Part shown: piece by piece, positions 1-64,000 of the stretch | How the letters are laid out: each line of letters starts with the position of its first letter | Position numbering within the stretch: the stretch's first letter is position 1 | NCBI GenBank assembly: GCA_001603275.1 | Contig: LUYM01000028.1 | Span: forward strand, 62,001 to 126,000 | DNA from: Actinomycetales bacterium Actino_02 | GTDB lineage: Bacteria > Actinomycetota > Actinomycetes > Propionibacteriales > Propionibacteriaceae | DNA length: 64,000 bases | Direction of reading: 5' to 3' | Translations under genes and position numbers: made by a program | The notes under the pieces: generated by a model | Told to the model about the DNA's origin: nothing | Database searches by the model: none | Seen by the model: only the letters and a program-made list of their open reading frames with translations

Positions 1-366
1 GACCGCGATGCCCAGCCACTGCACACCGCGCACCTTCTCCGACAGCAGCACAGCTCCCAGCACCAACGTGAACGGCCCGGAGGCCTGCAACACCAGCGAT
101 GCGAGTCCGGTCGGCAGCCCGGCCGCCATGCCCGTGTAGAGGAAGGTGAACTGGGCCACCCCGAAGCCCAGTCCGTAGCCGATCAGCCACCGCAGCGGCA
201 CCTGCGGACGAGGCACCAGCAGCAAAGTGGGGATAGCCAGCAGGGTGAACCGCACAGCCACCAGGAGGAATGGTGGGAAGCTGCCCAGCGATGCGTGGAT
301 GGCCAGGAAGTTCACTCCCCAGATCACGGCCACGGCAATCGCAATCAGACGGTGGCAAACAGGCAT
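1..366 (-). CDS. EamA/DMT-family exporter, 3' end cut by window
   Basis: The N-terminal 122 residues of a drug/metabolite-superfamily membrane transporter. The frame is open through position 1, so the C-terminal part lies outside the window. Translation shows repeated hydrophobic helices with family motifs WGVNFLAIHASL, RFTLLAIPTLLLV and GLPTGLASLVLQ. The pattern is close to the cysteine/O-acetylserine exporter subgroup (EamA, formerly YdeD), so export of cysteine-pathway metabolites is plausible but inferred. A Shine-Dalgarno-like GGGGAGGATG precedes the ATG at 366. It is divergent from a LysR regulator, the usual arrangement for a regulator and its target, and cysE lies just beyond. Confidence 0.85.
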   Translation of the reverse strand, partial: MPVCHRLIAIAVAVIWGVNFLAIHASLGSFPPFLLVAVRFTLLAIPTLLLVPRPQVPLRWLIGYGLGFGVAQFTFLYTGMAAGLPTGLASLVLQASGPFTLVLGAVLLSEKVRGVQWLGIAV

Positions 367-438
367 GGCTTCATCCTCCCCTGCACACACCATGAAGGTC
401 CATCGCGGAATCTCACGCTAAGGCTTTAGGCTTCCTTC

Positions 439-1329
439 ATGGACCTGCAGCACCTGGAGTTGCTCCGCGAACTCAGAGACCGCGGCACCATCACCGCGGT
501 GGCCGCTGCCGGCTTCCGCTCACCTTCGGCCGTCAGCCAGCAACTGCGCACCGCCGAGCGAGCCTTCGGGATGCGGCTGGTGGAACCGGACGGACGCCGC
601 CTGCGGCTCACCGAGGCCGGCCGACTGCTCGCTGACGGCGCTCAGCAGGTCGCGGTCACCCTGGCCGGGCTGCAGGCACAGCTGGACGACCTGCGCGGAC
701 AGCCGCAGGGCACCGTCAGGGTCTGCGGACTGCCCAGCGCCACCGAGTTCCTGATGCCGGAGGTGATCACCCGCCTGGCCGGCACCCAGGTGCGGATCGA
801 GCTGACCGATGAGGACATCGCCGAAGCCGACTTCGCCGGGCTCACCGCCGACCATGATCTGGTGATCGCGCACAGCCTGGCCGCGGTACCGTCCGGGTCG
901 GCGGACCGACTGGTGGTGAGCCTGGCCACCGAGCCACTGGATGTCGCGGTGCCGGTCGGCCATCGATTGGCCGGACGCCACCAGCTCAGCCCGTCCGACC
1001 TGGCCGAAGAGGACTGGATCGGAGTGCCGGCCGGGTTCCCGTTCGACACCGTCCGGATTGCCATCGAGAACCGCTGCGGCCGCAGCCTCAACGTCGTTCA
1101 GCGAGTCCGGGACAACCGGCTGGTCGAGGCTCTGGTCGCCAAGGGCATCGGCTGCGGGCTGCTCCCGCGATTCACCACCCGACCCCGACACGGCGTGGTC
1201 ACCATCCCATTGGCCGAGGTTCGCTCCACGCGGCAGATCGTCGCCATCGCCCGTCCCGACCGCGTCGAGCGGGCGGCGGTACGGCTGACTCTGGACCTGC
1301 TGGTGGAGATCGGCCGTGAGCTGCGCTAG
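439..1329 (+). CDS. LysR-family transcriptional regulator
   Basis: 296 residues, normal length for LysR regulators. An N-terminal winged helix-turn-helix (about residues 1-60, including SPSAVSQQLRTAERAFG) is followed by a two-lobed effector-binding domain (about 85-290). It is divergent from the EamA-type exporter, with 72 bp between the starts, so it probably controls that gene; the ligand is unknown. The start looks leaderless: TAGGCT (427-432) ends 6 nt before the ATG and there is no Shine-Dalgarno sequence. This -10/start spacing recurs across the window. Confidence 0.92.
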   Translation: MDLQHLELLRELRDRGTITAVAAAGFRSPSAVSQQLRTAERAFGMRLVEPDGRRLRLTEAGRLLADGAQQVAVTLAGLQAQLDDLRGQPQGTVRVCGLPSATEFLMPEVITRLAGTQVRIELTDEDIAEADFAGLTADHDLVIAHSLAAVPSGSADRLVVSLATEPLDVAVPVGHRLAGRHQLSPSDLAEEDWIGVPAGFPFDTVRIAIENRCGRSLNVVQRVRDNRLVEALVAKGIGCGLLPRFTTRPRHGVVTIPLAEVRSTRQIVAIARPDRVERAAVRLTLDLLVEIGRELR

Positions 1330-1346
1330 CGGTGAGACCCGGCTGG

Positions 1347-1352
1347 TAGCCT
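1347..1352 (+). promoter_or_regulatory. -10 element of the cysteine leader transcript
   Basis: TAGCCT lies exactly 6 nt before the ATG of the polycysteine leader ORF, placing the predicted transcription start on or next to the A of that ATG. The leader would then be leaderless. No convincing -35 hexamer is visible, as is common in actinobacteria. Confidence 0.55.
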
Positions 1353-1358
1353 GGCCGC

Positions 1359-1430
1359 ATGCAGATCAGCCCCCGAATCCCGGTCCTCGTGGAATCGGCG
1401 CGCGCGCTGCGGTGTTGTTGTTGCGGTTGA
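1359..1430 (+). CDS. Polycysteine leader peptide, candidate cysteine-responsive attenuator for cysE
   Basis: A 23-codon ORF beginning MQISPRIPVLVE and ending ALRCCCCG: four consecutive Cys codons (TGT TGT TGT TGC, 1413-1424) directly before Gly and TGA. It has no Shine-Dalgarno sequence and starts 6 nt after a TAGCCT -10, so it is probably leaderless. It ends 93 nt upstream of cysE. Leaderless short ORFs with polycysteine tracts are known cysteine-responsive attenuators of downstream operons in mycobacteria; here the downstream gene makes the cysteine precursor. Two hairpins are possible in the gap: 1442-1446 with 1454-1458, and GATCGC/GCGATC at 1470-1475 with 1482-1487. The leader's TCCTC (1384-1388) could also pair with the cysE ribosome-binding site GAGGA (1512-1516). 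The mechanism is inference. Confidence 0.75.
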   Translation: MQISPRIPVLVESARALRCCCCG

Positions 1431-1523
1431 CCATGCAGTACCCGGAGCTGAATTCCGGCAAACGCCACAGATCGCAACTCGGCGATCACGGACACCCGCC
1501 GATCCACCGCAGAGGAATTACCG

Positions 1524-2309
1524 ATGACCACTAGTCGCGACGAGATCTGGGGACGGATCCGCGCCGAAGTCGAGGCCGATGCCGCCGAGGAACCCGCACT
1601 GGCCAGCTTCCTGCACACCACTGTGCTGTCCCACCAGCGCCTCGAGGACGCTCTGAGCTTCATCCTGGCCGAGAAGCTGGGCAGCCAGAACATCACGGCC
1701 TTGAGCCTGCGCGAGTTCATCCGGGAAGCCTTCGACTCCGACCCGTCGATCGGGGTGGCCTTCCGTGAGGACCTCCGCGCGGTGCTGAGCCGCGATCCGG
1801 CCTCCCGCGGCTACTCAGCCCCGCTGCTCTACTTCAAGGGCTTCCACGCGTTGCAGGCCTACCGAGTCGCGCATTACTACTGGACCAACCAGCACCCGAC
1901 GCTGGCCCGCTACCTGCAGAGCCGGATCTCCGAGGTCTTCGCCGTCGACATCCACCCGGGCGCTCGGATCGGCAAGGGAATCATGTTCGATCACGCCACC
2001 TCGATCGTGATCGGCGAGACCGCGGTCGTGGAGGACGATTTCTCGATGCTGCATGAGGTGACCCTCGGCGGCACCGGAAAGGTGGGTGGCGACCGCCACC
2101 CCAAGATCGGCAAGGGTGTGATGATCGGGGCCGGCGCAAAAGTGCTCGGCAACATCCGGGTAGGCGAAGGCGCCAAGATCGGTGCCGGTTCGGTGGTCCT
2201 GGAGGACGTCGAACCCTTCACGACCGTGGCCGGGGTGCCGGCACGTCCGGTCAGCTACCCGGTGCACGGATTGCCTGCGCTCGACCTGGAGGCCAACCCG
2301 ATCGACTGA
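1524..2309 (+). CDS. cysE: Serine O-acetyltransferase
   Basis: Acetylates L-serine with acetyl-CoA to O-acetylserine, the committed step of cysteine synthesis. The protein has 261 residues, close to the CysE norm. A helical N-terminal domain (about 1-135) is followed by a left-handed beta-helix of hexapeptide repeats (VDIHPGARIGKGIMFDH, IGAGAKVLGNIRVGEGAKIGAGSVV). The DHATSIVIGETA segment carries the conserved active-site His, and the GVPARPV tail is typical. A Shine-Dalgarno AGAGGA sits 7 nt before the ATG. No cysK is adjacent. The polycysteine leader upstream suggests control by cysteinyl-tRNA or cysteine supply. Confidence 0.96.
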   Translation: MTTSRDEIWGRIRAEVEADAAEEPALASFLHTTVLSHQRLEDALSFILAEKLGSQNITALSLREFIREAFDSDPSIGVAFREDLRAVLSRDPASRGYSAPLLYFKGFHALQAYRVAHYYWTNQHPTLARYLQSRISEVFAVDIHPGARIGKGIMFDHATSIVIGETAVVEDDFSMLHEVTLGGTGKVGGDRHPKIGKGVMIGAGAKVLGNIRVGEGAKIGAGSVVLEDVEPFTTVAGVPARPVSYPVHGLPALDLEANPID

Positions 2310-2392
2310 GGTCTCGAACGCCGTGGGGGGCGCCGGGATAGGGGATTCCGAAACCTCAGGCTGATCGCATGGCCAGCCAGGTCGCTACAGGA

Positions 2393-2557
2393 CTAGCCGC
2401 CGATCGCGAACGAGAAGGCGAACGATACTTCGTGGACGGCGGTCGGCCAGTTGATGGCGACCAGAGCAGCCGCCGTGGCGAGCAGGGCGAGTCCTGCTAC
2501 GACAGTCCATCCGATGGGGTGCCGTCGGGCGATGACCCGACGCGAAACTACTGTCAT
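2393..2557 (-). CDS. Small single-pass membrane protein, unknown function
   Basis: A 54-residue ORF with a strong Shine-Dalgarno sequence (AGGAGG, 7 nt before the ATG). It has a basic N-terminus (SRRVIARRHP), one hydrophobic helix (about residues 17-38, TVVAGLALLATAAALVAINW) and a short aromatic tail ending FAFSFAIGG. I do not recognise a family. The ribosome-binding site, charge asymmetry and stop position make it a credible small gene. It converges on cysE from the other strand. Confidence 0.55.
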   Translation of the reverse strand: MTVVSRRVIARRHPIGWTVVAGLALLATAAALVAINWPTAVHEVSFAFSFAIGG

Positions 2558-2863
2558 GTCAATCTCCTCCTGATCCCGGGGGGCGGGAATCGGTGTGGCC
2601 GGGGGGGCCGAGGGTCATCGCTGAGCGCGGCCAGCTATGAACTCTCTTGGCGCAAAACCTACTCCTGGGCGCGCTGATTGTCTGGAGTCCCCAAGCGGGT
2701 AACACCTTGTGGCACCCGGTTGGGGGGATGCGAAAGGCCGAAATTGGTCCAAGTAGCCACCACGGGCGTCACCCGCAGGGGGGACAAAATGGCAGTTTCA
2801 CCCCCGAATTCCGGCCTGAACCGGGCTCAACGATTTTCTCAACCAGTGGTGGAGACTGCGCGC
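2558..2863. other. 306-bp intergenic stretch, no gene seen
   Basis: Lies between the end of the GH1 gene and the start of the small membrane protein, and presumably holds the latter's promoter on the minus strand. G- and C-runs occur near 2577-2610 and 2724-2785. I found no tRNA, no convincing riboswitch core and no intrinsic terminator with a T-run. Confidence 0.4.
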
Positions 2864-4225
2864 TCAGCTCGCTGCGAACTGATGCGTCCTGGCCACCTGC
2901 GCGTACCAGTGCGCGCTCGCCTTGGGCACTCGATTCAGGTCGGCGTCCATCGCCACGATGCCGAACCTCTTGCCATAGCCGAAGGCCCACTCGAAGTTGT
3001 CGATCAGCGACCAGGTCAGGTATCCGCGAAGGTCCACCCCTGCATCGATCGCCTCTCGGCAGGCGATCAGATGATCACGCAGGTAGGCCAGCCGGGTCGC
3101 CGTATCGTCGACGAAGCCGTCGGCGTCGGGCTCCTCGGCCCACGCGCTGCCGTTCTCGGTGATCACCAGGGCGGCGTCGGCCGGACCGGTGTACTCGGTC
3201 TGCAGCTGAATCAGCAGATCCCGCAGACCGCCGGGGTCGATCTCCCAACCCATGTCGGTCACCGGAAGGCCACGCGAGACGAAGCTGGCGTCGGGGGCCA
3301 GCAGGTGCGGTCCGCCCCAGGACGGCTCCCCAGCCCGGAACATGCTGGTGGAGTAGTAGTTCACTCCCAAGACGTCGATCGGTGCGCTGATCGCGGCCAG
3401 GTCACCGTCGCGGACGAGATCCGCGGGCCAGAGATCCTTGGCGTTGGCGAGCAGTTCGGCCGGGTAGGCGCCGTGAAAGATCGGCTCGGTGAAGATCCGA
3501 TAGAAGGTCTGATCGATGCGGGCAGCCACGTCCACGTCGGCCGGGTCGTCGCTGGCCGGGATCGCCGGAGAGAAGTTGAGCGTGATCCCGAGGCTGGCGC
3601 TGGGGTCGACCTCGCGCAGGGCCTGGACCGTCAGGCCGTGGGCCAGCAGCAGGTGGTGCGCAGCCTGGAATGCTTCGGTGGGGTTCTTGTGGCCGGGGGC
3701 GTGTTCACCATTGCCGTAGCCGAGGAAAGCCGAGCACCACGGCTCATTCAAGGTCGTCCAGGTGCGCACCCGATCACCGAGCCGCTCATGGACGGCCAGG
3801 CTGTAGTCGACGAACCTCTTGGCCGTGTCCCGGTTGGTCCAGCCGCCGGGAAGGCTGGCCGGCAAGTCCCAGTGATAGAGGGTGAGCCACGGATCGACGC
3901 CCTTCTCCAGCAGCTCGTCGACCAGCCGGGAGTAGAAGTCCATGCCGGCCGGGTTGATCCGATCCCCGTCCATCACTCGCGGCCAGGAGACCGAGAACCG
4001 ATAGGTCGACATCCCCAACTCCGCCATCAGCGCCACGTCGTCGCGGTAGCGGTGGTAGTGGTCACAGGCCACATCGCCGTTGTCACCATTGGCCACGGCC
4101 CCCGGCACCCGACTGAACACGTCCCAGATCGAATCCTTGCGACCGTCGGCGTCGAAGGCACCTTCGATCTGGTACGCCGCAGTGGCGGTCCCGAAGAAGA
4201 AGTCGTCAGGGAACTGGATGGTCAT
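2864..4225 (-). CDS. GH1 beta-glucosidase
   Basis: 453 residues, a full-length (beta/alpha)8 glycoside hydrolase of family 1. The acid/base Glu is E161 in TLNEP and the nucleophile is E357 in VITENGS. Other family marks are the N-terminal FFFGTATAAYQIEGA, LYHWDLP and the C-terminal WSLIDNFEWAFGY. There is no signal peptide, so it acts in the cytosol on imported beta-glucosides. A GAGGATCGACG sequence precedes the ATG. tatA ends 69 bp upstream on the same strand, and co-transcription is possible. A second GH1 enzyme is at 14.2-15.5 kb. Confidence 0.95.
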   Translation of the reverse strand: MTIQFPDDFFFGTATAAYQIEGAFDADGRKDSIWDVFSRVPGAVANGDNGDVACDHYHRYRDDVALMAELGMSTYRFSVSWPRVMDGDRINPAGMDFYSRLVDELLEKGVDPWLTLYHWDLPASLPGGWTNRDTAKRFVDYSLAVHERLGDRVRTWTTLNEPWCSAFLGYGNGEHAPGHKNPTEAFQAAHHLLLAHGLTVQALREVDPSASLGITLNFSPAIPASDDPADVDVAARIDQTFYRIFTEPIFHGAYPAELLANAKDLWPADLVRDGDLAAISAPIDVLGVNYYSTSMFRAGEPSWGGPHLLAPDASFVSRGLPVTDMGWEIDPGGLRDLLIQLQTEYTGPADAALVITENGSAWAEEPDADGFVDDTATRLAYLRDHLIACREAIDAGVDLRGYLTWSLIDNFEWAFGYGKRFGIVAMDADLNRVPKASAHWYAQVARTHQFAAS

Positions 4226-4294
4226 CGTCGATCCTCACTGGTTGGGCATGCAGACACCGGCCAGCGGAGCTGACCGGTGCGGCGACGGCGGCAC

Positions 4295-4495
4295 TCAGGC
4301 CGGCGTGGAGTCGTCCGGCTCGGACGGCTTGTCGGCTGCGGGCGGGAGCTTCTTCTCGCCGATGCCCGACTCTTCCTTGAACTCGCGCAGCGCCTTGCCG
4401 GCATTGCGGCCGAAGCCGGCCAGCTTGGCACCACCGAAGAGCACCAGCACAACGACGGCGAGCACAATCAACTCTGGGGTACCGATCGACGGCAT
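4295..4495 (-). CDS. tatA: Twin-arginine translocase subunit TatA/E
   Basis: 66 residues with classic TatA/E architecture: a short periplasmic N-terminus, one transmembrane helix (about 6-22, ELIVLAVVVLVLFGGAKL), the conserved FG hinge, an amphipathic helix (NAGKALREFKEE) and an acidic, Pro-rich tail. It would form the pore part of the Tat pathway that exports folded proteins. I chose the ATG at 4495 because AAGGAG lies at the right distance upstream, rather than an earlier in-frame GTG at 4513 that precedes that site. No tatB or tatC is in the window. Confidence 0.9.
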   Translation of the reverse strand: MPSIGTPELIVLAVVVLVLFGGAKLAGFGRNAGKALREFKEESGIGEKKLPPAADKPSEPDDSTPA

Positions 4496-4513
4496 CAGGC
4501 TGCTCCTTCCCAC

Positions 4514-4810
4514 ACCGGTTCTGAGTCACCGGCTGCAGTTCCACCCATTGTGGGTCATGCCAAGGTTACGCCAGGCCACGAGAGCCATTTCGGTACACCG
4601 ACTGTGGCGATTGATCACGTGATGACAAGCGGAAACCACCCTGCCCCTTTGGTCACAGGAAGCTCTCAACCCTCAACGATGACCTGAGCCGAGCCACTCC
4701 GGCCGGACAAGCAAAAGCCCTAGTCAGCCCGCAGTGAAGAATTCAAACCCTCAAGTAACACCGCAGGGTAGGGGTTGCCGTCCGCTCCGACGGTAGGTAC
4801 GAAATCCCTT
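4514..4810. other. Divergent intergenic region with possible structured leader
   Basis: Separates tatA (minus) from the large cell-wall protein (plus). A possible long-range closing stem pairs ACCCTGC (4638-4644) with GCAGGGT (4763-4769), just before the gene. The 3' part around 4746-4768 loosely resembles the end of ydaO/c-di-AMP riboswitches, which often precede actinobacterial cell-wall hydrolase genes, but the conserved core is not evident. Treat this as a candidate only. Confidence 0.3.
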
Positions 4811-7552
4811 GTGAAGCCGTCACGAGTCCTTGCCATCGCCATGAGTTGGACCCTGGCTGCCCTCGTCGTGCTCACGAACAGCACCCCCGCCAATGCTGCC
4901 TCTGTTTCGGACTCCGCCAAGAAGTCCTTCATCTCAAGCTTGGTCAGCGCCGCTCAGTCGAGCCAGCGCACGTATGGGGTGCCCGCCTCGGTGTCAATCG
5001 CCCAGGCCATCGTGAACACCGACTGGGGCACCTCCGCTCTCGCCAAGTCCGCGAACAACTTCTGGGGGACGCGGTGCACCCGCTCGCTCACCCCGACACA
5101 GTTCGCCGCCCTCGCCGATGCTCAGGTCGGCAAGGCCTACGTGCTGGGTGCAGAGGCGCAGGCCAGTAATCCGAACCCGACCAAGTTCGACTGCTCAGAG
5201 CTGGTCGAGTGGCTGTACTCCCGCTCGGGCAACAAGATCACCGACTTGGCCGCCGCGCAGTACAACGCGACCAAGGCGGTCAGCGGCAGCCCCAAGGTGG
5301 GCGACCTGGTCTTCCTGCGCAACAACCCGGCCCGGTCCAACGGGATCGGCCATGTGGCGATCCTGACCGAGAAGCTCTCCAACGGCGACTGGCGGATCAT
5401 CGAGGCACGTGGGCACGCCTATGGCGTGGTGCGGACCACGTTGTCGTACTGGAAGACGCGGAAGTACTACGCGGGCCTGCGCCGACAGTCCAGCTTCATC
5501 CTGGCCGGCACCGAGGGCGTGGTGTTGGCGGCTAACACCTACAGCCAGCAGTCCAGCTGCATCTCGATCACCACCAATGGCACGTCGGTGCGCTACAGCA
5601 AGTACTCCTCACCCAGCTACTCCTTCGCCGAGCACGCCGACCAGGTGGCCAACTCCAGCGACTACGCTGCGGCCCGCGCGGTGATGTCGGACCAGAGCGC
5701 CTACATCGATGCCATCGCCAAGATCGAACAGGCGAAAACCGCCGCCGATTATGCGAAGAAGCTTCGTGCGGTGATCGCCGACTACAACCTCAGCGATTAC
5801 GACGTGGTGCCCTTCAACCTGGTGCTCGTCTCGGGCAACTCCGGGGAGAAGGTCACCGCCCTGCAGTACCTGCTGAAGAAGGCCGGCGTCTCCGTCTCGG
5901 CCACCGGAAAGTACGACTCGGCCACGGTCTCGGCTGTGAAGAAGTTCCAGTCCAACAAGAAGCTGACCTCTGACGGCGAGGCCGGCCCGAAGACCTTCGA
6001 CGCACTGTTCGGCACTATCTCGTCCGGGGCCTCCGGTGACGGCGTCAACGCGGCCAAGACCTTGCTCGGCCTGGTCGGATACCCGGTGTCCAGCGACACC
6101 AAGCTGTCCGGCACCACCGCCGACTCGGTGAAGGCCTTCCGCTCCGACCAGGGGCTCAGCGCGAGCGCCAATGTCGATTCAAACACCTGGAAGAAGCTGT
6201 TCATGTCGATCACGCCGGCCCCCACGCCGTCGTTGACCGGCACGGCCCAGGTGGCGCAGACGCTGAAGGCTACGCCTGGCACCTGGCTGTCGGGCGCTTC
6301 GGTGAGCTACCAGTGGTACCGCAACGGCAGCGCCATCAGCGGTGCCACCACGACCAGCTACACGCTGCAGCCTGAGGATGCCGGCGCGGTGGTCAGCTTC
6401 GCCGCCACCGGCTCCAAGCCGGCGATGACCTCGGTCACCCGCCGGGCAGCGACCGCGGCCGTGGCCAAGGCCGACCTCACGGCTACCCCGACTCCCACGA
6501 TCAGCGGTACCGCCAAGGCCGGGGCCACTCTGACCGCAGTCCCGGGCAGCTGGGCTCCCGCTCCGGTGAGCTTCGGCTACCAGTGGCTGCGTGACGGAAA
6601 GCCGATCAGCGGCGCAACGGCGGCAACCTACCTGCTGCAGAGTGCCGACATCGGCACGGCGATCTCGGTGAAGGTGACCGGCACCAAGGCCGGCTACAAC
6701 TCGGTCAGCCGGACCTCCGCCAGTACGGCGAAGGTCGCCGCTGCCGATCTCACCAAGACCACCAAGCCGACGATCAGTGGGACGGCCACAGTCGGCAGCA
6801 CGCTGACCGCCAATGCGGGCACCTGGTCTCCGGCTCCGGTCACGCTGAGCTACCAGTGGTACCGCAGCGGCACCGCCATCAAGGGCGCCACCAAGAACAC
6901 CTACAAGCTGGTCACCGACGACAGCGGCAAGGCCATCACGGTGGCGGTCACCGGCACGAAGACCGGCTACACCGAGGTCCGGGTGGTCTCCGATCCGCTC
7001 GCCTCGGTGGTGAAGGCCTCCCTGGAGACAGCGCCGGTGCCAACGATCAAGGGCACCAGCAAGATCGGCTCGACCCTCACGGCCACGGCCGGTGAATGGA
7101 AGCCGGACGGCGTCGCGCTGAGCTACCAGTGGTACCGCAGCGGCAAGGCGATCAAGGGTGCCACCAAGAGCAGCTACAAGCTGGTCACCGACGACGGCGG
7201 CAAGGCCATCACGGTGGCGGTCACCGGCACGAAGTCCGGCTTCGCCAGCGCCACCGTCCGCTCCGCTGCCACCACGGTTGCGCTGCAGAGCCTGAGCGCC
7301 ACCCCCAAGCCGAAGCTCAGCGGAATCCGCGGGGTCAACCACCTGCTGAAGGCGACGGTCGGCAGCTGGAAGCCCGGCGGAGTCACCCTGAAGTACCGCT
7401 GGTACCGCAATGGCAAGGCGATCTCCGGGGCTACCAAGACCAGCTATGTGACCTCGAGCGCCGACCGTGGCAAGACCCTCACCTTCAAGGTCACCGGGTC
7501 GAAGGCCGGCTACAAGAGCGTGAGTGTCACGGTCACCGCGAAGATCAAGTAG
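4811..7552 (+). CDS. Secreted NlpC/P60 protein nested in a degenerate GH73 domain, with PG-binding and Ig-like repeats
   Basis: 913 residues. Signal peptide (1-29, cleavage near ANA-AS); first half of a glucosaminidase (GH73) fold (about 36-89, ending NNFWGTRC); an NlpC/P60 endopeptidase domain (about 93-225) with Cys128 in FDCSELVEW, His181 in GHVAIL and probably His202; then the second half of the GH73 fold (about 250-331, SFAEHADQVANSSDY...YAKKLRAVIADYNLSDYD); two peptidoglycan-binding-1 domains (about 338-400 and 403-465); and five Ig-like repeats of the YQWYRxGxxIxGAT type to the end. At the GH73 catalytic position (usually ESGWG) the sequence is N69-TDWG, so that activity is probably lost and the peptidase is the active part. 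The GTG start at 4811 is chosen for a normal signal peptide; a TTG at 4775 is the alternative. Confidence 0.85.
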   Translation: MKPSRVLAIAMSWTLAALVVLTNSTPANAASVSDSAKKSFISSLVSAAQSSQRTYGVPASVSIAQAIVNTDWGTSALAKSANNFWGTRCTRSLTPTQFAALADAQVGKAYVLGAEAQASNPNPTKFDCSELVEWLYSRSGNKITDLAAAQYNATKAVSGSPKVGDLVFLRNNPARSNGIGHVAILTEKLSNGDWRIIEARGHAYGVVRTTLSYWKTRKYYAGLRRQSSFILAGTEGVVLAANTYSQQSSCISITTNGTSVRYSKYSSPSYSFAEHADQVANSSDYAAARAVMSDQSAYIDAIAKIEQAKTAADYAKKLRAVIADYNLSDYDVVPFNLVLVSGNSGEKVTALQYLLKKAGVSVSATGKYDSATVSAVKKFQSNKKLTSDGEAGPKTFDALFGTISSGASGDGVNAAKTLLGLVGYPVSSDTKLSGTTADSVKAFRSDQGLSASANVDSNTWKKLFMSITPAPTPSLTGTAQVAQTLKATPGTWLSGASVSYQWYRNGSAISGATTTSYTLQPEDAGAVVSFAATGSKPAMTSVTRRAATAAVAKADLTATPTPTISGTAKAGATLTAVPGSWAPAPVSFGYQWLRDGKPISGATAATYLLQSADIGTAISVKVTGTKAGYNSVSRTSASTAKVAAADLTKTTKPTISGTATVGSTLTANAGTWSPAPVTLSYQWYRSGTAIKGATKNTYKLVTDDSGKAITVAVTGTKTGYTEVRVVSDPLASVVKASLETAPVPTIKGTSKIGSTLTATAGEWKPDGVALSYQWYRSGKAIKGATKSSYKLVTDDGGKAITVAVTGTKSGFASATVRSAATTVALQSLSATPKPKLSGIRGVNHLLKATVGSWKPGGVTLKYRWYRNGKAISGATKTSYVTSSADRGKTLTFKVTGSKAGYKSVSVTVTAKIK

Positions 7553-7555
7553 CGA

Positions 7556-8185
7556 TCACCAGTCCAGGTTGGCGCATTTGACGGTGGCACCGAACGGGAT
7601 GACCTCGGTCCGCTTGCCACCATCGGAGTCGACCTCGACAGCGGTCGCGTTGCCGGACACTCGGTAGGTTGATCCGTTGACGACCAGCTTGGCCGAGGTC
7701 CCCTTCGCCGGCGCGGACGAGTCGTAGCCGAGTTTCCAGGTGGTTCCCTCGGAGTCCTCCCCCGTCTCGACGCCGAAGGTGAGCAGTCGGCTCTTCGCCG
7801 GATTCAGCACCACGGTCACGGTGACCCGCTCGAAGAAGTCATTGGCTTCGTCGGTCACCGTGAGGGTGGGCAGCCCGTCCTGGACGGTGCAGGTGCCTGC
7901 CATCGCCGAGCTGACCTCGGAGTAGAAGTTCAGATTGCCGGTGGCCTTCACCGCGGCCGCCGTCGGCGAAGCCGTGGTCGGCGTGGGCGTGGGCGTCTGG
8001 GTGGGCGTCGGCGTCGGTGTGGCGCTGGTCTCGGCCACCGTAGGCACCGGAGTCGTGGGGCGCGGAGCGACAGTCTGCACGCCGAAGAAGGAACACCCAC
8101 CCAACGTCAGCGCGAGCGCACCGGCACCGACCAGCGCGAATCTGCGCAGGCCACGATCAGGACGGTTCGAGAATGAGCTGTTCAC
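7556..8185 (-). CDS. Lipoprotein, 19 kDa antigen (LpqH)-like
   Basis: 209 residues starting at GTG 8185. A basic N-terminus and hydrophobic segment (ALVGAGALALTLGGC) end in a lipobox Cys, followed by a Pro/Thr repeat linker (PTPTPTQTPTPTPT) and a C-terminal beta domain. The pattern LGYDS...YRVSGNATAVEV...VIPFGATVKC resembles the mycobacterial 19 kDa lipoprotein family, including the two Cys residues that bracket the domain. Its role is unknown; such proteins are surface exposed. The start downstream of 8247 is preferred because longer forms would overlap the VanZ gene. It converges on the cell-wall protein, with only 3 bp between the two stops. Confidence 0.7.
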   Translation of the reverse strand: MNSSFSNRPDRGLRRFALVGAGALALTLGGCSFFGVQTVAPRPTTPVPTVAETSATPTPTPTQTPTPTPTTASPTAAAVKATGNLNFYSEVSSAMAGTCTVQDGLPTLTVTDEANDFFERVTVTVVLNPAKSRLLTFGVETGEDSEGTTWKLGYDSSAPAKGTSAKLVVNGSTYRVSGNATAVEVDSDGGKRTEVIPFGATVKCANLDW

Positions 8186-8246
8186 AAGGTCAATGGTGCT
8201 GCCTCGAACAAGAGGAACGCCGAATGACGCGCCCAAGCCGGCCAGG

Positions 8247-9335
8247 TCAGCCCTGCGGCGGGCCGAGCTGCGGATCGTCCGACGTGACCGCCCCTTCCCC
8301 TGAGGAGCCCTCGACCTGAAGCTCCATGCCGGCGACAAGGTGGCTGAGCCCGCGATGGTTGCGGGTCGGCGCCAAGAGCACCACGCTGGCCAGGACGAAG
8401 CCGAAGCCCAGCAGCGGAACCGGAATCGAGACATTGGCCACAGCCAGATAGCCACCGATGCCGAAGCAGAACTTGAGAAGCCGGGCCCACCCCGGCGCGA
8501 GCCGGACCGGTACCGGCTGGAGCTGGACCGCCGCCTCCCCCAGCGTCCGTCCGCGGGCGAGCACCCAGTAGCCCTCGACCAGTGCCGGGATCCCTGCGCC
8601 GAGTAGAAGGTCGGCCCACCGGGGCAGATCATCCAGCGACCAGCCCAGCAACATCGAACTGAACACTCGCCAGGCGACCGCCAGACTGGTCCCGATGAAG
8701 ACGATGGCCGCGAGGTCGACCACGATGCCGATCACGCGGCGGCCGAAGGTGACCCTGGTCACCCTGGCCGGCGGACGACGCCGCTGCAGAATCAGCACCA
8801 CCGGGATCGCCACCAGCGAACCGAGCAGCGCACCCAGGGTGTTCATCATCAGGTCGTCCACGTCGAAGACCCGATAGGCGCAGGGGTAGAAGCCCCAGAC
8901 TCCGGTCTTCTGGGTGAGCTCGATCAGCAACGAGATGACCGCACCGCAGCCGGTGGCCACAATCCAGCCACGCTTGACCAGCACTCGCAGGAAGTAGCCC
9001 AGCGGAGCGAACAGGACGATGTTGAACAGCACCTGGAGCAGTGCGCGGTTGTGCAACGGCGTCCGGCCGTCCTGGGCGATATCGGCGACGAACTGGAAGG
9101 GATGCAGCTGGGCACCGACGCAGTGGAAGTGACGCGTCTCCGGGAGTGGGATCAGGGTGTAGCTCCACAAGGCGGCCCCGTAGCAGGCAACAAGAACCAG
9201 CGTGACGAGGTCGAGGAAGCGGAGCCGTCCGTAGCGGCGGTAGCGGTAGATGGCGACCGGAAGGAAGGCGAGGAAGGCCAGCCCGAAGCCCACCAGAATC
9301 GCGACGACCGTACTTGGCCCGAACTGGCTCAGCAT
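8247..9335 (-). CDS. VanZ-RDD fusion membrane protein
   Basis: 362 residues and many transmembrane helices. The N-terminal half (about 40-185) is VanZ-like (FNIVLFAPLGYFL, ELTQ, YRVFDVDDLMMNTLGALLG). The C-terminal half (about 197-345) is an RDD domain (FGRRVIGIVVDLAAIVFIG, RGRTLGEAAVQLQPV, HRGLSHLVAG). VanZ-family proteins are linked to glycopeptide and cell-envelope phenotypes; RDD proteins include transporters and ion exchangers. The function of the fusion is not known to me. It may be co-transcribed with the LpqH-like lipoprotein 61 bp downstream. Confidence 0.85.
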   Translation of the reverse strand: MLSQFGPSTVVAILVGFGLAFLAFLPVAIYRYRRYGRLRFLDLVTLVLVACYGAALWSYTLIPLPETRHFHCVGAQLHPFQFVADIAQDGRTPLHNRALLQVLFNIVLFAPLGYFLRVLVKRGWIVATGCGAVISLLIELTQKTGVWGFYPCAYRVFDVDDLMMNTLGALLGSLVAIPVVLILQRRRPPARVTRVTFGRRVIGIVVDLAAIVFIGTSLAVAWRVFSSMLLGWSLDDLPRWADLLLGAGIPALVEGYWVLARGRTLGEAAVQLQPVPVRLAPGWARLLKFCFGIGGYLAVANVSIPVPLLGFGFVLASVVLLAPTRNHRGLSHLVAGMELQVEGSSGEGAVTSDDPQLGPPQG

Positions 9336-9416
9336 GGCCGCCTTCTTCGCACAACCACACGGTAGCCGGTTCGGCGCGCTCGTCCGGTGCGCCGCAGCTG
9401 GCTACGATCGGGAATC

Positions 9417-9863
9417 GTGTCCGTGCAACGAGTGATAGTGGCCACCGACGGCTCCTGCCTCGGCAACCCCGGCCCCGGCGGCTGGGCTTGGGCCTGCCCG
9501 GACGGACGTCAGGACTCCGGCGGCCATGCCGTCACCACCAACAATCTGATGGAGCTGCGCGCCGTCTACGAAGTGCTCGGCGCCCACCCAGCCAGCACTC
9601 CGCTACTGATTCAGGCCGACAGCCAGTACGTGATCAACATCTTCACCCGCTGGATTCGTGGCTGGGTGGCCCGCGGCTGGCTGACCGCCGATCGCAAGCC
9701 CGTCGCGAACCGGGAGGCGATCGAGATGATCGCTGATCGGCTGGCCGGACGCGATGTCGTGTGGGAACACGTCAAAGGCCATTCCGGGCACCCCCTCAAC
9801 GAACTGGTCGACGACCTGGCCCGCGCCCAGGCCACCGCGCTGCGCGACGCCGGGTCTCGCTGA
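9417..9863 (+). CDS. rnhA: Ribonuclease HI
   Basis: 148 residues. Degrades the RNA strand of RNA-DNA hybrids such as R-loops and primers. The metal-binding tetrad is D11 (ATDGSC), E46 (NNLMELRA), D68 (QADSQYV) and D132 (NELVDD), with the HVKGHSG loop His. No HBD or phosphatase fusion is present. GTG 9417 is preferred: TACGAT (9403-9408) ends 8 nt upstream and there is no Shine-Dalgarno sequence, which fits a leaderless transcript; a GTG at 9387 would add ten atypical residues. Confidence 0.93.
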   Translation: MSVQRVIVATDGSCLGNPGPGGWAWACPDGRQDSGGHAVTTNNLMELRAVYEVLGAHPASTPLLIQADSQYVINIFTRWIRGWVARGWLTADRKPVANREAIEMIADRLAGRDVVWEHVKGHSGHPLNELVDDLARAQATALRDAGSR

Positions 9864-9920
9864 GGACAGCAATCTGGTCGGCGAAGGCCAGGCCCTCCCC
9901 GTCCGCGGTAACGTGAGCCG

Positions 9921-10754
9921 GTGCGATCCGAGTCCCGCGACCAGCTCAGCAGGGCCTGGGAAGACGCCTTGTCAGGGGTGAATGGGCCGGTCGGACTACA
10001 GCTGAGAGCGTCCGGAGCTGTGATCGCTCAGCGGCAGCCGAGTCAGCCTCACTACGCCGCGAGCACCATGAAGCTGGCCGTGCTCGGCGCCCTGCTGCGC
10101 GCCGAGTCAGCGGGCAGCCTCCCCCATCGGCTGGTGGTCACCAATGACTTCACCTCGGCCGCAGGCGGACGGTTCCAGATCGCCCAGAGCGATGACCAGG
10201 ACGACCTCACCTGGTCGTGCCTGGGCCGACCAGTGGACGTCGATCAGCTGGCTGAGCGGATGATCGTCCTGTCGTCCAACCTGGCCACCGACCTGCTGCT
10301 CGAGCAGCTCGGCCTGCCGGCCGTCGACCGGCTGCTGGACAGAGCCGGACTGACCGACCAGGTGGTGGTGCAGCGACTGATCGGTGATTCCCGGGCCGAG
10401 GACCGCGGGATCACCAACACGGTCACGGCCGCGGGGCTGGCCCGCCTGTTCGAGGCACTCACCGACGGCTCGCTTCTCGGCGAGGCCTGCGCGGCGATTG
10501 CCACCCGCATCCTGGCCGGACAAACCCATCTGAGCATGATCCCGGCCGGGCTGCCGGCCGGGACCTGGAGCGCCAGCAAGGGCGGCTGGGTCGACGGGGT
10601 CAATCACGACGTCGCCCTCATTCGTCCAGAATCGGCCCCCGACTACATCCTGGCCATCTGCACCAGCACCGGACTCAGCCACGATGCGGGCTGCGCTCTG
10701 GTCGCCGAACTGAGCCGCATCACCTGGGAGCACTGGATTCAATGGCACAGCTAG
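9921..10754 (+). CDS. Cytoplasmic serine hydrolase of the class A beta-lactamase/PBP fold
   Basis: 277 residues with the penicillin-recognising triads: S48-T-M-K51 (SxxK), S118-S-N120 (SxN) and K220-G-G (KTG equivalent, unusual Gly for Thr/Ser). There is no signal peptide or lipobox, so it would act in the cytosol, unlike a resistance beta-lactamase. It overlaps the next gene, a dipeptide epimerase, by 13 nt. A peptidase or esterase role in murein-peptide recycling is therefore likely, but inferred. The start is probably leaderless: TAACGT (9909-9914) lies 6 nt before GTG 9921. Confidence 0.82.
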   Translation: MRSESRDQLSRAWEDALSGVNGPVGLQLRASGAVIAQRQPSQPHYAASTMKLAVLGALLRAESAGSLPHRLVVTNDFTSAAGGRFQIAQSDDQDDLTWSCLGRPVDVDQLAERMIVLSSNLATDLLLEQLGLPAVDRLLDRAGLTDQVVVQRLIGDSRAEDRGITNTVTAAGLARLFEALTDGSLLGEACAAIATRILAGQTHLSMIPAGLPAGTWSASKGGWVDGVNHDVALIRPESAPDYILAICTSTGLSHDAGCALVAELSRITWEHWIQWHS

Positions 10755-11851
10755 TCGAGATCGCGATCGCCCCGCTCACCCGTCCCCTGCACACCGAGTT
10801 CGTCACCGCGCTGCGCCGGACCGGCTTCGTGTACAGCATCGCGGTCCGGCTGACCGATTCGGACGGGGTCGTCGGCTGGGGCGAAGCACCGCAGATCTGG
10901 CGGGTCACCGGAGAGTCACTGGCCAGCATCGAGGCCTGCGTGCTGGGCCCGCTGGCCGACGCCCTGCTCGGGCTCGAGCTGGACGATGCCGCCGGAATTG
11001 CCGCCATCCTGGACGGTGCCGTGGCCGGAAACACAGGGGCCCGGGCGGCCTGCGAGATCGCAGCCCACGACCTGGTGGCCCGTCGCAACGCGCAGTCACT
11101 GGCCCAGAGCCTGGGGGCGACCGTCACCGAGGTCACCACCGATGTGACCATGGCCGCCGCCACCGCTCCGGGTGCGGTCGATGTGGCTCCCGCCGGCTTC
11201 ACCGAGGTCAAGGTGAAGGTCGGTCTGGATCCCGACGACATCGATCGGGTGATCCGGATTCATCAGAACTCGGCCGTGCCGCTGTCGATCCGGGTCGACG
11301 CCAATCAGGCCTGGGATGTCTCCACCGCCACCACCGCGGTGACTGCCTGGCTGGCGGCCGGGGTCGACCTCGGCTTCCTGGAGCAGCCACTGCCGGCCTG
11401 GGACCTGGCCGGGTTGGCGGAGCTCCGTCGCCGGATCCCGACCCCGATCGTGGTGGACGAATCCGTCTTCTCGATCCACGACCTGCGCCGGACGATCGAC
11501 GCCGCAGCGGCCGACATCGTCAACATCAAGCTCGCAAAGTGCGGCGGCCTGCGGCCCGGCCTGGCCATGGCCGAACTTGCGAAATCCGCCGGGCTAGGAG
11601 TGATGGTTGGTTCCATGATGGAGTCCGAGCTCGGCGTGAGTGCGGCGGCCTCCCTGGCCGCCGTGATCGGCCCCGAGCAAACCCATGACCTGGACGCGGC
11701 CTGGTGGTCGATCGATCCAGCCACCGATCCCGAGGGCCCCTATCGCGGGCCGAAGTTCCGGCTGTGGGCCGAGCCCGGCCTGAGTGTGGCAGCGAACCGG
11801 ATCGGTGCTGATCTCGGCGCGTGGACGGCTCGCCAAGTGCTGGAACCGTAA
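10742..11851 (+). CDS. Dipeptide epimerase, enolase superfamily (L-Ala-D/L-Glu epimerase type)
   Basis: 369 residues, muconate-lactonizing subgroup of the enolase superfamily. Catalytic lysines lie in K157-V-K159 and K263; metal ligands are D186 (RVDANQAW), E214 (LEQPL) and D239 (VVDES). The C-terminal D316-L-D318 motif is typical of L-Ala-D/L-Glu epimerases, which convert the murein-derived dipeptide so that it can be hydrolysed. Other dipeptide specificities or o-succinylbenzoate synthase are less likely. Its start lies within the 3' end of the serine hydrolase gene, so the two are translationally coupled. Confidence 0.85.
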   Translation: MAQLVEIAIAPLTRPLHTEFVTALRRTGFVYSIAVRLTDSDGVVGWGEAPQIWRVTGESLASIEACVLGPLADALLGLELDDAAGIAAILDGAVAGNTGARAACEIAAHDLVARRNAQSLAQSLGATVTEVTTDVTMAAATAPGAVDVAPAGFTEVKVKVGLDPDDIDRVIRIHQNSAVPLSIRVDANQAWDVSTATTAVTAWLAAGVDLGFLEQPLPAWDLAGLAELRRRIPTPIVVDESVFSIHDLRRTIDAAAADIVNIKLAKCGGLRPGLAMAELAKSAGLGVMVGSMMESELGVSAAASLAAVIGPEQTHDLDAAWWSIDPATDPEGPYRGPKFRLWAEPGLSVAANRIGADLGAWTARQVLEP

Positions 11852-11920
11852 CCGAATCGTGGTGGCGTCAGGTGAGTCGGGCGACCCGCAGCAGGTGATG
11901 AATTGCTTAGGATCGTCTGC

Positions 11921-12010
11921 GTGCTCCACTACGGCGAACCAAGACCGGCTGCCGGTCCGTCCATCGACGTGACCGAGGCTTCAGGTTCGCCAACCCGGTC
12001 CGTCCGGTGA
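11921..12010 (+). CDS. Leaderless uORF overlapping the tetR start
   Basis: A 29-codon ORF beginning VLHYGEPRPAAG and ending SPTRSVR. GTG 11921 lies 7 nt after TAGGAT (11908-11913). Its TGA (12008-12010) overlaps the GTG of the TetR gene (12007) as GTGA, the arrangement of translational coupling. The tetR start has no visible Shine-Dalgarno sequence of its own, so its translation may depend on the uORF. The peptide matches nothing I recognise. Confidence 0.45.
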   Translation: MLHYGEPRPAAGPSIDVTEASGSPTRSVR

Positions 12011-12627
12011 GACCCCCGGCAACCCCAGACCAGCGAAAGGTCCGCGGCGAAGCACGCCGCGATCGGATCCTGGCGGTCGCCACAGTGCATTTCGGGCGGC
12101 GCGGCTATGAGGGCGCCCGCTTGGTCGATATCGCGGCCGAGGCCGGGGTCACTGATGCCGGACTGCTGCACCACTTCCCGACCAAGCGAGGGCTGTTCGA
12201 CGCGGTTGTTGCGCGTCGCTCACACACGTACGCAGCCATGTGGAACCCCGCGATCGTTACCGCCCGGCAGATGTTCGATGCCTACATTGCCTCGGTCCGT
12301 GCCGCCGCGGAGGATCGGGATCTCGCCCGCTTCCGAGGCTCGTTGTCCGCCGCTGCGCAGCTGGAAGGCCACCCCGCCGAAGGTCACCTGGCCGGCCAAC
12401 TCGACCAAGCCCTGGCCGGCCTCGTGCCGTTCCTCGAAGGCTGCCGGGACCGCGGTGAGCTGCGTGCGGATCTGAACGCCACCCAGGTCGTCCTCGAAGT
12501 TCTGGCGATGAATAGCGGGCTGCGGGAGCTGTGGCTGCAACTCCCCGAGCGCGTGGACTACCCGAACGCGCTTGCCGTCGCAGTTGACGGCATCTACGAG
12601 CGGATTCGGGCCTCGAGCGGCGAGTAG
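12007..12627 (+). CDS. TetR-family transcriptional regulator
   Basis: 206 residues. The N-terminal helix-turn-helix (about 18-62: RRDRILAVATVHFGRRGYEGARLVDIAAEAGVTDAGLLHHFPTKRGLFDAV) is typical; the C-terminal ligand domain (about 75-200) is helical and not assignable to a ligand. No divergent target is adjacent: upstream is the epimerase on the same strand and downstream is tRNA-Arg on the other. Expression may be autoregulated through the promoter at 11908. Confidence 0.9.
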   Translation: MRPPATPDQRKVRGEARRDRILAVATVHFGRRGYEGARLVDIAAEAGVTDAGLLHHFPTKRGLFDAVVARRSHTYAAMWNPAIVTARQMFDAYIASVRAAAEDRDLARFRGSLSAAAQLEGHPAEGHLAGQLDQALAGLVPFLEGCRDRGELRADLNATQVVLEVLAMNSGLRELWLQLPERVDYPNALAVAVDGIYERIRASSGE

Positions 12628-12636
12628 TCCCAACCG

Positions 12637-12709
12637 CGCCCCCGCCAGGACTCGAACCTGGGACCGACAGATTAGAAGGCTGCTGCTCTATCCGCTGAGC
12701 TACGGGGGC
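12637..12709 (-). tRNA. tRNA-Arg (TCT)
   Basis: 73 nt. The acceptor stem GCCCCCG/CGGGGGC is perfect, the D arm is GCTC...GAGC, the anticodon loop CTTCTAA reads TCT, and the T arm is CCAGG-TTCGAGT-CCTGG. The 31-39 position of the anticodon stem is a C-T mismatch. CCA is not encoded. Confidence 0.95.
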
Positions 12710-12810
12710 CGAACTCGTGCGAGCTAGATGCTATCTCGCCGAGGTCCCCGCTCCCCCATCGCCGCCGCGGCCGGCCCTCCGCGGCCAGCCCGGCTCCCTG
12801 TAGCAGGACG

Positions 12811-12845
12811 CCGCAGAAAATGGGGACAGTCCCCTTTTTCTGCGG
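12811..12845. repeat. REP-like near-perfect palindrome (GGGGACAGTCCCC core)
   Basis: Two 17-nt arms (CCGCAGAAAATGGGGAC and its complement, one mismatch) around a single central base. The GGGGAC..GTCCCC core recurs at 24.9, 25.6 and 31.2 kb. Such short palindromes resemble REP sequences mobilised by RAYT transposases; none is in the window. Its A- and T-rich outer arms could also act as a bidirectional terminator between tRNA-Arg and the symporter gene. Confidence 0.6.
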
Positions 12846-12858
12846 GCAGCCGAGCCCG

Positions 12859-14229
12859 CTAAAGAAGCTGCCCTCGCTCTCTCAGGTCAGCCACGATCTG
12901 GGAGTAGAAGGCCTCGTCAATCCGGTACTTGCGGCGGTAGATCAGATAGCTGATCAGAATCAGCACGGCCGGCAGGATCAGCATTCCGGCTTTGATGGTG
13001 AATAGCCCGGCCGGTGACGTGGCCGCCGGGAGATCCGGGTTCACGCCGGCGAACACGATCCCCACGGCGACGATCTGGGTGGACAGTGCAGCCCCGACCT
13101 TGTTGATGAACGGTTGCAGGGCGAAGGTGACCGCGGTGTTGCGCCGTCCAAGCTTCCAATGTCCGTATTCGATGGTGTCGGTGAGGAACACCAGCATCAG
13201 CAAGGTGATGAAAGCGTCACCCACGAAGATCAACAGCCCGGCTACCGCGATGAAGGCGATGCTGGTCGGGCTGAAGAAGAAGACCACATAGCCGATCAGG
13301 ATCAGGCCGATCGAGAGGCTGTACAACCGGGCCCGGGAAAACCGGCGACTCAGCATCGGGAAGATCGCGTAGCCGAGCAGCTGGCTGGCCACCAGCACCG
13401 CTCCAAACGGTGAGTACATGCCCTCGTCGCCGTAGACGTACTTGAAGTAGTAGGTGCCGAAGGTGGTGGTGGTCAGGTAACCGGTCATGAACAGCACCAT
13501 GGCGATGGCCGTCCACAGCAGCTGGTCGTTGCCGAATACGGCCCGGACCAAGTCGCGCACCGTGGTCCGCTCCTGCGCAACGGCCAACTGCGGCTCCTTC
13601 ACCCCGATCAGGGTGACCAGCTGTCCGATCAGCATGATCACCACGATCGCTACGGCGAAGATCGTCCAGGCAGGCACCGCACCGGCGATCGGCTCCAGCG
13701 CCTTGGTCACCGGGATGACGGCGACCACGACCACAAACAGGCCAACGGTTGCAAAGATCTTGGCGATGGCCCCGAAGCTCTCCCGCTTCTTCTGGTCGAC
13801 GGTGAGTGCCGGCAGCAGCGCCCAATAGGGGATGTCGTTGGCCGTCCAGGACAGGCTCCAGGCCAGATAGATCAGCGCGAACCCGACTACGAAGCCCACG
13901 CCCCGCGCACCGAAGTCGGTGAACATCAGCACGGTGAAGATGGCCGAGGCCACCACCCCGATTGCGATCCAGGGCTTGTACTGGCCCCAGCGAGTGCGGG
14001 TGTTGTCGACGATCGCACCCATCACGATGTCGGCGACCGCGTCGAAGAGCCGGGCGATCAGGATCAGCGAGCTGGCCCACAGGAACTCCTCCTTCGACGG
14101 CCGGAGCACGTCGCTGAGGAAGAAGACCAAATACATGCTGACCAGGGTGTAGACCATGTCCCGACCGACAGTGCCGACACCGAAGGTCCACTTGTTGCGC
14201 CGATCGACGACACTGAGCGGCTCACTCAT
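12859..14229 (-). CDS. GPH-family glycoside:cation symporter
   Basis: 456 residues and about 12 transmembrane helices. Family marks include the N-terminal FGVGTVGRDMVYTLVSMYLVFFLSDVL, an aspartate-bearing helix region (ADIVMGAIVDNTRTRWGQYKPW) and DIPYWALLPALT, as in MelB/XylP-type sodium or proton sugar symporters. The ATG at 14229 overlaps the stop codon of the GH1 gene upstream by one base (TGATG), so importer and hydrolase are coupled: a beta-glycoside would be taken up and then cleaved. Confidence 0.92.
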   Translation of the reverse strand: MSEPLSVVDRRNKWTFGVGTVGRDMVYTLVSMYLVFFLSDVLRPSKEEFLWASSLILIARLFDAVADIVMGAIVDNTRTRWGQYKPWIAIGVVASAIFTVLMFTDFGARGVGFVVGFALIYLAWSLSWTANDIPYWALLPALTVDQKKRESFGAIAKIFATVGLFVVVVAVIPVTKALEPIAGAVPAWTIFAVAIVVIMLIGQLVTLIGVKEPQLAVAQERTTVRDLVRAVFGNDQLLWTAIAMVLFMTGYLTTTTFGTYYFKYVYGDEGMYSPFGAVLVASQLLGYAIFPMLSRRFSRARLYSLSIGLILIGYVVFFFSPTSIAFIAVAGLLIFVGDAFITLLMLVFLTDTIEYGHWKLGRRNTAVTFALQPFINKVGAALSTQIVAVGIVFAGVNPDLPAATSPAGLFTIKAGMLILPAVLILISYLIYRRKYRIDEAFYSQIVADLRERGQLL

Positions 14230-15509
14230 CAGGCTCCCTTGTTGGTCGGGTAGGTCTGGCCGGCCACCCAGCGCCCATAGGCGGCTGCGGTGACCCCGTG
14301 ATGGGCGATGATGTCGGCGAAGAAGCGCCCGGACTCCTTCACCGTGCGCTTCTGGGTCGGGTAGTCGGTGTGGACGATCCCGAACCGGGCCGATTCGCCT
14401 TCGACCCACTCCCAGTTGTCGGTGAAACACCAGTGGTAGTAGCGCTGGATCGGCAGATCGCTGGCCGCGATCTGAGCCAGGTGCTCGTACAGATAGCGGG
14501 ACCGGAAGGAGTCGGAGTTGTCGCAGGTGCCGTTCTCGGTGATGTAGAGCGGCGACGGGTAGGCCGCATGCACCCAGCGGCACACCTCGATCAGCCCGGC
14601 CGGATAGATCTCCCAACCCAGGTCGTTCAGGTCGACATCGGCGGCCACGCCGTCCCCGACCGAGCGCACGGTGCTGCGGGTGTAGTAGTTCACTCCCTGG
14701 AAGTCGTAGTAGCGGCCCGGACGCACACCCCGCGGCCGCCGGAACGGCAGCCGGAACTGGCCGGTGTTCATCGCGTGCAGCTGGGCTCGCTGGAACAGGT
14801 AGTCGGTGAGCCGGGCCGAGAACCGATGCCATGGATTGCCTGGGTTGGCCGGGGCGAATACCCGCAGGTGGGAGGCCGAGCCGACCTTGGCTTCGGGCTG
14901 CAGCCGGTGAATCAGCAGGTAGGCCCGAATGTGGGCGTGAGCCAGCGCCGACATCACCGACAATGTCCGGCGCAGCGAGTGCTCGCCGGGCGGCCAGTCG
15001 CCGAACAGGTAGCTATTGGTGGCATACACATTGGGCTCGTTGATGGGAATCCACTCAGTCACCCACGGACCCAACTCGGTGACCAGCTTGGCAACCAGCC
15101 GATCGAAGCGGTCCAAAGTCGCCGGGTTCAGCCACCCGCCGTCCTCGGCCAGCCAGCCCGGGAGGTTGAAGTGGTGCAGCGTGACCAGGGGACGCACCCC
15201 CGCGGCGACCAGGCCGGCCACTTCGTCGCGGTAGTGCGCGATGGCGTTCTCGTCCCACACGCCAGGGGACTGCTCCACCCGGGCCCACTCGATACCCATC
15301 CGGTAATGCCGGATGCCGAGTTCGGCCAGCAGAGCGGTGTCCTCAGCGACTCGCTCCCAGTGCCCGGACGCCCGAGACGGCGTCGAACCGTCACTGATGC
15401 GCCCGGCCGCGGCCCAACGGTGCCAGTTGGTGTCGACGTCGCCACCCTCGATCTGGGTGGCCGCCGTGGCCACGCCCAGTTCGCAACCGGCCAGCTCAAA
15501 TACGTCCAT
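14229..15509 (-). CDS. GH1 beta-glycosidase
   Basis: 426 residues, glycoside hydrolase family 1. Acid/base E158 in IPINEPN and nucleophile E325 in YITENGT; LHHFNLPGWL and WCFTDNWEWVEG are also conserved. It is shorter and more divergent than the other GH1 enzyme in the window, so a different aglycone or sugar preference is likely. It has no signal peptide. It is the first gene of a two-gene operon with the GPH symporter; a possible -10 TAGCGT lies near 15539-15544 on the minus strand. Confidence 0.93.
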   Translation of the reverse strand: MDVFELAGCELGVATAATQIEGGDVDTNWHRWAAAGRISDGSTPSRASGHWERVAEDTALLAELGIRHYRMGIEWARVEQSPGVWDENAIAHYRDEVAGLVAAGVRPLVTLHHFNLPGWLAEDGGWLNPATLDRFDRLVAKLVTELGPWVTEWIPINEPNVYATNSYLFGDWPPGEHSLRRTLSVMSALAHAHIRAYLLIHRLQPEAKVGSASHLRVFAPANPGNPWHRFSARLTDYLFQRAQLHAMNTGQFRLPFRRPRGVRPGRYYDFQGVNYYTRSTVRSVGDGVAADVDLNDLGWEIYPAGLIEVCRWVHAAYPSPLYITENGTCDNSDSFRSRYLYEHLAQIAASDLPIQRYYHWCFTDNWEWVEGESARFGIVHTDYPTQKRTVKESGRFFADIIAHHGVTAAAYGRWVAGQTYPTNKGA

Positions 15510-15619
15510 ATCGCTGCCTATCCTGCGGATTCACCGCGACGCTATCGCAGCCGGGCGGTCCGTGGCCGGACCTCACCCGGACAACTTCTGGACGCGCCGA
15601 GGATTTCGGTGCGCCGAGT

Positions 15620-15649
15620 TTGCATTCTGGATTGCATTTGGGCTAACGT
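15620..15649 (+). promoter_or_regulatory. Sigma-70-type promoter for a small ORF
   Basis: TTGCAT (15620-15625), an 18-nt spacer and TAACGT (15644-15649). The predicted start near 15656 gives a leader of about 33 nt before the small ORF at 15689. A second TTGCAT copy lies at 15632-15637 within the spacer. Confidence 0.5.
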
Positions 15650-15688
15650 TGCCGACGCACGCCACAGTGATGAAAGGAGGTCGGCTAG

Positions 15689-15784
15689 ATGGTGTTGATG
15701 ATCAACAGAGGTTGGACGGGCTACCCCACAACCGCAGTCGCCGACCTCATCGGCGTGACCGCTGGCAGCGCTCAGCAGCGCTGA
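15689..15784 (+). CDS. 31-codon small ORF with strong ribosome-binding site, unknown
   Basis: Begins MVLMINRGWTGYPTTAVADL and ends GSAQQR. It has a consensus promoter upstream and AAAGGAGG 8 nt before the ATG, the strongest Shine-Dalgarno sequence in this part of the window. Its stop codon lies in the 3' arm of a hairpin (15766-15783, 7 bp), and a second hairpin, GTCCCT-GCT-AGGGAC, follows at 15790-15804. It may be a genuine small protein or a leader peptide for the gene at 15954. The middle segment faintly resembles the start of a helix-turn-helix, so it could also be a remnant. Confidence 0.45.
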   Translation: MVLMINRGWTGYPTTAVADLIGVTAGSAQQR

Positions 15785-15953
15785 AAACGGTCCCTGCTAG
15801 GGACGATACCCACTTTGCCAGGCCACTCGCTGGTTCCTGTGCAGCCAATCCACGTTACTTCGGCTTGATGACGCCGTCGCAATAAGTCGACGTTTCCATG
15901 CGCATTCTTCAATGCGCTTTGCCATGCCCAAAAACAACCTCAAAGGCACAACT

Positions 15954-16202
15954 ATGTCAATTGTCAGCGATTCCACCCATCCGCCCACTATCGCGGCCCG
16001 CCGCAGCGTGGTCTACGTGATCGGACAGTTTGGCGCGTCCCTGTTCGCCTGGGCGCAGCGCACCGCGGCCGATCACGAGTTCCGACGCACCGTCGAGCGG
16101 GAGCGGGCCGTCCGGGCCCATGAGCTGCGTCGGGAGCTGGCCGAGGCCGAGTACCAGCGAGCCATGGTGCTGCCCCAGCTGCGGGCGAGCCATCTGCGGT
16201 GA
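15954..16202 (+). CDS. Hypothetical small protein
   Basis: 82 residues from ATG 15954 (AAAGG lies 10 nt upstream). A hydrophobic stretch (VVYVIGQFGASLFAWA, about 22-37) is followed by a highly charged helical tail rich in Arg and Glu (RTVERERAVRAHELRRELAEAEYQ). I do not recognise the family. It sits between the small ORF at 15689 and the ethanolamine permease, and the terminator at 16296 would end its transcript. Confidence 0.5.
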   Translation: MSIVSDSTHPPTIAARRSVVYVIGQFGASLFAWAQRTAADHEFRRTVERERAVRAHELRRELAEAEYQRAMVLPQLRASHLR

Positions 16203-16233
16203 GCCGCAGATGTTACGAAGTACGCACCTGCGG

Positions 16234-16247
16234 TAACGAGGTCGTTA
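16234..16247. promoter_or_regulatory. Perfect 6-2-6 inverted repeat, candidate operator
   Basis: TAACGA-GG-TCGTTA, about 40-50 bp upstream of a TAGCGT -10 candidate (16287-16292) for the ethanolamine permease. It could bind a dimeric regulator; none is encoded nearby. Confidence 0.35.
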
Positions 16248-16295
16248 ACGGCCTCGGACAAGGCATCTCTCCTGGCCAGACGGGTCTAGCGTCCA

Positions 16296-16334
16296 AGAAT
16301 CGGCGTCGATACATCGGCGCCGATTCTGCTTTTT
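16296..16334 (+). terminator. Intrinsic terminator in the permease leader
   Basis: A perfect 10-bp stem, AGAATCGGCG (16296-16305) with CGCCGATTCT (16318-16327), and a 12-nt loop, followed by GC and five Ts (16330-16334). It lies only 26 nt before the permease ATG, so no promoter fits after it. Either it ends transcripts of the upstream small gene while the permease is transcribed from the TAGCGT promoter (start near 16299, which would remove part of the 5' arm), or it is an attenuator. Confidence 0.75.
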
Positions 16335-16360
16335 CGGGCCACTTCAGGAGAGGAACACAG

Positions 16361-17854
16361 ATGAGTACGGTCACCGACACCGACTCCGACACAGTCGCAG
16401 TATCCGGGGTCACCTACCAGCGGGCGGAGGCCGACTACTTCGAGAAGCGCAAGCTCAAGCGCACGGCGGGCTTCTGGGGACTGTGGGGCATGGGAGTGGC
16501 CGCGGTCATCTCCGGCGACTTCTCCGGCTGGAACGCCGGCATTGCCAGCGCCGGATGGGGCGGCTTCGTCCTGGCCGGACTGATCGTGGTGGCCATGTAC
16601 GTTCTGATGATCGAGTCAATCTCCGAGATGGCCTCGGCCATGCCGCACACCGGTGGCGCCTACTCCTTCGCCCGGGCCGCTATGGGCCCCTGGGGCGGCT
16701 TCATCACCGGACTAGCCGAGACCATCGAGTACGTGATGACCGCTGCGGTCGTCATCTACTTCTCCGCCGGCTATGCCGACTCGATCATGAAGACGCTGAC
16801 CGGCTTCAGCTTGGCCGACGCGGGCCTGGTGTGGATCTGGTGGGCAGTGCTCTACGCGATCTTCGTGGCCCTCAACGCGGCAGGCGCCCAGATCTCGTTC
16901 AAGTTCGCCGTCGTCGTCTCGTTCATCTCCATCGCCATCCTGGCGCTTTTCGGCGTGATGGCCGCGTTCTCCGGTCAGCTGAACCTCGGCTCGCTCTTCG
17001 ATATCGCCCCCACCGCCGGCAACTCCGCCTTCCTCCCGTTCGGCTGGACCCCGGTCCTGTTCGCGATGCCGTTCGCCATGTGGCTGTTCCTGGGCATTGA
17101 GGAGCTTCCGCTGGCCGCAGAAGAGGCCCACAACCCGGAGCGGGACATCCCTCGGGCCGGACGGGGCGGCATGCTGACCCTGGTACTGACCGGCGCCGTC
17201 GTGGTCGTGCTCAACCCGGGCGTCCTCGGCGCCAGCGCAATCGGCGGCTCCGGTGAACCGCTGCTGGACGGCTTCCGCGCCATGGTCGGCGAGCAGGCTG
17301 CCGCTGTACTGTCGGCCTTCGCCCTGATCGGTCTACTGGCCAGCGTCCAGGGCATCATGTACGCCTACGGCCGCAACATGTACTCGCTGTCTCGGGCCGG
17401 CTACTACCCCAAGGTGCTCTCGCTGACCGGGGAACGGCAGACGCCCTACCTCGCCCTCATCGTGGGAGCCATCATCGGCTTCTTCTCGCTCTTCGTCGTC
17501 CAGTACGGAAGCACCGAAGCCGGCTCGGTCGTGCTCAACATCGCCGTGTGGGGTGCAGTGCTGTCCTACCTGCTGCAGATGGCGTCCTTCGTGATCCTGC
17601 GATTCAAGGCGCCCAATGCCAGTCGTCCGCACCTGAGCCCGTTCGGCGTTCCCGGAGCAGCGATTGCCGGGGTGCTGGCCCTGGCCATCTTTGTCGGAGT
17701 GCTGGCCAACCCGGCCTACACCATCGCCATCTACACGGTGGTGGTGCTCTATGTGTTGGCGTTGGCCTACTTCGCCATCCACGGACGGCACGTCCTGGTG
17801 CTGTCGCCGGAGGAGGAGTACGCCCTCAACGGCGGCCTGAACACCGACGACTGA
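16361..17854 (+). CDS. APC-superfamily permease, probable ethanolamine permease
   Basis: 497 residues and about 12 transmembrane helices of the amino acid-polyamine-organocation superfamily. Motifs include GFWGLWGMGVAAVISGDFSGWN, EMASAMPHTGGAYSFAR and LGIEELPLAAEEAHNPERDIPRA, which fit the ethanolamine permease subgroup. ATG 16361 has AGGAGAGG upstream. The gene converges, across a small membrane protein, on eutB-eutC, which supports ethanolamine as the substrate. A strong terminator follows at 17867. Confidence 0.85.
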   Translation: MSTVTDTDSDTVAVSGVTYQRAEADYFEKRKLKRTAGFWGLWGMGVAAVISGDFSGWNAGIASAGWGGFVLAGLIVVAMYVLMIESISEMASAMPHTGGAYSFARAAMGPWGGFITGLAETIEYVMTAAVVIYFSAGYADSIMKTLTGFSLADAGLVWIWWAVLYAIFVALNAAGAQISFKFAVVVSFISIAILALFGVMAAFSGQLNLGSLFDIAPTAGNSAFLPFGWTPVLFAMPFAMWLFLGIEELPLAAEEAHNPERDIPRAGRGGMLTLVLTGAVVVVLNPGVLGASAIGGSGEPLLDGFRAMVGEQAAAVLSAFALIGLLASVQGIMYAYGRNMYSLSRAGYYPKVLSLTGERQTPYLALIVGAIIGFFSLFVVQYGSTEAGSVVLNIAVWGAVLSYLLQMASFVILRFKAPNASRPHLSPFGVPGAAIAGVLALAIFVGVLANPAYTIAIYTVVVLYVLALAYFAIHGRHVLVLSPEEEYALNGGLNTDD

Positions 17855-17866
17855 GAGCTGATCGAG

Positions 17867-17898
17867 GGGGCCGGCCGGACACTCGGCCGGCCCCTTTT
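17867..17898 (+). terminator. Intrinsic terminator after the permease gene
   Basis: Perfect 11-bp GC stem, GGGGCCGGCCG with CGGCCGGCCCC, a 6-nt loop, then TTTT. It starts 12 nt after the permease stop codon. Confidence 0.9.
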
Positions 17899-17970
17899 CA
17901 TGCAGTGAACGCGCACTGCAGTGCGCTACGTAAGCGCAACACCACCTCGCGATCGGGCGGCCGCACGCAC

Positions 17971-18017
17971 CTCACCGGGTGGAGAATCTGTGGCATAGCT
18001 TTCACCCTCACCGGGTG
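17971..18017 (+). promoter_or_regulatory. Promoter flanked by two copies of CTCACCGGGTG
   Basis: Identical 11-mers at 17971-17981 and 18007-18017, 36 bp apart, flank a TAGCTT -10 candidate (17996-18001). One copy would overlap the -35 region and the other the transcription start. The second copy is also part of a 7-bp hairpin, TTCACCC...GGGTGAA (18001-18019). The arrangement suggests a repressor site pair for the membrane protein at 18054. Confidence 0.45.
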
Positions 18018-18053
18018 AAGCTGGTCCACCCCACATCAGAAGCAGGTGAATCG

Positions 18054-18356
18054 ATGAGCGATGACTTGCGCACTATCAAGGCCAGCATCTTGGCCACGTC
18101 CGACGAAGACCAGAAGCAGATCGTGGATTCTGTTCTCGCGGTCAATCCTGACTTCATTCCTCAAAGCAGCCGTGATCGCGCCCGGTTGTGGCTGACCTTG
18201 ATCATCGGAGTCCTGGCGGTGGCCGTGCTGGCAATGGCGGCGGCAGTGATCCTGACCGTTCTCGGCCGGGCCGACAATGCCGCTGCCGCCTGGCCGATCG
18301 CGACCGCGGCTTTGGGCGGATTGCTGGGGCTCTTTGCGAAGAGCCCGACCAGCTAG
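18054..18356 (+). CDS. Small two-helix membrane protein, unknown function
   Basis: 100 residues from ATG 18054 (AGGTGA upstream). A charged, soluble N-terminal half (about 1-45, acidic and Gln-rich) is followed by two hydrophobic helices (about 47-72 and 78-97: LTLIIGVLAVAVLAMAAAVIL, WPIATAALGGLLGLF). I recognise no family. It converges on eutC with 12 bp between the stops, and its promoter carries the repeated CTCACCGGGTG element. Confidence 0.6.
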   Translation: MSDDLRTIKASILATSDEDQKQIVDSVLAVNPDFIPQSSRDRARLWLTLIIGVLAVAVLAMAAAVILTVLGRADNAAAAWPIATAALGGLLGLFAKSPTS

Positions 18357-18368
18357 ATCCGCCTGCGT

Positions 18369-19118
18369 CTAGGGAGCGATCTCGGTGATCGAACCCGTGT
18401 CCTTCAAGGCGACGCCCGAGACACCCAGGGCCCGGGCGCCGCGGATCAGATGGATCGCCGTCGCTGCGGCAGCGGCGTAGCTGAGGCCTTCGGGCGGATG
18501 GATGTTGGAGATGCAGTTGCGCTCGGCGTCGGTTCGTCCGGGTTTCGGGGCGTGGGTGAGGTAGATGCCCAGACTGTCGGCCACCGACAGGCCAGGGCGC
18601 TCCCCCACCAGGACGAGCACGGTCTTGGCGCCCAGCGCCTGGCCGATCCAGTCGCCGATCGCCACCCGGGCCTGGGTGACCAGCACCGGCGGCGCCACCG
18701 TCCAGGACGGGTCGAAGCCGGCGAGCAGCGCGGCCAGGGTTGGGATGGCGTGCTCGCTGACCGCCTTGGATGACAGGCCATCGGCGATTACCAGGGCAAG
18801 ATCCCAATCGCCGGCCGGGAGCCCGTCCAGGCCGGCCGGAGCCCGTCCCAGGTCGGGACGCCGCAGATAGACGCTCCGATCCGGGGCCTGAGAGGCGAGA
18901 ACGATCGGCTCACCCAGGCCGAGGTCAGCCAAGCCGGGCAGCAGCGCCGGGACGTCCAGCGGCACGTGGACGGCGTCGCGGGCGGCGGCCAAGGCTTCCT
19001 GCAGCTCCAGCACGGCCGAGGTCGGCAGACTCATTCCGGCGCGTCCCAGGCCGATCCGGGCCTGGGTGCTGGCCCGCAGTGGCGCCCACAGATCGGTGGT
19101 CAGTTCATCGGCGCTCAT
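18369..19118 (-). CDS. eutC: Ethanolamine ammonia-lyase small subunit
   Basis: 249 residues. Together with EutB it forms the adenosylcobalamin-dependent enzyme that splits ethanolamine into acetaldehyde and ammonia. Characteristic stretches are RIGLGRAGMSLPT, VIADGLSSKAV, RVAIGDWIGQALGAKTVLVLVGERPGLSVADSLGIYL and NCISNIHPPEGLSY. The ATG overlaps the eutB stop by 4 bp (ATGA), so the subunits are translated in a coupled manner. No eut shell, EutA or EutE genes are present in the window. Confidence 0.95.
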   Translation of the reverse strand: MSADELTTDLWAPLRASTQARIGLGRAGMSLPTSAVLELQEALAAARDAVHVPLDVPALLPGLADLGLGEPIVLASQAPDRSVYLRRPDLGRAPAGLDGLPAGDWDLALVIADGLSSKAVSEHAIPTLAALLAGFDPSWTVAPPVLVTQARVAIGDWIGQALGAKTVLVLVGERPGLSVADSLGIYLTHAPKPGRTDAERNCISNIHPPEGLSYAAAAATAIHLIRGARALGVSGVALKDTGSITEIAP

Positions 19119-20527
19119 CGGGCGACTCCGGTCAGGGACAGGAGCGGCGAGCCGGCCAGTTCCAGACCGCGGACGGTGCCGTCCGGGTCGGCGATGCCCT
19201 GGCTGGTCAGCCACTTCTCGAACTCCGGCGCCGGCCGCAGGCCCAGCGCATGCCGGATCACCAGCGCATCGTGGTAGGCCAGCGACTGATAGCCGAGCAT
19301 CACATCGTCGGCGCCCGGGACGGTGATCACGAAGTTCACCCCAGCCGCCGCCAGCAGGGTGAGCAGGGTGTCCATGTCGTCGAAGTCGGCCTCGGCGTGG
19401 TTGGTGTAGCAGACGTCCACCCCCATCGGGACGCCGAGCAGCTTGCCGCAGAAGTGGTCCTCCAGCCCGGCCCGGATGATCTGCTTGCCGTCGTAGAGGT
19501 ACTCCGGCCCAATGAAGCCGACCACGGTGTTCAGCAAGAGTGGCGAGAACTCCCTGGCCAGGCCGTAGGCGCGAGCCTCGAGGGTCTGCTGGTCGACCGG
19601 ATGCCCGCCGGTGCCCAGGTGGGCGCCGGCGCTCAGCGAGGATCCCTGACCGGTTTCGAAGTACATCAGGTTGTTGCCGACCGTCCCCCGGCCCAGCGAC
19701 TGCCCGGCCGCCATTCCTTCGCGGAGCAGGTCGATGTTCACCCCGAATGAGGTGTTGGTGCCCTCGGTGCCGCCGATCGACTGGAAGACCAGATCGACCG
19801 GGGCGCCGGCCTCGATCAGGCCGATGGTGGTGGTGATGTGAGCCAAGACGCAGGACTGCATCGGGATCTGGTAGCCGGTGCGGATCTCGTCCAGCATGCC
19901 GAGCAGGTCGGCGGCCACCTGAGGAGAGTCGCCGGCCGGGTTGATCCCCACGACCGCGTCTCCTTGGCCGAGCAGCAGCCCGTCCAGGATGGACGCGGCC
20001 ACACCACGCAGATCGTCGGTGGGGTGGTTCGGCTGCAGCCGGGTGGCCAGCCGTCCGGGCAAGCCGAGGGTGGTGCGGAAGGCTGAGGTGACCCGGCAGG
20101 CCCGCGCCACGGCGATCAGGTCGGAGTTGCGCATGATCTTGCTGACCGCGGCCACCATCTCCGGGGTCAGCCCCGGAGCCAGGGCCGTCAGCGTGGCGGA
20201 CGGATCGGGTCGGCTGATCACTTCCAGCAGCCAATCTCGGAATCCGCCCACGGTCAGGTGCGACACCGGCGCGAAGGCGTCCGCAGAGTGCGAGTCGATG
20301 ATCAGCCGGGTGATCTCGTCGCTCTCGTACGGCACTACCGCTTCGTTGAGGAAGGTGCACAGTTCGACCTCGGCCAACGCCCGCTGAGCCGCCGCCCGTT
20401 CCGCCTCGGACGAGGCCGCAGCGCCGGCCAACTCGTCCCCGGATCGCTTCGGAGTGGCCTTGGCCATCAGCTCCACGAGCGAGTCGAACTGGTAGCTGTG
20501 CCCGTTCACGCTCTGCTGAGCGAACAT
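19115..20527 (-). CDS. eutB: Ethanolamine ammonia-lyase large subunit
   Basis: 470 residues, the catalytic TIM-barrel subunit. Conserved blocks include NEAVVPYESDEITRLI, GDAVVGINPAGDS, IGGTEGTNTSFGV, YFETGQGSSLSAGAHLG and HFCGKLLGVPMGVDVCYTNHAEADFDDMD. The start is ATG 20527, with GGAAGGAG just upstream; a GTG one codon earlier is too close to the ribosome-binding site. The gene opens the eutBC operon. The acetaldehyde product would need to be handled in the cytosol, since no microcompartment genes are near. Confidence 0.96.
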   Translation of the reverse strand: MFAQQSVNGHSYQFDSLVELMAKATPKRSGDELAGAAASSEAERAAAQRALAEVELCTFLNEAVVPYESDEITRLIIDSHSADAFAPVSHLTVGGFRDWLLEVISRPDPSATLTALAPGLTPEMVAAVSKIMRNSDLIAVARACRVTSAFRTTLGLPGRLATRLQPNHPTDDLRGVAASILDGLLLGQGDAVVGINPAGDSPQVAADLLGMLDEIRTGYQIPMQSCVLAHITTTIGLIEAGAPVDLVFQSIGGTEGTNTSFGVNIDLLREGMAAGQSLGRGTVGNNLMYFETGQGSSLSAGAHLGTGGHPVDQQTLEARAYGLAREFSPLLLNTVVGFIGPEYLYDGKQIIRAGLEDHFCGKLLGVPMGVDVCYTNHAEADFDDMDTLLTLLAAAGVNFVITVPGADDVMLGYQSLAYHDALVIRHALGLRPAPEFEKWLTSQGIADPDGTVRGLELAGSPLLSLTGVAR

Positions 20528-20666
20528 CACTCTCCTTCCGGTCGAGCCTGGCCCGACCCCATCAAGGAGTACCGCGACCGTGTTATGGACGGGTTACCGA
20601 GCAGTTTCGCGACTGAGAAGGGCGGACCGACGCCCATCTGGCCCCACGCTCGGGTCAGAGACGGGG

Positions 20667-20833
20667 TGTCGCGGCGAAACCCGCGAAATGGGAACCTGCG
20701 TCGGGCGCAACCCCACGTCTCGCGGAGAAACCCGCGGATACGGCTCCCCAGACGGCCTCATAACGCGGGTATCGCCGCAGGTCGGCCCCATCCGGCCCTG
20801 CGAGGGCTCCATTGCGCGGTTTTCGCCGCAGAT
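20667..20833. repeat. Cluster of four degenerate palindromic repeats
   Basis: The 347-bp gap between eutB and the next gene holds four related units of the form GCGGCGAAACCCGCG: near 20671-20685 and 20720-20737 in one orientation, and near 20763-20780 and 20813-20831 inverted. They are spaced about 43-51 bp apart. Each can form a short GC hairpin. They resemble a REP or BIME-type cluster; apart from the promoter of the next gene I see nothing else in the gap. Confidence 0.5.
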
Positions 20834-20877
20834 CTCGGTGATTCGGTGCGTCAGAGGTGATGAGTAGGGTTCGGCGC

Positions 20878-21729
20878 ATGACCACACGGACCCGTCTTGC
20901 TCGAATCGGTGAGCTCCCGCTGCGCCCGGCCGAGCAGGCGCGGCTTGCCGCCATGGCCGGCGGCACCCTGGCCGAGGCCGGGCCAGACACCGAGGTCGCT
21001 CTGATCTCAACAGCCACTCCGCTCACCGAGGACGCCCTCACCGCACTGCCCGCCCTGCGGCATGTCGCCCTGTGCGGGACGTCGTATGGCCGCATCGATC
21101 TGGACGCGCTCCAGCGTCGTGGGATCACCACCTCCAACGTGGCCGACTACAGCGACGAGACCACCGCCGAGGTGATCTTCATGCAGTTGGTGGCCGTCGC
21201 CCGCGGGTATGGCACCGTCCAGTGGCGAGCCGAGTCGCACGAGCTGTTCGGCAAGCGGCTGCTGATCGTCGGCCTGGGCGCCCTGGGCTCGGCGGTGGCC
21301 CATCTCGGGCTGGCCTACGGGATGCAGGTCTCCCATCTGTCCCGCTCGGCCAAGCCCCAATGGGAGGCCAAAGGGGTGCGCCGGGCCGCACGTCCGGACG
21401 CCTTCGCCGAGGCCGACGTCGTCGTGGTCACCGGACCGACCGGCGCTGGATTGGTCACGGCCGACGACCTGGCCCAGTTGCACGACGCGATCCTGCTGCA
21501 GGCATCGGGCGGGCGAGTCATCGACGATGCGGCCTTCCGCAAGTGGATCACCCGCGGCGACAACGCCGCCATCTTCGATCTGGCCGCCGGCGAGGACGTC
21601 TACGCCGACTACACCCAGCTCCCCCGCGTGGTGTTCCCCCGCGCCATCTCCGGCCTGAGCGACGAGTCGCGCCAACGCTTGGGCGAGCAGGTGATCGCCA
21701 ACGTCGAAGCTGCCATACCGCTCGTCTGA
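20878..21729 (+). CDS. D-2-hydroxyacid dehydrogenase-like protein lacking catalytic residues
   Basis: 283 residues with the Rossmann NAD-binding core of the D-isomer 2-hydroxyacid dehydrogenases (G132-L-G-A-L-G137). The usual catalytic Arg (SRG) is replaced in QASGGRVIDD (G211), and the usual His of TPHIAG is absent (FPRAISG at about 253-259). It may bind NAD(H) without classic dehydrogenase chemistry, or use shifted residues (R213, R255). The protein is also short at the N-terminus. A leaderless start is likely: TAGGGT (20865-20870) lies 7 nt before ATG 20878. Confidence 0.8.
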   Translation: MTTRTRLARIGELPLRPAEQARLAAMAGGTLAEAGPDTEVALISTATPLTEDALTALPALRHVALCGTSYGRIDLDALQRRGITTSNVADYSDETTAEVIFMQLVAVARGYGTVQWRAESHELFGKRLLIVGLGALGSAVAHLGLAYGMQVSHLSRSAKPQWEAKGVRRAARPDAFAEADVVVVTGPTGAGLVTADDLAQLHDAILLQASGGRVIDDAAFRKWITRGDNAAIFDLAAGEDVYADYTQLPRVVFPRAISGLSDESRQRLGEQVIANVEAAIPLV

Positions 21730-21760
21730 CGGGGCTACCGAAGCGGTCAGGTCGGCCGAG

Positions 21761-22291
21761 TCACGCCGATAGTGCAGCGAACTCGACGTCGCTGAGTTCG
21801 AACTGGCGATAGCGACTGCCGACCCCCAGGAACTCGGCCTCACCGCCGAAGCCGATCTCCCGCATGCCGATTCGACGCAGGATCGCCACGGATGCGACGT
21901 TCGCATCGATGGTCTCGGCCCAGATCGTCCGCAGCCTCAGGACGTCGAACCCATAGGCGAGACCGGCCCGCGCCACCAGAGTTCCCAGACCCCGGTTCCA
22001 GCGATCTCGCCCGCCAATCAGGTAGCCCAGCTCGCGGCGATCCGATTCTGAGCCGTTCAGATCGACATAGCCGACGATCTCGCCGGACACACTCGCCGCA
22101 AGCCGGATCAAGCCTGGCGGTGGCTGCGCAATCATGGCGGCCCACCACTCGCGGCGATCGGCAAGGGCCGTGCCTGGCGACCAACCGGCGTGCTCACAGA
22201 AGACGGGATCGGTGCCCCACTCGGCGAACACAACGGCGTCTCCAGCCGCCAGACTTCGGAGCTGGACCTCGGGCAAGACCTGGGAGCGCAC
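21761..22291 (-). CDS. GNAT-family N-acetyltransferase
   Basis: 176 residues. GNAT core with the RimJ/RimL-type pattern: an N-terminal LRSLAAGDAVVFAEW, the beta-4 strand GEIVGYVDLN, the acetyl-CoA loop (DRWNRGLGTLVARAGLAYGF, about 97-116) and ANVASVAILRRIGMREIG. It probably acetylates a protein N-terminus or a small amine; the substrate is unknown. TACGGT lies 6 nt before GTG 22291, again a leaderless arrangement. Confidence 0.88.
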   Translation of the reverse strand: MRSQVLPEVQLRSLAAGDAVVFAEWGTDPVFCEHAGWSPGTALADRREWWAAMIAQPPPGLIRLAASVSGEIVGYVDLNGSESDRRELGYLIGGRDRWNRGLGTLVARAGLAYGFDVLRLRTIWAETIDANVASVAILRRIGMREIGFGGEAEFLGVGSRYRQFELSDVEFAALSA

Positions 22292-22338
22292 AGCTTGACC
22301 GTAGCGGCGGAACAGGCCGACCGACTCGAAGACCTCGC

Positions 22339-22953
22339 CTAGGAGCGGTGGCTTCGGGTCAGGTTGCCCTCGGCGCGAGCCTTGATGCCCAACAGCATCT
22401 TGCGGAACATCGGGAAGTCGCCCAGCTCGAGGATCGGGGCGAAGGCCAGCCCGCTAGGTGAGTCGTAGGCGATTCGGATTCGGCTGATCAGCCGCGTCCC
22501 GCCTCCGGCGAGGGGACGCAGCACCCAGACCCAGGTGCCGGCCACGGAGTTGCGCCACAGCAGCGTCCGGTTCGGTTCGACCAGGGCCACCTTCCACGGC
22601 GAATCCTCGATCGGCCCGAACGGGTTCATCGGTGCGGCCGGATCGCCGACCTCGACCTGCTGCCACTCGTCCAGGAGCTCGGTGGCGCTGGGACGTCCCA
22701 GGTTGTCCAGGAGGTCATAGGAGTACCAGCCGGCCTTGCCGGTGCCGATCTGAACGATCCAGCCCCACACGTCCTCCGGTGGCGCGTCGATGTCGATGGC
22801 CCTGGTGGCGTGCATGCCGAAGGTCGAGACGGGCAACTCGTCGCCGGGCAGAGTCTCCGTCCGCTCGTCCGGGGTGGCGCCCCAGCCGGTGTGCCAGCTG
22901 CGGAACAGCGCCGCCACTGTGAGCAGACCGAGGATTCGTCGCAGCCACTTCAT
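22339..22953 (-). CDS. SRPBCC-family (START/Bet v1-like) membrane-anchored protein
   Basis: 204 residues from ATG 22953. A short N-terminal hydrophobic anchor (LRRILGLLTVAALF) precedes an SRPBCC domain (about 40-190) with the pattern ATRAIDIDAPPEDVWGWIVQIGTGKAGWYSYDLLDNLGR. Proteins of this type bind hydrophobic ligands; none can be named. TAGCGT ends 7 nt before the ATG (leaderless). GNAT lies upstream on the same strand order only in the loose sense of clustering; no coupling is visible. Confidence 0.8.
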   Translation of the reverse strand: MKWLRRILGLLTVAALFRSWHTGWGATPDERTETLPGDELPVSTFGMHATRAIDIDAPPEDVWGWIVQIGTGKAGWYSYDLLDNLGRPSATELLDEWQQVEVGDPAAPMNPFGPIEDSPWKVALVEPNRTLLWRNSVAGTWVWVLRPLAGGGTRLISRIRIAYDSPSGLAFAPILELGDFPMFRKMLLGIKARAEGNLTRSHRS

Positions 22954-23002
22954 GGCACCGACGCTACCCACCCGGCGACCGCAGCGCAGCCGGACCACCG
23001 AC

Positions 23003-23932
23003 TCAGTCGGCCTTGATCTCCCGAGCCCGATGGACGATCCGAGGGTCGGGCGTGCCGACCACTTCGTGGTTCTTGTCCTCGTAGTCGAACTGGCTGAGGA
23101 AGAACTTCATGGCGTTCAGCCGAGCCCGCTTCTTGTCGTTGCTGCGCACCGACATCCACGGCGCATGATCGGTGTCGGTGGCCGCGATCATCGCATCCTT
23201 GGCTGCGGTGTAGGCGTCCCAGCGCCCCAGCGACTCCAGATCCATCGGAGACAGCTTCCAGCGGCGCACCGGGTCGATCTGACGGATCGCAAACCGGGTT
23301 CGTTGCTCCCGCTGGGTCACCGAGAACCAGAACTTGGTGAGGTGGATGCCCGCGTCCACGATCATTCGCTCGAACTCAGGGGCCTGCCGCATGAACACGT
23401 CGTACTCCGCGTCCGAGCAGAAGCCCATCACCCGCTCGACACCGGCCCGGTTGTACCAGGAGCGGTCGAACAAGACGATCTCGCCCTCGGTCGGGAAGTG
23501 CTGGATGTAGCGCTGGAAGTACCACTGACCACGCTCACGGTCGTTCGGGGCGGCCAGCGCCACCACCCGAGCCGCCCGCGGATTCAGATGCTCGGTGAAG
23601 CGCTTGATGGTGCCACCCTTGCCGGCGGCATCGCGCCCTTCGAAGATGATGATGTTGCGCAGCCCGGTGTCCTGGCCCCAGTACTGCAGCTTCAGCAGCT
23701 CGATCTGGAGCAGGTACTTCTCCTGCTCGTAGGTCTCCCGATCCATCAGCTCTTCGTAGGGGTAATCCTCCTGCCAGGTGAGCACGGCCCGGCCGCCCGG
23801 GTCGATCAGCTGTGGATCGGCCCCCTCGCCTCCGGTCACCGAATAGCCCTTGGCAACGAGCTCGTCGATGAACTCGCGTAGGTTTACCTCGAGGTCGAGC
23901 GGCGTCGCATCCAGTTGCGGCTTCTTGGCCAT
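23003..23932 (-). CDS. ppk2: Polyphosphate kinase 2
   Basis: 309 residues, single-domain PPK2. Transfers phosphate between polyphosphate and nucleoside di- or triphosphates. Walker A is GRDAAGKGGTIKR (about 99-111), the Walker B/lid region is VLFDRSWYNRAGVERVMGFC, and the core also shows FERMIVDAGIHLTKFWFSVT and the C-terminal WMSVRSNDKKRARLN. Whether it prefers NDP or NMP cannot be read from the sequence. GAGAGGACG lies upstream of the ATG. Confidence 0.93.
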   Translation of the reverse strand: MAKKPQLDATPLDLEVNLREFIDELVAKGYSVTGGEGADPQLIDPGGRAVLTWQEDYPYEELMDRETYEQEKYLLQIELLKLQYWGQDTGLRNIIIFEGRDAAGKGGTIKRFTEHLNPRAARVVALAAPNDRERGQWYFQRYIQHFPTEGEIVLFDRSWYNRAGVERVMGFCSDAEYDVFMRQAPEFERMIVDAGIHLTKFWFSVTQREQRTRFAIRQIDPVRRWKLSPMDLESLGRWDAYTAAKDAMIAATDTDHAPWMSVRSNDKKRARLNAMKFFLSQFDYEDKNHEVVGTPDPRIVHRAREIKAD

Positions 23933-24039
23933 TACGGCTCGCGTCCTCTCAGTTCGTCGGTTCTCAGCCTAGCGGCGAGGGGTTCTATTCTGAGCGGTCG
24001 TGGCCACGATGGCCACGCAGATGGCAATAAGGTGGACGG

Positions 24040-24669
24040 GTGAACGACAAACTGGTCTGGATCGACTGCGAGATGACCGGTCTCGACCTACACAGCGACG
24101 CATTGATCGAAGTGGCCGCGCTGGTCACCGACGCCGAGCTCAACGTGCTGGGCGACGGCATCCAGGTAGTCATCAAACCGCCGGCAGAGGCGCTGGCACA
24201 GATGTCCGACTTCGTCCGTGGGATGCATGCCAACTCTGGGCTGCTGCCGCTGTTGGCCGATGGCCTGGAGATGGCCGAGGCCGAGCAGAAGGTGCTCGAC
24301 TACATTCGCGAGCACGTCCCCGAGGTGCGCCGGGCCCCGTTGGCTGGCAACACCATCGGCACCGATCGCGCGTTCCTCGCCCGGGACATGCCGACCCTGG
24401 AGGCACACGTCCACTACCGCAATGTGGACGTCTCCAGCCTGAAGGAGTTGGCCCGGCGATGGTACCCGCGGACGTATCACAACGCGCCGGCCAAGAACGG
24501 CAACCACCGGGCGCTGGCCGACATCACCGAGTCGATCGAAGAGCTGCGCTACTACCGCGAGGCGCTGTTCGTGCCGAGCCCGGGCTATGCCACCGACGTG
24601 TTGCGCGAGATCTCGGCCCGCCACCAGGGTTCGCTGGCCGGCGAGCGTCCGGCTCCGACCGCGAACTGA
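24040..24669 (+). CDS. orn: Oligoribonuclease
   Basis: 209 residues. A DEDDh 3'-5' exonuclease that finishes RNA decay by degrading 2-5-mers, including pGpG. Motifs: WIDCEMTGLD (Exo I, catalytic Asp and Glu), GNTIGTDRAFLARDMP (Exo II) and YHNAPAKNGNHRALADITESIEEL (Exo III with His and Asp). GTG 24040 follows TAAGGT (24028-24033) by 6 nt, a leaderless arrangement. Confidence 0.96.
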   Translation: MNDKLVWIDCEMTGLDLHSDALIEVAALVTDAELNVLGDGIQVVIKPPAEALAQMSDFVRGMHANSGLLPLLADGLEMAEAEQKVLDYIREHVPEVRRAPLAGNTIGTDRAFLARDMPTLEAHVHYRNVDVSSLKELARRWYPRTYHNAPAKNGNHRALADITESIEELRYYREALFVPSPGYATDVLREISARHQGSLAGERPAPTAN

Positions 24670-24776
24670 GCGCTGGCGGCGCATCCGCGCGCCGCGCGAT
24701 CTGTGGGACGGCTGATTTCTGCTCTGCCAGGCCAAACCGCTAAGCTAATCCAGCCCTGACGGGCACGCAGTGCATG

Positions 24777-24852
24777 GTGGGTATAGCTCAGTTGGTAGAG
24801 CACCTGGTTGTGGTCCAGGTGGTCGCGGGTTCGAGTCCCGTTACTCACCCCA
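24777..24852 (+). tRNA. tRNA-His (GTG)
   Basis: 76 nt including an encoded CCA. Acceptor GTGGGTA/TACTCAC, anticodon arm CCTGG-TTGTGGT-CCAGG (anticodon GTG), T arm GCGGG-TTCGAGT-CCCGT. The extra 5' G (position 24776) opposite C73, a tRNA-His identity element, is encoded. Confidence 0.97.
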
Positions 24853-24856
24853 AACA

Positions 24857-24885
24857 GGCCCTTCTTCCCCCGCGGAAGAGGGGCC
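24857..24885 (+). terminator. Hairpin after tRNA-His
   Basis: A 12-bp stem, GGCCCTTCTTCC with GGAAGAGGGGCC (one G-U pair), and a 5-nt loop, starting 5 nt after the tRNA. No T-run follows, so it may be a processing or Rho-assisted terminator. Confidence 0.55.
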
Positions 24886-24904
24886 GCTGCCATCTCTGCC
24901 CTCC

Positions 24905-24938
24905 GAGACAAAACGGGGACGGTTCCTGTTACGTCCCA
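24905..24938 (+). repeat. Left copy of a 34-bp inverted repeat
   Basis: Pairs with 25642-25675 in inverted orientation, 33 of 34 bases identical. It contains the ACGGGGACGGTTCC element found elsewhere in the window. It ends 4 bp before the DUF2461 stop codon. Confidence 0.85.
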
Positions 24939-24942
24939 CCCG

Positions 24943-25566
24943 TCACGGGCTCACATGCCTGGCGAGCCACTCCAGCAGCGGACGATACGTCCGCCACTCC
25001 TGGGCGACGTTCTCGGCCAGCTCGTCGGTATCCAGCCATTCCGGAATGGCGTGCTCGACGCTGGCCAGCAAGGTCTTGTGCCGGAGCAGCCCAATTCGCG
25101 GATGACCAGGGTCAATGCCACGCGGCGCGGTCTTGAGTTGCTCGCCGACGAGCTCCACGTCGGCGTCCTCGAGCTGTGCGGCGATGCCTGCCAACGCTGC
25201 TCCCGTGTCGTCATCGAGGACGGCCTCGCGGTACGCCGCGATCTGCTCGGGGGTGGGCTGATACCAACCACCGCCGGTGAGCAGCCCCTGCGAACTGATC
25301 TGGACGTAGTAACCAACCCCGGGCGAGATGAGCACCACCGCACCCTGGTGGGTCTTGTACGGCGACTTATCCGCCGAGAACCGGACGTCCCGGTGCGGTC
25401 GGAAGATCTTCGCCTCACCGAACTCGTCGGCCAGCTCGTCGCACAGCTTCTGCATGGGGTCACGGATCGTCCGGCGCCAGCGATCCTGGTTGGCCGTCCA
25501 CCAGGCGCGGTCATTGTTCAGCTCCAGTTCGGCGAAGAAGTCCACCGCATCAACAGGTATGCCCAT
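24943..25566 (-). CDS. DUF2461-family protein
   Basis: 207 residues matching the DUF2461 pattern: FFAELELNNDRAWWTANQDRW at the N-terminus, then IFRPHRDVRFSADKSPYKTHQGAV and GYYVQISSQGLLTGGGWYQP. The function of this widespread family is unknown. ATG 25566 is chosen because the consensus begins there. The gene is bracketed exactly by 34-bp inverted repeats (24905-24938 and 25642-25675), which suggests insertion as a cassette or REP-mediated gene framing. Confidence 0.85.
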   Translation of the reverse strand: MGIPVDAVDFFAELELNNDRAWWTANQDRWRRTIRDPMQKLCDELADEFGEAKIFRPHRDVRFSADKSPYKTHQGAVVLISPGVGYYVQISSQGLLTGGGWYQPTPEQIAAYREAVLDDDTGAALAGIAAQLEDADVELVGEQLKTAPRGIDPGHPRIGLLRHKTLLASVEHAIPEWLDTDELAENVAQEWRTYRPLLEWLARHVSP

Positions 25567-25641
25567 CGCCACACTCTGACATCGGCGCTGAGCCGCGGGA
25601 AGGGGCTGGAGCAGAACTGTGGATGACGCCGAGAGACTGCT

Positions 25642-25675
25642 TGGGACGTAACAGGAACCGTCCCCGTTGTGTCTC
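25642..25675 (-). repeat. Right copy of a 34-bp inverted repeat
   Basis: Inverted partner of 24905-24938, one mismatch. A further partial copy of the core (AGGAACCGTCTC) follows at 25675-25686, so this side resembles a nested or tandem REP-type element. Confidence 0.85.
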
Positions 25676-25696
25676 AGGAACCGTCTCGGCCGCGGG

Positions 25697-26224
25697 TCAG
25701 TCGGCGCGACGCACTCGGTAGCGGGTGCAGACGAAGTCGCGGTTACGGGCCACCTCGAGCAGATCGAGCTGGAGAGCGCGGGTGAACAGCGGCCTGCCCG
25801 CGCCGAGGGTGACCGGCGCGAATTGCACCCAGAGCTCGTCCAGCAGGCCGGCCTCGGCGAACTGGCCGGCCAGGTCTCCCCCGCCGACCACCCACACGTC
25901 CTTGCCTCCCGCCGAAGCGAGGATCTGGTCGATGGCCCCGGTGGGGTGCCCTGCCACGAAGCGCACATCGGCGCCATCGGGAGCGGACAACGACCGATGG
26001 CTGAACACCCAGGTGGTCTGGGCGTACTCCCAGTCCTCCTGGTGACGCCTGAGCCACTCGTAGGTGGAGGCCCCCATCACCAGCGCGCCGATGCCCTCGA
26101 TGAACTCGGGGTAGGCCATCGGCCCTTGCATGTCGAAGTCCTGCGCGAACAGCCATTCCAGCGAGTGCTCGGCGGTGGCGATGAACCCGTCCAGTGAGGC
26201 GGCGGTGTAGTAGTGCGTGGCCAT
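25697..26224 (-). CDS. Dihydrofolate reductase-family (RibD C-terminal-like) protein
   Basis: 175 residues. RibD_C/DHFR-like fold: YYTAASLDGFIA at the N-terminus, GALVMGASTYEWL, and VWVVGGGDLAGQFAEAGLLDELWVQFAPVTLGAGRPLF. These standalone proteins are NADPH-dependent reductases of uncertain substrate and are distinct from FolA, which is encoded separately at 52.1 kb. TAGGAT ends 6 nt before ATG 26224 (leaderless). Confidence 0.88.
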   Translation of the reverse strand: MATHYYTAASLDGFIATAEHSLEWLFAQDFDMQGPMAYPEFIEGIGALVMGASTYEWLRRHQEDWEYAQTTWVFSHRSLSAPDGADVRFVAGHPTGAIDQILASAGGKDVWVVGGGDLAGQFAEAGLLDELWVQFAPVTLGAGRPLFTRALQLDLLEVARNRDFVCTRYRVRRAD

Positions 26225-26328
26225 GCCGCCATCCTAGAAAGACTCGCTGACCGAAATGCCGACCGCGGACCGCGGTCTCCGAGCACCGCGCTAGGTTGAA
26301 AGCGACTCACAGACAAGGACGGTGGCAG

Positions 26329-27123
26329 GTGACGGCGACTCCCCGGTGGCGCTCCTTCGTGGCGCTCGGTGACTCGATGACCGAAGGTCTGCAAGACCTC
26401 GATCCCAGCGGCGCACCCCTGGGCTGGGCCGATCGGCTGGCCCAGCACCTGGCCAACCGGGCCGGCCAGCCGATCCGCTACGCCAACCTGGCCATCCGCG
26501 GACGCCTGCTGGACCAGATCCTGGCTGAGCAGATCGAGCCGGCGCTGGCCCTGAAGCCCGACCTGGTCTCGCTGTGGGGCGGCGGCAACGACATGCTGCG
26601 TCCCAGCGCCGACCCCGATCAGATGGCCGCCGACGTGGAGCAGGCCGTGATCCGGTTCCGAGACGCCGGCATCGACGTCCTGTTGGGGCTAGGCGCCGAC
26701 CCGCGGGATTCGCCGGTGATCAAACTCACCCGTCCGCGAGTGGCGGTCTACAACCTGAACCTGGTCGGCATCGCGCGCAAGCACGGCGCCTACCTGGTGG
26801 ACGGCTGGAATCTGCCGGCCATCCGCGACTGGAGGATGTGGCACGAGGACCGGCTGCACCTGACCCCGGCCGGCCACGAGCTGGTCGCCCAGGCCGCACT
26901 GGTCAGTCTCGGGCTGGAGCCCAGCCGTCCGGATTGGGACGCCCCGCTGCCCGCAGTGCCACCGCTCAACTTCCGCGAGTCCGTCGACTGGAACCTGGTC
27001 TGGGGACGAGACCACTTGGCCCCATGGCTGGGCCGTCGGCTGCAGCGGACCAGCTCGGGTGCCGGACGCATCGCAAAGCACCCCGACTACGAACAGGTCG
27101 CGCCGGTTGAGCCCGCTCACTGA
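26329..27123 (+). CDS. SGNH/GDSL hydrolase
   Basis: 264 residues, cytosolic. SGNH blocks: FVALGDSMTEGLQD (nucleophile Ser), NLAIRGR (block II), LWGGGNDMLRP (Gly-Asn, block III) and WHEDRLHLTPAGHELVA (Asp-x-x-His, block V). It probably deacylates a small ester or lipid. GTG 26329 has AAGGA upstream. It runs 22 bp upstream of murT in the same direction; murT may have its own promoter. Confidence 0.9.
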   Translation: MTATPRWRSFVALGDSMTEGLQDLDPSGAPLGWADRLAQHLANRAGQPIRYANLAIRGRLLDQILAEQIEPALALKPDLVSLWGGGNDMLRPSADPDQMAADVEQAVIRFRDAGIDVLLGLGADPRDSPVIKLTRPRVAVYNLNLVGIARKHGAYLVDGWNLPAIRDWRMWHEDRLHLTPAGHELVAQAALVSLGLEPSRPDWDAPLPAVPPLNFRESVDWNLVWGRDHLAPWLGRRLQRTSSGAGRIAKHPDYEQVAPVEPAH

Positions 27124-27145
27124 ACCGTCGGGCACAATGGGCGAC

Positions 27146-28444
27146 ATGACTCGCGCGCTCAGCACTCGTGGCGTGCTCGTACCGCCGAGCCTGCCGAACC
27201 GGATCCGGCTGGGCGCAGCGATCCTGGCCGGCAATCTGGCCGCCTTCGGCTCACGACTAGCTGGCAAGGGGTCGGGTGCCTCGGTGCGCGGTCAGATTCT
27301 GACTCGGCTGGCACCGTCCGCCTTCGCCGACCTGCTGCGCGGACGTCGAGTGCTGGCCGTCTCGGGCACCAACGGAAAGACCACCACCACCCACCTGCTG
27401 GCCGCGGCGGTCCGCACCGGCCTGGGTGCGGACCGCGCCCGGCTGGTCACCAATGCCGACGGAGCCAACCTCGGCTACGGCATCGCCTCGGCACTCAGCC
27501 AAGCACGCAAGGCCGACATCGCCGTCCTGGAAACCGACGAGCGGGTGGTCTCGTCCATGATCGAGCACGCCCGTCCGGAAATCCTGGTGCTGCTAAACTT
27601 CAGCCGCGACCAGCTCGACCGCCACCACGAGATCAAGGCGTTGGGCAGGTCGTGGCGAGTGGCGCTGGAGGCGGCCGGTGCGGACGGTCCGACGATCGTC
27701 GCCAACGCCTGTGACCCGCTGGTCACCTGGTCGGCCGGCACGGCCGCGAAGGTGATCTGGGTGGAGACCGACACCGTCTGGCATGCCGACGGCGCGCTCT
27801 GCCCGGCGTGCGGCTCGCTGCTGGTCCGGGTGCCCGCCGAGGGACGCGATCGCTGGGACTGCCCAGGCTGTGAGCTGGCTCAGCCGTCCGCCGACTACCG
27901 AGTGGTCGGCAAGACCATCATTCTGCCTAGTGGCGAGCAGGTTCAGCCAGACCTGCAGGTGCCCGGCTCGTTCAACATCTCCAATGCCGCCTGCGCCTTG
28001 GCTGCGGCGCTGGAGTTCGGCGTCGGCCTGGAGGACGCTCTGGCCGGCATGCACACGGTCACTTCGCCGGCCGGACGCTTCGCCACCACCAGCTTCGGCA
28101 GCACGACGGCCCGGCTGCTGCTGGCCAAGAACCCGGCCGGCTGGGCCGAGGCACTGCCGCTGGCCGGCTCCGACCCGGTGATCCTGGCCATCGATGCGGT
28201 CGCCGCCGACGGCAAGGACGTCTCTTGGCTGTGGGACGTCGACTACGAGCAGTTGGCCGGGCGGCACGTCGTCTGCACCGGGCCGCGAGCCCAGGACCTG
28301 GCCGTCCGACTCAGCTACGCCGGGGTCGAGCATGAGATCGAACCAGACCTGCGGGCTGCACTCGGCGAGCGCCATGCCGCCGTGGACGTGATCGCCACTT
28401 ACACCCCGTTCCAGGCACTGCTGAAGATGGCGGGGTTGCGATGA
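27146..28444 (+). CDS. murT: Lipid II isoglutaminyl synthase subunit MurT
   Basis: 432 residues, Mur-ligase family. With GatD it amidates D-Glu in the lipid II stem peptide. P-loop GTNGKTTT (about 74-81), a central Mur-ligase domain with LNFSRDQLDRHHEI, a four-Cys ribbon inserted in it (C219, C222, C239, C242), and the C-terminal DUF1727 domain that binds GatD. ATG 27146 follows CACAAT by 7 nt, probably leaderless. It overlaps gatD by 4 bp. Confidence 0.95.
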   Translation: MTRALSTRGVLVPPSLPNRIRLGAAILAGNLAAFGSRLAGKGSGASVRGQILTRLAPSAFADLLRGRRVLAVSGTNGKTTTTHLLAAAVRTGLGADRARLVTNADGANLGYGIASALSQARKADIAVLETDERVVSSMIEHARPEILVLLNFSRDQLDRHHEIKALGRSWRVALEAAGADGPTIVANACDPLVTWSAGTAAKVIWVETDTVWHADGALCPACGSLLVRVPAEGRDRWDCPGCELAQPSADYRVVGKTIILPSGEQVQPDLQVPGSFNISNAACALAAALEFGVGLEDALAGMHTVTSPAGRFATTSFGSTTARLLLAKNPAGWAEALPLAGSDPVILAIDAVAADGKDVSWLWDVDYEQLAGRHVVCTGPRAQDLAVRLSYAGVEHEIEPDLRAALGERHAAVDVIATYTPFQALLKMAGLR

Positions 28445-29166
28445 CGCCGGTGAAGATCGTTCTGGTCTATCAGTCGTTGCTGGGCATCTACGGCGACCGC
28501 GGCAATGCCATGGTGCTGCGCCAGCGGCTGCTACGCCGCGGCATCGACGCAACCCTGGAGATCATCGAACCCGGTGACGCGGTGCCCTCCGACGGCGCGG
28601 TCTACCTGCTCGGCGGCGGCGAGGACGCTGCCCAGGTTTCCGCGGTCAAAGGGCTCAAGGCCGACGGCAGGATCTTCGGCGCCGTCGAGCGGGGTGCGGT
28701 GCTGTTCGCGGTGTGTGCCGGGCTGCAGATCGTCGGCAACACCTTCACTGTCGGCGACCATGACGAAGTGATCGAGGGCCTCGGCTTGCTGGACGTCGAC
28801 ACTCGGCGCGGCGACGTCCGGGCCGTCGGTGAGATCCTCACCCACTGGACCAAGCCGGACGGCACCGAGTCGCTGATCACCGGCTTCGAAAACCACGGGG
28901 GCTTCACCACGCTCGGCCCTGCGGCGAAACCGCTGGCCAGAGTCGAGATCGGGATCGGCAATGCCAACGACGGGGTCGACGGCGCCGTCCAAGGCACTGT
29001 GATCGGCACCTACCCGCACGGGCCGGTGCTGGCCCGCAATCCGGAGCTGGCCGACCATCTCTTGGAGCTGGCTTTGGGCCGGGAGCTCAAGCCACTGCCC
29101 GACGCCGAGCTCGACGAACTGCGCCGCCAGCGGATCGCGCACGTCCGCAAGTACGGACGCGGCTGA
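28441..29166 (+). CDS. gatD: Lipid II isoglutaminyl synthase glutaminase subunit GatD
   Basis: 241 residues, triad glutaminase of the CobB/CobQ type. It releases ammonia from glutamine for MurT. The catalytic nucleophile is C92 in FAVCAGLQ and the His is H193 in GTYPHGPV; the N-terminal VYQSLLGIYGDRGN is typical. ATGA overlap with murT indicates coupled synthesis of the heterodimer. Confidence 0.95.
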   Translation: MTPVKIVLVYQSLLGIYGDRGNAMVLRQRLLRRGIDATLEIIEPGDAVPSDGAVYLLGGGEDAAQVSAVKGLKADGRIFGAVERGAVLFAVCAGLQIVGNTFTVGDHDEVIEGLGLLDVDTRRGDVRAVGEILTHWTKPDGTESLITGFENHGGFTTLGPAAKPLARVEIGIGNANDGVDGAVQGTVIGTYPHGPVLARNPELADHLLELALGRELKPLPDAELDELRRQRIAHVRKYGRG

Positions 29167-29167
29167 C

Positions 29168-29998
29168 TCAGCGCTGGCCGCTCTCGCCGGTGGCTCGTGC
29201 CTGCCGGCGCCGCTGGATCAGCCACACCCCGATCAGCACGACGGCGGCCACGGCCACGGCGGCCAGGTCGGGCACCCGTTGCGCACCGGCGAGCACCTGC
29301 GCCTCGAGGTTCACCTGGCTACTGGCGTCCAGCAGGCCGGGAGCGGCCAAAGTGCCATCTGTGACCAGCAGCAGCACGCCGAGCGCGACGGTGACCAGGC
29401 CTCCGATCACCGCGGTCCAGGTATTGCGCCAGCGTCCGAGTTGCAGCTCGCGGGGCCGCAACAGCCGTTGCAGACCGGGGATTCGTTCCCACAACACAGC
29501 CAGCAGGAATAGTGGCAGCACCATTCCGGCTGCGAAGATCAGCAGCACCAGGCCTCCGTACAGCGCGCTGCCGCCGATCGCGGCCAGCGCCAGCACCGAG
29601 CCGAGAATCGGTCCGGCACAGATGCCGGCCACCCCATAGACAGTGCCGAGCAGGTAGACCGCCAGCCCGGACGTCCCGGCCAACTGACCGGACCTGGCCA
29701 GCCCCGGCACCGGCAGCCCGATGAGTTGAACCAGCCCCAGAAGGATCACCAGCAACGAAGCCACCAGGATCAGCAGGTCCCGATGGCCGGCGATCAGCGC
29801 GCCGAACCCACCGGCCAGCAGGCCCAGCGGCACCAGGGTGGTGATCAGCCCCAGGTAGAACAGCGCCGTCCGGGAGGCCATCGCGCCCAGGCTGGTGAAG
29901 GCGTAACTGAAGAAGGCCGGCAACAGCAGCACCGAGCACGGGCTGAGCAGGGTCAGCACCCCGCCCAGGAAGGCGCCGACCAGCCCGACATCGGTCAT
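29168..29998 (-). CDS. CcdA-type thiol-disulfide transmembrane protein
   Basis: 276 residues and about 6-7 transmembrane helices of the DsbD/CcdA family. The redox Cys residues lie in LSPCSVLLLPAFFSY (helix 1) and GVAGICAGPILGS. It carries electrons from cytosolic thioredoxin across the membrane. The ATG overlaps the stop of the DsbA-like gene upstream by 4 bp, so the two probably work as donor and acceptor outside the membrane. It converges on gatD with a 1-bp gap. Confidence 0.9.
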   Translation of the reverse strand: MTDVGLVGAFLGGVLTLLSPCSVLLLPAFFSYAFTSLGAMASRTALFYLGLITTLVPLGLLAGGFGALIAGHRDLLILVASLLVILLGLVQLIGLPVPGLARSGQLAGTSGLAVYLLGTVYGVAGICAGPILGSVLALAAIGGSALYGGLVLLIFAAGMVLPLFLLAVLWERIPGLQRLLRPRELQLGRWRNTWTAVIGGLVTVALGVLLLVTDGTLAAPGLLDASSQVNLEAQVLAGAQRVPDLAAVAVAAVVLIGVWLIQRRRQARATGESGQR

Positions 29999-30780
29999 TT
30001 GGCCGCAGCCAGTTCTTTCTCGATCACCTGCTGGAAGGTGGCCAGCGACTGGGCACCGTCCATGGTCTGGTTGCCGATCACGAAGAAGGGGACGCCGCTG
30101 ACGCCCATCGTCTGCGCGAGGGTCGTCGAATCCGTCACCTGAGTGCGCAGCGCCTTGTCATCCAGCGCCGCAGTGAACTTCGCGATATCGGGCACCCCGG
30201 CCGCTTTCGCGAAGCCGACCAGCTTGTCCTTCGGCATGTCCGGGTGACCCGATGCCGGAGCGGCCGCATAGAGCGTGGTCATGTACTCGCGATACTTGCC
30301 CTGCGCACCGGCCGCCCGGGCCGCCACCGCAGCATCGATCGAATGATCGCCGAAGAAGGCGACGTCGTGCAGCTCGAAGCGAACCTTCCCCGACTTCACA
30401 TAGTCCTCGTAGAGCACCGGCAGGGTGCCATTGGCGAAGGACGCGCAGAAGGGGCAGCGGAAGTCGGTCCACTCGACAATCACCAGCGGCGCATTCGGGT
30501 CACCCCAGGCCATCGGATCGTCGGCCTGATTACGGGCCACCTTCACCGCCAGCGGGGTGCTGTCCGTGGACGGCTGGGCAGCCGCCGACGTCGCGGCCGG
30601 TGCAGCAGTCTGGACGGCGGTCACCGTCTTGGTCGGCTGCGGTGCCAGCCGGGTCATGCTGTTGCTCTGCTGAGCGATCACCACCATCAACAAAAACAGC
30701 GAGGCCGCAACCAGCGCGATGTTGAGCCGCTGGGCCCGCTTGAGTCGTCGTTGAAGTCCGGCCGGTTCCTGATCGCTCAC
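29995..30780 (-). CDS. Membrane-anchored DsbA-like thiol-disulfide oxidoreductase
   Basis: 261 residues. A basic N-terminus and one transmembrane helix (about 20-40) are followed by a flexible Ala/Thr/Pro linker and a thioredoxin-fold DsbA domain (about 85-260) with active site C-P-F-C in DFRCPFCASF and the cis-Pro loop GVSGVPFFVIG. It would catalyse disulfide exchange on exported proteins. It is the first gene of an operon with ccdA. Confidence 0.92.
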   Translation of the reverse strand: MSDQEPAGLQRRLKRAQRLNIALVAASLFLLMVVIAQQSNSMTRLAPQPTKTVTAVQTAAPAATSAAAQPSTDSTPLAVKVARNQADDPMAWGDPNAPLVIVEWTDFRCPFCASFANGTLPVLYEDYVKSGKVRFELHDVAFFGDHSIDAAVAARAAGAQGKYREYMTTLYAAAPASGHPDMPKDKLVGFAKAAGVPDIAKFTAALDDKALRTQVTDSTTLAQTMGVSGVPFFVIGNQTMDGAQSLATFQQVIEKELAAAK

Positions 30781-30923
30781 CTGGCCAGGCTATCGTCTGC
30801 GCTGGTCACCGCCTTGTCGATTCGGCGAAGCCGACTCCTTACCTGTCCGAACTGGACGCGCAGCCGGCGAAGCGGCGTCCGATTTCGCACCTGGGCCGAG
30901 GTTGTTGTAGAGTCACTTTCCGC

Positions 30924-30996
30924 GCGCCGCTAGCTCAACTGGCAGAGCAGCTGGCTCTTAACTAGCGGGTTCGGGGTTCGAGTCCCTGGCGGCGCA
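30924..30996 (+). tRNA. tRNA-Lys (CTT)
   Basis: 73 nt. Acceptor GCGCCGC/GCGGCGC, anticodon loop CTCTTAA (anticodon CTT), T loop TTCGAGT. CCA is not encoded. A TAGAGT -10 candidate lies at 30908-30913. Confidence 0.95.
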
Positions 30997-31003
30997 CAGA
31001 GAG

Positions 31004-31037
31004 TCCCCGGTGATCCACCACCGGGGATTTTCGTTTT
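31004..31037 (+). terminator. Intrinsic terminator after tRNA-Lys
   Basis: Perfect 9-bp stem TCCCCGGTG/CACCGGGGA with a 6-nt loop, followed by TTTTCGTTTTT. Confidence 0.93.
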
Positions 31038-31173
31038 TCTGGGCACCTCAACCGTCGCAAGGTGGACACCCCTGCGGCCAGACGCCGCCAAACTGTCCAC
31101 CGTACGGCGGCGAACCGAGGGTCGGAGAGGCTGACGGAGATCGGCTCCGCCGATGCCATCACCTAACGGTGCT

Positions 31174-31235
31174 GGACGGTAATGGAACCGTCCCCAAGAC
31201 GCGGGGTGGACGGAAATGGACCCGTCCCCGAGATC
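31174..31235. repeat. Two tandem REP-like hairpins (GGACGG..CCGTCC)
   Basis: GGACGGT-AATGGA-ACCGTCC and, about 20 bp on, GGACGG-AAATGGAC-CCGTCC, each followed by CCC and A/G-rich sequence. They share the GGACGG/CCGTCCCC core with the repeats at 24.9 and 25.6 kb. The rest of 31038-31233 holds no gene that I can support. Confidence 0.5.
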
Positions 31236-31521
31236 AGCGGCGCAACAGCGAGCGGACGACCGCGAAGAAGGCGATCGAACCGGCCACGGCGGCTCCGATC
31301 AGAGCGACCCGCTCCACCCGCAGAGAACCGTCCTCATTGGTGAGCTCCTGCTTGGCGGCGGACACCTGGGCTGCGCCGAGCGCCTTCACGTCGGCCACGG
31401 CGTGGGACACGATCGCCTTTGGGTGCACCTGGACGAACAGATCCTGCACGGTCTCGGCGAGGTGGTCACGGGCCGCGGCAATGTCGGCCTCGATGGCCTC
31501 CTTGCTCCTGATCTCTGTCAT
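31234..31521 (-). CDS. DUF3618-family membrane protein
   Basis: 95 residues from ATG 31521, with GGGAGGACGAG as ribosome-binding site. The N-terminal pattern IEADIAAARDHLAETVQDL matches the DUF3618 family of short actinobacterial proteins; a single C-terminal helix (ALIGAAVAGSIAFFAVVRSL) anchors it. The function is unknown. It is downstream of the sugar ABC operon on the same strand but separated by a hairpin at 31571. Confidence 0.8.
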   Translation of the reverse strand: MTEIRSKEAIEADIAAARDHLAETVQDLFVQVHPKAIVSHAVADVKALGAAQVSAAKQELTNEDGSLRVERVALIGAAVAGSIAFFAVVRSLLRR

Positions 31522-31570
31522 CTCGTCCTCCCTGCGAATCCAGTTACCCCAGCCTATGCCAGGCCCAACG

Positions 31571-31606
31571 ACGATGGGCCCCGAGCCGAAGCCCAGGGCC
31601 CATCGT
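31571..31606 (-). terminator. Hairpin terminator after the sugar ABC operon
   Basis: Perfect 11-bp stem ACGATGGGCCC/GGGCCCATCGT with a 14-nt loop, 10 nt past the stop codon of the second permease gene. No T-run follows in the minus direction. Confidence 0.6.
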
Positions 31607-31616
31607 TCAGAACAGC

Positions 31617-32513
31617 TCAGCCCTTCACGCCGCCGGCCAGCAGACCACGGACGAAGTAGCGCTGCAGCGAAAGGAACACCACCAGCGGCACGATCATCGA
31701 GATGAACGCCGCGCTGGACAGCAGGTGCCACTTACTTCCGAAGCTGCCCGACAGCCCTGCCGTCACCGCGGTGATCGGCATGTACTCCGGAGCCGCGAAG
31801 GTCAGCGCCACCAGCAGGTCGTTCCACACCCAGAGGAACTGGAAGATCGCAAACGACGCGATCGCCGGCACCAGCAGTGGCAACAGCACCTGGAAGAAGA
31901 CCCGGACGTGCCCGGCCCCGTCCACCCGGGCCGCCTCGATCAGCGATCGTGGGATCTCCTTCATGAAGTTATGCAGAAGGAAGATGGCCAACGGCAGTCC
32001 GAAGATGGTGTGGGACAGCCACACCGTCCAGTAGGTGTTCGCCAAGCCCCATTGGACGTACTGGGTGAGCAGCGGCACCAACGTCACCTGCAACGGCACC
32101 ACCTGCAACGCGAAGACGAATGCGAACAGGATGTTGCGCCCCTTGAAGTCGATCCACGCGAACGCATAGGCCGCCAGCAGGGCCAGCAGGATCGGAATGA
32201 TCACAGCCGGAATGGTGATGATGAACGAGTTGAAGAACGAGTTCGCCAGGTTGTTCGTGCCGAGGGTGTCGACGTAGTTCTTCAGCGTGAAATCCGGGTT
32301 CACGATGGCCGTCCACCACCCCGACCGACGGATGTCGGACTGGGTGCGGAAGGACGTGATGAACAGGCCGGCCGTCGGAACCGTCCAGAAGACCGCGATC
32401 ACGATGGCGATCAATGACGCGCCCGGCGAGCTCAGCCGGGTCTTCGCATCGACCTGACGCTTCTCCTTGCGGGTCAGCTTGCGTGGGGTGTCCACTCGGG
32501 TGTCGAGACTCAT
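31617..32513 (-). CDS. Sugar ABC transporter permease (MalG/AglG type)
   Basis: 298 residues and six transmembrane helices. The cytoplasmic EAA loop reads SLIEAARVDGAGHVRVFFQVLLPLLVP, and the N-terminal TVPTAGLFITSFRTQSDIRRSGWW resembles alpha-glucoside permeases (AglG). It pairs with the MalF-type permease upstream, whose stop overlaps its ATG by 4 bp. No ATPase is in the operon, so a shared MsiK-like ATPase encoded elsewhere probably drives it. Confidence 0.92.
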   Translation of the reverse strand: MSLDTRVDTPRKLTRKEKRQVDAKTRLSSPGASLIAIVIAVFWTVPTAGLFITSFRTQSDIRRSGWWTAIVNPDFTLKNYVDTLGTNNLANSFFNSFIITIPAVIIPILLALLAAYAFAWIDFKGRNILFAFVFALQVVPLQVTLVPLLTQYVQWGLANTYWTVWLSHTIFGLPLAIFLLHNFMKEIPRSLIEAARVDGAGHVRVFFQVLLPLLVPAIASFAIFQFLWVWNDLLVALTFAAPEYMPITAVTAGLSGSFGSKWHLLSSAAFISMIVPLVVFLSLQRYFVRGLLAGGVKG

Positions 32514-33487
32514 CGCTCCCCCTCCGAGATCCGCATCTGTCGGATGTTGTAGACGATGATCGGGATGATCATCACGAACAGCAGCACCGCCAGCGCCGCA
32601 CCGATGTCAGGACGGCCTTGGTTGAAGCTCTGGGTGTAGAACTCCTGGGCCACGATCGATGAGTTGAAGTTGCCGCCAGTCATCGTGTAGACGATGTCGA
32701 AGGATTTCAGCGTCCCCAAGGCGATGGTGGTGAGAACGACCACGAGAGCCGGACGAACGCTGGGCACGGTGACCCAGAAGAACAGCCGGGTTCCGGTGAC
32801 ACCATCGACCTTGGCCGCCTCGATGATCTCGTCCGGGATGGCCTTGATCGCCGCTGACAGCACCGTCATGGCGAAGCCGGCCTGGATCCAGATCATGACG
32901 ACGATCATCATGAAGGTGTTCAGCGGCGGGTTGAGCAGCCAGGGCTGCGGCTGGCCCCCGAACCAGACGACGACCTGGTTGAGCAGACCGATCTGGTCCT
33001 TGCCCGGCTTCATGTCGTACATGAACTTCCAGATGATCGAGGCGCCCACCATGGAGATCGCCATCGGCAAGAAGATCAGCGTCTTGGCAAACTTCTCCAC
33101 CCGAGTCCGGTCGACCAGGACCGCGTAGACGAGCCCCAGAGCGGTAGCCACGGTGGGGACGAGCAGGACCCACAACAACGTGTTGCGCAGGACGATCAGG
33201 AACCCACCGTCGGTGAAGATCGTTTGATAGTTGGCCAGGCCGACGAAGTTCTCACCGAGCCGGTCGAAGAAGGAGTTCTTGATCGTCAGCATGCCCGGCC
33301 AGAGCAGACCGAAGGTGATCAGAGCCAGAGCCGGACCGAGGTAGCCGAGAACCGGCACCCAGCGGGGCAGTCGGGGCCGATCGACGATCGCCAGAATCAG
33401 GCCCATCACCAGGGCGAAGAGGAGGATCGCCATGATCATCACGCCGAACTTCTCGGGCAATGACTCCGGCTTCAGCAACCACTCCAT
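32510..33487 (-). CDS. Sugar ABC transporter permease (MalF/AglF type)
   Basis: 325 residues and six or more transmembrane helices, with the EAA loop IPDEIIEAAKVDGVTGTRLFFWVTVPSVRP. WKFMYDMKPGKDQIGLLNQV and the extended N-terminus resemble AglF-type alpha-glucoside permeases. It is the second gene of the binding protein-permease-permease operon, 82 bp after the binding-protein gene, with a strong hairpin in that gap. Confidence 0.92.
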   Translation of the reverse strand: MEWLLKPESLPEKFGVMIMAILLFALVMGLILAIVDRPRLPRWVPVLGYLGPALALITFGLLWPGMLTIKNSFFDRLGENFVGLANYQTIFTDGGFLIVLRNTLLWVLLVPTVATALGLVYAVLVDRTRVEKFAKTLIFLPMAISMVGASIIWKFMYDMKPGKDQIGLLNQVVVWFGGQPQPWLLNPPLNTFMMIVVMIWIQAGFAMTVLSAAIKAIPDEIIEAAKVDGVTGTRLFFWVTVPSVRPALVVVLTTIALGTLKSFDIVYTMTGGNFNSSIVAQEFYTQSFNQGRPDIGAALAVLLFVMIIPIIVYNIRQMRISEGER

Positions 33488-33515
33488 AGTGCCTACCTTT
33501 CGAGGGATACGCGCC

Positions 33516-33548
33516 GGGTCCGGACCCGCTCAGGGCGAGCCCGGACCC
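33516..33548 (-). other. Intercistronic hairpin between binding-protein and permease genes
   Basis: GGGTCCGG pairs with CCGGACCC (8 bp), and the interior GCTC/GAGC (33528-33531 with 33537-33540) extends the fold. Such hairpins commonly protect the 3' end of binding-protein mRNA, so that more binding protein than permease is made. That role is inferred. Confidence 0.6.
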
Positions 33549-33569
33549 AGCTGATGAAGCGAGCGCCGC

Positions 33570-34958
33570 TTACTTAGCCGGCCAGGACTTCTCGATGGCG
33601 TCGGCGACGTCCTTGGTGCTCGTGTCGAGAGCGATCCAGTTCGTCATCTGCTTCCAGAAGGAGCCCGCACCCACCGCGGACGGCATCAGGTCGGAGCCGT
33701 CGAAGCGGAAGGTCGCCTTCGGGTCGGTCAGGATCTGGTAGGACAGCTTGTCCACCGGCTTGACCAGCTTGTTGGCGTCGAGCTTCTTGTTAGCGGACAG
33801 CCAGCCACCGTTCGGGGTGGCGTCGGCCTTGGCGTTGCTCCACTCGGGGCTGGCCAGGTAGGCCTGGAAGGCCTGCACCTCGGGACGATCCGAGAACGCA
33901 GCCGCGAACTCGCCGCCACCCAGAACCGGCTTGGAGTCGGCAGTCATGCTCGGGAAGTAGAACGCCCACACGTCGCCGTCCTCACCAACAGTGGTGCCCT
34001 CATCCCAGTTGGCCTGGTAGAAGGAGGCCTGGCGGTGCATGTAGCACTTGCCGTCGGCAACCGGGAGGCCGGCTTCGGTGAAGGACGTGGTGGCGATCGA
34101 CTTCACATCGCCCAGTCCGCCGTTGACGTACTTCGGGTTCTTCAGGATGGAGCCGACCTTGTCGAGCGCCGCGATGACCTTCGGGTCATTGAACGGGATG
34201 GTGTGGTTGACCCACTGGTCGTAGACGTCGGTGCCGTTGACGCGCAGCATGACGTCCTCCACCCAGTCGGTGGCCGGCCAGCCGGTTGCCGTGCCGGACT
34301 CGATGCCCGCACACCACGGCTTGATGTCACCGCTGGGGTTGTCGGCCACGATCTTGTCGGACAGGGCGATCATCTCGTCCCAGGTGGTGGGCACCTTGTA
34401 GCCCTTGTCAGCAAAGGCCTTCGGGGAATACCAGACGAAGGACTTCACATTGGCACCCACCGGCACCGCGTAGAACTTGCCGTCCACCGAGCCATAGGTC
34501 TTCCAGGCCGGGTCGTAGTAGGTGTCGACGTTCTTGCTGGCTAGATCGCCGGCCGGGAATACCTTGCCCGGGTTGTCCTTCACCAAGGTGCTGAGCAAGC
34601 CCGGCTGCGGGATGTAGGCGATGTCGGGAGCATTGCCGGCCTTGATCCGAACGGGCAGCTGGCTCTCGAAGTCACGCGAACCCTCGTACTTGATGGTGGC
34701 GCCGGTGCACTCCTCGAACGGCTTGTAGGAGTCGGTGTGCGGCTTGGCCTCCGCGTCGCTGGCGATCGAGGTGAAGACCGAGATGGTCTTCCCCGTCAGG
34801 TCTCCATAAGCCTTGTAGGCCGCGCACTTCTCGTCGGTTCCACCCGATGCCGGCCCCGACGCGGACGGAGTCGCGGCGGTGCTGCAAGCGGCAAGTGCCA
34901 GCAGGGCGGTTGCGGAAGCGGCGGCGACCAGAGCGCGTGTCACGCGTGCATGTGACAT
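33570..34958 (-). CDS. Sugar ABC transporter substrate-binding lipoprotein (AglE-like)
   Basis: 462 residues. Signal peptide with lipobox LLALAACS (Cys about 25), then an extracytoplasmic solute-binding family 1 fold: TISVFTSIASDAEAKPHTDSYKPFEECTGATIKYEGSRDFE, APDIAYIPQPGL, ATDWVEDVMLRVNGTDVYDQW and WLSANKKLDANK. Overall it is similar to AglE-type alpha-glucoside binding proteins; trehalose, sucrose or maltose are possible ligands. It is the first gene of the operon. Confidence 0.92.
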   Translation of the reverse strand: MSHARVTRALVAAASATALLALAACSTAATPSASGPASGGTDEKCAAYKAYGDLTGKTISVFTSIASDAEAKPHTDSYKPFEECTGATIKYEGSRDFESQLPVRIKAGNAPDIAYIPQPGLLSTLVKDNPGKVFPAGDLASKNVDTYYDPAWKTYGSVDGKFYAVPVGANVKSFVWYSPKAFADKGYKVPTTWDEMIALSDKIVADNPSGDIKPWCAGIESGTATGWPATDWVEDVMLRVNGTDVYDQWVNHTIPFNDPKVIAALDKVGSILKNPKYVNGGLGDVKSIATTSFTEAGLPVADGKCYMHRQASFYQANWDEGTTVGEDGDVWAFYFPSMTADSKPVLGGGEFAAAFSDRPEVQAFQAYLASPEWSNAKADATPNGGWLSANKKLDANKLVKPVDKLSYQILTDPKATFRFDGSDLMPSAVGAGSFWKQMTNWIALDTSTKDVADAIEKSWPAK

Positions 34959-35065
34959 GTGTCCTCACTTCTCTGTGATCGGACCCCCGGTTGGGGGATG
35001 TTCGGACTGTAGCCCCTGAACTGACGCCATGGACGAGACCGGGCAAATCGTTATTTTGCTGTAAC

Positions 35066-35093
35066 CTTTTAGCAGAGAGTAATGCCTAGTCAA
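35066..35093 (-). promoter_or_regulatory. Candidate promoter of the sugar ABC operon
   Basis: On the minus strand TTGACT (35093-35088), a 16-nt spacer and TAAAAG (35071-35066). This AT-rich patch stands out in the 260-bp gap between the binding-protein gene and bcp. The leader would be about 100 nt, so room remains for a repressor site. Confidence 0.45.
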
Positions 35094-35218
35094 AGCCACC
35101 TTGCCAAGGGCTGAATTCCGGGCTCTGACAAGCCCTTTCACCGCTCCTGGACGGCCTCGGGGCCGACCAGCCACTGGGGTGGCGGCAACAGCCCGCCGGC
35201 ACCCCCTACAGTGAAGTC

Positions 35219-35695
35219 ATGGCTGAACTGACCACGGGAGATCCCGCTCCGGACTTCACCCTCACCGACGCCGATCTCAACCCGGTGTCGCTGTCGGACT
35301 TCGCGGGAAGTCGAGTGATCTTGTACTTCTACCCCGCCGCCATGACCCCCGGTTGCTCACTGGAAGCGGTCGACTTCAACGCAGCAATGGCCGACCTGGC
35401 AGCCGCCGGCTACCAGGTCGTCGGCATCTCACCGGATCAGCCGGCCAAGCTGGACAAGTTCCGGGCCAAGGAAAGCCTTGGCTTCCCGCTGCTGTCGGAC
35501 CCCGAGCGGACGACCCTGGACGCCTACGGCGCGTATGGCACCAAAATGCTCTACGGCAAGCAGGTCTCCGGCGTGATCCGCTCCACCTTCGTCATCGACG
35601 TGAACGCGGCCGGCAGCGGGACGATCGAGCTGGCCCAGTACAACGTCCGCGCCACCGGGCATGTGGCCCGGCTGCGTCGCGAGCTCGGCATCTAG
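35219..35695 (+). CDS. bcp: Thiol peroxidase, Bcp/PrxQ-type peroxiredoxin
   Basis: 158 residues. Reduces hydroperoxides with thioredoxin as donor. The peroxidatic site is C46 in YPAAMTPGCSLEAVDF; the usual second Cys five residues on (CT..C) is absent (EAVDF), so it would work as a 1-Cys enzyme or resolve with another thiol. GISPDQPAKLDKFRAKESLGFPLLSD is typical. TACAGT (35207-35212) lies 6 nt before ATG 35219 (leaderless). Confidence 0.93.
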   Translation: MAELTTGDPAPDFTLTDADLNPVSLSDFAGSRVILYFYPAAMTPGCSLEAVDFNAAMADLAAAGYQVVGISPDQPAKLDKFRAKESLGFPLLSDPERTTLDAYGAYGTKMLYGKQVSGVIRSTFVIDVNAAGSGTIELAQYNVRATGHVARLRRELGI

Positions 35696-35711
35696 CTCGA
35701 CACAAACCACA

Positions 35712-35745
35712 GGTGGTGGCCGGCTGTGCCTTGCCGACCACCACC
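35712..35745. terminator. Hairpin between convergent bcp and ABC permease genes
   Basis: GGTGGTGG/CCACCACC plus inner CGGC/GCCG. It is symmetric, so it could serve both convergent genes. There is no T-run. Confidence 0.5.
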
Positions 35746-35782
35746 CACGCAGGCCCGGACGGGCCCACGACCAAACCCCGGC

Positions 35783-37156
35783 TCAGTCCGCGGCCTGAGC
35801 CGAGTTCGCTGCTGCGCGCACCAGCGGACGACAGGCCTCCCCCGCCGCCCAGACCAGGGCAATCCCCACCGCCATGGCCGCGGTGAAGCTCCAGTAGCCC
35901 AGGTCGTTTGTGCCGAGCTTCGGCATCAGAGCGAAGAAGAACGCGGCCATTCCACCGGCCCCGAAAGCGGCCAGCACCGCCGGAGCCACCACCGAGACCA
36001 ACCGAACCCGGGAGTGCAGCACCAGCGGAACGCCGAGGTTGCCGAGCTGACGCACCTCCAGCCTGCGGTCGAGCACCGACGAAGCCTGGTTCAGCAGGGT
36101 GGACGCGGCTGCCACCAGGAACGCGATCGCTACGGTCAGGTAGGTGCCGGTCTGGATGTCGGCGGTGAGGATCGCCGTCAACGGATCCGGATCGTGCATC
36201 CCGGGGACGCTCATCAGAGCCGCGCCGGTGAAACCGACGAAGGCCAGCCCGGAGACCGACCGCCAGGCCCCCTTCGGGTCGGCGAGCAGGCGTCGTCCGC
36301 TGATCAGCAGGCTGGGCTGCCCGAAGCGGCTCAGCAGCAGCCCGAGCAGTTGCAGCAACCACGGTCCGACCAGGTTGATCACCCCCATGAAGATGGCCAG
36401 GGCGATCATCGCGATCGAGGCCGCCAGGGTCAGATCACGGGAGAAGCTCAGCAGGCCGGACACCACCAGCCAGGCCACCAAGGCAGCCGGGACGGCCAGG
36501 AGTCGCCAGAACTTCAAGCCCGGACGCGGCTGCCGGCGAGCCACTCCGAGCGGCGAGATCCGCAGCCGGAGCAGACCGCTGACCGAGCTCAACCCGGCCA
36601 GCGCGACCTGTAGGCCGATCACTCCCGCGATGGCGGCCGGCGGAAGCAGCATCTCGGCCGCCGACAACGGGGTGGCCTCGAAGCTCAGCAGCGCCCAGCC
36701 GGGCAGCGTGAGCAGGTAGCCGATGGTGCCGACCGCAGCGCCCAGCAGCGCCGACAGCATGGTCTCCAGCGTGCTCAGCGCAACGGCCTGACCGCCGGTG
36801 ACCCCCAGCAGGCGCAGGGTGGACAGCCGCTGGTCGCGACCGAGAGCCCCCATCCGCGCCGCCCCCGCCCCCAGGCTCATCACCGGGACGATCAGCAGGA
36901 CTCCGGCGCAGACCGCCAGCCAGGTCCAGAACACCAGCTGGGTGACCCCAGCAGCGGCGTCCGCACCGAGCGCCTGGACGAAGGGAGCCGGCGGCATCAG
37001 CTGCCGCTGATAGAAGGTGTTCACCCCGGCCAGCACGATCAGCAGCAACCAGCTGCTCAGCGTGAACGCCGCGATGGCCAGCAGATCGACCAGCCCATGG
37101 CCGGCCGACACCCGTCCGCGCAACAGCAGCGGGGCGACCTTGGTGAGCCTGGTCAT
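35783..37156 (-). CDS. FtsX-like ABC transporter permease
   Basis: 457 residues with eight or more hydrophobic segments arranged as two FtsX-like halves, including RMGALGRDQRLSTLRLLGVTGGQ. It has the MacB/YknZ-type exporter organisation in actinobacterial form. The ATG overlaps the stop of the ATPase gene (TGATG). Together with the ATPase it forms an exporter, probably for a peptide, lipid or cell-wall-active compound, in view of the divergent two-component system. Confidence 0.88.
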   Translation of the reverse strand: MTRLTKVAPLLLRGRVSAGHGLVDLLAIAAFTLSSWLLLIVLAGVNTFYQRQLMPPAPFVQALGADAAAGVTQLVFWTWLAVCAGVLLIVPVMSLGAGAARMGALGRDQRLSTLRLLGVTGGQAVALSTLETMLSALLGAAVGTIGYLLTLPGWALLSFEATPLSAAEMLLPPAAIAGVIGLQVALAGLSSVSGLLRLRISPLGVARRQPRPGLKFWRLLAVPAALVAWLVVSGLLSFSRDLTLAASIAMIALAIFMGVINLVGPWLLQLLGLLLSRFGQPSLLISGRRLLADPKGAWRSVSGLAFVGFTGAALMSVPGMHDPDPLTAILTADIQTGTYLTVAIAFLVAAASTLLNQASSVLDRRLEVRQLGNLGVPLVLHSRVRLVSVVAPAVLAAFGAGGMAAFFFALMPKLGTNDLGYWSFTAAMAVGIALVWAAGEACRPLVRAAANSAQAAD

Positions 37157-37851
37157 CACGCGGCCTCGATCCTGGCGAAGTCGGTCAGCACCTGGCCGTC
37201 CACGATCTCGATGTGCCGCTCGCACCAGGAGGCGACCTTGGCGTCGTGAGTGACGACCACCAGGCTGGCGCCCACCCCCTTGGCGGCGGCGGTCAGCACC
37301 CGCATGACCTCGGCACCGGTGGCCTGGTCGAGGGCTCCGGTCGGCTCATCGGCCAGCACCACAGCCGGAGCGCCCACCAGAGCGCGCGCGATGGCCACCC
37401 GATGCGCCTGGCCGCCGGACAGCTGACCGGGACGGCGGCGCTCCAGACCAGCCAGGCCGAGGCGTCCCAGCCAGTCGCCGGCACGAGTGAACGCTTCGGT
37501 GCGGGAGCGTCCCTGCAGCAGCAACGGGAGGGCGACGTTCTCGATCGCCGGCAGCTCGGGGAGCAGCTGGCCGTCCTGGAAGACGAAGCCCATCCGGTCC
37601 AGCCGCAGCCGGCTGCGGGCAGCGTCACTGGACAGCGAGACCGGCTCGCCGCCCAGGCTGATGTCACCGTGGTCGAGCTTGAGGATGCCGGCCAGGCAGT
37701 GCAGCAGGGTGGACTTGCCGGAGCCCGAGGGCCCCATGATCGATACCGACTGGCCGGCCGGGATGTCGAGGCTGACGTCCACCAGGGCGTGGACATCGCC
37801 GAAGCTCTTCGAGATCGAGCGCGCAGAAAGCGTGGCATTGCTGTTGGTCAT
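37156..37851 (-). CDS. ABC transporter ATP-binding protein (MacB/LolD type)
   Basis: 231 residues. Walker [10 protein letters not shown] (about 40-48), Q-loop [10 protein letters not shown], signature [15 protein letters not shown], Walker [13 protein letters not shown] and H-loop VVTHD are all intact. It is coupled to the FtsX-like permease downstream. It is divergent from the histidine kinase at 37983, an arrangement of drug- or peptide-sensing modules. Confidence 0.94.
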
Positions 37852-37982
37852 GCCTCCAGCCTCGTCCCTGACAAGGGCGGACGCACGGGCGCCCAGTGGC
37901 GTCTTGGGGGTAGTGCCAGCGCTACCGCGCGGTAGTGCGCGGGCTGCTGTCTGGTCGGGCCGGCACGGCTAGGGTGGCCATC

Positions 37983-39194
37983 GTGACCGATCCGAGCCAG
38001 CTGGACGTCCGGGTCATTCTGACGCCGCCCCGCAACCCGCTGCGGATGCTGATCAGCCCACTGGGCTGGCGAGCGGTGCTGTACTGCGCCACCGCGATCG
38101 CCGTCGGGTTGTCTGCCCTGCTGGCCGCCATCGTCGGCTTCTTCATGCTTCCTCTGGTGGCCTGGGCGACCGCGAACGTCGAGCGGGCGCGGGTGGTGCT
38201 GCTCGGGCTCCCCCGGCTCACCCCGCTGCCTCGGTCCGGGGTCCGGCACCCCTGGGATTCCCAGGGCTTCGGCGAGGGCAACCTCGCCGTGTGGGGGCTC
38301 ACCGTCCTGTTCGGCCTCCTGGATCTGGTGCCCGGACTGATCCTCAGCGCACTGGTGCTCGGCACCGGGCAGTGGGCCTGGCATCGAGTGAGCACCCTCA
38401 GCGTGACCATGGACACGGTCTGGGCGATCCTCACCTTCGTGGTGGTGCTGACCATAGGCCTGTACATCGGCTGGGCGCTGGCCGCCGCCCAGGCAACCCT
38501 GGTCGATCAGCAGCTGCGTCCCTACTCCGAACTCAACCGCAAGGTGGACGAGCTGCGCGAGTCCCGCCGGGAGCTGGTGGACGTGTTCGCCCAGGAGCGG
38601 CGTCGGATCGAGCGAGACCTGCACGACGGGGCTCAGCAGCACCTGGTGCTGCTGAGCCTGCACCTCGGCGAGGCCGAGTACGCCCTCGACCAGGGCAACA
38701 CCGCCGAAGCCAAGCAAGCCCTGGCCTCCGCCCAAGCCTCGGTGGAGGCTGCCATGACCGCGCTGCGCGAGACCGTCCGCGGCATCCATCCGCAGATCCT
38801 GTCCGACCGCGGGCTGGTCGCAGCCGTCCACGAACTGGCCTCCCGGCAGCCGGTGGCCGTGGACGTCATCGTCGGCGGCGAGCAGGAGCCCGGCGAGGCC
38901 GTATCGCTGGCCGCGTACTACCTGGTCAGTGAGGCCTTCACCAATGCAGCCAAGCACTCGAGAGCCACCCGATGCCGGGTCGAGTTGCGACTGAACGACC
39001 CCCTGGAACTCGAGGTCTTCGACGATGGCATCGGCGGAGCCCGGATCGTGCCCGGCCACGGACTCAGCGGACTGATGGAGCGGGCCCAGGCGGTCGGCGG
39101 GCAGTGCTGGCTGACCAGCCCGATCGGCGGACCGACTCATCTGCGCGCCGTGTTCCCCAACCCGGCACCCGAGCTGCCGACGGACCTACGCTGA
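37983..39194 (+). CDS. Sensor histidine kinase, NarL-type partner (HisKA_3)
   Basis: 403 residues. An N-terminal membrane sensor with four transmembrane helices (about 35-170), a coiled-coil linker, the dimerisation and phosphoacceptor helix with ERRRIERDLHDGAQQHLV (phospho-His in LHDG), and a HATPase domain with N- and G-boxes (SEAFTNAAKHS, DDGIGG, GHGLSGLMERA). GTG 37983 follows TAGGGT by 7 nt, a leaderless start. It probably senses an envelope signal and, with the response regulator, controls the divergent ABC exporter. Confidence 0.93.
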   Translation: MTDPSQLDVRVILTPPRNPLRMLISPLGWRAVLYCATAIAVGLSALLAAIVGFFMLPLVAWATANVERARVVLLGLPRLTPLPRSGVRHPWDSQGFGEGNLAVWGLTVLFGLLDLVPGLILSALVLGTGQWAWHRVSTLSVTMDTVWAILTFVVVLTIGLYIGWALAAAQATLVDQQLRPYSELNRKVDELRESRRELVDVFAQERRRIERDLHDGAQQHLVLLSLHLGEAEYALDQGNTAEAKQALASAQASVEAAMTALRETVRGIHPQILSDRGLVAAVHELASRQPVAVDVIVGGEQEPGEAVSLAAYYLVSEAFTNAAKHSRATRCRVELRLNDPLELEVFDDGIGGARIVPGHGLSGLMERAQAVGGQCWLTSPIGGPTHLRAVFPNPAPELPTDLR

Positions 39195-39210
39195 TCGCGG
39201 GGAGGACGCA

Positions 39211-39870
39211 ATGAGACTGTTGGTGGCCGACGATGCCGCACTGATCCGAGCCGGCCTGGTCGGACTGCTGGAGCGGGCCGGGCACCAGGTGGTGGCCGAG
39301 GCCGGCGACGCCCCCGAACTGCTGGCCCAGTGTCGTCGGCTGGCCAACGGGGACGGTCTGCCCGACCTGGTGATCGCGGACGTCCGGATGCCACCGACCA
39401 TGACCGACGACGGGCTGCATGCGGCCGTCCAACTGCGCGCCGAGTACCCGAGCCTGCCGGTGTTGATGCTCAGCCAATACGTGGCGCCCGCCTATGCGTC
39501 CACGCTGCTCGAGGGCGGGGCGTCGTCCGGGCTGGGCTATCTGCTGAAGGAGCGAGTCGGCCGGGTGGCCGACTTCCTGGCCTCAGTGGAGCTGGTCGCG
39601 TCCGGTGGCGTGGTGGTCGACCCGGAGGTGATCAGCCAGCTGCTGAACTCCCGCCGTGGCGATCCGGTGCTCGGCAGGCTGACCCCGCGCGAACTCGAGG
39701 TGCTGGCCCTGATGGCCAACGGGGCAGCCAATCAGCAGATCGCCGACAAGCTGGTGATCAGCACCGCGGCGGTGGCCAAGCATGTGGCCAACATCTTCAC
39801 CAAGATGGGATTGGGTCCTGACGAGGACAATCGCCGGGTGCGGGCGGTGCTGGCCTACCTGAACCGCTAG
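39211..39870 (+). CDS. LuxR/NarL-family response regulator
   Basis: 219 residues. Receiver domain (about 1-120; phosphoacceptor Asp in LVIADVRMPP, acidic pocket DD near residue 6) and a C-terminal LuxR helix-turn-helix (LTPRELEVLALMANGAANQQIADKLVISTAAVAKHVANI). It lies 16 bp after the kinase gene. An expected target is the ABC exporter promoter at 37852-37982. Confidence 0.95.
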   Translation: MRLLVADDAALIRAGLVGLLERAGHQVVAEAGDAPELLAQCRRLANGDGLPDLVIADVRMPPTMTDDGLHAAVQLRAEYPSLPVLMLSQYVAPAYASTLLEGGASSGLGYLLKERVGRVADFLASVELVASGGVVVDPEVISQLLNSRRGDPVLGRLTPRELEVLALMANGAANQQIADKLVISTAAVAKHVANIFTKMGLGPDEDNRRVRAVLAYLNR

Positions 39871-40652
39871 GACGACGCGGCGCCGGACCGGTGGTTCCTG
39901 ATCGCCGAACGCGGCAGTGGTCGTAGCGTCCACTGCGCAGCCAGCAGAGCCGCCACCCGCAACTGGTCGCGGGTCGGTCGAGCCGACGTCGGCAGGACGA
40001 CCCGGAAGAAGCCGAGCTGCGCACCCTGCTGCGCGATCGGGATCGCACAGTAGCCGAAGCCTCCTCCGGGCAGGCCCCGTCGGGTCACATCGACGACGTC
40101 GCCGCGGCGTCGGAACGTGCCGTCGGCGGCGATGATGATGGCACTGGCGTCGTGTTCGCCCGCCACAAAGCTGACCGACTCGGCGGCCAGAATCCGGCGG
40201 ATCTCGTCGGAGGTGCGCTCCAGCCCGTCCTCGGTGGAGACACTGCCACCGGCCAGCGCGGACGCCTCCAGAGCGCCGTGGACGAAGCCGGATTGCTGGT
40301 TGGCCTCGATGCTGCGCCGGATTCCCCAGCCGGCAAGCTCGCTGACCGCCAGGCCGACGGCCAGCAACAGCACCGCAAGTTCGATGTCACCGGGATCGTC
40401 GATCCGCACCTGGAAGTACGGCTGGGTGAGGAAGACGTCGAAGCCGAGCGCGGCCGAGGCGGCCGCCAGGATCCCGGCCAGCCGATCCCCGGTCGCGGCT
40501 GCCGCCACCACCGCCAAGACCAGGATCAACGCTGCGGAGGTATTGGTGACCACCACCAGGGTCAGCTGCAATCCAGCGGCCAGGGCCAGCGGCACGACGG
40601 AGGCCAGGATGCGCACCCAACCGGGGTGCCTGCGGAACCAGGAGTGCTCCAT
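39867..40652 (-). CDS. DUF4118 (KdpD-like transmembrane) protein
   Basis: 261 residues from ATG 40652. A four-helix DUF4118 region (about 10-110, with AAAATGDRLAGILAAASAALGFDVFLTQPYFQ) like the membrane sensor of KdpD, then a GAF-like soluble domain (about 135-240). It lacks the kinase and USP domains. Lying 73 bp downstream of kdpE on the same strand, it may modulate KdpD. Its stop overlaps that of the response regulator by 4 bp on the other strand. Confidence 0.75.
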   Translation of the reverse strand: MEHSWFRRHPGWVRILASVVPLALAAGLQLTLVVVTNTSAALILVLAVVAAAATGDRLAGILAAASAALGFDVFLTQPYFQVRIDDPGDIELAVLLLAVGLAVSELAGWGIRRSIEANQQSGFVHGALEASALAGGSVSTEDGLERTSDEIRRILAAESVSFVAGEHDASAIIIAADGTFRRRGDVVDVTRRGLPGGGFGYCAIPIAQQGAQLGFFRVVLPTSARPTRDQLRVAALLAAQWTLRPLPRSAIRNHRSGAASS

Positions 40653-40725
40653 GTCTCCAGCCAACCAGCCCGGATTCGGCCGCGGTAGAGCCGCGGCGTC
40701 AAGCTTGCGTAAAGGTCGCAGACGC

Positions 40726-41406
40726 TCAGGAGACCAGCAGCCGATAGCCCAGACCCGGCTCATTGATCAGATGCCGGGGGTGCGCCGGATCCGGCTCCAG
40801 CTTGCGGCGCAACTGGTTGGCGAAGACCCGCAGGTACTGCCACTCCGTCTTGTAGTTGGGCCCCCAGACCGCCCGCAGCAGATCCTGATGCGGGACGATC
40901 CGGCCCTCGTGCCGGGCCAGTTCGGCGAGCAGCCGCCACTCGGTGGGCGTGAGATGCACCTCGGTGCCGTCCCGCAGCGCCCGATGGTCGACGAAGTCGA
41001 GAGTCAGCGCCTCGGTTCGGATCGTGGCCGGGACCTCCGTCTCGGGACCGGCGCGACGGACGGCAGCCCGCACTCTGGCCAGCAGCTCGTCGATGTTGAA
41101 TGGCTTGCTGACGTAGTCGTCCGCGCCTTCGTCGAGAGCTTCCACCTTGTCGTCGGCCTCTTGACGGGCGGAGAGGACGATCACCGGCACAGCAGAGCGG
41201 TGGCGGACCCTACGGAGGACTTCGACGCCGTCCAGGTCGGGCAAACCGAGGTCGAGGATGATCAGTTCGGGCTGCTCGGCCTCGAACACCTCCAGCGCCT
41301 GGCCGCCGGTCCCGGCGACCAGCACCTCGTGCCCGCGGGCCCGGAGATTGATCCGCAAGGTTCGCTGCAGCACCGAGTCGTCGTCGACCACCAAGATTCG
41401 CGTCAC
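40726..41406 (-). CDS. kdpE: Response regulator KdpE
   Basis: 226 residues, OmpR/PhoB type. Receiver (about 1-118: ILVVDDDSVLQRTLRINLRARG, phospho-Asp in LIILDLGLPDLDG, VLSARQEADDKVEALDEGADDYVSKPF) and winged helix (VHLTPTEWRLLAELARHEGRIVPHQDLLRAVWGPNYKTEWQYLRVFANQLRRKLE). It activates kdpFABC at low potassium or high osmolarity. ATG overlaps the kdpD stop by 4 bp. Confidence 0.96.
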   Translation of the reverse strand: MTRILVVDDDSVLQRTLRINLRARGHEVLVAGTGGQALEVFEAEQPELIILDLGLPDLDGVEVLRRVRHRSAVPVIVLSARQEADDKVEALDEGADDYVSKPFNIDELLARVRAAVRRAGPETEVPATIRTEALTLDFVDHRALRDGTEVHLTPTEWRLLAELARHEGRIVPHQDLLRAVWGPNYKTEWQYLRVFANQLRRKLEPDPAHPRHLINEPGLGYRLLVS

Positions 41407-43916
41407 GGCGCCGCCTCCTCAGCTATCGGCTCCAACGGATCTTCTGCCGGGAGCGAGACCACCAAGGTAAGCCCTCCGCCCGGCGTCGGCTCGGCCTCCA
41501 CCGAGCCGCCCATGGCCTCGCTCAGCCCGCGGGCCACGGCGAGCCCCAGCCCGAGTCCATCCCCGGCAGGCGCATCACCGTGCCGTTGGAAGGGCTCGAA
41601 GATCCGCTCCTGGTCGGCCTCCGGAACCCCGGCTCCCTGGTCGACGACCCTGATCTCCACCCGGTCCGCGACCCGACTGGCGCGGATCGAGATCGGCGAA
41701 CCAGCCGGCTGGTAGCGCAAAGCGTTCTCGGTGATGTTGGCCAGCACCCGCTCCAACAGACCGGCGTCGGCAACCGCCACCCGGGCGTCTGCGTCCACCT
41801 GCCAGGTGAAGCGCTGCGGCGCCGACAGCCCGTCCACCATGGCCGGGATCAGCTCACCCAGATCGATCGGCGCCGGGTGGGACGCCAGAGCGCCGGCCTG
41901 CAACCGGGACAGATCCAGCAGGTTCCCGATCAAGGCCTCCAGGCGGTCGGCCGACTGCTCGATCACGTCCTTCAGCTCGGCCTCATCCTCGGCCGACCAG
42001 GTCACCTCCGTCGAGCGCAGGCTGCCAATCGCGGCTTTGATCCCGGCCAGCGGGGTACGCAGGTCGTGCGATACCGCCGACAGCAGCGCCGTCCGCGCCC
42101 GGTTCTCCTTGGCCAGCGCCTCGGCCGACGATGCCGAACGGGTCAGTTCCTGCCGCTGCAAGATGGCACCCGCGTGCGCGGCGAAGGCATCGAACAGGCG
42201 CCGCTGATCGGCGGCCAGCCCCGCCGGCTGGAGGACCAGTTCGTGGGTCGCGTCCGCATCCTCATGATCGGACACCGCGATCGGATCGAACGAGCCCACC
42301 GACGCCAGCACCTCCGGACGCCCCACCGGCGGACGACTCACGATGGCCGCTGCCTGCACCCCGAACATGTCGACAGTGCGCTGCAGCAGCAGCGGAAGCT
42401 GGTCGGTCGAACCAAGCAGCGTATGCGACAGCTCGGCCAGGGCGGCCGACTCCCGCTGCGCCGCCTGGGCCTGCTCGGTGCGCCAGGCGTTGCGATGGAC
42501 GATCAGAGCCACCAGCACTCCGACCAAGACGAAGACCAGCAAGGCCAAGGTGTTCTCCGGATTCGCCACGGTCAGCGTGCCGACCGGCTGGACGAAGAAC
42601 CAGTTGAGGAGCAGCGAGGAAACCACCGCAGCGAGAACCGCGGGCACCAGGCCGCCGATCACCGCAACCACCACGGTGGCAAGCAGAAAGATCGGAATGT
42701 CCAGCGGCAGGTCGGCGGTGAACGGATCGGCGACCAGAATCGCGGTCAGGACCGGAGGGAGCAGCACCGCGGTGATCAAGCCGGCCACCATCCGGGAGCG
42801 TCCCAGTCCGCGCCGACGCTTGGCCGCGAAGCCGGGTCCGGCCAACCGGTGAGTGACCACGTGGACGTCGATGTCGCCGGCATCGGCGATGATCCGCTCG
42901 GCCAGGCTGTGGCTGAGCAGCCGCCGCCAGGGCGCCCGGCTGGAGGTACCGACCAGGATCTGGGTGGCATTGACTCCACGGGCGAACTCCAGCACTGCAG
43001 CGGCAGGATCGTCCCCGGTCACTGCATGAAACTCGCCGCCCAGTTCCTCGGTCAGCGTGCGGAGTTCGGCCACCTGACTCAGTGGTGCGCCGGCCAGCCC
43101 GTCGGTGCGCGAGACCAGCACCGCGAGCAGCTGACCGCCGGCGAAGCGGGACGTGATACGCGCCCCGCGCCGCAACAGCACTTCCCCTTCGGGCCCGCCG
43201 CTCAGCGCGACCACCACCCGCTCCCGGGCCGGCCAGGCCTGGGTGATGCCGTGCGAACTGCGATAGTTCTCCAGCCCGGCATCCACCTTGTCGGCCAGCC
43301 AGAGCAGGGCCAGTTCGCGGAGCGCCGACAGGTTGCCCAGCCGGAAGTAGTTGGCCAGGGCGGCGTCCACCTTCTCCGGGCGATAGATGTTGCCGTGAGC
43401 CATCCGCCGCCGCAGCGCCTCAGGGGCCATGTCGACCAGCTCGATCTGGTCGGCGGCGCGGACCACCTCGTCCGGAACGGTCTCCCGCTGGACCACCCCG
43501 GTGACCGCAGCCACCACATCGTTGAGCGACTCCAGGTGCTGGATGTTCACCGTGGAGATGACGTCGATGCCCGCCTCGAGAAGCTCGTCGACGTCCTGCC
43601 AGCGCTTCTCGTGGCGCGAACCCGGAACGTTGCTGTGGGCCAGTTCGTCCACCAGCGCGATCTGCGGCCGGCGCGCCAGGATCGCAACGGTGTCCATCTC
43701 TTCCAGGACGGCACCGTTGTACTCGACGCGCCGCCGGGGAACCAGCTCAAGCCCGGCCAGCATCTGTGCGGTGTGCGGCCGGGCGTGGGTCTCGCACAGC
43801 CCGACCACTACATCGGCGCCCCGCTCGAGTCGGCGATGGCCCTCGTCGAGCATCGCGACAGTCTTGCCCACCCCAGGCGCAGCGCCCAGGTAGATCCGCA
43901 GCCGTCCGCGACCCAT
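41403..43916 (-). CDS. kdpD: Potassium sensor histidine kinase KdpD
   Basis: 837 residues. KdpD domain with Walker A GAAPGVGKT (about 10-18), a USP domain (about 220-355), four-helix DUF4118 (about 380-480), GAF (about 500-590), HisKA with phospho-His in LLSAVSHDLRTPL and HATPase (NITENALRYQP, GDGLGLGLAVARGL). It phosphorylates or dephosphorylates KdpE according to potassium status. It sits between kdpC and kdpE in a single run of genes. Confidence 0.96.
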   Translation of the reverse strand: MGRGRLRIYLGAAPGVGKTVAMLDEGHRRLERGADVVVGLCETHARPHTAQMLAGLELVPRRRVEYNGAVLEEMDTVAILARRPQIALVDELAHSNVPGSRHEKRWQDVDELLEAGIDVISTVNIQHLESLNDVVAAVTGVVQRETVPDEVVRAADQIELVDMAPEALRRRMAHGNIYRPEKVDAALANYFRLGNLSALRELALLWLADKVDAGLENYRSSHGITQAWPARERVVVALSGGPEGEVLLRRGARITSRFAGGQLLAVLVSRTDGLAGAPLSQVAELRTLTEELGGEFHAVTGDDPAAAVLEFARGVNATQILVGTSSRAPWRRLLSHSLAERIIADAGDIDVHVVTHRLAGPGFAAKRRRGLGRSRMVAGLITAVLLPPVLTAILVADPFTADLPLDIPIFLLATVVVAVIGGLVPAVLAAVVSSLLLNWFFVQPVGTLTVANPENTLALLVFVLVGVLVALIVHRNAWRTEQAQAAQRESAALAELSHTLLGSTDQLPLLLQRTVDMFGVQAAAIVSRPPVGRPEVLASVGSFDPIAVSDHEDADATHELVLQPAGLAADQRRLFDAFAAHAGAILQRQELTRSASSAEALAKENRARTALLSAVSHDLRTPLAGIKAAIGSLRSTEVTWSAEDEAELKDVIEQSADRLEALIGNLLDLSRLQAGALASHPAPIDLGELIPAMVDGLSAPQRFTWQVDADARVAVADAGLLERVLANITENALRYQPAGSPISIRASRVADRVEIRVVDQGAGVPEADQERIFEPFQRHGDAPAGDGLGLGLAVARGLSEAMGGSVEAEPTPGGGLTLVVSLPAEDPLEPIAEEAAP

Positions 43917-43929
43917 GACGCCTACTCTC

Positions 43930-44493
43930 TCATTGCCGTTCCAGTGCCAGGTTGAGCCGAACCACGTTCACGCCGTCTTGACCCAGATAGCCCAGCGGCG
44001 CACGGTCGGTGCTGGCCTCGATCAGCGAGTCGAGCACAGCCGGATCGATACCCCGAGCCTGAGCCACTCGAGGCACCTGCCAGAGCGCATAGGCAACCGA
44101 GATGTGCGGATCCAGGCCAGAAGCGGACGCCGTCAGCGCATCTTCGGGAACCGGACCGACCGCGTTCGGATTGGCGGCGATCAGCGCCTTCTCCCGCTCT
44201 GCCCCGGCCTGCTGTTGCGCCGACGATCCCGGCGAGAGGTTGCTGCCGCCAGAGGTCGTCCCGGCGTAATCGGAGCTGGACGGACGCGACCAGAACCACT
44301 GGGGACCGGTAAACGACTGACCGATCAGGCTCGAGCCGACCACCGTGCCGTCGGCCACGATCAGCGATCCGTTCGCCTGGCTCGGCATCGTCTGGGCGGC
44401 TGCGGTGACCACCAGCGGATAGCCGATGCCCAGCAGGACCGTCATCACCAGCAAGAGCCTGGCCGCAGCCAGCGCTTGTCGAAGGAAGGCCAT
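43930..44493 (-). CDS. kdpC: Potassium-transporting ATPase subunit KdpC
   Basis: 187 residues. A single N-terminal helix (about 8-30: ALAAARLLLVMTVLLGIGYPLVVTA) and a periplasmic domain with QANGSLI, FWSRPSSSDY, SGLDPHIS and APLGYLGQDGVNVVRLNLAL. It assists potassium binding in the KdpFABC complex. Three bases separate it from the kdpB stop. Confidence 0.95.
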   Translation of the reverse strand: MAFLRQALAAARLLLVMTVLLGIGYPLVVTAAAQTMPSQANGSLIVADGTVVGSSLIGQSFTGPQWFWSRPSSSDYAGTTSGGSNLSPGSSAQQQAGAEREKALIAANPNAVGPVPEDALTASASGLDPHISVAYALWQVPRVAQARGIDPAVLDSLIEASTDRAPLGYLGQDGVNVVRLNLALERQ

Positions 44494-44496
44494 GAT

Positions 44497-46551
44497 TCAC
44501 CCCAATCCTGGGATCAGGGCCACCACAAGGTCGATCAGCTTGATGCCGATGAACGGCGCGATCACCCCGCCCAGCCCGTAGATGAGCAGATTCCGATTGA
44601 GCATGGCCGAGGCACTCATCGGCCGATAGCGGACCCCGCGCAGTGCCAGCGGCACCAGCGCCAGAATCACCAGAGCATTGAAGATCACCGCCGACAGGAT
44701 GGCCGAGGACGGGCTGTGCAGCCCCATCAGGTTCAGCGCCTGCAGCCCGGGGAAGACTCCGACGAACATGGCCGGGATGATGGCGAAGTACTTGGCCACA
44801 TCGTTGGCGATCGAGAAGGTGGTCAGCGCACCCCGGGTGATCAGCAACTGCTTGCCGATCGCCACGATGTCGATCAGCTTGGTCGGATCGGAGTCCAGGT
44901 CGACCATGTTCCCGGCTTCCTTGGCCGCCGACGTCCCGCTGTTCATGGCCACCCCGACATCGGCCTGGGCCAAGGCGGGGGCATCGTTGGTGCCGTCGCC
45001 GGTCATGGCGACCAGGCGTCCGCCGGCCTGCTCGGCCTTGATCAGCGCCATCTTGTCCTGCGGGGTGGCCTCGGCCAGGAAGTCATCGACGCCGGCTTCG
45101 GCGGCGATGGACTTGGCGGTCAGCGGGTTGTCACCGGTGACCATCACGGTTCGGATGCCCATCGCCCTCAGTTGCGCGAAGCGATCGGCCATTCCGGGCT
45201 TGACCACGTCCTTCAGTTCGATCACACCCAGGGCCCGCGGGGCGCCGTCCGTGGTGCGGGCGGCCACCACCAGCGGGGTGGCCCCAGCAGAGGAGACCTG
45301 GTCGACGATGGCGGCCAGATCGGAGGCCGGGGCGCCGCCGCCGGCACTCACCCACTGCGCCACCGCGGAGCCGGCTCCCTTGCGGAGCTGGCTGCCATCG
45401 GCCAGGTCGATCCCGGACATCCGGGTCTGCGCCGTGAACGGGACGATGCTGGCCCCGATCGGGGTGGCCGCAGAGTGCGCGCCCGGGTCCTCGCCTTGCT
45501 CGGCGGCCACGAAGTCGATGATCGAGCGGCCTTCGGGAGTGAGGTCGGCCAAGGACGATTCGCGTGCTGCGGCGAGCAACTCGGCCCGTTCGACTCCGGC
45601 CACGGGATACACCTGGGCGGCGCGGCGATTGCCGTAAGTGATGGTCCCGGTCTTGTCCAGCAACAAGGTGTTCACGTCGCCGGCCGCCTCCACGGCCCGT
45701 CCGGACATGGCCAGCACGTTGTGCTGCACCAGGCGATCCATGCCGGCGATGCCGATCGCCGAGAGCAGGGCACCGATGGTGGTCGGGATCAGGCAGACCA
45801 GCAGGGCCACCAGCACCACCAGCGAGAGGTGGTCACCGGAGTAGATGGCCTGCGGCTGCAAGGCGATGACAGCGAGCAGGAAGATGATGGTCAGGGTCAC
45901 CAGCAGGATGCCCAGTGCGACCTCGTTCGGCGTCTTCTGCCGAGAGGCACCCTCAACAAGGGCGATCATCTTGTCGATGAAGGTCTCCCCCGGCTTGGTG
46001 GTGATCTGGACCACGATCCGATCGCTCAGCACCGTGGTGCCGCCGGTCACCGCGCTTCGATCGCCGCCGGCTTCCCGGATCACCGGGGCCGATTCGCCGG
46101 TGATGGCCGACTCGTCGACGGTGGCGATGCCCTCGACCACGTCCCCATCGCCGGGGATCAGCTGGCCGGCTTCGACTACCACCCGATCACCGGGTCGCAA
46201 GTCGGTGCCACCGACGGCCTCCTCGGTGCCGTCGGCGGCCAGCCTCCGGGCGGTGGTCTGAGTTCGGGTCCGGCGCAGGCTGTCGGCTTGCGCCTTGCCC
46301 CGGCCTTCGGCGATGGCCTCAGCCAGGTTGGCGAACACGATGGTCAGCCACAGCCAGATGGTCACCGAGATCGAGAACAGGCTGGGATGCAGCAGGGACA
46401 AGACGGTGGTCAGCACCGAGCCGACCCAGACCACGAAGATCACCGGGCTCTTCACTACATAGCGCGGGTCGAGCTTGCGAACGGCCTCCGGCAGCGCCGT
46501 CCAGGCCGTCGCCAGCAGCGACTTCGACTGAGTTGATGTGCTCTTGCTCAC
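44497..46551 (-). CDS. kdpB: Potassium-transporting P-type ATPase subunit KdpB
   Basis: 684 residues, the catalytic P-type ATPase of KdpFABC. Phosphorylation motif [17 protein letters not shown] (ITGESAPV) and hinge [25 protein letters not shown]; the P1 helices and the C-terminal three-helix bundle are present. GTG 46551 overlaps the kdpA stop codon as GTGA, showing coupled translation; a longer reading upstream would run into kdpA. Confidence 0.97.
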
Positions 46552-48188
46552 TGCAATGCCTCCGCGAACGAACCAAGGGCAAGGGATGGGAAGTAGGTCA
46601 GCCCGGTGATGATCAGGATCACCAGCACCAGGAAGACCACGAAGCTCAGCGAGTGGGTCGGCATCGTCCCCGCCGTTGCCGGACGCCGCTGCTGGCGCCC
46701 CAGCCCTCCGGCCAAGGCCAACATGGCCGCGATCGGGACGAACCGTCCGGCCAGCATGCATACCGCCAATGCCACGTTCAGGAAGGGCTGATCGGCAGCC
46801 AGACCGGCGAAGGCCGAGCCGTTGTTGTTGGCCGCAGAGGTAAACGCGTAGAGCAGCTCGGACAGCCCGTGCGAGCCGGTCGTCGACAAGGCGCCCGCCG
46901 AAGCCGGCACCATCAGCGCGATGCCGGTGCCCAGCAGCACCAGAGCCGGCGTGATCAGCATGGCCAGCGCGGCCAGGGTGATCTCACGGCGTCCGATCTG
47001 CTTGCCGAGCAGTTCGGGAGTGCGTCCGACCATCAGCCCGGCGATGAACACCGCCAGCACCACCATCACCAGCATCGAGTACAGGCCGGTGCCGACCCCG
47101 CCGGGAGAGAGTTCGCCGAGCATCATGTTCAGCAGGGCCACCCCACCGGACAGAGGTTGGAGCGACTCGTGCAGGTTGTTCACGGCCCCGGTGGACGTAC
47201 TGGTGGTGGCCGAGGCGAAGATGGCCGACCAGATTGGACCGAAGCGCTGCTCTTTGCCCTCCAGGCTCACCGAACTGAGCTCTGACCAGGCCATCAAGGC
47301 CATTGCGCCCACCCCGAGGAAGCCCATGGCACCGACCATGGCCAGGCCCTGCCGGCGGTCCTTGACCATCAGACCGTAGGTGTAGGGCAACGCGGTGGGG
47401 ATTGCCAGCAACAGCAGGATCTCCAGCAGGTTGCTCACCGGGCTCGGGTTCTCGAAGGGGTGCGCGGAGTTCGCGTTGAAGAAGCCTCCACCATTCGTGC
47501 CGAGCTCCTTGATCGCCTCCTGCGAACCGACCAGGCCACCCTGGATCACCTGCTGGCCGCCGGCGATCGTGGTGATGGTGGTCGGCTCGGTGAGGTTCTG
47601 GATCACCCCGGTGGCGATCAACCCGATCGCGGCAACCACTGACAGCGGCAGCAGGATCCGCAGCGTGCCGCGGGTCAGGTCGACCCAGAAGTTGCCGAGT
47701 CGATCGTTGTGCTCCCTGGCCAGCCCACGAATCACCGCAATGGCCACGGCCAAGCCCACTGCCGCCGACAGGAAGTTCTGGACGGTCAGGCCAACCGTCT
47801 GGACCAGGTAGCCGGTTCCGGCCTCACCGGCATAGGACTGCCAGTTGGTGTTGGTGACGAACGACACCGCCGTGTTGAAGGCGGTATCGAGATTCATCGA
47901 GCGACCCAGCGACAAGGGCAGGAGCCCCTGCAGCCCGATCAGCAGCCACAGGGCACCGATGGAGACCGCGGAGAAGGCCAGCACCGACAGCAGGTATACC
48001 GACCACTTCTGCTCGGAGTCCGGATCGACTCCGCTCACCCGATAGACCGCCCGCTCAACCCTGGTGTGGGTCGGCGAGGTGAACACCCGATGGATCCAAC
48101 TCCCGAGCGGGACGTGGATGGCCGCCAGGACGGCGACGATGGTCGCGATCGACGCGACCGCACTGAGCGTTGTCGGCACGGCGTCCAC
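46548..48188 (-). CDS. kdpA: Potassium-transporting ATPase channel subunit KdpA
   Basis: 546 residues, about ten transmembrane helices. The selectivity-filter repeats typical of KdpA are visible ([48 protein letters not shown]). It selects potassium and passes it to KdpB. GTG 48188 follows the kdpF stop codon without a gap. Confidence 0.97.
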
Positions 48189-48275
48189 CTAGAACCAATC
48201 CGGACGGGCCAGAGCAAACCCCAGGTAGCCGAGCAGCGCCACCGCCAAGACCACAGCGACAAGATCTTCGATCAC
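48189..48275 (-). CDS. kdpF: Potassium-transporting ATPase small subunit KdpF
   Basis: 28 residues: VIEDLVAVVLAVALLGYLGF followed by ALARPDWF. One transmembrane helix and the RPDWF-type terminus match KdpF, which stabilises the Kdp complex. GTG 48275 has a GGCAGG sequence upstream; the TAG is directly followed by the kdpA start codon. It is the first gene of kdpFABCDE. Confidence 0.92.
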   Translation of the reverse strand: MIEDLVAVVLAVALLGYLGFALARPDWF

Positions 48276-48349
48276 GAGACCGAGCCTGCCCAGCCGGCAC
48301 CGCCCGGTGGGACGACCTGATGGGTTCCTAACCGATCTTGACGTTTCCC

Positions 48350-49366
48350 TTACGTCGCGACGGAGGCACCCTCCGGACGCTCAGAGCTCAGCCAGTCGGT
48401 GAACTCGTCCAGCTTGGCGAAGAAGTCCTCGAACATCAGGCGCAGGTCCAGGCGGTGGTAGACGCGAATCTCCCGGCCCAGGAATCGTGAGAACTGGCCG
48501 TCCGCACGCAGCCGCGGACACAGCCGAAGGGCGTACTCCGACGATGAGGGATCTGGCTCGAAGAAGGACTGCAAGGCGGTGAGCAGGACCAGCGGCGAGT
48601 CGCCGAGCACGTAGGTCTCACAGGAGGGCAAGTCGCTCAGCTGCGGCGACTCGACGACGGCGTGGATCGCGCGGTACAGATGGGCTCCGAGTTCGCCCTT
48701 GCCGGAAACCCGACGCCGGAGCTCTGCGTCCGAGACGAGGCATTGCCGATAGGTGCTGCGCGGAACCAACCACAGTGGCATCGCCGAATCGTTGAAGATC
48801 ACCTGCGCCGCCGTGATGTCGATGCCGAGGTTGTACTCGGGATCGCTCACCTGCGGCGGCGGGTAGCCCAGCCCGTCGTGCTCCGGGCCGCCGATCCATA
48901 CCAGCGTCATCCGCTCGGCGATGGCCGGCTCGATCAGGTACGCCGAGGCGAGATCGGTGAGCCCGCCGCCCGCGGCGTAGAACAGCGGGCCGAGCCCCGG
49001 TTCGTCGCGCATCGCCTCAGCGACGATGAACCGAGCGGCGTCGCTGGCGCGTGGCTCCGAGCGCGAGGCGAGCCCTTCGGAGGCACCCACGTGCAGATAG
49101 TCGTCCACGTCCAGTCGCATCACCTCGGCAAGGTCACGCACTGCGGCGTACGCCTCTTCGGCCGTGTTCGGCCCGTCCCCGGGCGGAAGGTGGCTGCAGA
49201 CGATGCCGCGCACGTCGACCGAGGGCGACAGCAGATGATGGACCAGCTGGAACAGATCGTCCGGATCGCCGGCGAAGTCGTTGTCGATGATCACTCGCCG
49301 TTGTGACCGAGCCGGGACGGCGGGCAGCCACGGCCACTGACCAACTCGCCAGCTCGCCTGCCCCAT
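48350..49366 (-). CDS. Nucleoside hydrolase-like protein
   Basis: 338 residues. The N-terminal metal-binding cluster VIIDNDFAGDPDD corresponds to the DxDxxxDD motif of inosine-uridine-preferring nucleoside hydrolases, with further matches in AGGGLTDLASAY, LVWIGGPEH and DPEYNLGIDITAAQVIF. It would cleave ribonucleosides, but the substrate may differ, as the sequence is divergent. It lies upstream of kdpF on the same strand, ending 74 bp before it, and is probably a separate unit. Confidence 0.85.
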   Translation of the reverse strand: MGQASWRVGQWPWLPAVPARSQRRVIIDNDFAGDPDDLFQLVHHLLSPSVDVRGIVCSHLPPGDGPNTAEEAYAAVRDLAEVMRLDVDDYLHVGASEGLASRSEPRASDAARFIVAEAMRDEPGLGPLFYAAGGGLTDLASAYLIEPAIAERMTLVWIGGPEHDGLGYPPPQVSDPEYNLGIDITAAQVIFNDSAMPLWLVPRSTYRQCLVSDAELRRRVSGKGELGAHLYRAIHAVVESPQLSDLPSCETYVLGDSPLVLLTALQSFFEPDPSSSEYALRLCPRLRADGQFSRFLGREIRVYHRLDLRLMFEDFFAKLDEFTDWLSSERPEGASVAT

Positions 49367-49393
49367 CGACCACTCCTCGGCTCAGTGCACTCG

Positions 49394-49475
49394 TGCCGGA
49401 GAAGGGACTTGAACCCTCACGCCCGAAGGCACAGGAACCTAAATCCTGCGTGTCTGCCAATTCCACCACTCCGGC
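49394..49475 (-). tRNA. tRNA-Leu (TAG)
   Basis: 82 nt with a long variable arm (class II). Acceptor GCCGGAG/CTCCGGC, anticodon arm CAGGA-TTTAGGT-TCCTG (anticodon TAG), T loop TTCAAGT. CCA is not encoded. Confidence 0.96.
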
Positions 49476-49583
49476 CGGACAACGCCGGACAGTCTACTGA
49501 TCGGGAGGCCGGGCTACTCGCACCAGGCACCCCCATCTCGCGACAACCAAGCGGGATCGACGGATCGCGGCTAGCCTGACGAG

Positions 49584-50759
49584 ATGTTGGACACAACGGT
49601 AGGAGCCCACCAAGAGGAGCTGACTCTGGCGGTGATGGGCAGCTCGCGCAAGGAAAACGAGCGTCGGCTGCCGATCGACCCCCGGCACCTGAGTCGGATC
49701 GCCGAGGAGCTGCGGCCACGGATCTTCCTCGAGGCCGACTACGGGGCAGACTTCGGCTTCGCGGACGCCGAACTGGCCGAATGGGTCGGCGGCTTCGGCA
49801 CTCACGCCGAACTCGTTGCCGGGTGCGACGTGGTCCTGCAACCCAAGCCAGTGCTCGAAGACATCGCCGAACTGCGTCCGGGCCAGGTGTATTGGGGGTG
49901 GCCGCATTGCGTACAGGACGCCGAGCTGACCCAGGTGGCCATCGACAACAACCTGACGCTGATCGCATTCGAGGCGATGAACCACTGGAACTCCGACGAC
50001 TCGTTCTCACTGCACGTCTTCCACAAGAACAATGAGCTCGCCGGATACTGCTCGGTGCTGCACGCTCTGCAACTGAGAGGCATCACCGGGCATTACGGCC
50101 AGCGCCGCAGTGCCGCCGTGATCGGCTTCGGTGCCACTGCGCGCGGCGCAGTCACCTGCCTGCATGGTCTCGGGGTGATCGACGTGGACATCCTGACCCA
50201 CCGCAACACCCCGGCGGTGGCGGCCCCCATTCACTCGGCGCGAATGGTCCACTTCGAGAATGGGATCGGCCTGACCGATCCGGAGTATCTCGGCCCGAAC
50301 GGCACTCCGCAGTCGCTGGTGAGCTTCCTCGCCGCGCACGACATCATCGTCAACTGCTCACTGCAGGATCCGACCGCACCGATGGTGTTCCTCACCGAGG
50401 ACGACCTGGCCGGGTTGTCCTCGGGAAACCTGATCATCGATGTCTCCTGTGATACCGGGATGGGCTTCAGCTGGGCGCGTCCGACCAGCTTCGAGGAGCC
50501 GATCATTCAGGTGGGCGACGGGATCAACTACTACGCCGTCGACCACAGCCCGTCCCACCTGTGGATGTCAGCAACCTGGGAGAACAGCGAGGCGCTGCTG
50601 CCCTTCCTCGACACGGTGATGAGCGGTCCGAAGGCATGGGACGCCGAGCCGACCGTCAGCCGCGCCATCGAGATCCGTGAGGGAGTGGTCAAGAACCCGA
50701 ACATCCTCGCCTTCCAGGGACGAGACGAGCGCTACCCGTACGAGGTGCTCGCCGGGTAG
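49584..50759 (+). CDS. Alanine dehydrogenase/PNT-family enzyme, N5-(carboxyethyl)ornithine synthase-like
   Basis: 391 residues. N-terminal AlaDh/PNT domain (GSSRKENERRLPIDPRHL, FLEADYGADFGF, DVVLQPKP) and a C-terminal Rossmann domain (AAVIGFGATARGAVTCLHGLGV). Its closest pattern is the N5-(carboxyethyl)ornithine synthase group, which reductively condenses pyruvate with ornithine; a simple alanine or saccharopine-type dehydrogenase remains possible. TAGCCT (49572-49577) lies 6 nt before ATG 49584 (leaderless). It meets dinB tail to tail with a 4-bp gap. Confidence 0.8.
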   Translation: MLDTTVGAHQEELTLAVMGSSRKENERRLPIDPRHLSRIAEELRPRIFLEADYGADFGFADAELAEWVGGFGTHAELVAGCDVVLQPKPVLEDIAELRPGQVYWGWPHCVQDAELTQVAIDNNLTLIAFEAMNHWNSDDSFSLHVFHKNNELAGYCSVLHALQLRGITGHYGQRRSAAVIGFGATARGAVTCLHGLGVIDVDILTHRNTPAVAAPIHSARMVHFENGIGLTDPEYLGPNGTPQSLVSFLAAHDIIVNCSLQDPTAPMVFLTEDDLAGLSSGNLIIDVSCDTGMGFSWARPTSFEEPIIQVGDGINYYAVDHSPSHLWMSATWENSEALLPFLDTVMSGPKAWDAEPTVSRAIEIREGVVKNPNILAFQGRDERYPYEVLAG

Positions 50760-50763
50760 CGGG

Positions 50764-52095
50764 TCATTCCGGGTTGAGTTCAGCTCCGGCAGCGTCCGGC
50801 CTCGGACCGGCAGCCAGGTTCGGATCATCAACCGCGAAGGTGCGCACCGGCCCCGGACCGGTGTCGGCGGTCTCGAAGCGGACGGTGACCCGACCCAGCC
50901 CAGAACCCCACACCCAGCCGGGCCCGAACTCGGCATGGAAGACGTCGGCTCCGGCCGGCCAGCCGGAGCCATGCCGCGGCCGGGGCAGCTCGGTCTCCTC
51001 CAGCACGCGGCCGGGCTGAGCGACCTCCAACTCGAACAGCGGCTCCTGAGCCACCTGGACCAGGCCGGACACCCCCACCCCGAGCAGCCGGACGCCCTGG
51101 CTGACCTCGAGACCGTCCAGGAGCTCCTTGGCGATCTGGGCCACCACCTCGACCCGATCGGTAGCCCCGTTGAGAGTGCGCGAGCGGCTGACCGAGGAGA
51201 AGTCCGGCCAGCGCACTTTGACGGTCACGGTCCGCGCGAACAACTCGGCCTTGACCAGGCGCCTCACCACCTGGCCCGCCTGCCTCTCGGCGATCCCGGC
51301 CAGGACGGCCGAGTCGGCGATGTCGTGTTCGAAGGTGTCCTCGACCGAGATCGACTTGGTTTCCCGCTCCGGCTCCACCGGACGATCGTCGTCGGCCCGA
51401 GCCAGCCGGAACAGGTGCTCGCCCGACGACTTGCCCAGTTCGCGCACCAGCTCCGCTTCGCTGAGCTGCTGCAAGTCGGCCACGGTGACCACGCCGAGCC
51501 GGGACAACCGCTCCATGGTGGCCGGGCCGACCCCGGGAATCGCCCGAGCCGGCAGTGCGGCGATGGTCTCGATCTCGGTGCCGGGACTGACCAGTCGAAT
51601 GCCGTTCGGCTTGGCCAGCTCGCTGGCGACTTTGGCGATGAACTTCGAACTGCCCAAGCCGACCGAGGCGGTCAGACCGCCGGTTTCTTGGGTCACCTGG
51701 GCCCGCAACTCGGCGGCCAGCTCCAGCAGCGCAGGCCCGTCCAGCGGACGCTCGACCGCGGCCAGATCCACGAAGGCCTCGTCCAGGCTGAGTGGCTCGA
51801 CAAGGGGCGACAGCTCCCCCAACAGCCGCATCACGATGGCCGAGGTCGCGCGGTAGGCATCGAAGCGCCCCGAAAGGAAGGCTGCGTGCGGGCAGCGGCG
51901 CCGGGCCTCGCTCATCGCCATGGCCGAGCCGACCCCGAACGTCCGCGCCTCATAGGAGGCGGTGGAGACCACGCCGCGCAGGCCGAGACCGCCGACGATC
52001 ACCGGCTTTCCGCGCAGGGACGGCTTGTCCCGCTGCTCAACGGCGGCGAAGAAGGCGTCCAGATCCAGATGCAGGACGCTCGCGGTGGCGCGCAT
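50764..52095 (-). CDS. dinB: DNA polymerase IV
   Basis: 443 residues, Y-family translesion polymerase. Catalytic blocks: LHLDLDAFFAAVEQRD (Asp), PLSLDEAFVDL (SLDE-type Asp-Glu), SVGLGSSKFIAKVASELAKPNG, helix-hairpin-helix PARAIPGVGPATMERLSRLG and the little finger. The C-terminal 70 or so residues (Gly/Trp/Asp-rich, ending AGAELNPE) extend beyond the usual DinB end. It is 10 bp after folA on the same strand. Confidence 0.94.
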   Translation of the reverse strand: MRATASVLHLDLDAFFAAVEQRDKPSLRGKPVIVGGLGLRGVVSTASYEARTFGVGSAMAMSEARRRCPHAAFLSGRFDAYRATSAIVMRLLGELSPLVEPLSLDEAFVDLAAVERPLDGPALLELAAELRAQVTQETGGLTASVGLGSSKFIAKVASELAKPNGIRLVSPGTEIETIAALPARAIPGVGPATMERLSRLGVVTVADLQQLSEAELVRELGKSSGEHLFRLARADDDRPVEPERETKSISVEDTFEHDIADSAVLAGIAERQAGQVVRRLVKAELFARTVTVKVRWPDFSSVSRSRTLNGATDRVEVVAQIAKELLDGLEVSQGVRLLGVGVSGLVQVAQEPLFELEVAQPGRVLEETELPRPRHGSGWPAGADVFHAEFGPGWVWGSGLGRVTVRFETADTGPGPVRTFAVDDPNLAAGPRPDAAGAELNPE

Positions 52096-52105
52096 CTGCG
52101 ACCGA

Positions 52106-52597
52106 TCAGCTGCTGATGCGTCGGTAGCCGACGAAGTCGAAGCCGTCGTGCGGCTCCCGGGACGTCTCCACCCATTCGGCTGGGTCGATCTTGGGGAAGA
52201 ACACCGTGCCGGGCGCAGTGGAGTGGACTTCGGTGAGATCCAGGTCGGTGAGCCGATCCCAGGCCTGGTGGTAGACCGTCCCGCCGCCGGCCACGTAGAC
52301 GATCTCATCCAGGGCGAGCGCGGCCTCGATCGCCTCGTCCACGCCGGTCACCGCCATTCCGCGAGCCCGGACGCCGTCCGGAAGCGCGACCGACTCCGGA
52401 TGGGAGGTCACCACGATGGTGGTCCGGTTGGGCAGCCACCGCGCGATGGCGTCGTGAGTGCGCCGCCCCATGATCAGCGGGTGGCCGCTGGTGACCCGCT
52501 TGAAGCGGGCCCAGTCCTCAGGGATCTCGAAGGGCTGGTGCGCGCCGTCGCCGATCACACCGTCGGCTCCGACGATGGCGATGGCGATCAGCTGCAC
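52106..52597 (-). CDS. folA: Dihydrofolate reductase
   Basis: 163 residues. Reduces dihydrofolate to tetrahydrofolate with NADPH. Family marks: VQLIAIAIVGADGVIGDG, the active-site acid in EDWARFKRVTSGHPLIMGRRTHDAI, and YVAGGGTVYHQAWDRLTDLDLTEVHS. The GTG at 52597 is chosen because TACCAT ends 6 nt upstream and the homologous sequence begins there; a GTG six codons earlier exists. It is just downstream of thyA, the usual folate-dTMP pair. Confidence 0.94.
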   Translation of the reverse strand: MQLIAIAIVGADGVIGDGAHQPFEIPEDWARFKRVTSGHPLIMGRRTHDAIARWLPNRTTIVVTSHPESVALPDGVRARGMAVTGVDEAIEAALALDEIVYVAGGGTVYHQAWDRLTDLDLTEVHSTAPGTVFFPKIDPAEWVETSREPHDGFDFVGYRRISS

Positions 52598-52616
52598 GCT
52601 GTGATGGTAGGTCACG

Positions 52617-53411
52617 TCAGACCGAGATCGGTGCCTTGATCCCGGGGTGCGGGTCGTAGCCGACCACCTCGATGTCGCTGAGTTCGATCGAGTCGATGTC
52701 GCGAATCGCCGGGTTGAGGACGAGCTTCGGCAGTGGACGCGGCTCGCGGGTCAGCTGCAGTCGGGCCTGATCCAGGTGGTTCAGGTACAGGTGGGTGTCG
52801 CCGAGAGTGTGGACGAACTCGCCCACCTCCAGCCCGGTGAGCTGGGCGATCAGATGGGTCAGCAGCGCATAGGAAGCGATGTTGAACGGCACCCCCAGGA
52901 AGACGTCGGCCGAGCGCTGGTAGAGCTGGCAGGAGAGCTTGCCGTCGGCCACGTAGAACTGGAAGAAGGCGTGGCAGGGCGGCAGCGCCATCTCGGACAG
53001 CTGGCCCACGTTCCAGGCACTGACGATGTGCCGTCGGCTGTCCGGGTTCGTCCGGATCGACTCGATGACGGCCTTGATCTGATCGACATGGCCGCCGTCC
53101 GGGGTCGGCCAGGAGCGCCACTGGTAACCGTAGATCGGACCGAGCTCACCGTCGGGGCCGGCCCACTCGTCCCAGATCGAGATGTTGTTCTCATGCAACC
53201 AGGCCACATTGGTCGAACCGCGCAGGAACCACAGCAGCTCACCGAAGATGCTGCGCGTGTGCAGCTTCTTGGTGGTCAGCAGCGGGAAGCCCTCGGCCAG
53301 GTTGAAGCGCATCTGGTGACCGAAGACGCTGATCGTGCCGGTGCCGGTGCGATCGGTCTTGGTCACACCCTCGTCGAGGACGCGCTGCATCAGGTCGAGG
53401 TACTGCTTCAT
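52617..53411 (-). CDS. thyA: Thymidylate synthase (ThyA)
   Basis: 264 residues, the standard length of the short-form enzyme. Makes dTMP from dUMP with methylenetetrahydrofolate, which folA regenerates. The catalytic Cys lies in [13 protein letters not shown]; other marks are [41 protein letters not shown] and [19 protein letters not shown]. It overlaps the rdgB stop codon by 4 bp. Confidence 0.97.
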
Positions 53412-54019
53412 GCGCCGGCCTCCAATACCTCACGCAGCAGCGGGACGATGGCGCGGACGGCCTGGCCGCGGTGGCTGATCGCGTCCTTCTGCTCGGGGGT
53501 GAGCTCGGCATTGGTGACGGTGTTGCCGTCGGCGATGAAGATCGGGTCATAGCCGAAGCCATTGCTGCCCCGCGGGGTGAGCACCAGGTGCCCGGGCATC
53601 ACGCCGCGGACCAGATGCTCCTGCCCATCGGGGGTGACCAGCGCCATGGCGCAGACGAACTGCGCGGTGCGATCAGCCTCTTCGGTGTCGGCCAGCTGAG
53701 CGATCAGCAAATCGAGGTTGCGCTTGTCGGTAGCCTCCGGGCCCGACCAGCGCGCCGAGCGGACGCCCGGCATGCCGTTGAGCAGGTCGACGGCGATCCC
53801 CGAGTCGTCGGCCACGGCGATCTGGCCGGTCGCGGCGACGGCAGCCCGGGCCTTGATCAGCGCATTGCCTTCGAAGGTGCGCTCGGTTTCGGCCGGCTCG
53901 GGGTAGGACGGGAGCTCGTCCAGCCCCTTCACCTCGGCATCGATACCGGCCGCGGCCAGCACCCGATGCAGCTCGGCGGCCTTCTTGGCGTTGTGGGTGG
54001 CGACGACGACGATGCTCAT
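53408..54019 (-). CDS. rdgB: XTP/dITP pyrophosphatase (Ham1/RdgB)
   Basis: 203 residues. Hydrolyses deaminated purine nucleoside triphosphates, keeping them out of DNA. Marks: [18 protein letters not shown] at the N-terminus, [24 protein letters not shown], and [12 protein letters not shown]...[19 protein letters not shown] overlaps the rph stop by 4 bp; rph-rdgB-thyA form an overlapping run of genes. Confidence 0.97.
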
Positions 54020-54741
54020 CGAGCCAGTGCCTCCTGCTGAAGCCGGGTCAGCTGCGCACAGCCGGCCAGCCCCAGGTCGAGCAGCTGGTTGAGCACGTCA
54101 CGACTGAACGGCTTGCCCTCGGCCGTCCCCTGGACCTCGATCAGCTCGCCGGTGCCGGTGGCCACCACGTTCAGATCGACCTCGGCGCGAGAATCCTCTT
54201 CATAGGGCAGATCGAGACGCACTTCGCCGTCGATCACGCCCACCGAGATGGCCGCCACGGAGCCGATCAGCGGTTCGCCGGCGAGTGAGCCGCGGGCTCG
54301 CAGCCAGGCGACCGCATCGGCCAGCGCCACGTACGCGCCGGTGATGGAGGCGGTCCGGGTGCCGCCGTCGGCCTGCAGCACGTCGCAGTCCAAGACGATG
54401 GTGTTCTCGCCGAGGGCCTTGTAGTCGATGACGGCGCGCAGGCTGCGTCCGACCAGGCGGCTGATCTCATGGGTGCGTCCGCCGATCCGGCCCTTCACCG
54501 ACTCGCGATCGCTGCGGGAGTGAGTGGCCCTGGGCAGCATGGCGTACTCGGCGGTCACCCAGCCCAGACCGCTGCCCTTGCGCCAGCGCGGGACGCCCTC
54601 GGTCACCGAGGCGGCCACCAGCACCCGGGTGGCACCGAACTCGACGAGCACCGAACCCTCTGCATGGTCGAGCCAGTTCCGGGTGATCCGGACCTCTCGA
54701 AGTTGGTCGGCTGAACGTCCATCGGCTCTGGTTGCAGGCAT
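54016..54741 (-). CDS. rph: Ribonuclease PH
   Basis: 241 residues. Phosphorolytic 3' trimming of tRNA precursors. Marks: [85 protein letters not shown] and [28 protein letters not shown] ends 6 nt before the ATG, a leaderless start, and opens the rph-rdgB-thyA-folA-dinB run. Confidence 0.97.
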
Positions 54742-54812
54742 GGCGACAGCCTAGCGAGCGGTGCAGACACCGCCGGACAGCGGCTCTAGGTATTCTCTCG
54801 ACATCGTCAGAG

Positions 54813-54843
54813 TTGCCAGATCGCATACCCCCTGGGGTATGCT
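54813..54843 (+). promoter_or_regulatory. Promoter with CsoR-family-type operator
   Basis: A perfect 9-2-9 inverted repeat, GCATACCCCCTGGGGTATGC (54823-54842), between TTGCCA (54813-54818) and TATGCT (54838-54843; 19-nt spacer). The ATACCCC-n-GGGGTAT core is the established operator form of the CsoR/CstR/RcnR family of copper or persulfide sensors. Together with the genes that follow, it suggests a CstR-like persulfide response; no csoR-family gene is in the window. Confidence 0.75.
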
Positions 54844-54878
54844 TCTCTCATCCGATTCAAACGAGGAGTGAGTGCCAA

Positions 54879-55055
54879 ATGTGTAGTCCGGTCACCTGCA
54901 GGGTCTGCGGCAAGACGACCTGGTCCGGTTGTGGTCAGCACGTAGCCCAGGTCAAGGCAATGGTCCCGGCCAGCCAGTGGTGTGGCGGCCAGCACAGGGA
55001 CGCCGAGCTGGCTGCAGCGAAGCCCAAGGGCATGTTCGGCATCTTCGGGCGATGA
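54879..55055 (+). CDS. Small cysteine-rich protein, unknown function
   Basis: 58 residues with a GAGGAG ribosome-binding site. Six cysteines: C2, C7, C10 (VTCRVCGKTTW), C18 (SGCGQH) and C35 (QWCGGQH) with two histidines, so it could bind a metal or carry sulfur. The motif CxxCGKTTWxGCGQH is familiar from many actinobacterial genomes as an uncharacterised small protein. It overlaps the rhodanese lipoprotein gene by 4 bp (ATGA). Note that I count five Cys clearly; any metal stoichiometry is speculative. Confidence 0.8.
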   Translation: MCSPVTCRVCGKTTWSGCGQHVAQVKAMVPASQWCGGQHRDAELAAAKPKGMFGIFGR

Positions 55056-55495
55056 AACTCGTCCCCCTGGCCGCAGCGCTGGTCGCTGTCGCCACCCTCG
55101 CCACCGGCTGCAGCTCCCCGGCTGCCAGCTCGGTGAGCGTGACCGCCGGCCCGACGGCAGCCTCAGCCCCGGCCGCCGGCTCATCATTGCCCGCTGCCGA
55201 GTTCGCCGCCGCCGCCAAGCGAGCGAACACGGTGCTGCTGGACGTCCGCACCCCCGCGGAGTTCGCCAGTGGCCACCTGGCCGGCGCAGTGAACCTCGAC
55301 GTCGAGTCAGCCGACTTCGCCACCCAGGCGGGAACGCTCGATCCGGCGAAGAGCTACGCGGTCTACTGCCGTAGCGGAAATCGCTCCAAGGTGGCCATGA
55401 CCGCCTTGCAGCAGCTCGGCATCAGTTCGCTGTATGACCTCAGCGGCGGTATCGGCGCCTGGCAGTCCGCCGGCGGCGAGATCGTCACCAACTGA
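55052..55495 (+). CDS. Rhodanese-domain lipoprotein
   Basis: 147 residues. N-terminal signal and lipobox (AVATLATGC, Cys about 20), a Ser/Ala/Pro linker, and a rhodanese domain (about 48-145) with active-site C in VYCRSGNRSKVAM and LDVRTPAEFASGHLAGAVNLD. It would transfer or bind sulfane sulfur outside the membrane. It is coupled to the small Cys-rich protein and lies behind the CsoR-family-type operator. Confidence 0.9.
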   Translation: MKLVPLAAALVAVATLATGCSSPAASSVSVTAGPTAASAPAAGSSLPAAEFAAAAKRANTVLLDVRTPAEFASGHLAGAVNLDVESADFATQAGTLDPAKSYAVYCRSGNRSKVAMTALQQLGISSLYDLSGGIGAWQSAGGEIVTN

Positions 55496-55537
55496 GCCCC
55501 CCAGAGGTCGGGCAGGTATGCATCGGTAAGCGCTGAT

Positions 55538-56341
55538 TCAGACGGTGTAGACCTGCTCCACCCGATCGACGAAGCCGCCCATCAGTCGGCGGCCGATCCC
55601 GGCGAACAGCTCCGGGCTACCCGTGGTGAGGAACCGCAAGTCGGGCTCCCGGGGGCCCCCGCGCAACAGCCCGGCATCCAGCAAGGTGGCGTAGACCTCC
55701 TTCGCACACTCCTCAGCCGAGGAGACCAGGCTGACCTCGTCGCCGATCACATATGAGATGACACCGGACAGCAGCGGATAGTGCGTGCAGCCCAGAATCA
55801 GGGTGTCGATGCCCGCCTCGCGCAGCGGCAGCAGATAGCCGCGGGCCGCGTCCATCAGCTCTGGGCCGCTGGTGATCCCGGCCTCCACGAACTCCACGAA
55901 TAGCGGGCAGGGCGCGGTGACCAGCTCCAGGTCGGGCACCGCGGCCAGTGCGTCGTCATAGCTGCCCGAGTTCGCCGTGGCTTCGGTGCAGATCAGACCG
56001 ATCCGACCGCTCCGCGACGTCCGGACGGCCCGGCGCGCGGCCGGCAGGATCACGTCCACCACCGGAATGTCGTAGCGCTCACGTGCATCCCGCAGCACCG
56101 CGGACGATGCCGAGTTGCAGGCGATCACCAGCGCCTTCACACCGGTGCCGGCCAGGTAATCCAGGCACTCCAGGGCGTACTCGCGGACCTCACCCAGGCT
56201 CTTGGTGCCGTAGGGAGCTCGGGCCGTATCGCCCAGATAGACCATGTCCTCGCCAGGCAGCTGATCCAGCAGTGCCCGGGCCACGGTCAGTCCGCCGAAG
56301 CCGGAATCGAAGACGCCGATCGGCGCCTCAGTAGTGGTCAC
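55538..56341 (-). CDS. murI: Glutamate racemase
   Basis: 267 residues. Makes D-glutamate for peptidoglycan. The two catalytic Cys lie in ALVIACNSASSAV and LILGCTHYPLL; the N-terminus is PIGVFDSGFGGLTVARAL. GTG 56341 is chosen from the homologous start; TAGAGT ends 8 nt before it. The D-Glu it supplies is later amidated by MurT/GatD, encoded at 27.1 kb. Confidence 0.96.
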   Translation of the reverse strand: MTTTEAPIGVFDSGFGGLTVARALLDQLPGEDMVYLGDTARAPYGTKSLGEVREYALECLDYLAGTGVKALVIACNSASSAVLRDARERYDIPVVDVILPAARRAVRTSRSGRIGLICTEATANSGSYDDALAAVPDLELVTAPCPLFVEFVEAGITSGPELMDAARGYLLPLREAGIDTLILGCTHYPLLSGVISYVIGDEVSLVSSAEECAKEVYATLLDAGLLRGGPREPDLRFLTTGSPELFAGIGRRLMGGFVDRVEQVYTV

Positions 56342-56415
56342 GTGCACCGACTCTAGGACCGGGGCAGACTGGAGACCAATCACCGCCGCCGGCGGTTCCG
56401 AACCCCGAGGTCACC

Positions 56416-56577
56416 ATGAGTCTGCCGCCGATCGACGTGACCAAGCTGGTGCTGCGCGGCCTACGGGCCGTGGACGACACCCGCAAGGGCATCGAGAAGG
56501 GCTGGCAGCGACTCACCGGGACGGCAAAGCCGAGCGAACCACCGCTGGATCGGCGCCGCCCGCCTGGCCTGTGGTGA
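56416..56577 (+). CDS. Possible small basic protein, unknown
   Basis: 53-residue ORF from ATG 56416 (CGAGG upstream), beginning MSLPPIDVTKLVLRGLRAVD and ending PPLDRRRPPGLW. Amphipathic and basic, no cysteines. It is the only plausible reading between murI (divergent) and feoC (convergent). Support is limited to the start region and lack of a competing gene. Confidence 0.4.
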   Translation: MSLPPIDVTKLVLRGLRAVDDTRKGIEKGWQRLTGTAKPSEPPLDRRRPPGLW

Positions 56578-56619
56578 GCCGGACGCTCAGGCCCAGCCAC
56601 GGACCTTCGGGCAATCCGG

Positions 56620-56871
56620 TCAGCGCGCCAAGCTGAGCGAAATCAGCCGCGGTCCCGCGGCCACACAGCCGGCCGCCACCGGGCAGCCCGCACAGCCGTC
56701 GGTGGCACACTCCGAACCCAGTGCGGCCCGGGTGATTCGTCCGGCTCGGATCAGGTGATCCAGCGCGGCCCGCACCACGGTCTCGTCCAGCCCCTGGTGC
56801 CGAGCCATCTCCGGGACCGAGGAGGTCCCGGCCGCCACCTCGGCCATCACGGCACTCAGCGGGCCGCTCAC
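56620..56871 (-). CDS. feoC: FeoC-like transcriptional regulator
   Basis: 83 residues. A winged-helix (about 5-45: VMAEVAAGTSSVPEMARHQGLDETVVRAALDHLIRAGRITR) and a C-terminal Cys cluster ECATDGCAGCPVAAGC that could hold an Fe-S cluster, as proposed for FeoC. GTG 56871 overlaps the feoB stop by 4 bp, so it completes a feoABC operon. Confidence 0.8.
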   Translation of the reverse strand: MSGPLSAVMAEVAAGTSSVPEMARHQGLDETVVRAALDHLIRAGRITRAALGSECATDGCAGCPVAAGCVAAGPRLISLSLAR

Positions 56872-58898
56872 CAGAACAACCGTCCGATCTGGAATACCGC
56901 GACCGCCAGTGTCCAGGCGACGACCAGCTGCATGGCCACCCCGAACAGAGTCCAGCGTGGACCGATCTCGCGCCATTGGGCGGCCAGGGTGGCCACGCAC
57001 GGGGTGTAGGCCATCAGGAAGATCATGAAAGCCAAGGCAGCCGGAATCGGGTGGCCGCCTGAGGACTCGGTGAAGGTGGCCAGCACCGCTGAACCGAGGT
57101 CACCCGGGGTCGCCGAGTCGTCCGGTTCGGCGACCGCATAGGTCTGCGCCCAGGACGAGATCACGGCCTCCTTGGCCACGAAGCCGACGATCAGGGTGGA
57201 CGAGCTCTGCCAGCTGCCGAAGCCGGCCGGGGCGAACACCGGAGCCACCGCGGACGAGACCGCCCCGTACACCGAGTCCTGCACCGGCACCTCACCGAAG
57301 CTCTCGCCGAGGTGCGCCGGGATCGACTGCAGCAACCAGACGGCGGCCACGGTAGCCACGATGATCCCCGAGGCAGTCTTCAGGAAGCCCTTCAGCCGGA
57401 CCCAGGTCACCGAGGCGGTCAGCCGCAGCGTGGGAATCTGATAGGCGGGCAGGTCGATCACCAGCGGCTCGATCGGCTCGCCGCGCCACAGCGTCCCGCG
57501 CAGGGCCAGGCCGACCCCGATGATGATCAGGATCGAAGCCAGATACATGCCGAACACCGCAGTGCCGGCGTAGGGGCCGAAGAAGACCGCACCCATCATC
57601 ACGAAAACGGTGAGCCGAGCCGTGCAGGAGGTGAACGGAACCAGCAGCGCGGTGAGCAGCCGGTGCTTGGCATTGGGCAGGATCCGGGTGCCGCTGATTG
57701 CCGGCACATTGCAGCCGTAGCCGACGATCAGGGGCAGGAAGGCCCGTCCGGGCAGGCCGATGGTGCGCATCAGCCGGTCGGTGACCACGGCGGCACGGGC
57801 CAGGTAGCCGGAGTCCTCCAGCACGGCCAGCGCCACGAACATCAACGCCATCAGCGGGACGAAGGTGAGCAGCATCCCGACGCCGGCAATCAGGCCGTCG
57901 ACGATCAGTCCCTCCAGCCAGGTGCCGGACATCCCCGTGGCTTCGAAGAACCACCGAGCCGCGTCGGTGATCGGGCCGGAGACCAGCCCGTCCAGGAAGT
58001 CCTGCAGAGGAGCGGCCAGGGTGGTGGTCAGCTGGAACAGCAGCCACATGACCGCCAGGAAGATCAGCGGGCCGATCACCGGTGCAGTTACCCAGCGATC
58101 CACCTTGTCGGAGGTGGTGGTGAGGTTGCCGCCCGAGCCGGACACGCCGGCCTCCATGGCCTGCGCGATCCAGGTGAACCGGTCATCATCCAGGGTCAAC
58201 CAGTCGGCATCGGCCGGCACCGGACGGGCGGGCGCGGCCGACACACCGAGGTTGCTCCGGACGGTGGCCGCCAAGGCGTCCAGCCCGTTGCGGCGACGCG
58301 GATCGATGGCCACCACCGGGCAGCCGAGCTGCCCACCCAGCGCCGGCAGATCCAGGGCGGTGTCACGCTTGTCGGCGACGTCCAACATGGTCAGCGCCAC
58401 GATCACCGGGACGCCGTGTTCACGCAGCTGAGCGACCAGGTACAGGCAGGCAGCCAGCCGGGCGGCGTCGCAGACCACCACGGTGAGATCGGGACGATCC
58501 TCGGCCGGACCGGAGATCAGCAGATCCCGGGTGAGCGCCTCGTCCGGGGACTGCGGGTCCAGCGAGTAGGCGCCGGGCAGGTCGATCAGAGTGAGGTCGA
58601 GGCGGCCGTCGTCGGGCCCGCACTCACATTCCTCACACTCGCAGGCGGCTTCGGCCCGGTTGGTCTTCCAGATGCCGCGAGCCACCTCAACCGTGGTGCC
58701 CGGCCAGTTGCCCATGGTCACTCGGGCACCGGTGAGCGCGTTGAACAGGGTGGACTTTCCGGTGTTCGGGACGCCGGCCAGGGCCACTACCGGAGCGGAC
58801 GGGCCAGCGGAGCCGTTGTCGGAGGGGGCGCAGCACGCCTTGGCGCCGACCAGGGGAACCCGCAGGACCGGGAGCTCCGTGGCTTCGCGAACCGTCAT
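56868..58898 (-). CDS. feoB: Ferrous iron transporter FeoB
   Basis: 676 residues. N-terminal G domain with G1 GVPNTGKSTLF (about 41-51), G3 DLPGAYSLDPQSPDE and the G4-type loop, then gate helices with the two Cys-containing cores (GYGCNVPAISGTRIL, PFTSCTARLTVFVMM). A cytosolic Cys-rich insert (CECEECECGPDD, about 82-93) between G1 and G3 is unusual. Imports Fe(II). Confidence 0.96.
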   Translation of the reverse strand: MTVREATELPVLRVPLVGAKACCAPSDNGSAGPSAPVVALAGVPNTGKSTLFNALTGARVTMGNWPGTTVEVARGIWKTNRAEAACECEECECGPDDGRLDLTLIDLPGAYSLDPQSPDEALTRDLLISGPAEDRPDLTVVVCDAARLAACLYLVAQLREHGVPVIVALTMLDVADKRDTALDLPALGGQLGCPVVAIDPRRRNGLDALAATVRSNLGVSAAPARPVPADADWLTLDDDRFTWIAQAMEAGVSGSGGNLTTTSDKVDRWVTAPVIGPLIFLAVMWLLFQLTTTLAAPLQDFLDGLVSGPITDAARWFFEATGMSGTWLEGLIVDGLIAGVGMLLTFVPLMALMFVALAVLEDSGYLARAAVVTDRLMRTIGLPGRAFLPLIVGYGCNVPAISGTRILPNAKHRLLTALLVPFTSCTARLTVFVMMGAVFFGPYAGTAVFGMYLASILIIIGVGLALRGTLWRGEPIEPLVIDLPAYQIPTLRLTASVTWVRLKGFLKTASGIIVATVAAVWLLQSIPAHLGESFGEVPVQDSVYGAVSSAVAPVFAPAGFGSWQSSSTLIVGFVAKEAVISSWAQTYAVAEPDDSATPGDLGSAVLATFTESSGGHPIPAALAFMIFLMAYTPCVATLAAQWREIGPRWTLFGVAMQLVVAWTLAVAVFQIGRLFW

Positions 58899-59152
58899 CA
58901 GGCTGCCACCTCAGCCGAGAGTTGGCCGAGCAACTTCTTGCCCAAAGCGATCCGGGTGCCGGCCACCACAGCCACCCGGCCACCGCCAGCGGTCCGCGCG
59001 ATCAGCGAGAAGGTGCTGCCGGGACGTAGCCCCAGGGTCGCGAGGCGAACTCGACTTGCCTGATCGACGTGGGAATCACGCAGGGTGAGCTGGCGATTCA
59101 GCGGAGCCTGGGAGAGCTCAACAGGTAGGCAAATGTTCGTACCATCGGACAC
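58898..59152 (-). CDS. feoA: FeoA-domain protein
   Basis: 84 residues, SH3-like FeoA fold (VRLATLGLRPGSTFSLIARTAGGGRVAVVAGTRIALGKKLLGQL). Accessory to FeoB. GTG 59152 lies 7 nt after TAGCCT on the minus strand, so its transcript is probably leaderless; the -10 lies inside the iron box. The stop codon overlaps the feoB start by 1 bp. Confidence 0.92.
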   Translation of the reverse strand: MSDGTNICLPVELSQAPLNRQLTLRDSHVDQASRVRLATLGLRPGSTFSLIARTAGGGRVAVVAGTRIALGKKLLGQLSAEVAA

Positions 59153-59171
59153 GTTGGTAAGGCTAACCTAA
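59153..59171 (-). promoter_or_regulatory. IdeR/DtxR iron box before feoA
   Basis: GTTGGTAAGGCTAACCTAA on the plus strand matches 16 of 19 positions of the DtxR/IdeR consensus TTAGGTTAGSCTAACCTAA. It contains TAGCCT in the minus direction, the -10 element for feoA, so iron-loaded IdeR would block RNA polymerase directly. The gene for IdeR is not in the window. Confidence 0.85.
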
Positions 59172-59227
59172 CTTGGCGCCTCCACCAAATTCCGTCCCCA
59201 TATTCACGATGCCGGCGTTTCGAAAAT

Positions 59228-59779
59228 CTAGGCCAGGCCGATCAGATGCTCGGTGAGGTACGCGATCCAGTCGTAGACCCGGTAGATGTACAGCCGCGGA
59301 TCGTCCTCGGGCAGCTGGTCCAACTCCTCGGCATCGGAGGCAGTCTCGATCCCCAGCCGCACGGCCAGGCTGAGCCGGACTGCGGTCAGCGTCTTCAGCC
59401 AGGCGTCCAGTTCGATCACCCGGACCTGCACCGGATGCTGCCCGCCGTCGCTGTCGCGCAGCGCAGTCAGCACGATCTCCGCCTCGGCCAGTCGAGTGTC
59501 CCGCTGCCGAGCCTGAGTGAACCGGCGGAAGTCCGCCGAGGCGCCCGGATCTTCGGGATAGGCGTCCGGGAACAGCCGCGCGATCACCGGATCGGAACGA
59601 TCCAGGTCCGGGGCCAGTGACTCGGCGGCCAGCCGCTCGAACGGATCGGACGACTCCAGCGGCGCCGCGCCGTCCTCGAGCAACCCGCTGAACTGGTCGA
59701 CCAGCGATTCCAGCAAGGTGGCTTCGTAGTCGGTCAGCTTCATCTGGATCAGCGGCCCCGACCGGGTGAAATCACGCAT
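59228..59779 (-). CDS. DUF2017-family protein
   Basis: 183 residues matching DUF2017 (ETASDAEELDQLPEDDPRLYIYRVYDWIAYLTEHLI at the C-terminus). The function is unknown; in actinobacteria it is normally next to clpS, as here, where its ATG overlaps the clpS stop by one base. Possibly linked to proteolysis or to the metalloprotease genes often adjacent. Confidence 0.88.
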   Translation of the reverse strand: MRDFTRSGPLIQMKLTDYEATLLESLVDQFSGLLEDGAAPLESSDPFERLAAESLAPDLDRSDPVIARLFPDAYPEDPGASADFRRFTQARQRDTRLAEAEIVLTALRDSDGGQHPVQVRVIELDAWLKTLTAVRLSLAVRLGIETASDAEELDQLPEDDPRLYIYRVYDWIAYLTEHLIGLA

Positions 59780-60081
59780 CAGGCCTGCTCAAGGGTCGCC
59801 CACAGGCCGTAGCCCTGCATGGCCTCGACATCGGTCTCCATCCGCTCTCGGGTCCCGTGCGAGACAGCGGCTTTGCCGTGATTGTGCACTCGCAGCATCA
59901 GCTCGGTCGCTTTCTCCTCGGAGTAGCCGAAGTAGCTGGCGAAGACGTGGGTCACGTAGCTCATCAGGTTCACCGGGTCGTCCCAGACGATGGTCACCCA
60001 GCCGCCGACCTCCTGGTCGGCCGGACGTTCCTCGATCGCAGTGGCGCCCCCCGGCTGCTGAGGAGCAGATGGTGTGGACAC
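59779..60081 (-). CDS. clpS: ATP-dependent Clp protease adaptor ClpS
   Basis: 100 residues. Delivers N-end-rule substrates to ClpAP/Clp[51 protein letters not shown] carries the substrate-pocket Asp-Asp and Asn/His residues. The N-terminus is long and unstructured. CACAAT lies 6 nt before GTG 60081, so the start may be leaderless. Confidence 0.94.
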
Positions 60082-60132
60082 CCCGCCATTGTGTCAGACA
60101 CCCCCGACCGATCCCGCACTAGGCTGCCAAGC

Positions 60133-61506
60133 ATGACTCTGTTGACGGCGCCGTCAGGTGCTCTGCCGAGCACGGCCCTGCTCACCGATCACTACGAGCT
60201 CACCATGGTTCGGGCTGCGATGCGTTCGAAGACCGCGGGACGCACCAGCGTCTTCGAGCTGTTCGCCCGGCGACTGCCCGAGGGTCGGCGCTACGGCGTC
60301 GTGGCCGGAGTGGCCCGGGCACTGGAGGCCATTCAGGCGTTCCGCTTCGACGAGGCCGCGCTGAACTTCCTGCTCGAAGAGAACGTGATCGACACCGACC
60401 TGGCCGACTGGCTGAGCCGCTACAAGTTCCGCGGCGACGTTTGGGGCTACCCCGAGGGCGAGGTCTACTTCCCCGGTTCGCCGCTGCTGGTGGTCGAGGG
60501 CAGCTTCGCCGAGGCCGTGCTGCTGGAGACGCTGCTGCTGAGCATCTACAACTACGACAGCGCCGTGGCTTCGGCCGCGTCCCGGATGACGGCCATGGCC
60601 GGCGACCGGCCGTGCATCGAGATGGGCTCGCGCCGGACCAACGAGTACGCGGCCGTCTCGGCCGCCCGGGCCGCCTACTTGGCCGGCTTCCAGGCCACGT
60701 CCAACCTCGAGGCCGGACGCAGCTACGGGATCCCCACCACCGGCACCGCCGCTCACTCGTTCACGCTGCTGCATGACACCGAGGAAGAGGCGTTCAAGGC
60801 TCAGTTGAAGACCCTCGGCAAATCCACCACGCTGCTGGTCGACACCTACGACATCGAAGAGGCGGTGCGCACCGGCGTCCGACTGAGCAAGGGCAAGCTC
60901 GGCGCCATTCGGCTGGACTCCGGCGACCTGGCCGAGCTGGCCACCCAGGTGCGCGAACTGCTGGACTCGCTGGGCGCGACCAAGACCAAGATCATCGTCA
61001 CCTCCGATCTGGACGAGTACCAGATCGCCGCACTGCGCAGCGCGCCGGTGGACGGCTACGGGGTGGGCACCTCGCTGGTCACCGGCTCCGGCGCCCCGAC
61101 CTGCGGCTTCATCTACAAGCTGGTTGCCCGGGCCGAGAGCGACGCCAAGGACGCCCCGCTGGTTCCGGTGGCCAAGCGCAGCCCGGAGAAGGCCACCGTC
61201 GGTGGCCGCAAGTATGCGCTGCGTCGGCTCGGCCCGGACGGACGCGCCCAGGCCGAGGTGATCGGCGTCGGCACTCCCCCGGTCGACGACGGCAATGACC
61301 GGGCGCTCCTGGTGCCGCTGATGAGCAAGGGCAAGGTGGTGTACCGCGAGTCGCTCGAGACCGTCCGCGAGCGCCACCAGCAGGTGCGCGCTGAGCTGCC
61401 GCTGTCGGCACTGAAGATGAGCAAGGGTGAGCCGGCACTGCCGACCATCATCCTGGACGATGCCGGAAAGCCGGTGGAGAGCCCGTACGTGAGGAAGCCG
61501 TCATGA
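60133..61506 (+). CDS. pncB: Nicotinate phosphoribosyltransferase
   Basis: 457 residues. Adds phosphoribose to nicotinate in NAD salvage. LLTDHYELTMVRAAMRSKTAGRTSVFELFARRLPEGRRYGV, FIEMGSRRTNEYAAVSAARAAYLAGFQATSNLEAG (with active-site His in the AAHSF region) and IRLDSGDL are conserved. TAGGCT ends 7 nt before ATG 60133 (leaderless). pncA follows with a 4-bp overlap. Confidence 0.96.
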   Translation: MTLLTAPSGALPSTALLTDHYELTMVRAAMRSKTAGRTSVFELFARRLPEGRRYGVVAGVARALEAIQAFRFDEAALNFLLEENVIDTDLADWLSRYKFRGDVWGYPEGEVYFPGSPLLVVEGSFAEAVLLETLLLSIYNYDSAVASAASRMTAMAGDRPCIEMGSRRTNEYAAVSAARAAYLAGFQATSNLEAGRSYGIPTTGTAAHSFTLLHDTEEEAFKAQLKTLGKSTTLLVDTYDIEEAVRTGVRLSKGKLGAIRLDSGDLAELATQVRELLDSLGATKTKIIVTSDLDEYQIAALRSAPVDGYGVGTSLVTGSGAPTCGFIYKLVARAESDAKDAPLVPVAKRSPEKATVGGRKYALRRLGPDGRAQAEVIGVGTPPVDDGNDRALLVPLMSKGKVVYRESLETVRERHQQVRAELPLSALKMSKGEPALPTIILDDAGKPVESPYVRKPS

Positions 61507-62069
61507 CCAAGGCACTGATCGTCGTCGACGTCCAGAACGACTTCTGCGAGGGCGGCTCGCTGGCCGTGGCCGGAGGGGCTGCCGTGGCGGCCCGGATCGG
61601 TCAGCTGCTGGCGGTGCCACATCGCTACGCGCATGTGGTGGCCACCCGCGATCATCACATCGACCCCGGCGCGCACTTCTCCGATTCCCCGGACTTCGTC
61701 GACTCCTGGCCGATGCACTGCGTCGCCGGAACCCCTGGCGCAGCCCTGCATGAGCCCTTGTCGGAGGCTGATTTCGAGGCGATCTTCGATAAAGGCGAAT
61801 ACGCCGCCGCCTACTCCGGCTTCGAGGGTGCGTCCGCGGGCGTGGGCCTGGGCCAGTGGCTGACCGAGCGGGGTGTCGACCAGGTCGACATCGTGGGGAT
61901 CGCCACCGACTACTGCGTCCGGGCGACCGCACTGGACGCGGTCAAGGCCGGGCTGGACGTGCGGGTGCTGCTCGATCTCACCGCTGCGGTGGCTCCGCAG
62001 CGCCTGGGCGAGGTGCTGGACGAACTGGCGGATGCCGGAGCGTCCCTGGCCGGCTCCGGGGTGGCCTGA
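61503..62069 (+). CDS. pncA: Nicotinamidase
   Basis: 188 residues. Converts nicotinamide to nicotinate, the substrate of PncB. LIVVDVQNDFCEGGSLAV (catalytic Asp), HIDPGAHF metal-binding region, and VDIVGIATDYCVRATALDA with the catalytic Cys. Coupled to pncB (ATGA) and to the DUF1349 gene (TGATG). Confidence 0.96.
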   Translation: MTKALIVVDVQNDFCEGGSLAVAGGAAVAARIGQLLAVPHRYAHVVATRDHHIDPGAHFSDSPDFVDSWPMHCVAGTPGAALHEPLSEADFEAIFDKGEYAAAYSGFEGASAGVGLGQWLTERGVDQVDIVGIATDYCVRATALDAVKAGLDVRVLLDLTAAVAPQRLGEVLDELADAGASLAGSGVA

Positions 62070-62632
62070 TGACCTGGCCGGGACGCTGGCTCAATGAGCC
62101 GGCGCAGGTCGCCGCCGAGGGCGACGACCTGGTGGTGACGGCCGTCGCCGGCTCGGATGCCTGGCGACACACCAGCTACGGCTTCGTCCATGACAGCGCG
62201 CACGCATTGCTGGCGCCATTGGCGGTCGGCCAGGCGCTCGAGGTCGACTTCGTCGCCGATTTCACCGGCCAGTTCGACCAGGCCGGATTGATGATCCGGG
62301 CTGACGCAGAGCACTGGCTGAAGGCCGGCTGCGAGTACGCCGACGGCACCCTGAACTTGGGCGCGGTGGTCACCCTCGGCAAGTCCGACTGGTCGACCGG
62401 TGCTGCCGACGACTGGAATGGCCGCCGGATCACGGTGAGGGCCAGCCGGGCCGCGGACTCGATCACCGTCCGGGCTGCCGTCGACGGCGGAGCCTTCCGA
62501 CTCGTCCGGGTGGCGCCCTTCGTCGACGGTGCCGCCGAGGCTGGCCCCTATCTGTGTGCACCCACCCGGGCCGACTTCAGCGTCCGATTCCTGGCCGTCC
62601 GGCTCGGCCCGGCCGACGCCGCCCTGCACTAG
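62069..62632 (+). CDS. DUF1349 (concanavalin-like) protein
   Basis: 187 residues, DUF1349 fold: WLNEPAQVAAEGDDLVVTA, DFTGQFDQAGLMIRADAEHWLKAGCEYADGTLNLGAVVT and GPYLCAPTRADFSVRF. A lectin-like sandwich; its ligand is unknown. It has no signal peptide. It overlaps pncA by one base, but a role in NAD salvage is not evident. Confidence 0.85.
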   Translation: MTWPGRWLNEPAQVAAEGDDLVVTAVAGSDAWRHTSYGFVHDSAHALLAPLAVGQALEVDFVADFTGQFDQAGLMIRADAEHWLKAGCEYADGTLNLGAVVTLGKSDWSTGAADDWNGRRITVRASRAADSITVRAAVDGGAFRLVRVAPFVDGAAEAGPYLCAPTRADFSVRFLAVRLGPADAALH

Positions 62633-62649
62633 TCGGCCTCATCTCCCTC

Positions 62650-62741
62650 CGCTTCGCTACCCCTTCATTACGCTTCGCTACCCTTCACCACGCTTCGCTA
62701 CCGGTGCACAGGTAGCGAAGCAGCACTAGCGGTAGCGAGGC
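62650..62741. repeat. Tandem CGCTTCGCTACC repeats with a perfect hairpin
   Basis: Three direct copies of CGCTTCGCTACC-like units (starting near 62650, 62671 and 62691, about 20 bp apart) are followed by inverted copies GGTAGCGAAG (62711-62720) and GGTAGCGAGG (62731-62740). The last direct copy and the first inverted one make a perfect 10-bp stem with an 8-nt loop. It lies between convergent genes, so it may terminate both. Confidence 0.65.
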
Positions 62742-62762
62742 GAGCCGAGCGGGGTCGGTTGG

Positions 62763-64000
62763 TCAGTTGAACCGAGCCAGTTCGGCTTCGCCGGGCGGGT
62801 ACAGCGGGGCCGCAAAGTCGTTCATGATCGTGGCCAGCCGGAACGAGCGCTCGCTGCGATACAGATCCTCCAGAGCCAGTGGACGTCCGTCCGGGTCGCT
62901 CAGCGGCACCTTCCAGTTCGGATACTCGGTGCTGGTGCCCGGCTGGTTCTGGGTGCGCCGGTCACCCACCGCATCGGTGAGCGCCGCGCACAGAATCCGG
63001 GACGGAGTCGCCACCAGATACCGATGCAGCGCCTCCACCACCTCTTGGGTCGAGGCCGGGTCGGCGGTCAGGAAACCACCCGCCCGCAGACTGGTGATGT
63101 AGGCCTCACGCTCGGCGGCGGCGACCCCGAGTTCGGCCTCCAAGGACTCGGTGAGCAGACCCAGCCGGTGCTGCAGTCGGACGTGCTCGCCGGCCAGATA
63201 GCCGGCCGTCGGTGGCAGGTCATGGGTGGTCACCGAGGCCAGGCAGTACTCCCGCCAGGCTTGCGGCGGCAGCGGGTGCCCCTGGTCGTCCCGCTCGAAC
63301 CAGGCCACCGAGGTGCCCAGGATGCCGCGCCGACGCAGGTAGTCCCGCACCCACGGCTCAACAACCCCCAAGTCCTCGCCGACGACCAGCGCACCAGCCC
63401 GCTTCGCCTCCAGGGCCAGGATCCCCACCATGGCCTCGTGGTGGTAGCGGACGTAGCTGCCCTGCGCAGCGCTCATCCCTTCGGGAATCCACCACAGCCG
63501 GAACAGCCCCATGATGTGGTCGACGCGGATTCCGCCACAGTGCCGCAGGATGCCGGCAACCATGTTCCGGAACGGGGCGTACGACAACTCGTCGAGCCGA
63601 TCCGGACGCCAGGGCGCCTGCCCCCAGGCCTGACCGGTCTGGTTGAAGTGGTCCGGAGGCGCCCCCACCTCGATGCCGGTGGCGAAGAGGTTGGAGTACG
63701 TCCATGCCTCGGCGCTCTGCGGCCCGACCCCGACGGCCAGATCGTTCATGATCCCGATCCGCATCCCGGCGTCGCGGGCGGCCGACTGGGCCGCGCGCAG
63801 CTGATCGTCGGCCACCCACTGCAACCAGGTGAAGAAGTCGATCAGCTCACCGTGGGCACCGGCGAACTCGGCAACCTCGGGGGCGGACGGACGGTGGTAC
63901 TCCGCGGGCCAGCTCCGCCAATCGTGGCCATGGACGGTGGTCAGCGCCGACCAGGTCGCGAACTGGACCAGTCCGCGCCCCTCGCGACGCATGAAGTGGT
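62763..64000 (-). CDS. malQ: 4-alpha-glucanotransferase, 5' part outside window
   Basis: The C-terminal 412 or so residues of a GH77 amylomaltase; the frame stays open to the window end, so the ATG at 63992 is probably internal. Catalytic region visible: IGIMNDLAVGVGP (Asp nucleophile), GGIRVDHIMGLFRLWWIPEG, VVGEDLGVVEPWVRD (Glu acid/base) and SVTTHDLPPTAGYLAG. It rearranges maltodextrins and so links to the alpha-glucoside importer at 31.6-35 kb. Terminates against the repeat cluster at 62.65 kb. Confidence 0.95.
   Translation of the reverse strand, partial: HFMRREGRGLVQFATWSALTTVHGHDWRSWPAEYHRPSAPEVAEFAGAHGELIDFFTWLQWVADDQLRAAQSAARDAGMRIGIMNDLAVGVGPQSAEAWTYSNLFATGIEVGAPPDHFNQTGQAWGQAPWRPDRLDELSYAPFRNMVAGILRHCGGIRVDHIMGLFRLWWIPEGMSAAQGSYVRYHHEAMVGILALEAKRAGALVVGEDLGVVEPWVRDYLRRRGILGTSVAWFERDDQGHPLPPQAWREYCLASVTTHDLPPTAGYLAGEHVRLQHRLGLLTESLEAELGVAAAEREAYITSLRAGGFLTADPASTQEVVEALHRYLVATPSRILCAALTDAVGDRRTQNQPGTSTEYPNWKVPLSDPDGRPLALEDLYRSERSFRLATIMNDFAAPLYPPGEAELARFN

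Follow-up and report, generated by a model that had tools for sequence, protein, structure and literature searches.

A putative leaderless polycysteine leader peptide upstream of cysE in Propionibacteriaceae

A short open reading frame at positions 1359–1430 is, judging from its sequence, very probably a cysteine-responsive leader-peptide attenuator of cysE, the serine O-acetyltransferase gene that follows it. The stretch of DNA analysed (the window; 64,000 nucleotides, G000:C28:62001-126000) belongs to a 3.05 Mb Propionibacteriaceae genome. The sensor half of the proposed switch is well supported by analogy and by its anatomy and is firmly held, the output half loosely. Anatomy, conservation and repetition on sulfur loci were read from the sequence, and from these we infer translation, the start site and a response to cysteine. 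The Cys-run leader switch is already known; new here are its targets and its family-wide breadth. The features of the region are as follows.

1347–1352, + strand: −10 element TAGCCT; the predicted transcription start is the A of ATG 1359.
1359–1430, + strand: leader ORF MQISPRIPVLVESARALRCCCCG, putatively leaderless; 23 codons, stop TGA at 1428–1430.
1407–1414, + strand: candidate anti-RBS arm CTGCGGTG, comprising Leu-Arg codons and the first bases of the Cys run; complement of 1505–1512.
1413–1424, + strand: four consecutive Cys codons, TGT TGT TGT TGC, putatively regulatory; Cys runs are kept among orthologous loci.
1431–1510, + strand: untranslated spacer, rich in C and poor in G (C 0.40, G 0.24), where Rho might load.
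1505–1512, + strand: partner arm CACCGCAG, reaching two bases into the cysE Shine-Dalgarno sequence.
1511–1516, + strand: cysE Shine-Dalgarno sequence AGAGGA.
1524–2309, + strand: cysE, serine O-acetyltransferase (TIGR01172, PF06426), putative regulated gene.

The initial annotation had described a 23-codon ORF with four Cys codons, starting 6 nt past TAGCCT and ending 93 nt before cysE, and the sequence agrees: the six bases GGCCGC separate TAGCCT (1347–1352) from the ATG at 1359, and the cysE ATG (1524) is separated from the leader stop by 93 nt. The Cys codons are numbers 19–22 of 23, with a Gly codon next. Profile searches with the cysE product gave a TIGR01172 match above cut-off and a PF06426 (SATase_N) match with E=2e-38. 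A LysR gene in the same orientation (439–1329) ends 29 nt upstream of the leader ATG. On the minus strand at 2393–2557, a 54-aa small membrane protein ORF, MTVVSRRVIARRHPIGWTVVAGLALLATAAALVAINWPTAVHEVSFAFSFAIGG, is convergent with cysE and has a near-identical copy in the sister genome (locus L002).

Cys-run leaders were predicted in Mycobacterium, in P. acnes (of the same family) and at B. longum cbs in 2005 (Seliverstov 2005, PMC1262725), and the novelty outside mycobacteria that the initial annotation implied must be given up. Those leaders share with the present one the Cys codon runs near the stop and the lack of a conserved intrinsic terminator, whereas the 2005 text is silent on leaderless starts, DUF4395-thioredoxin operons and a leader for O-acetylhomoserine sulfhydrylase. 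Mycobacterial Cys leaders are occupied by ribosomes (Shell 2015, PMC4633059), and those of M. smegmatis are cysteine-responsive according to Canestrari 2020 (Mol Microbiol 114:93), as described in PMC13236596 and PMC9094748. The Mycobacterium attenuators (PMC4633059, PMC9094748) and the cysE leader have in common a short ORF, a Cys run at its C-terminus, a position before sulfur or cysteine genes, several loci per genome and a start at the 5' end, predicted here from the −10 box. They differ in that the present host is a member of the Propionibacteriaceae, the putative target is a single SATase_N-type cysE, and leader-RBS pairing is confined to the window and its sister. The S. lividans metL leader MSTTSDRTPATEATTTPGARCMCRRMCAF before metNIQ (PMC8079986) is leaderless, as is predicted for the cysE leader, with a sulfur amino-acid target and alternating C-terminal Cys and Met codons; unlike the cysE leader, it is annotated as a methionine leader and serves a methionine importer. 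Classical trp/tna-type attenuators set downstream expression by ribosome pausing in a leader ORF, as is proposed here, but the window spacer lacks an intrinsic terminator and the start is predicted to be leaderless. A literature search for a propionibacterial cysE leader found none.

Orthologues of cysE (72–96% identity) were taken from 20 other genomes, and the oriented loci were searched for leaders with no −10 box required. It was found that 16 of the 20 loci carry a short upstream ORF ending in a Cys run, a count drawn from related genomes and not from independent events. The proposal of a polycysteine leader of the mycobacterial kind on cysE of a non-mycobacterial genome is supported by conservation across relatives. 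Loss of the Cys codons in close relatives, which the initial annotation had named as refuting, is seen in the same-genus L005, L009 and L013; together with L021, these are the orthologous loci among the 20 that have no Cys-run leader upstream of cysE. One of these three same-genus genomes, G026, carries a Cys leader on another operon (L147). The leader peptides of the 16 loci are listed below.

L002 (sister genome): MHSCPRVSAIAESVRALRCCCCG
L003/L004: MQISP(R/G)LAQSLSLACAL(LR/MC)CCRG
L007/L008: MR(I/T)DTARV(S/F)TPSLCCALAGCCCC
L010: MQMNPRPATLVSLARTLLCCRRG
L018/L020, GTG start: MSTRFDA(T/S)LPLGMGCRMLCCRC(I/C)
L019: MSARTEVIVPIGMNRRVLCCCCC
L006, L011, L012, L014–L017 (MHT group): MHTSRRLAVSLS...CMCCCRSLA-like

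The TANNNT box, 6 nt before the ATG in the window, is kept in relatives at a similar distance before the leaders found (TAGCCT, TACCCT, TACGCT, TACACT, TAGGAT), and a leaderless start is predicted. A length of 23 codons, with variable N-terminal residues, is seen in L001–L004, L007, L008, L010 and L018–L020, and again in L220–L222 of another genus; the spacers differ in length while this group stays constant. Because the Cys-run ORF is conserved in 16 of 20 loci while the remaining peptide diverges between relatives (MQISPRIPVLVESARALRCCCCG, MRIDTARVSTPSLCCALAGCCCC, MSARTEVIVPIGMNRRVLCCCCC), the ORF is best read as a functional leader.

The leader tracks the front of the operon, lying either directly before cysE or before DUF4395-thioredoxin-cysE. 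The latter arrangement is that of the MHT group, where the leader is located ~1 kb upstream of cysE; in L163/L164 the order is leader-cysE-DUF4395. Other genera of the family with a leader before cysE are g26 (Micropruina-like), g17, g27 (P. cyclohexanicum), g34 and g28, and g29 probably carries one as well. The cysE loci examined in g15, g32 and g7 gave no leader by a −10-based motif scan. In L003/L004, the interval between leader and cysE holds a small ORF, perhaps a remnant, that includes a thioredoxin-like stretch (ATVLLLNAGGR); L010 has another small ORF in that position.

In the proposed mechanism, transcription would start at the leader ATG, and a ribosome would immediately translate the 23 codons. 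With ample charged Cys-tRNA it would clear the four Cys codons and depart, leaving the downstream RNA in a form that disfavours cysE expression. A shortage of charged Cys-tRNA would make the ribosome pause at the Cys codons and cover 1407–1414; the cysE ribosome-binding site at 1505–1512 would then be left unpaired, and serine acetyltransferase would be made. We give such RBS unmasking an even chance of being the output step.

Within the window, 1407–1414 is a perfect 8-bp complement of 1505–1512, running into the Shine-Dalgarno sequence AGAGGA (P=0.019 against shuffled leaders). The pairing probability of this helix is 0.45 in the free RNA, 0.91 with the 5' 36 nt covered by a following ribosome and 0.00 with a ribosome stalled on the first Cys codon. 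Even here, the Shine-Dalgarno sequence is predicted to open only modestly when a ribosome stalls (from 0.34 to 0.52), by an amount that hinges on the assumed footprint. The initial annotation had paired TCCTC (1384–1388) with GAGGA; that motif lies where it was placed, and at best it extends the better 1407–1414/1505–1512 pairing. The sister L002 keeps the 8-bp leader-RBS helix, and in the 17 other loci the longest such helix was never beyond that expected by chance; only the window and L002 exceed it. We also compared partition-function accessibility of the Shine-Dalgarno sequence with 60 spacer shuffles in 19 loci: accessibility was not consistently lower than for the shuffled spacers, and in most of the 19 loci the gain upon stalling was not above them.

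A different pairing was seen by RNAalifold in the five g26 loci L180, L183 and L185–L187, in which the leader start AUGCAC pairs with GUGCAU in conserved Met-Cys-Met codons; no leader-RBS helix of the window type was found in these five. This pairing falls inside the leader coding sequence and might link initiation at the leaderless start with the Cys codons.

A tentative but appreciable possibility is that the same cysteine sensor acts through relief of Rho-dependent or other termination. The output would be premature termination of transcription: once the leader ribosome has departed, Rho would most probably load on the C-rich spacer. A ribosome paused beside the stop codon, or more efficient translation of cysE, would counteract this termination. 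Rho loading sites look C-rich and G-poor, and every spacer after the Cys leaders in the 19 loci is of this kind: C minus G ranges from +0.06 to +0.28 (mean +0.17), and g26 spacers have C of 0.45–0.50 and G of 0.11–0.18. Upstream regions of other window genes give ~0.00 (P=2e-7, with non-independent loci), these control regions possibly being mostly untranscribed promoter DNA. Same-strand gaps average +0.03 (n=16) with ranges that overlap those of the leader spacers, and the fact that 4 of the 16 equal the leader spacers in C-richness counts against the termination reading; C-rich spacers may merely reflect an unstructured 5' UTR. Folding gives no general support for RBS masking, which favours termination, as does the earlier proposal of Rho for Cys leaders (Seliverstov 2005, PMC1262725). 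A further supporting case is the leader MFKTAVASVCCCAMPSAACCRMR of the same-genus genome G014 (L025, reverse strand 97–256), similar to MTSTSTATMGCCCMPSMARCRMC and located before cysK-cysE; downstream of this leader lies an intrinsic-terminator-like hairpin, AAAGCGGCTC-TCTT-GAGTCGCTTTTTTT, with T7. The window spacer, however, has no T-tract terminator, a spacer of 50–120 nt is not obviously within the shielding reach of a paused leader ribosome, and the mechanism reported in M. smegmatis is RBS release (translation attenuation, as cited in PMC13236596).

A classical transcription attenuator was considered for the window and rejected, as there is no intrinsic terminator between leader and cysE. 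No hairpin with T-tract was found in 1431–1523, the lone listed site being inside the leader and at the chance rate. The hairpin that the initial annotation drew between GATCGC at 1470 and GCGATC at 1482 does have both repeats; no T-tract accompanies it, and the sister L002 has not retained it.

RBS unmasking and termination both retain the leader as sensor. It is improbable that the co-oriented LysR is instead the main regulator of cysE with the leader secondary: the LysR gene is only 29 nt from the leader ATG and adjoins the leader in several relatives, but the leader is retained without an adjacent LysR (e.g. L010, L011, L014), LysR persists in L005 and L009, which have lost the leader, and no cysteine-regulator model matched it above cut-off. 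Even less credible is a functional small Cys-rich peptide (e.g. metal or redox binding) that is not a cis sensor. The conserved Cys-rich tail would suit such a peptide; the divergence of all other residues would not, nor would the placement of the leader, always in cis to sulfur genes and at the operon front. That the ORF is a chance frame in a GC-rich intergenic region is highly improbable, short and poorly conserved at its N-terminus as it is, given its absence from 30 shuffles, the retention across divergent relatives of the Cys run, the predicted leaderless start and the length of 23 codons, and the recurrence of leaders on other sulfur operons.

The shuffles concern a leaderless pattern of TANNNT, 4–9 nt, RTG and a short ORF with at least 4 Cys among its last 8 residues. 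This pattern gives one match in the 64-kb window, the cysE leader, and 0 in 30 dinucleotide shuffles; in a whole-genome scan the cysE leader is again the sole match. A relaxed pattern, with three or more Cys among the final 9 residues, occurs 0.03 times per dinucleotide-shuffled window, and a 3-Cys pattern is very common across the whole genome. The leader DNA gave no match in a plasmid collection, and no Rfam cis-regulatory RNA family matched the region near 1330–1530.

Two more candidate leaders are present in the window's genome, both before sulfur genes. On the minus strand of contig C6, leader MTSTSTATMGCCCMPSMARCRMC (start 531300) is followed by two PF01053 genes and then by leader MFARGYTGSHRAITVPRMCCPR (start 528456), DUF4395, thioredoxin and cysK. 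The first PF01053 gene is O-acetylhomoserine-sulfhydrylase-like, the function names of the PF01053 genes and cysK coming from family and general sequence character only. In leader MFARGYTGSHRAITVPRMCCPR just two Cys codons are adjacent, and chance would produce such a pattern ~0.4 times per 64 kb. The case for this leader is made by conservation in G015 (MFARGYTGSGRAVVVTRMCCPR) and by the related RMCCR leaders that precede DUF4395 in G007, G008, G023 and G026. DUF4395 loci in another actinobacterial family have MSARLELMLTKRRAVDLCRVAGCCCCCCSC-like leaders. In leader MTSTSTATMGCCCMPSMARCRMC (G000:C6:531300, L257; also L172), leaderless by prediction, Cys and Met codons are interspersed, and it may sense both.

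A bolder reading, which we consider rather unlikely, is that of a multi-operon, ribosome-sensed sulfur regulon in Propionibacteriaceae, with Rho output instead of RBS masking and with co-reading of Cys and Met. It would comprise independent leaderless Cys leaders on cysE, DUF4395-thioredoxin-cysK and O-acetylhomoserine sulfhydrylase, and mixed Cys/Met leaders (MCMCCC; GCCCMPSMARCRMC) that would sense cysteine and methionine together. A PAPS reductase leader was considered and rejected because the gene is absent: no PAPS reductase family protein (PF01507) was found in genome G000, and assimilatory sulfate reduction via this enzyme may be missing from it.

With the cysE leader read as an attenuator, cysteine attenuation, known experimentally from mycobacteria, would span an entire further actinobacterial family and would act on the enzyme that commits the cell to making cysteine. 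DUF4395-thioredoxin genes would be tied to cysteine supply, and many genomes would gain unannotated small genes. The natural leader variants provide a set for separating RBS release from Rho termination.

The window CysE is of the long SATase_N type. Its best matches beyond the family are from Gammaproteobacteria and Hydrogenedentota MAGs at about 60–65%. Other family members have a short CysE that is ~44% identical to it. From this comparison, the long SATase_N-type cysE may have been acquired by old horizontal transfer.

Follow-up and report, generated by a model that had tools for sequence, protein, structure and literature searches.

A conserved cysteine-rich mini-protein behind a CstR-type operator and its possible part in sulfane-sulfur handling

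We analyzed a stretch of 64,000 nucleotides (hereafter the window), which is C28:62001-126000 of a 3.05-Mb genome in 31 contigs, and characterized a gene pair encoding a 58-residue Cys/His protein and a predicted exported rhodanese behind a CstR-type operator. The small protein is an undescribed family, sharply bounded, within a known type of regulon. The operator, its recurrence, the linkage to CstR genes, and the conservation of the Cys/His pattern are read from sequence, and on this evidence the operator is very probably under CstR control. The likeliest function of the small protein, which we rate a little below even, would be that of a sulfane-sulfur acceptor with zinc.

Results

The gene pair and its operator

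The features of the locus are as follows, with positions in the window.

54813..54818, + strand: weak -35-like hexamer TTGCCA, by eye
54823..54842, no strand: CstR-type operator GCATACCCCCTGGGGTATGC, containing ATACCn6GGTAT (inverted-repeat and pattern searches; consensus as given in the available part of PMC7533328)
54838..54843, + strand: -10-like hexamer TATGCT, into which the right operator arm extends, by eye
54863..54868, + strand: RBS-like GAGGAG, 10 nt 5' of the start codon of the small gene
54879..55055, + strand: small gene, 58 aa, starting MCSPVTCRVCGKTTWSGCGQH... (ORF translation and alignment of relatives)
54879..54995, + strand: presumed metal/sulfur core (codons 1-39), C2, C7-x2-C10, C18-x2-H21, and C35-x3-H39
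55026..55052, + strand: aromatic-basic C-terminal tail KGMFGIFGR
55052..55495, + strand: lipoprotein-type exported rhodanese, 147 aa, loop CRSGNRS (Pfam; lipobox and loop by eye)

A sequence-only reading of the locus had described a perfect 9-2-9 palindrome of the CsoR-family type upstream of the gene pair, and an inverted-repeat search confirmed it. The arms, GCATACCCC-CT-GGGGTATGC, are 9 nt each with a gap of 2 nt and are 100% complementary, and the palindrome at 54823-54842 is the sole inverted repeat of at least 8 nt (copies up to 60 nt apart) in the region 54600-55700. The assignment to the CsoR family also held, in that the operator equals the published ScCsoR element ATACCn6GGTAT, which is matched exactly at 54825-54840. 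According to the available part of PMC7533328, this element of ScCsoR, a CstR-like protein of S. coelicolor, was obtained from gel shift and a motif search, and hydrogen polysulfide (HSnH) detaches ScCsoR from its promoter. At up to three mismatches, ATACCCCNNGGGGTAT was found at a single place in the window, the exact operator; shuffles average 1.30 at this loose level, so only the exactness of the match counts.

The palindrome had further been placed in the spacer and -10 of a promoter. This position is plausible and not proof, because the promoter is poor: a sigma-70 consensus scan found no promoter at the locus, and the best hexamers by eye, TTGCCA and TATGCT separated by 19 nt, are weak. 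The bases 3' of the operator appear similar in relatives (by eye, uncounted). Both reading frames are as first described; the 58-residue Cys-rich ORF lies at 54879-55055, and the bases ATGA at 55052-55055 are common to it and the second ORF, which gives the reported overlap of 4 bp.

The description of the second gene as an exported rhodanese is supported by a lipoprotein-type N-terminus (by eye) and a Pfam Rhodanese domain (E 8e-19, 68.4 bits versus a cut-off of 22.2). We take its CRSGNRS loop to be the active-site Cys loop of rhodaneses. Like the PspE/GlpE-type single-domain rhodaneses, the protein is predicted to be an exported single rhodanese domain, but it differs from them in being lipoprotein-type, in having a CstR-type operator, and in not reaching the GlpE and PspE cut-offs of NCBIfam.

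The same operator elsewhere in the genome

Exact ATACCN6GGTAT occurs seven times in the whole genome versus 0.75 expected from the base composition of the window, and exact TACCCN4GGGTA six times versus once for the pattern read backwards. When one mismatch is tolerated, ATACCN6GGTAT exceeds its backward pattern only slightly (17 places versus 9). The seven exact sites were assigned to genes by position and Pfam.

C1: before a YgaP-like TM protein
C10:7289: before a Pyr_redox_2 flavoprotein, SQR-like (Pfam gives the fold only; the rest by eye)
C10:9988: before thioredoxin-cstR
C17: before an uncharacterized membrane protein
C28: before the small gene and rhodanese pair
C29: before a Fer4_20/Pyr_redox protein, not evidently sulfur-related
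C30: before a CoA-disulfide-reductase-like protein in which a rhodanese domain begins

Genes of the sulfur-response type thus stand behind four of the six other sites (trx-cstR, SQR-like, CoADR-rhodanese, and YgaP-TM), and the targets at two of the seven (C17 and C29) are not evidently sulfur-related. The gene pair, a compact module in the sequence-only reading, is therefore not self-contained but one among several loci of its own genome that share the operator.

The membrane protein behind the exact ATACCn6GGTAT at C17:14939-14954 (locus L125) has 190 aa and contains a GCPVCNK motif. It matches no Pfam family and may be a further unassigned target of CstR.

Genomic neighborhoods of relatives

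Relatives of the small gene were fetched with the pattern [TS]WxGCGxH[VI][DE], the residues of which are conserved by construction in the 80 named loci. These loci were the top 80 among at least 586 matches and so favor close relatives. The query set for neighbors within about 4.5 kb comprised eight proteins, and five of them were tallied; some contigs were shorter, and related genomes do not count as independent. Among these best 80 of at least 586 matches, a CstR-type gene lies within about 4.5 kb in 52, ATACCn6GGTAT within 350 bases upstream in 45, and one or the other in 66, which cover 40 of the 48 genus-type labels. The same best 80 of at least 586 also have neighbors that are CoA-disulfide-reductase-like (28), persulfide-dioxygenase-rhodanese-like (17), a separate rhodanese (16), or a thioredoxin (16); the operator or any of the five tallied neighbors is found at 69 of them and neither at 11. 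Exact TACCCN4GGGTA is present in 40 of the 80 upstream regions (again the best 80 of at least 586) versus 1.25% of 642 control windows, which may themselves contain other true sites. Nothing related to the genome's YgaP-TM or C17 protein was found in the scored neighborhoods of the 80 named loci.

One of the 11 loci, L115 (about 5184-5315) of a Propionibacteriaceae MAG, has the small gene flanked by thyA/rdgB-type genes and murI, the same chromosomal place that it occupies in the window, but this copy has neither operator nor rhodanese.

Close relatives were scored at 30 loci, namely, the window, one from the same order, and 28 from the same family (L153 was not scored). Exact TACCCN4GGGTA was detected within 350 bases in 16 of these and a rhodanese directly after the small gene in 8, with the window in both groups. 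The pairing of small gene and rhodanese thus recurs at seven loci besides the window. In the phylum sample, 9 of the 30 best-scoring loci, window included, have exact TACCCN4GGGTA within 300 bases. The family survey bears out that sulfur-type neighbors and rhodanese recur, and the rhodanese is one of several partners, the others being CstR, CoA-disulfide-reductase-rhodanese, persulfide-dioxygenase-type genes, and thioredoxin.

At L069:3236-6162 (Propionibacteriaceae MAG), the small gene stands directly behind genes for a class-V aminotransferase (cysteine-desulfurase-like) and an MnmA-type tRNA thiolase, all three on one strand; this arrangement, a single case, favors sulfur transfer. MMPL-type transporters are encoded near the small gene in L017, L030, L075, L100, L108, L120, and L121, and weaker matches to the MMPL query in L040, L051, L061, L084, L096, L106, and L111. 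In L028, L030, L036, and L038, from a group distant within the phylum, the operator, at 13 bases before the start of the small gene, overlaps the start codon (TACCCN4GGGTATG), so that either the repressor would sit on the translation start or another promoter would be used.

Sequence and predicted structure of the small protein

In an alignment of 27 rows, taken from 27 of the 30 loci listed from the sequence search, the residues M1, C2, C7, C10, W15, G17, C18, G19, H21, and C35 are invariant, and C35 is followed by an alternating slot, which is H39 in the protein of the window. A larger set of 158 distinct sequences was fetched by W.GCG.H alone (2 of 160 with another CxxC spacing were set aside); the residues of this pattern are conserved by construction in the set, whereas Cys2 and the slot after C35 are not. 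Cys2 directly follows the start codon in all 158 members (151 ATG and 7 GTG). Removal of Met before Cys would give an N-terminal Cys. All 158 members also have a Cys at +2 or a His at +3 or +4 after C35, more than one of these occurring in only 4, and the 2 members with an earlier Cys nevertheless have the Cys at +2. Metal binding is the best reading of a ligand that shifts among three positions and between two residue types, and it is because of this slot that we adopt a metal-binding reading of the small protein.

An AlphaFold2 model of the small protein consists of a β-hairpin and a helix (mean pLDDT 78.8, pTM 0.49), which is compatible with a small zinc finger but is not proof of one. Foldseek on this model gave a single match at E 6.2 and VIA-align none, and no known zinc fold was supported. 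The statement of the earlier reading that the small protein has no assigned function stands: neither Pfam nor NCBIfam had a family above cut-off, and none appeared for the protein (P0001) even at E 10. For 75 members (alignment A2, with rows hand-picked from the loci and GTG-start members and near-duplicates omitted), the matches were weak and scattered, with several zinc-finger families among them; the lowest E-values were 0.0014 (Pfam) and 0.0034 (NCBIfam). No TusA or DsrE Pfam domain was among the families matched by the small protein or the 75 members, no PHROG relative was found, and a partial literature search returned no published description of the family. The sole PDB sequence match, to a cerato-platanin-like protein at E 0.043, was taken as chance. 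CDGSH iron-sulfur proteins have the consensus C-x-C-x2-[ST]-x3-P-x-C-D-G-[SAT]-H; membership was rejected with the consensus in 0 of the 75 members, although L085 reads WCDGSH locally.

A metal site would show a Cys/His pattern whose last ligand slides, and the small protein might be a CstR-controlled zinc reserve, or a protector of zinc sites against sulfide-caused zinc loss, that transfers no sulfur. We consider this unlikely, but it is the main rival, because exogenous sulfide triggers a zinc-limitation response in S. aureus (in the available part of PMC5480029). The fixed Cys2 of all 158 members is not obviously needed by a plain zinc site, and the neighbors found, by the query proteins scored and in plasmid annotation, are sulfur-transfer and redox genes.

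The C-terminal tail brings in another possibility. A loose GFFxRLFGR-like pattern, aromatic-basic and placed behind a variable linker, is found in 66 of 127 relatives of at least 50 aa and is absent from paralogues of 37 to 39 aa, which often stand beside the long form. With such a tail, the protein could dock as a subunit onto an enzyme or the membrane and modulate CstR, CoA-disulfide reductase, dioxygenase, or a transporter, and the MMPL transporters are recurrent neighbors. Nevertheless, the tail is not universal, the invariance lies in the core and not in the tail, and no partner is constant across the loci, and we regard an adaptor as decidedly improbable.

Microbacteriaceae and some relatives have two close paralogues: a long one (about 61 aa) that ends in the aromatic-basic tail, and a short one of 37 to 39 aa that is the bare core. 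Such pairs occur at L039, L044-L046, L049, L050, L054, L057-L059, L066, L076, and L082.

Distribution and linkage to CstR

The family is present in 149 of 197 genomes in the sample of the window's taxonomic family (sequence search) and in 36 of 296 genomes of the phylum sample, where sequence search and profile search gave the identical 36. None of the eight sampled genomes of genus g4 (7-10 Mb) gave a match. The small protein at L159, from a genome of the window's taxonomic family, is identical to that of Acidipropionibacterium jensenii (L060), which makes Propionibacteriaceae the probable family of the window. A phage origin was considered, but viral occurrences comprise only five viral-contig loci and one unannotated phage record. 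Replacement of TusA by the small protein was examined and is not supported: TusA is found in 16 of the 36 family-bearing genomes versus 168 of the 260 others (p 0.027) and, within the class, in 3 of 11 versus 9 of 15, and with a within-class p of 0.13 and TusA in the window's own genome, no such replacement is claimed.

In the phylum sample, which was not selected for the family, a strong match to the CstR of the window's genome (E ≤1e-18) was obtained in 20 of the 36 genomes with the family versus 20 of the 260 without (Fisher p 5e-11), a p value that is indicative because the genomes are related and the cut-off was set after seeing the E-values. A distance of at most 3.1 kb separates the small gene from a CstR-like gene in 15 of the 36, with nine of these pairs within 200 bases; three of the 15 pairs (G102, G162, and, for G268, the linked copy) fall short of the E-value cut-off. 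The other 16 of the 36 genomes have no strong CstR match, 8 of them none at E 0.001, and CstR control is thus common, not universal.

The patchy distribution over the phylum sample and the fact that no phenotype is known would suit a minor structural zinc-finger protein, carried along under real CstR control with no specific sulfur role. The linkage or operator in 40 of the 48 genus-type labels (best 80 of at least 586 matches) and the strongly conserved Cys pattern argue against it, which leaves this reading very improbable.

Two CsoR-family regulators

The sequence-only reading implied a CsoR-family protein in the genome, and two PF02583 proteins are present. The C29 protein has the copper CsoR pattern Cys-x24-His-x3-Cys and its gene adjoins a CopZ-like gene (by eye), and the C10 protein, encoded after thioredoxin, reads Cys...G...Cys, with Gly replacing the copper-ligand His as in CstR. 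All 52 CsoR-family genes neighboring the small gene match the C10 CstR better than the copper-type CsoR, and their residues at the copper-His position are A (26), G (20), S (3), I (2), and R (1), with His in none. Near the copper-type csoR lies the repeat TACCCCCACAGGGTA, a single example, whose half-sites are one base farther apart than those of the CstR-type sites. Half-site spacing might separate the copper CsoR and CstR regulons. With two regulators and a differently spaced repeat, the persulfide and copper branches appear to be separate, and the CstR branch fits the gene pair better. The response to persulfide or copper that had been proposed for the pair is accordingly kept in its sulfane-sulfur branch, and these regulator and spacing data speak against the copper branch. 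Two imperfect repeats were observed on C29 near csoR (L001:1905-1945), one of them with the wider half-site gap.

In mycobacteria, a metallothionein is under CsoR-family control, a parallel to a copper reading of the small gene. On sequence grounds, the copper-type CsoR may also be a candidate binder of the palindrome, and the protein is small and Cys-rich and CsoR-family operators are alike (the ScCsoR site resembles copper CsoR and RicR sites in the available part of PMC7533328), but the missing copper His, the closeness of all 52 neighbors to CstR, the extra base in the csoR repeat, and three annotated plasmid records with no feature named copper ATPase leave copper control of the pair disfavored and a copper-binding mini-metallothionein under copper-type CsoR the least probable of the readings.

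Discussion

Proposed mechanism

In the explanation that we prefer, a CstR-type repressor, the product of trx-cstR on C10, would bind the palindrome over the -10 hexamer and block transcription. Rising cytoplasmic persulfide or polysulfide would modify CstR, and the repressor would leave the DNA. Derepression would then yield the small protein and the lipoprotein rhodanese alongside thioredoxin, the SQR-like enzyme, the CoA-disulfide reductase-rhodanese, and the YgaP-type membrane protein. The small protein would fold around zinc via its Cys/His cluster, and the always-N-terminal Cys2 together with other thiolates would take up sulfane sulfur, which the protein may buffer or pass to rhodanese-type enzymes; thioredoxin would recycle it, and the exported rhodanese would handle sulfane sulfur outside the membrane. 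For this explanation as a whole, CstR repression plus a zinc-thiolate acceptor, we see an even chance. Repression and release in this organism, the zinc, the acceptance of sulfur, the direction of transfer, and a role of the tail are the parts that we infer. The genome itself encodes TusA and a DsrE-like protein, and a further carrier is therefore not strictly needed.

We propose tentatively that the 58-residue protein may be the type of a hitherto undescribed class of bacterial carriers or buffers for sulfane sulfur, in which a zinc-thiolate mini-protein with an N-terminal Cys, under CstR control in actinobacteria, would store persulfide sulfur on a metal-thiolate cluster and pass it to rhodanese, CoA-disulfide reductase, or dioxygenase, as a functional counterpart of metallothionein-3.

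Comparison with known systems

In the S. aureus cst operon and the B. licheniformis yrkD cluster, the targets of the CstR-type repressor are SQR, persulfide dioxygenase, rhodanese/sulfurtransferase, TauE, and thioredoxin (available parts of PMC5480029 and PMC9918477), kinds similar to those found here. As far as the same parts of these papers describe them, these clusters use TusA/DsrE-type or multidomain carriers, whereas here a new small Cys/His protein is added; in addition, the operator sites are scattered over the genome, in contrast to the clustered systems. The small protein may share with TusA/DsrE carriers the role of a small sulfane-sulfur carrier in a CstR regulon, but it has no Pfam match to either. 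The ScCsoR circuit of S. coelicolor (PDO, rhodanese, TauE, and CsoR-like) likewise combines an actinobacterial CstR-like repressor with the same ATACCn6GGTAT, and in the available part of PMC7533328 ScCsoR senses via a single persulfidated Cys, unlike S. aureus CstR. That part of the paper gives the circuit four genes and describes no small Cys protein, whereas one is present here.

In metallothionein-3, a small protein with zinc thiolates, sulfane sulfur is bound as C-S-S-Zn, and thioredoxin efficiently reduces the oxidized apo form (available part of PMC12618007). The likeness of the family to it, as far as that source goes, is a functional analogy only (small, Cys-rich, zinc thiolates, sulfane sulfur, and a link to thioredoxin), and no sequence relation is claimed; the small protein differs in its lower number of Cys, its conserved His, and its modeled hairpin and helix.

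CstR regulons are known for enzymes, and here a conserved, unnamed mini-protein recurs near CstR in many actinobacterial genera. Its invariant N-terminal Cys and shifting metal-type ligand suggest a missing step in persulfide handling and a zinc-reactive sulfur link, and together with the CstR-type switch the protein points to an overlooked part of the way in which these bacteria cope with sulfide. With the family defined, a 'hypothetical protein' present in most genomes of the family sample can also be annotated. Three annotated plasmid records use this same label for the small protein. In a Microbacterium plasmid record, its neighbors are thioredoxin, MBL-fold hydrolase, TauE/SafE, DUF4395, and rhodanese; in the Rhodococcus jostii RHA1 plasmid record, the small protein is near rhodanese, MMPL, a metal-sensitive regulator, DUF2892, and TauE/SafE, and in a Paenarthrobacter plasmid record, it stands before DUF2892.
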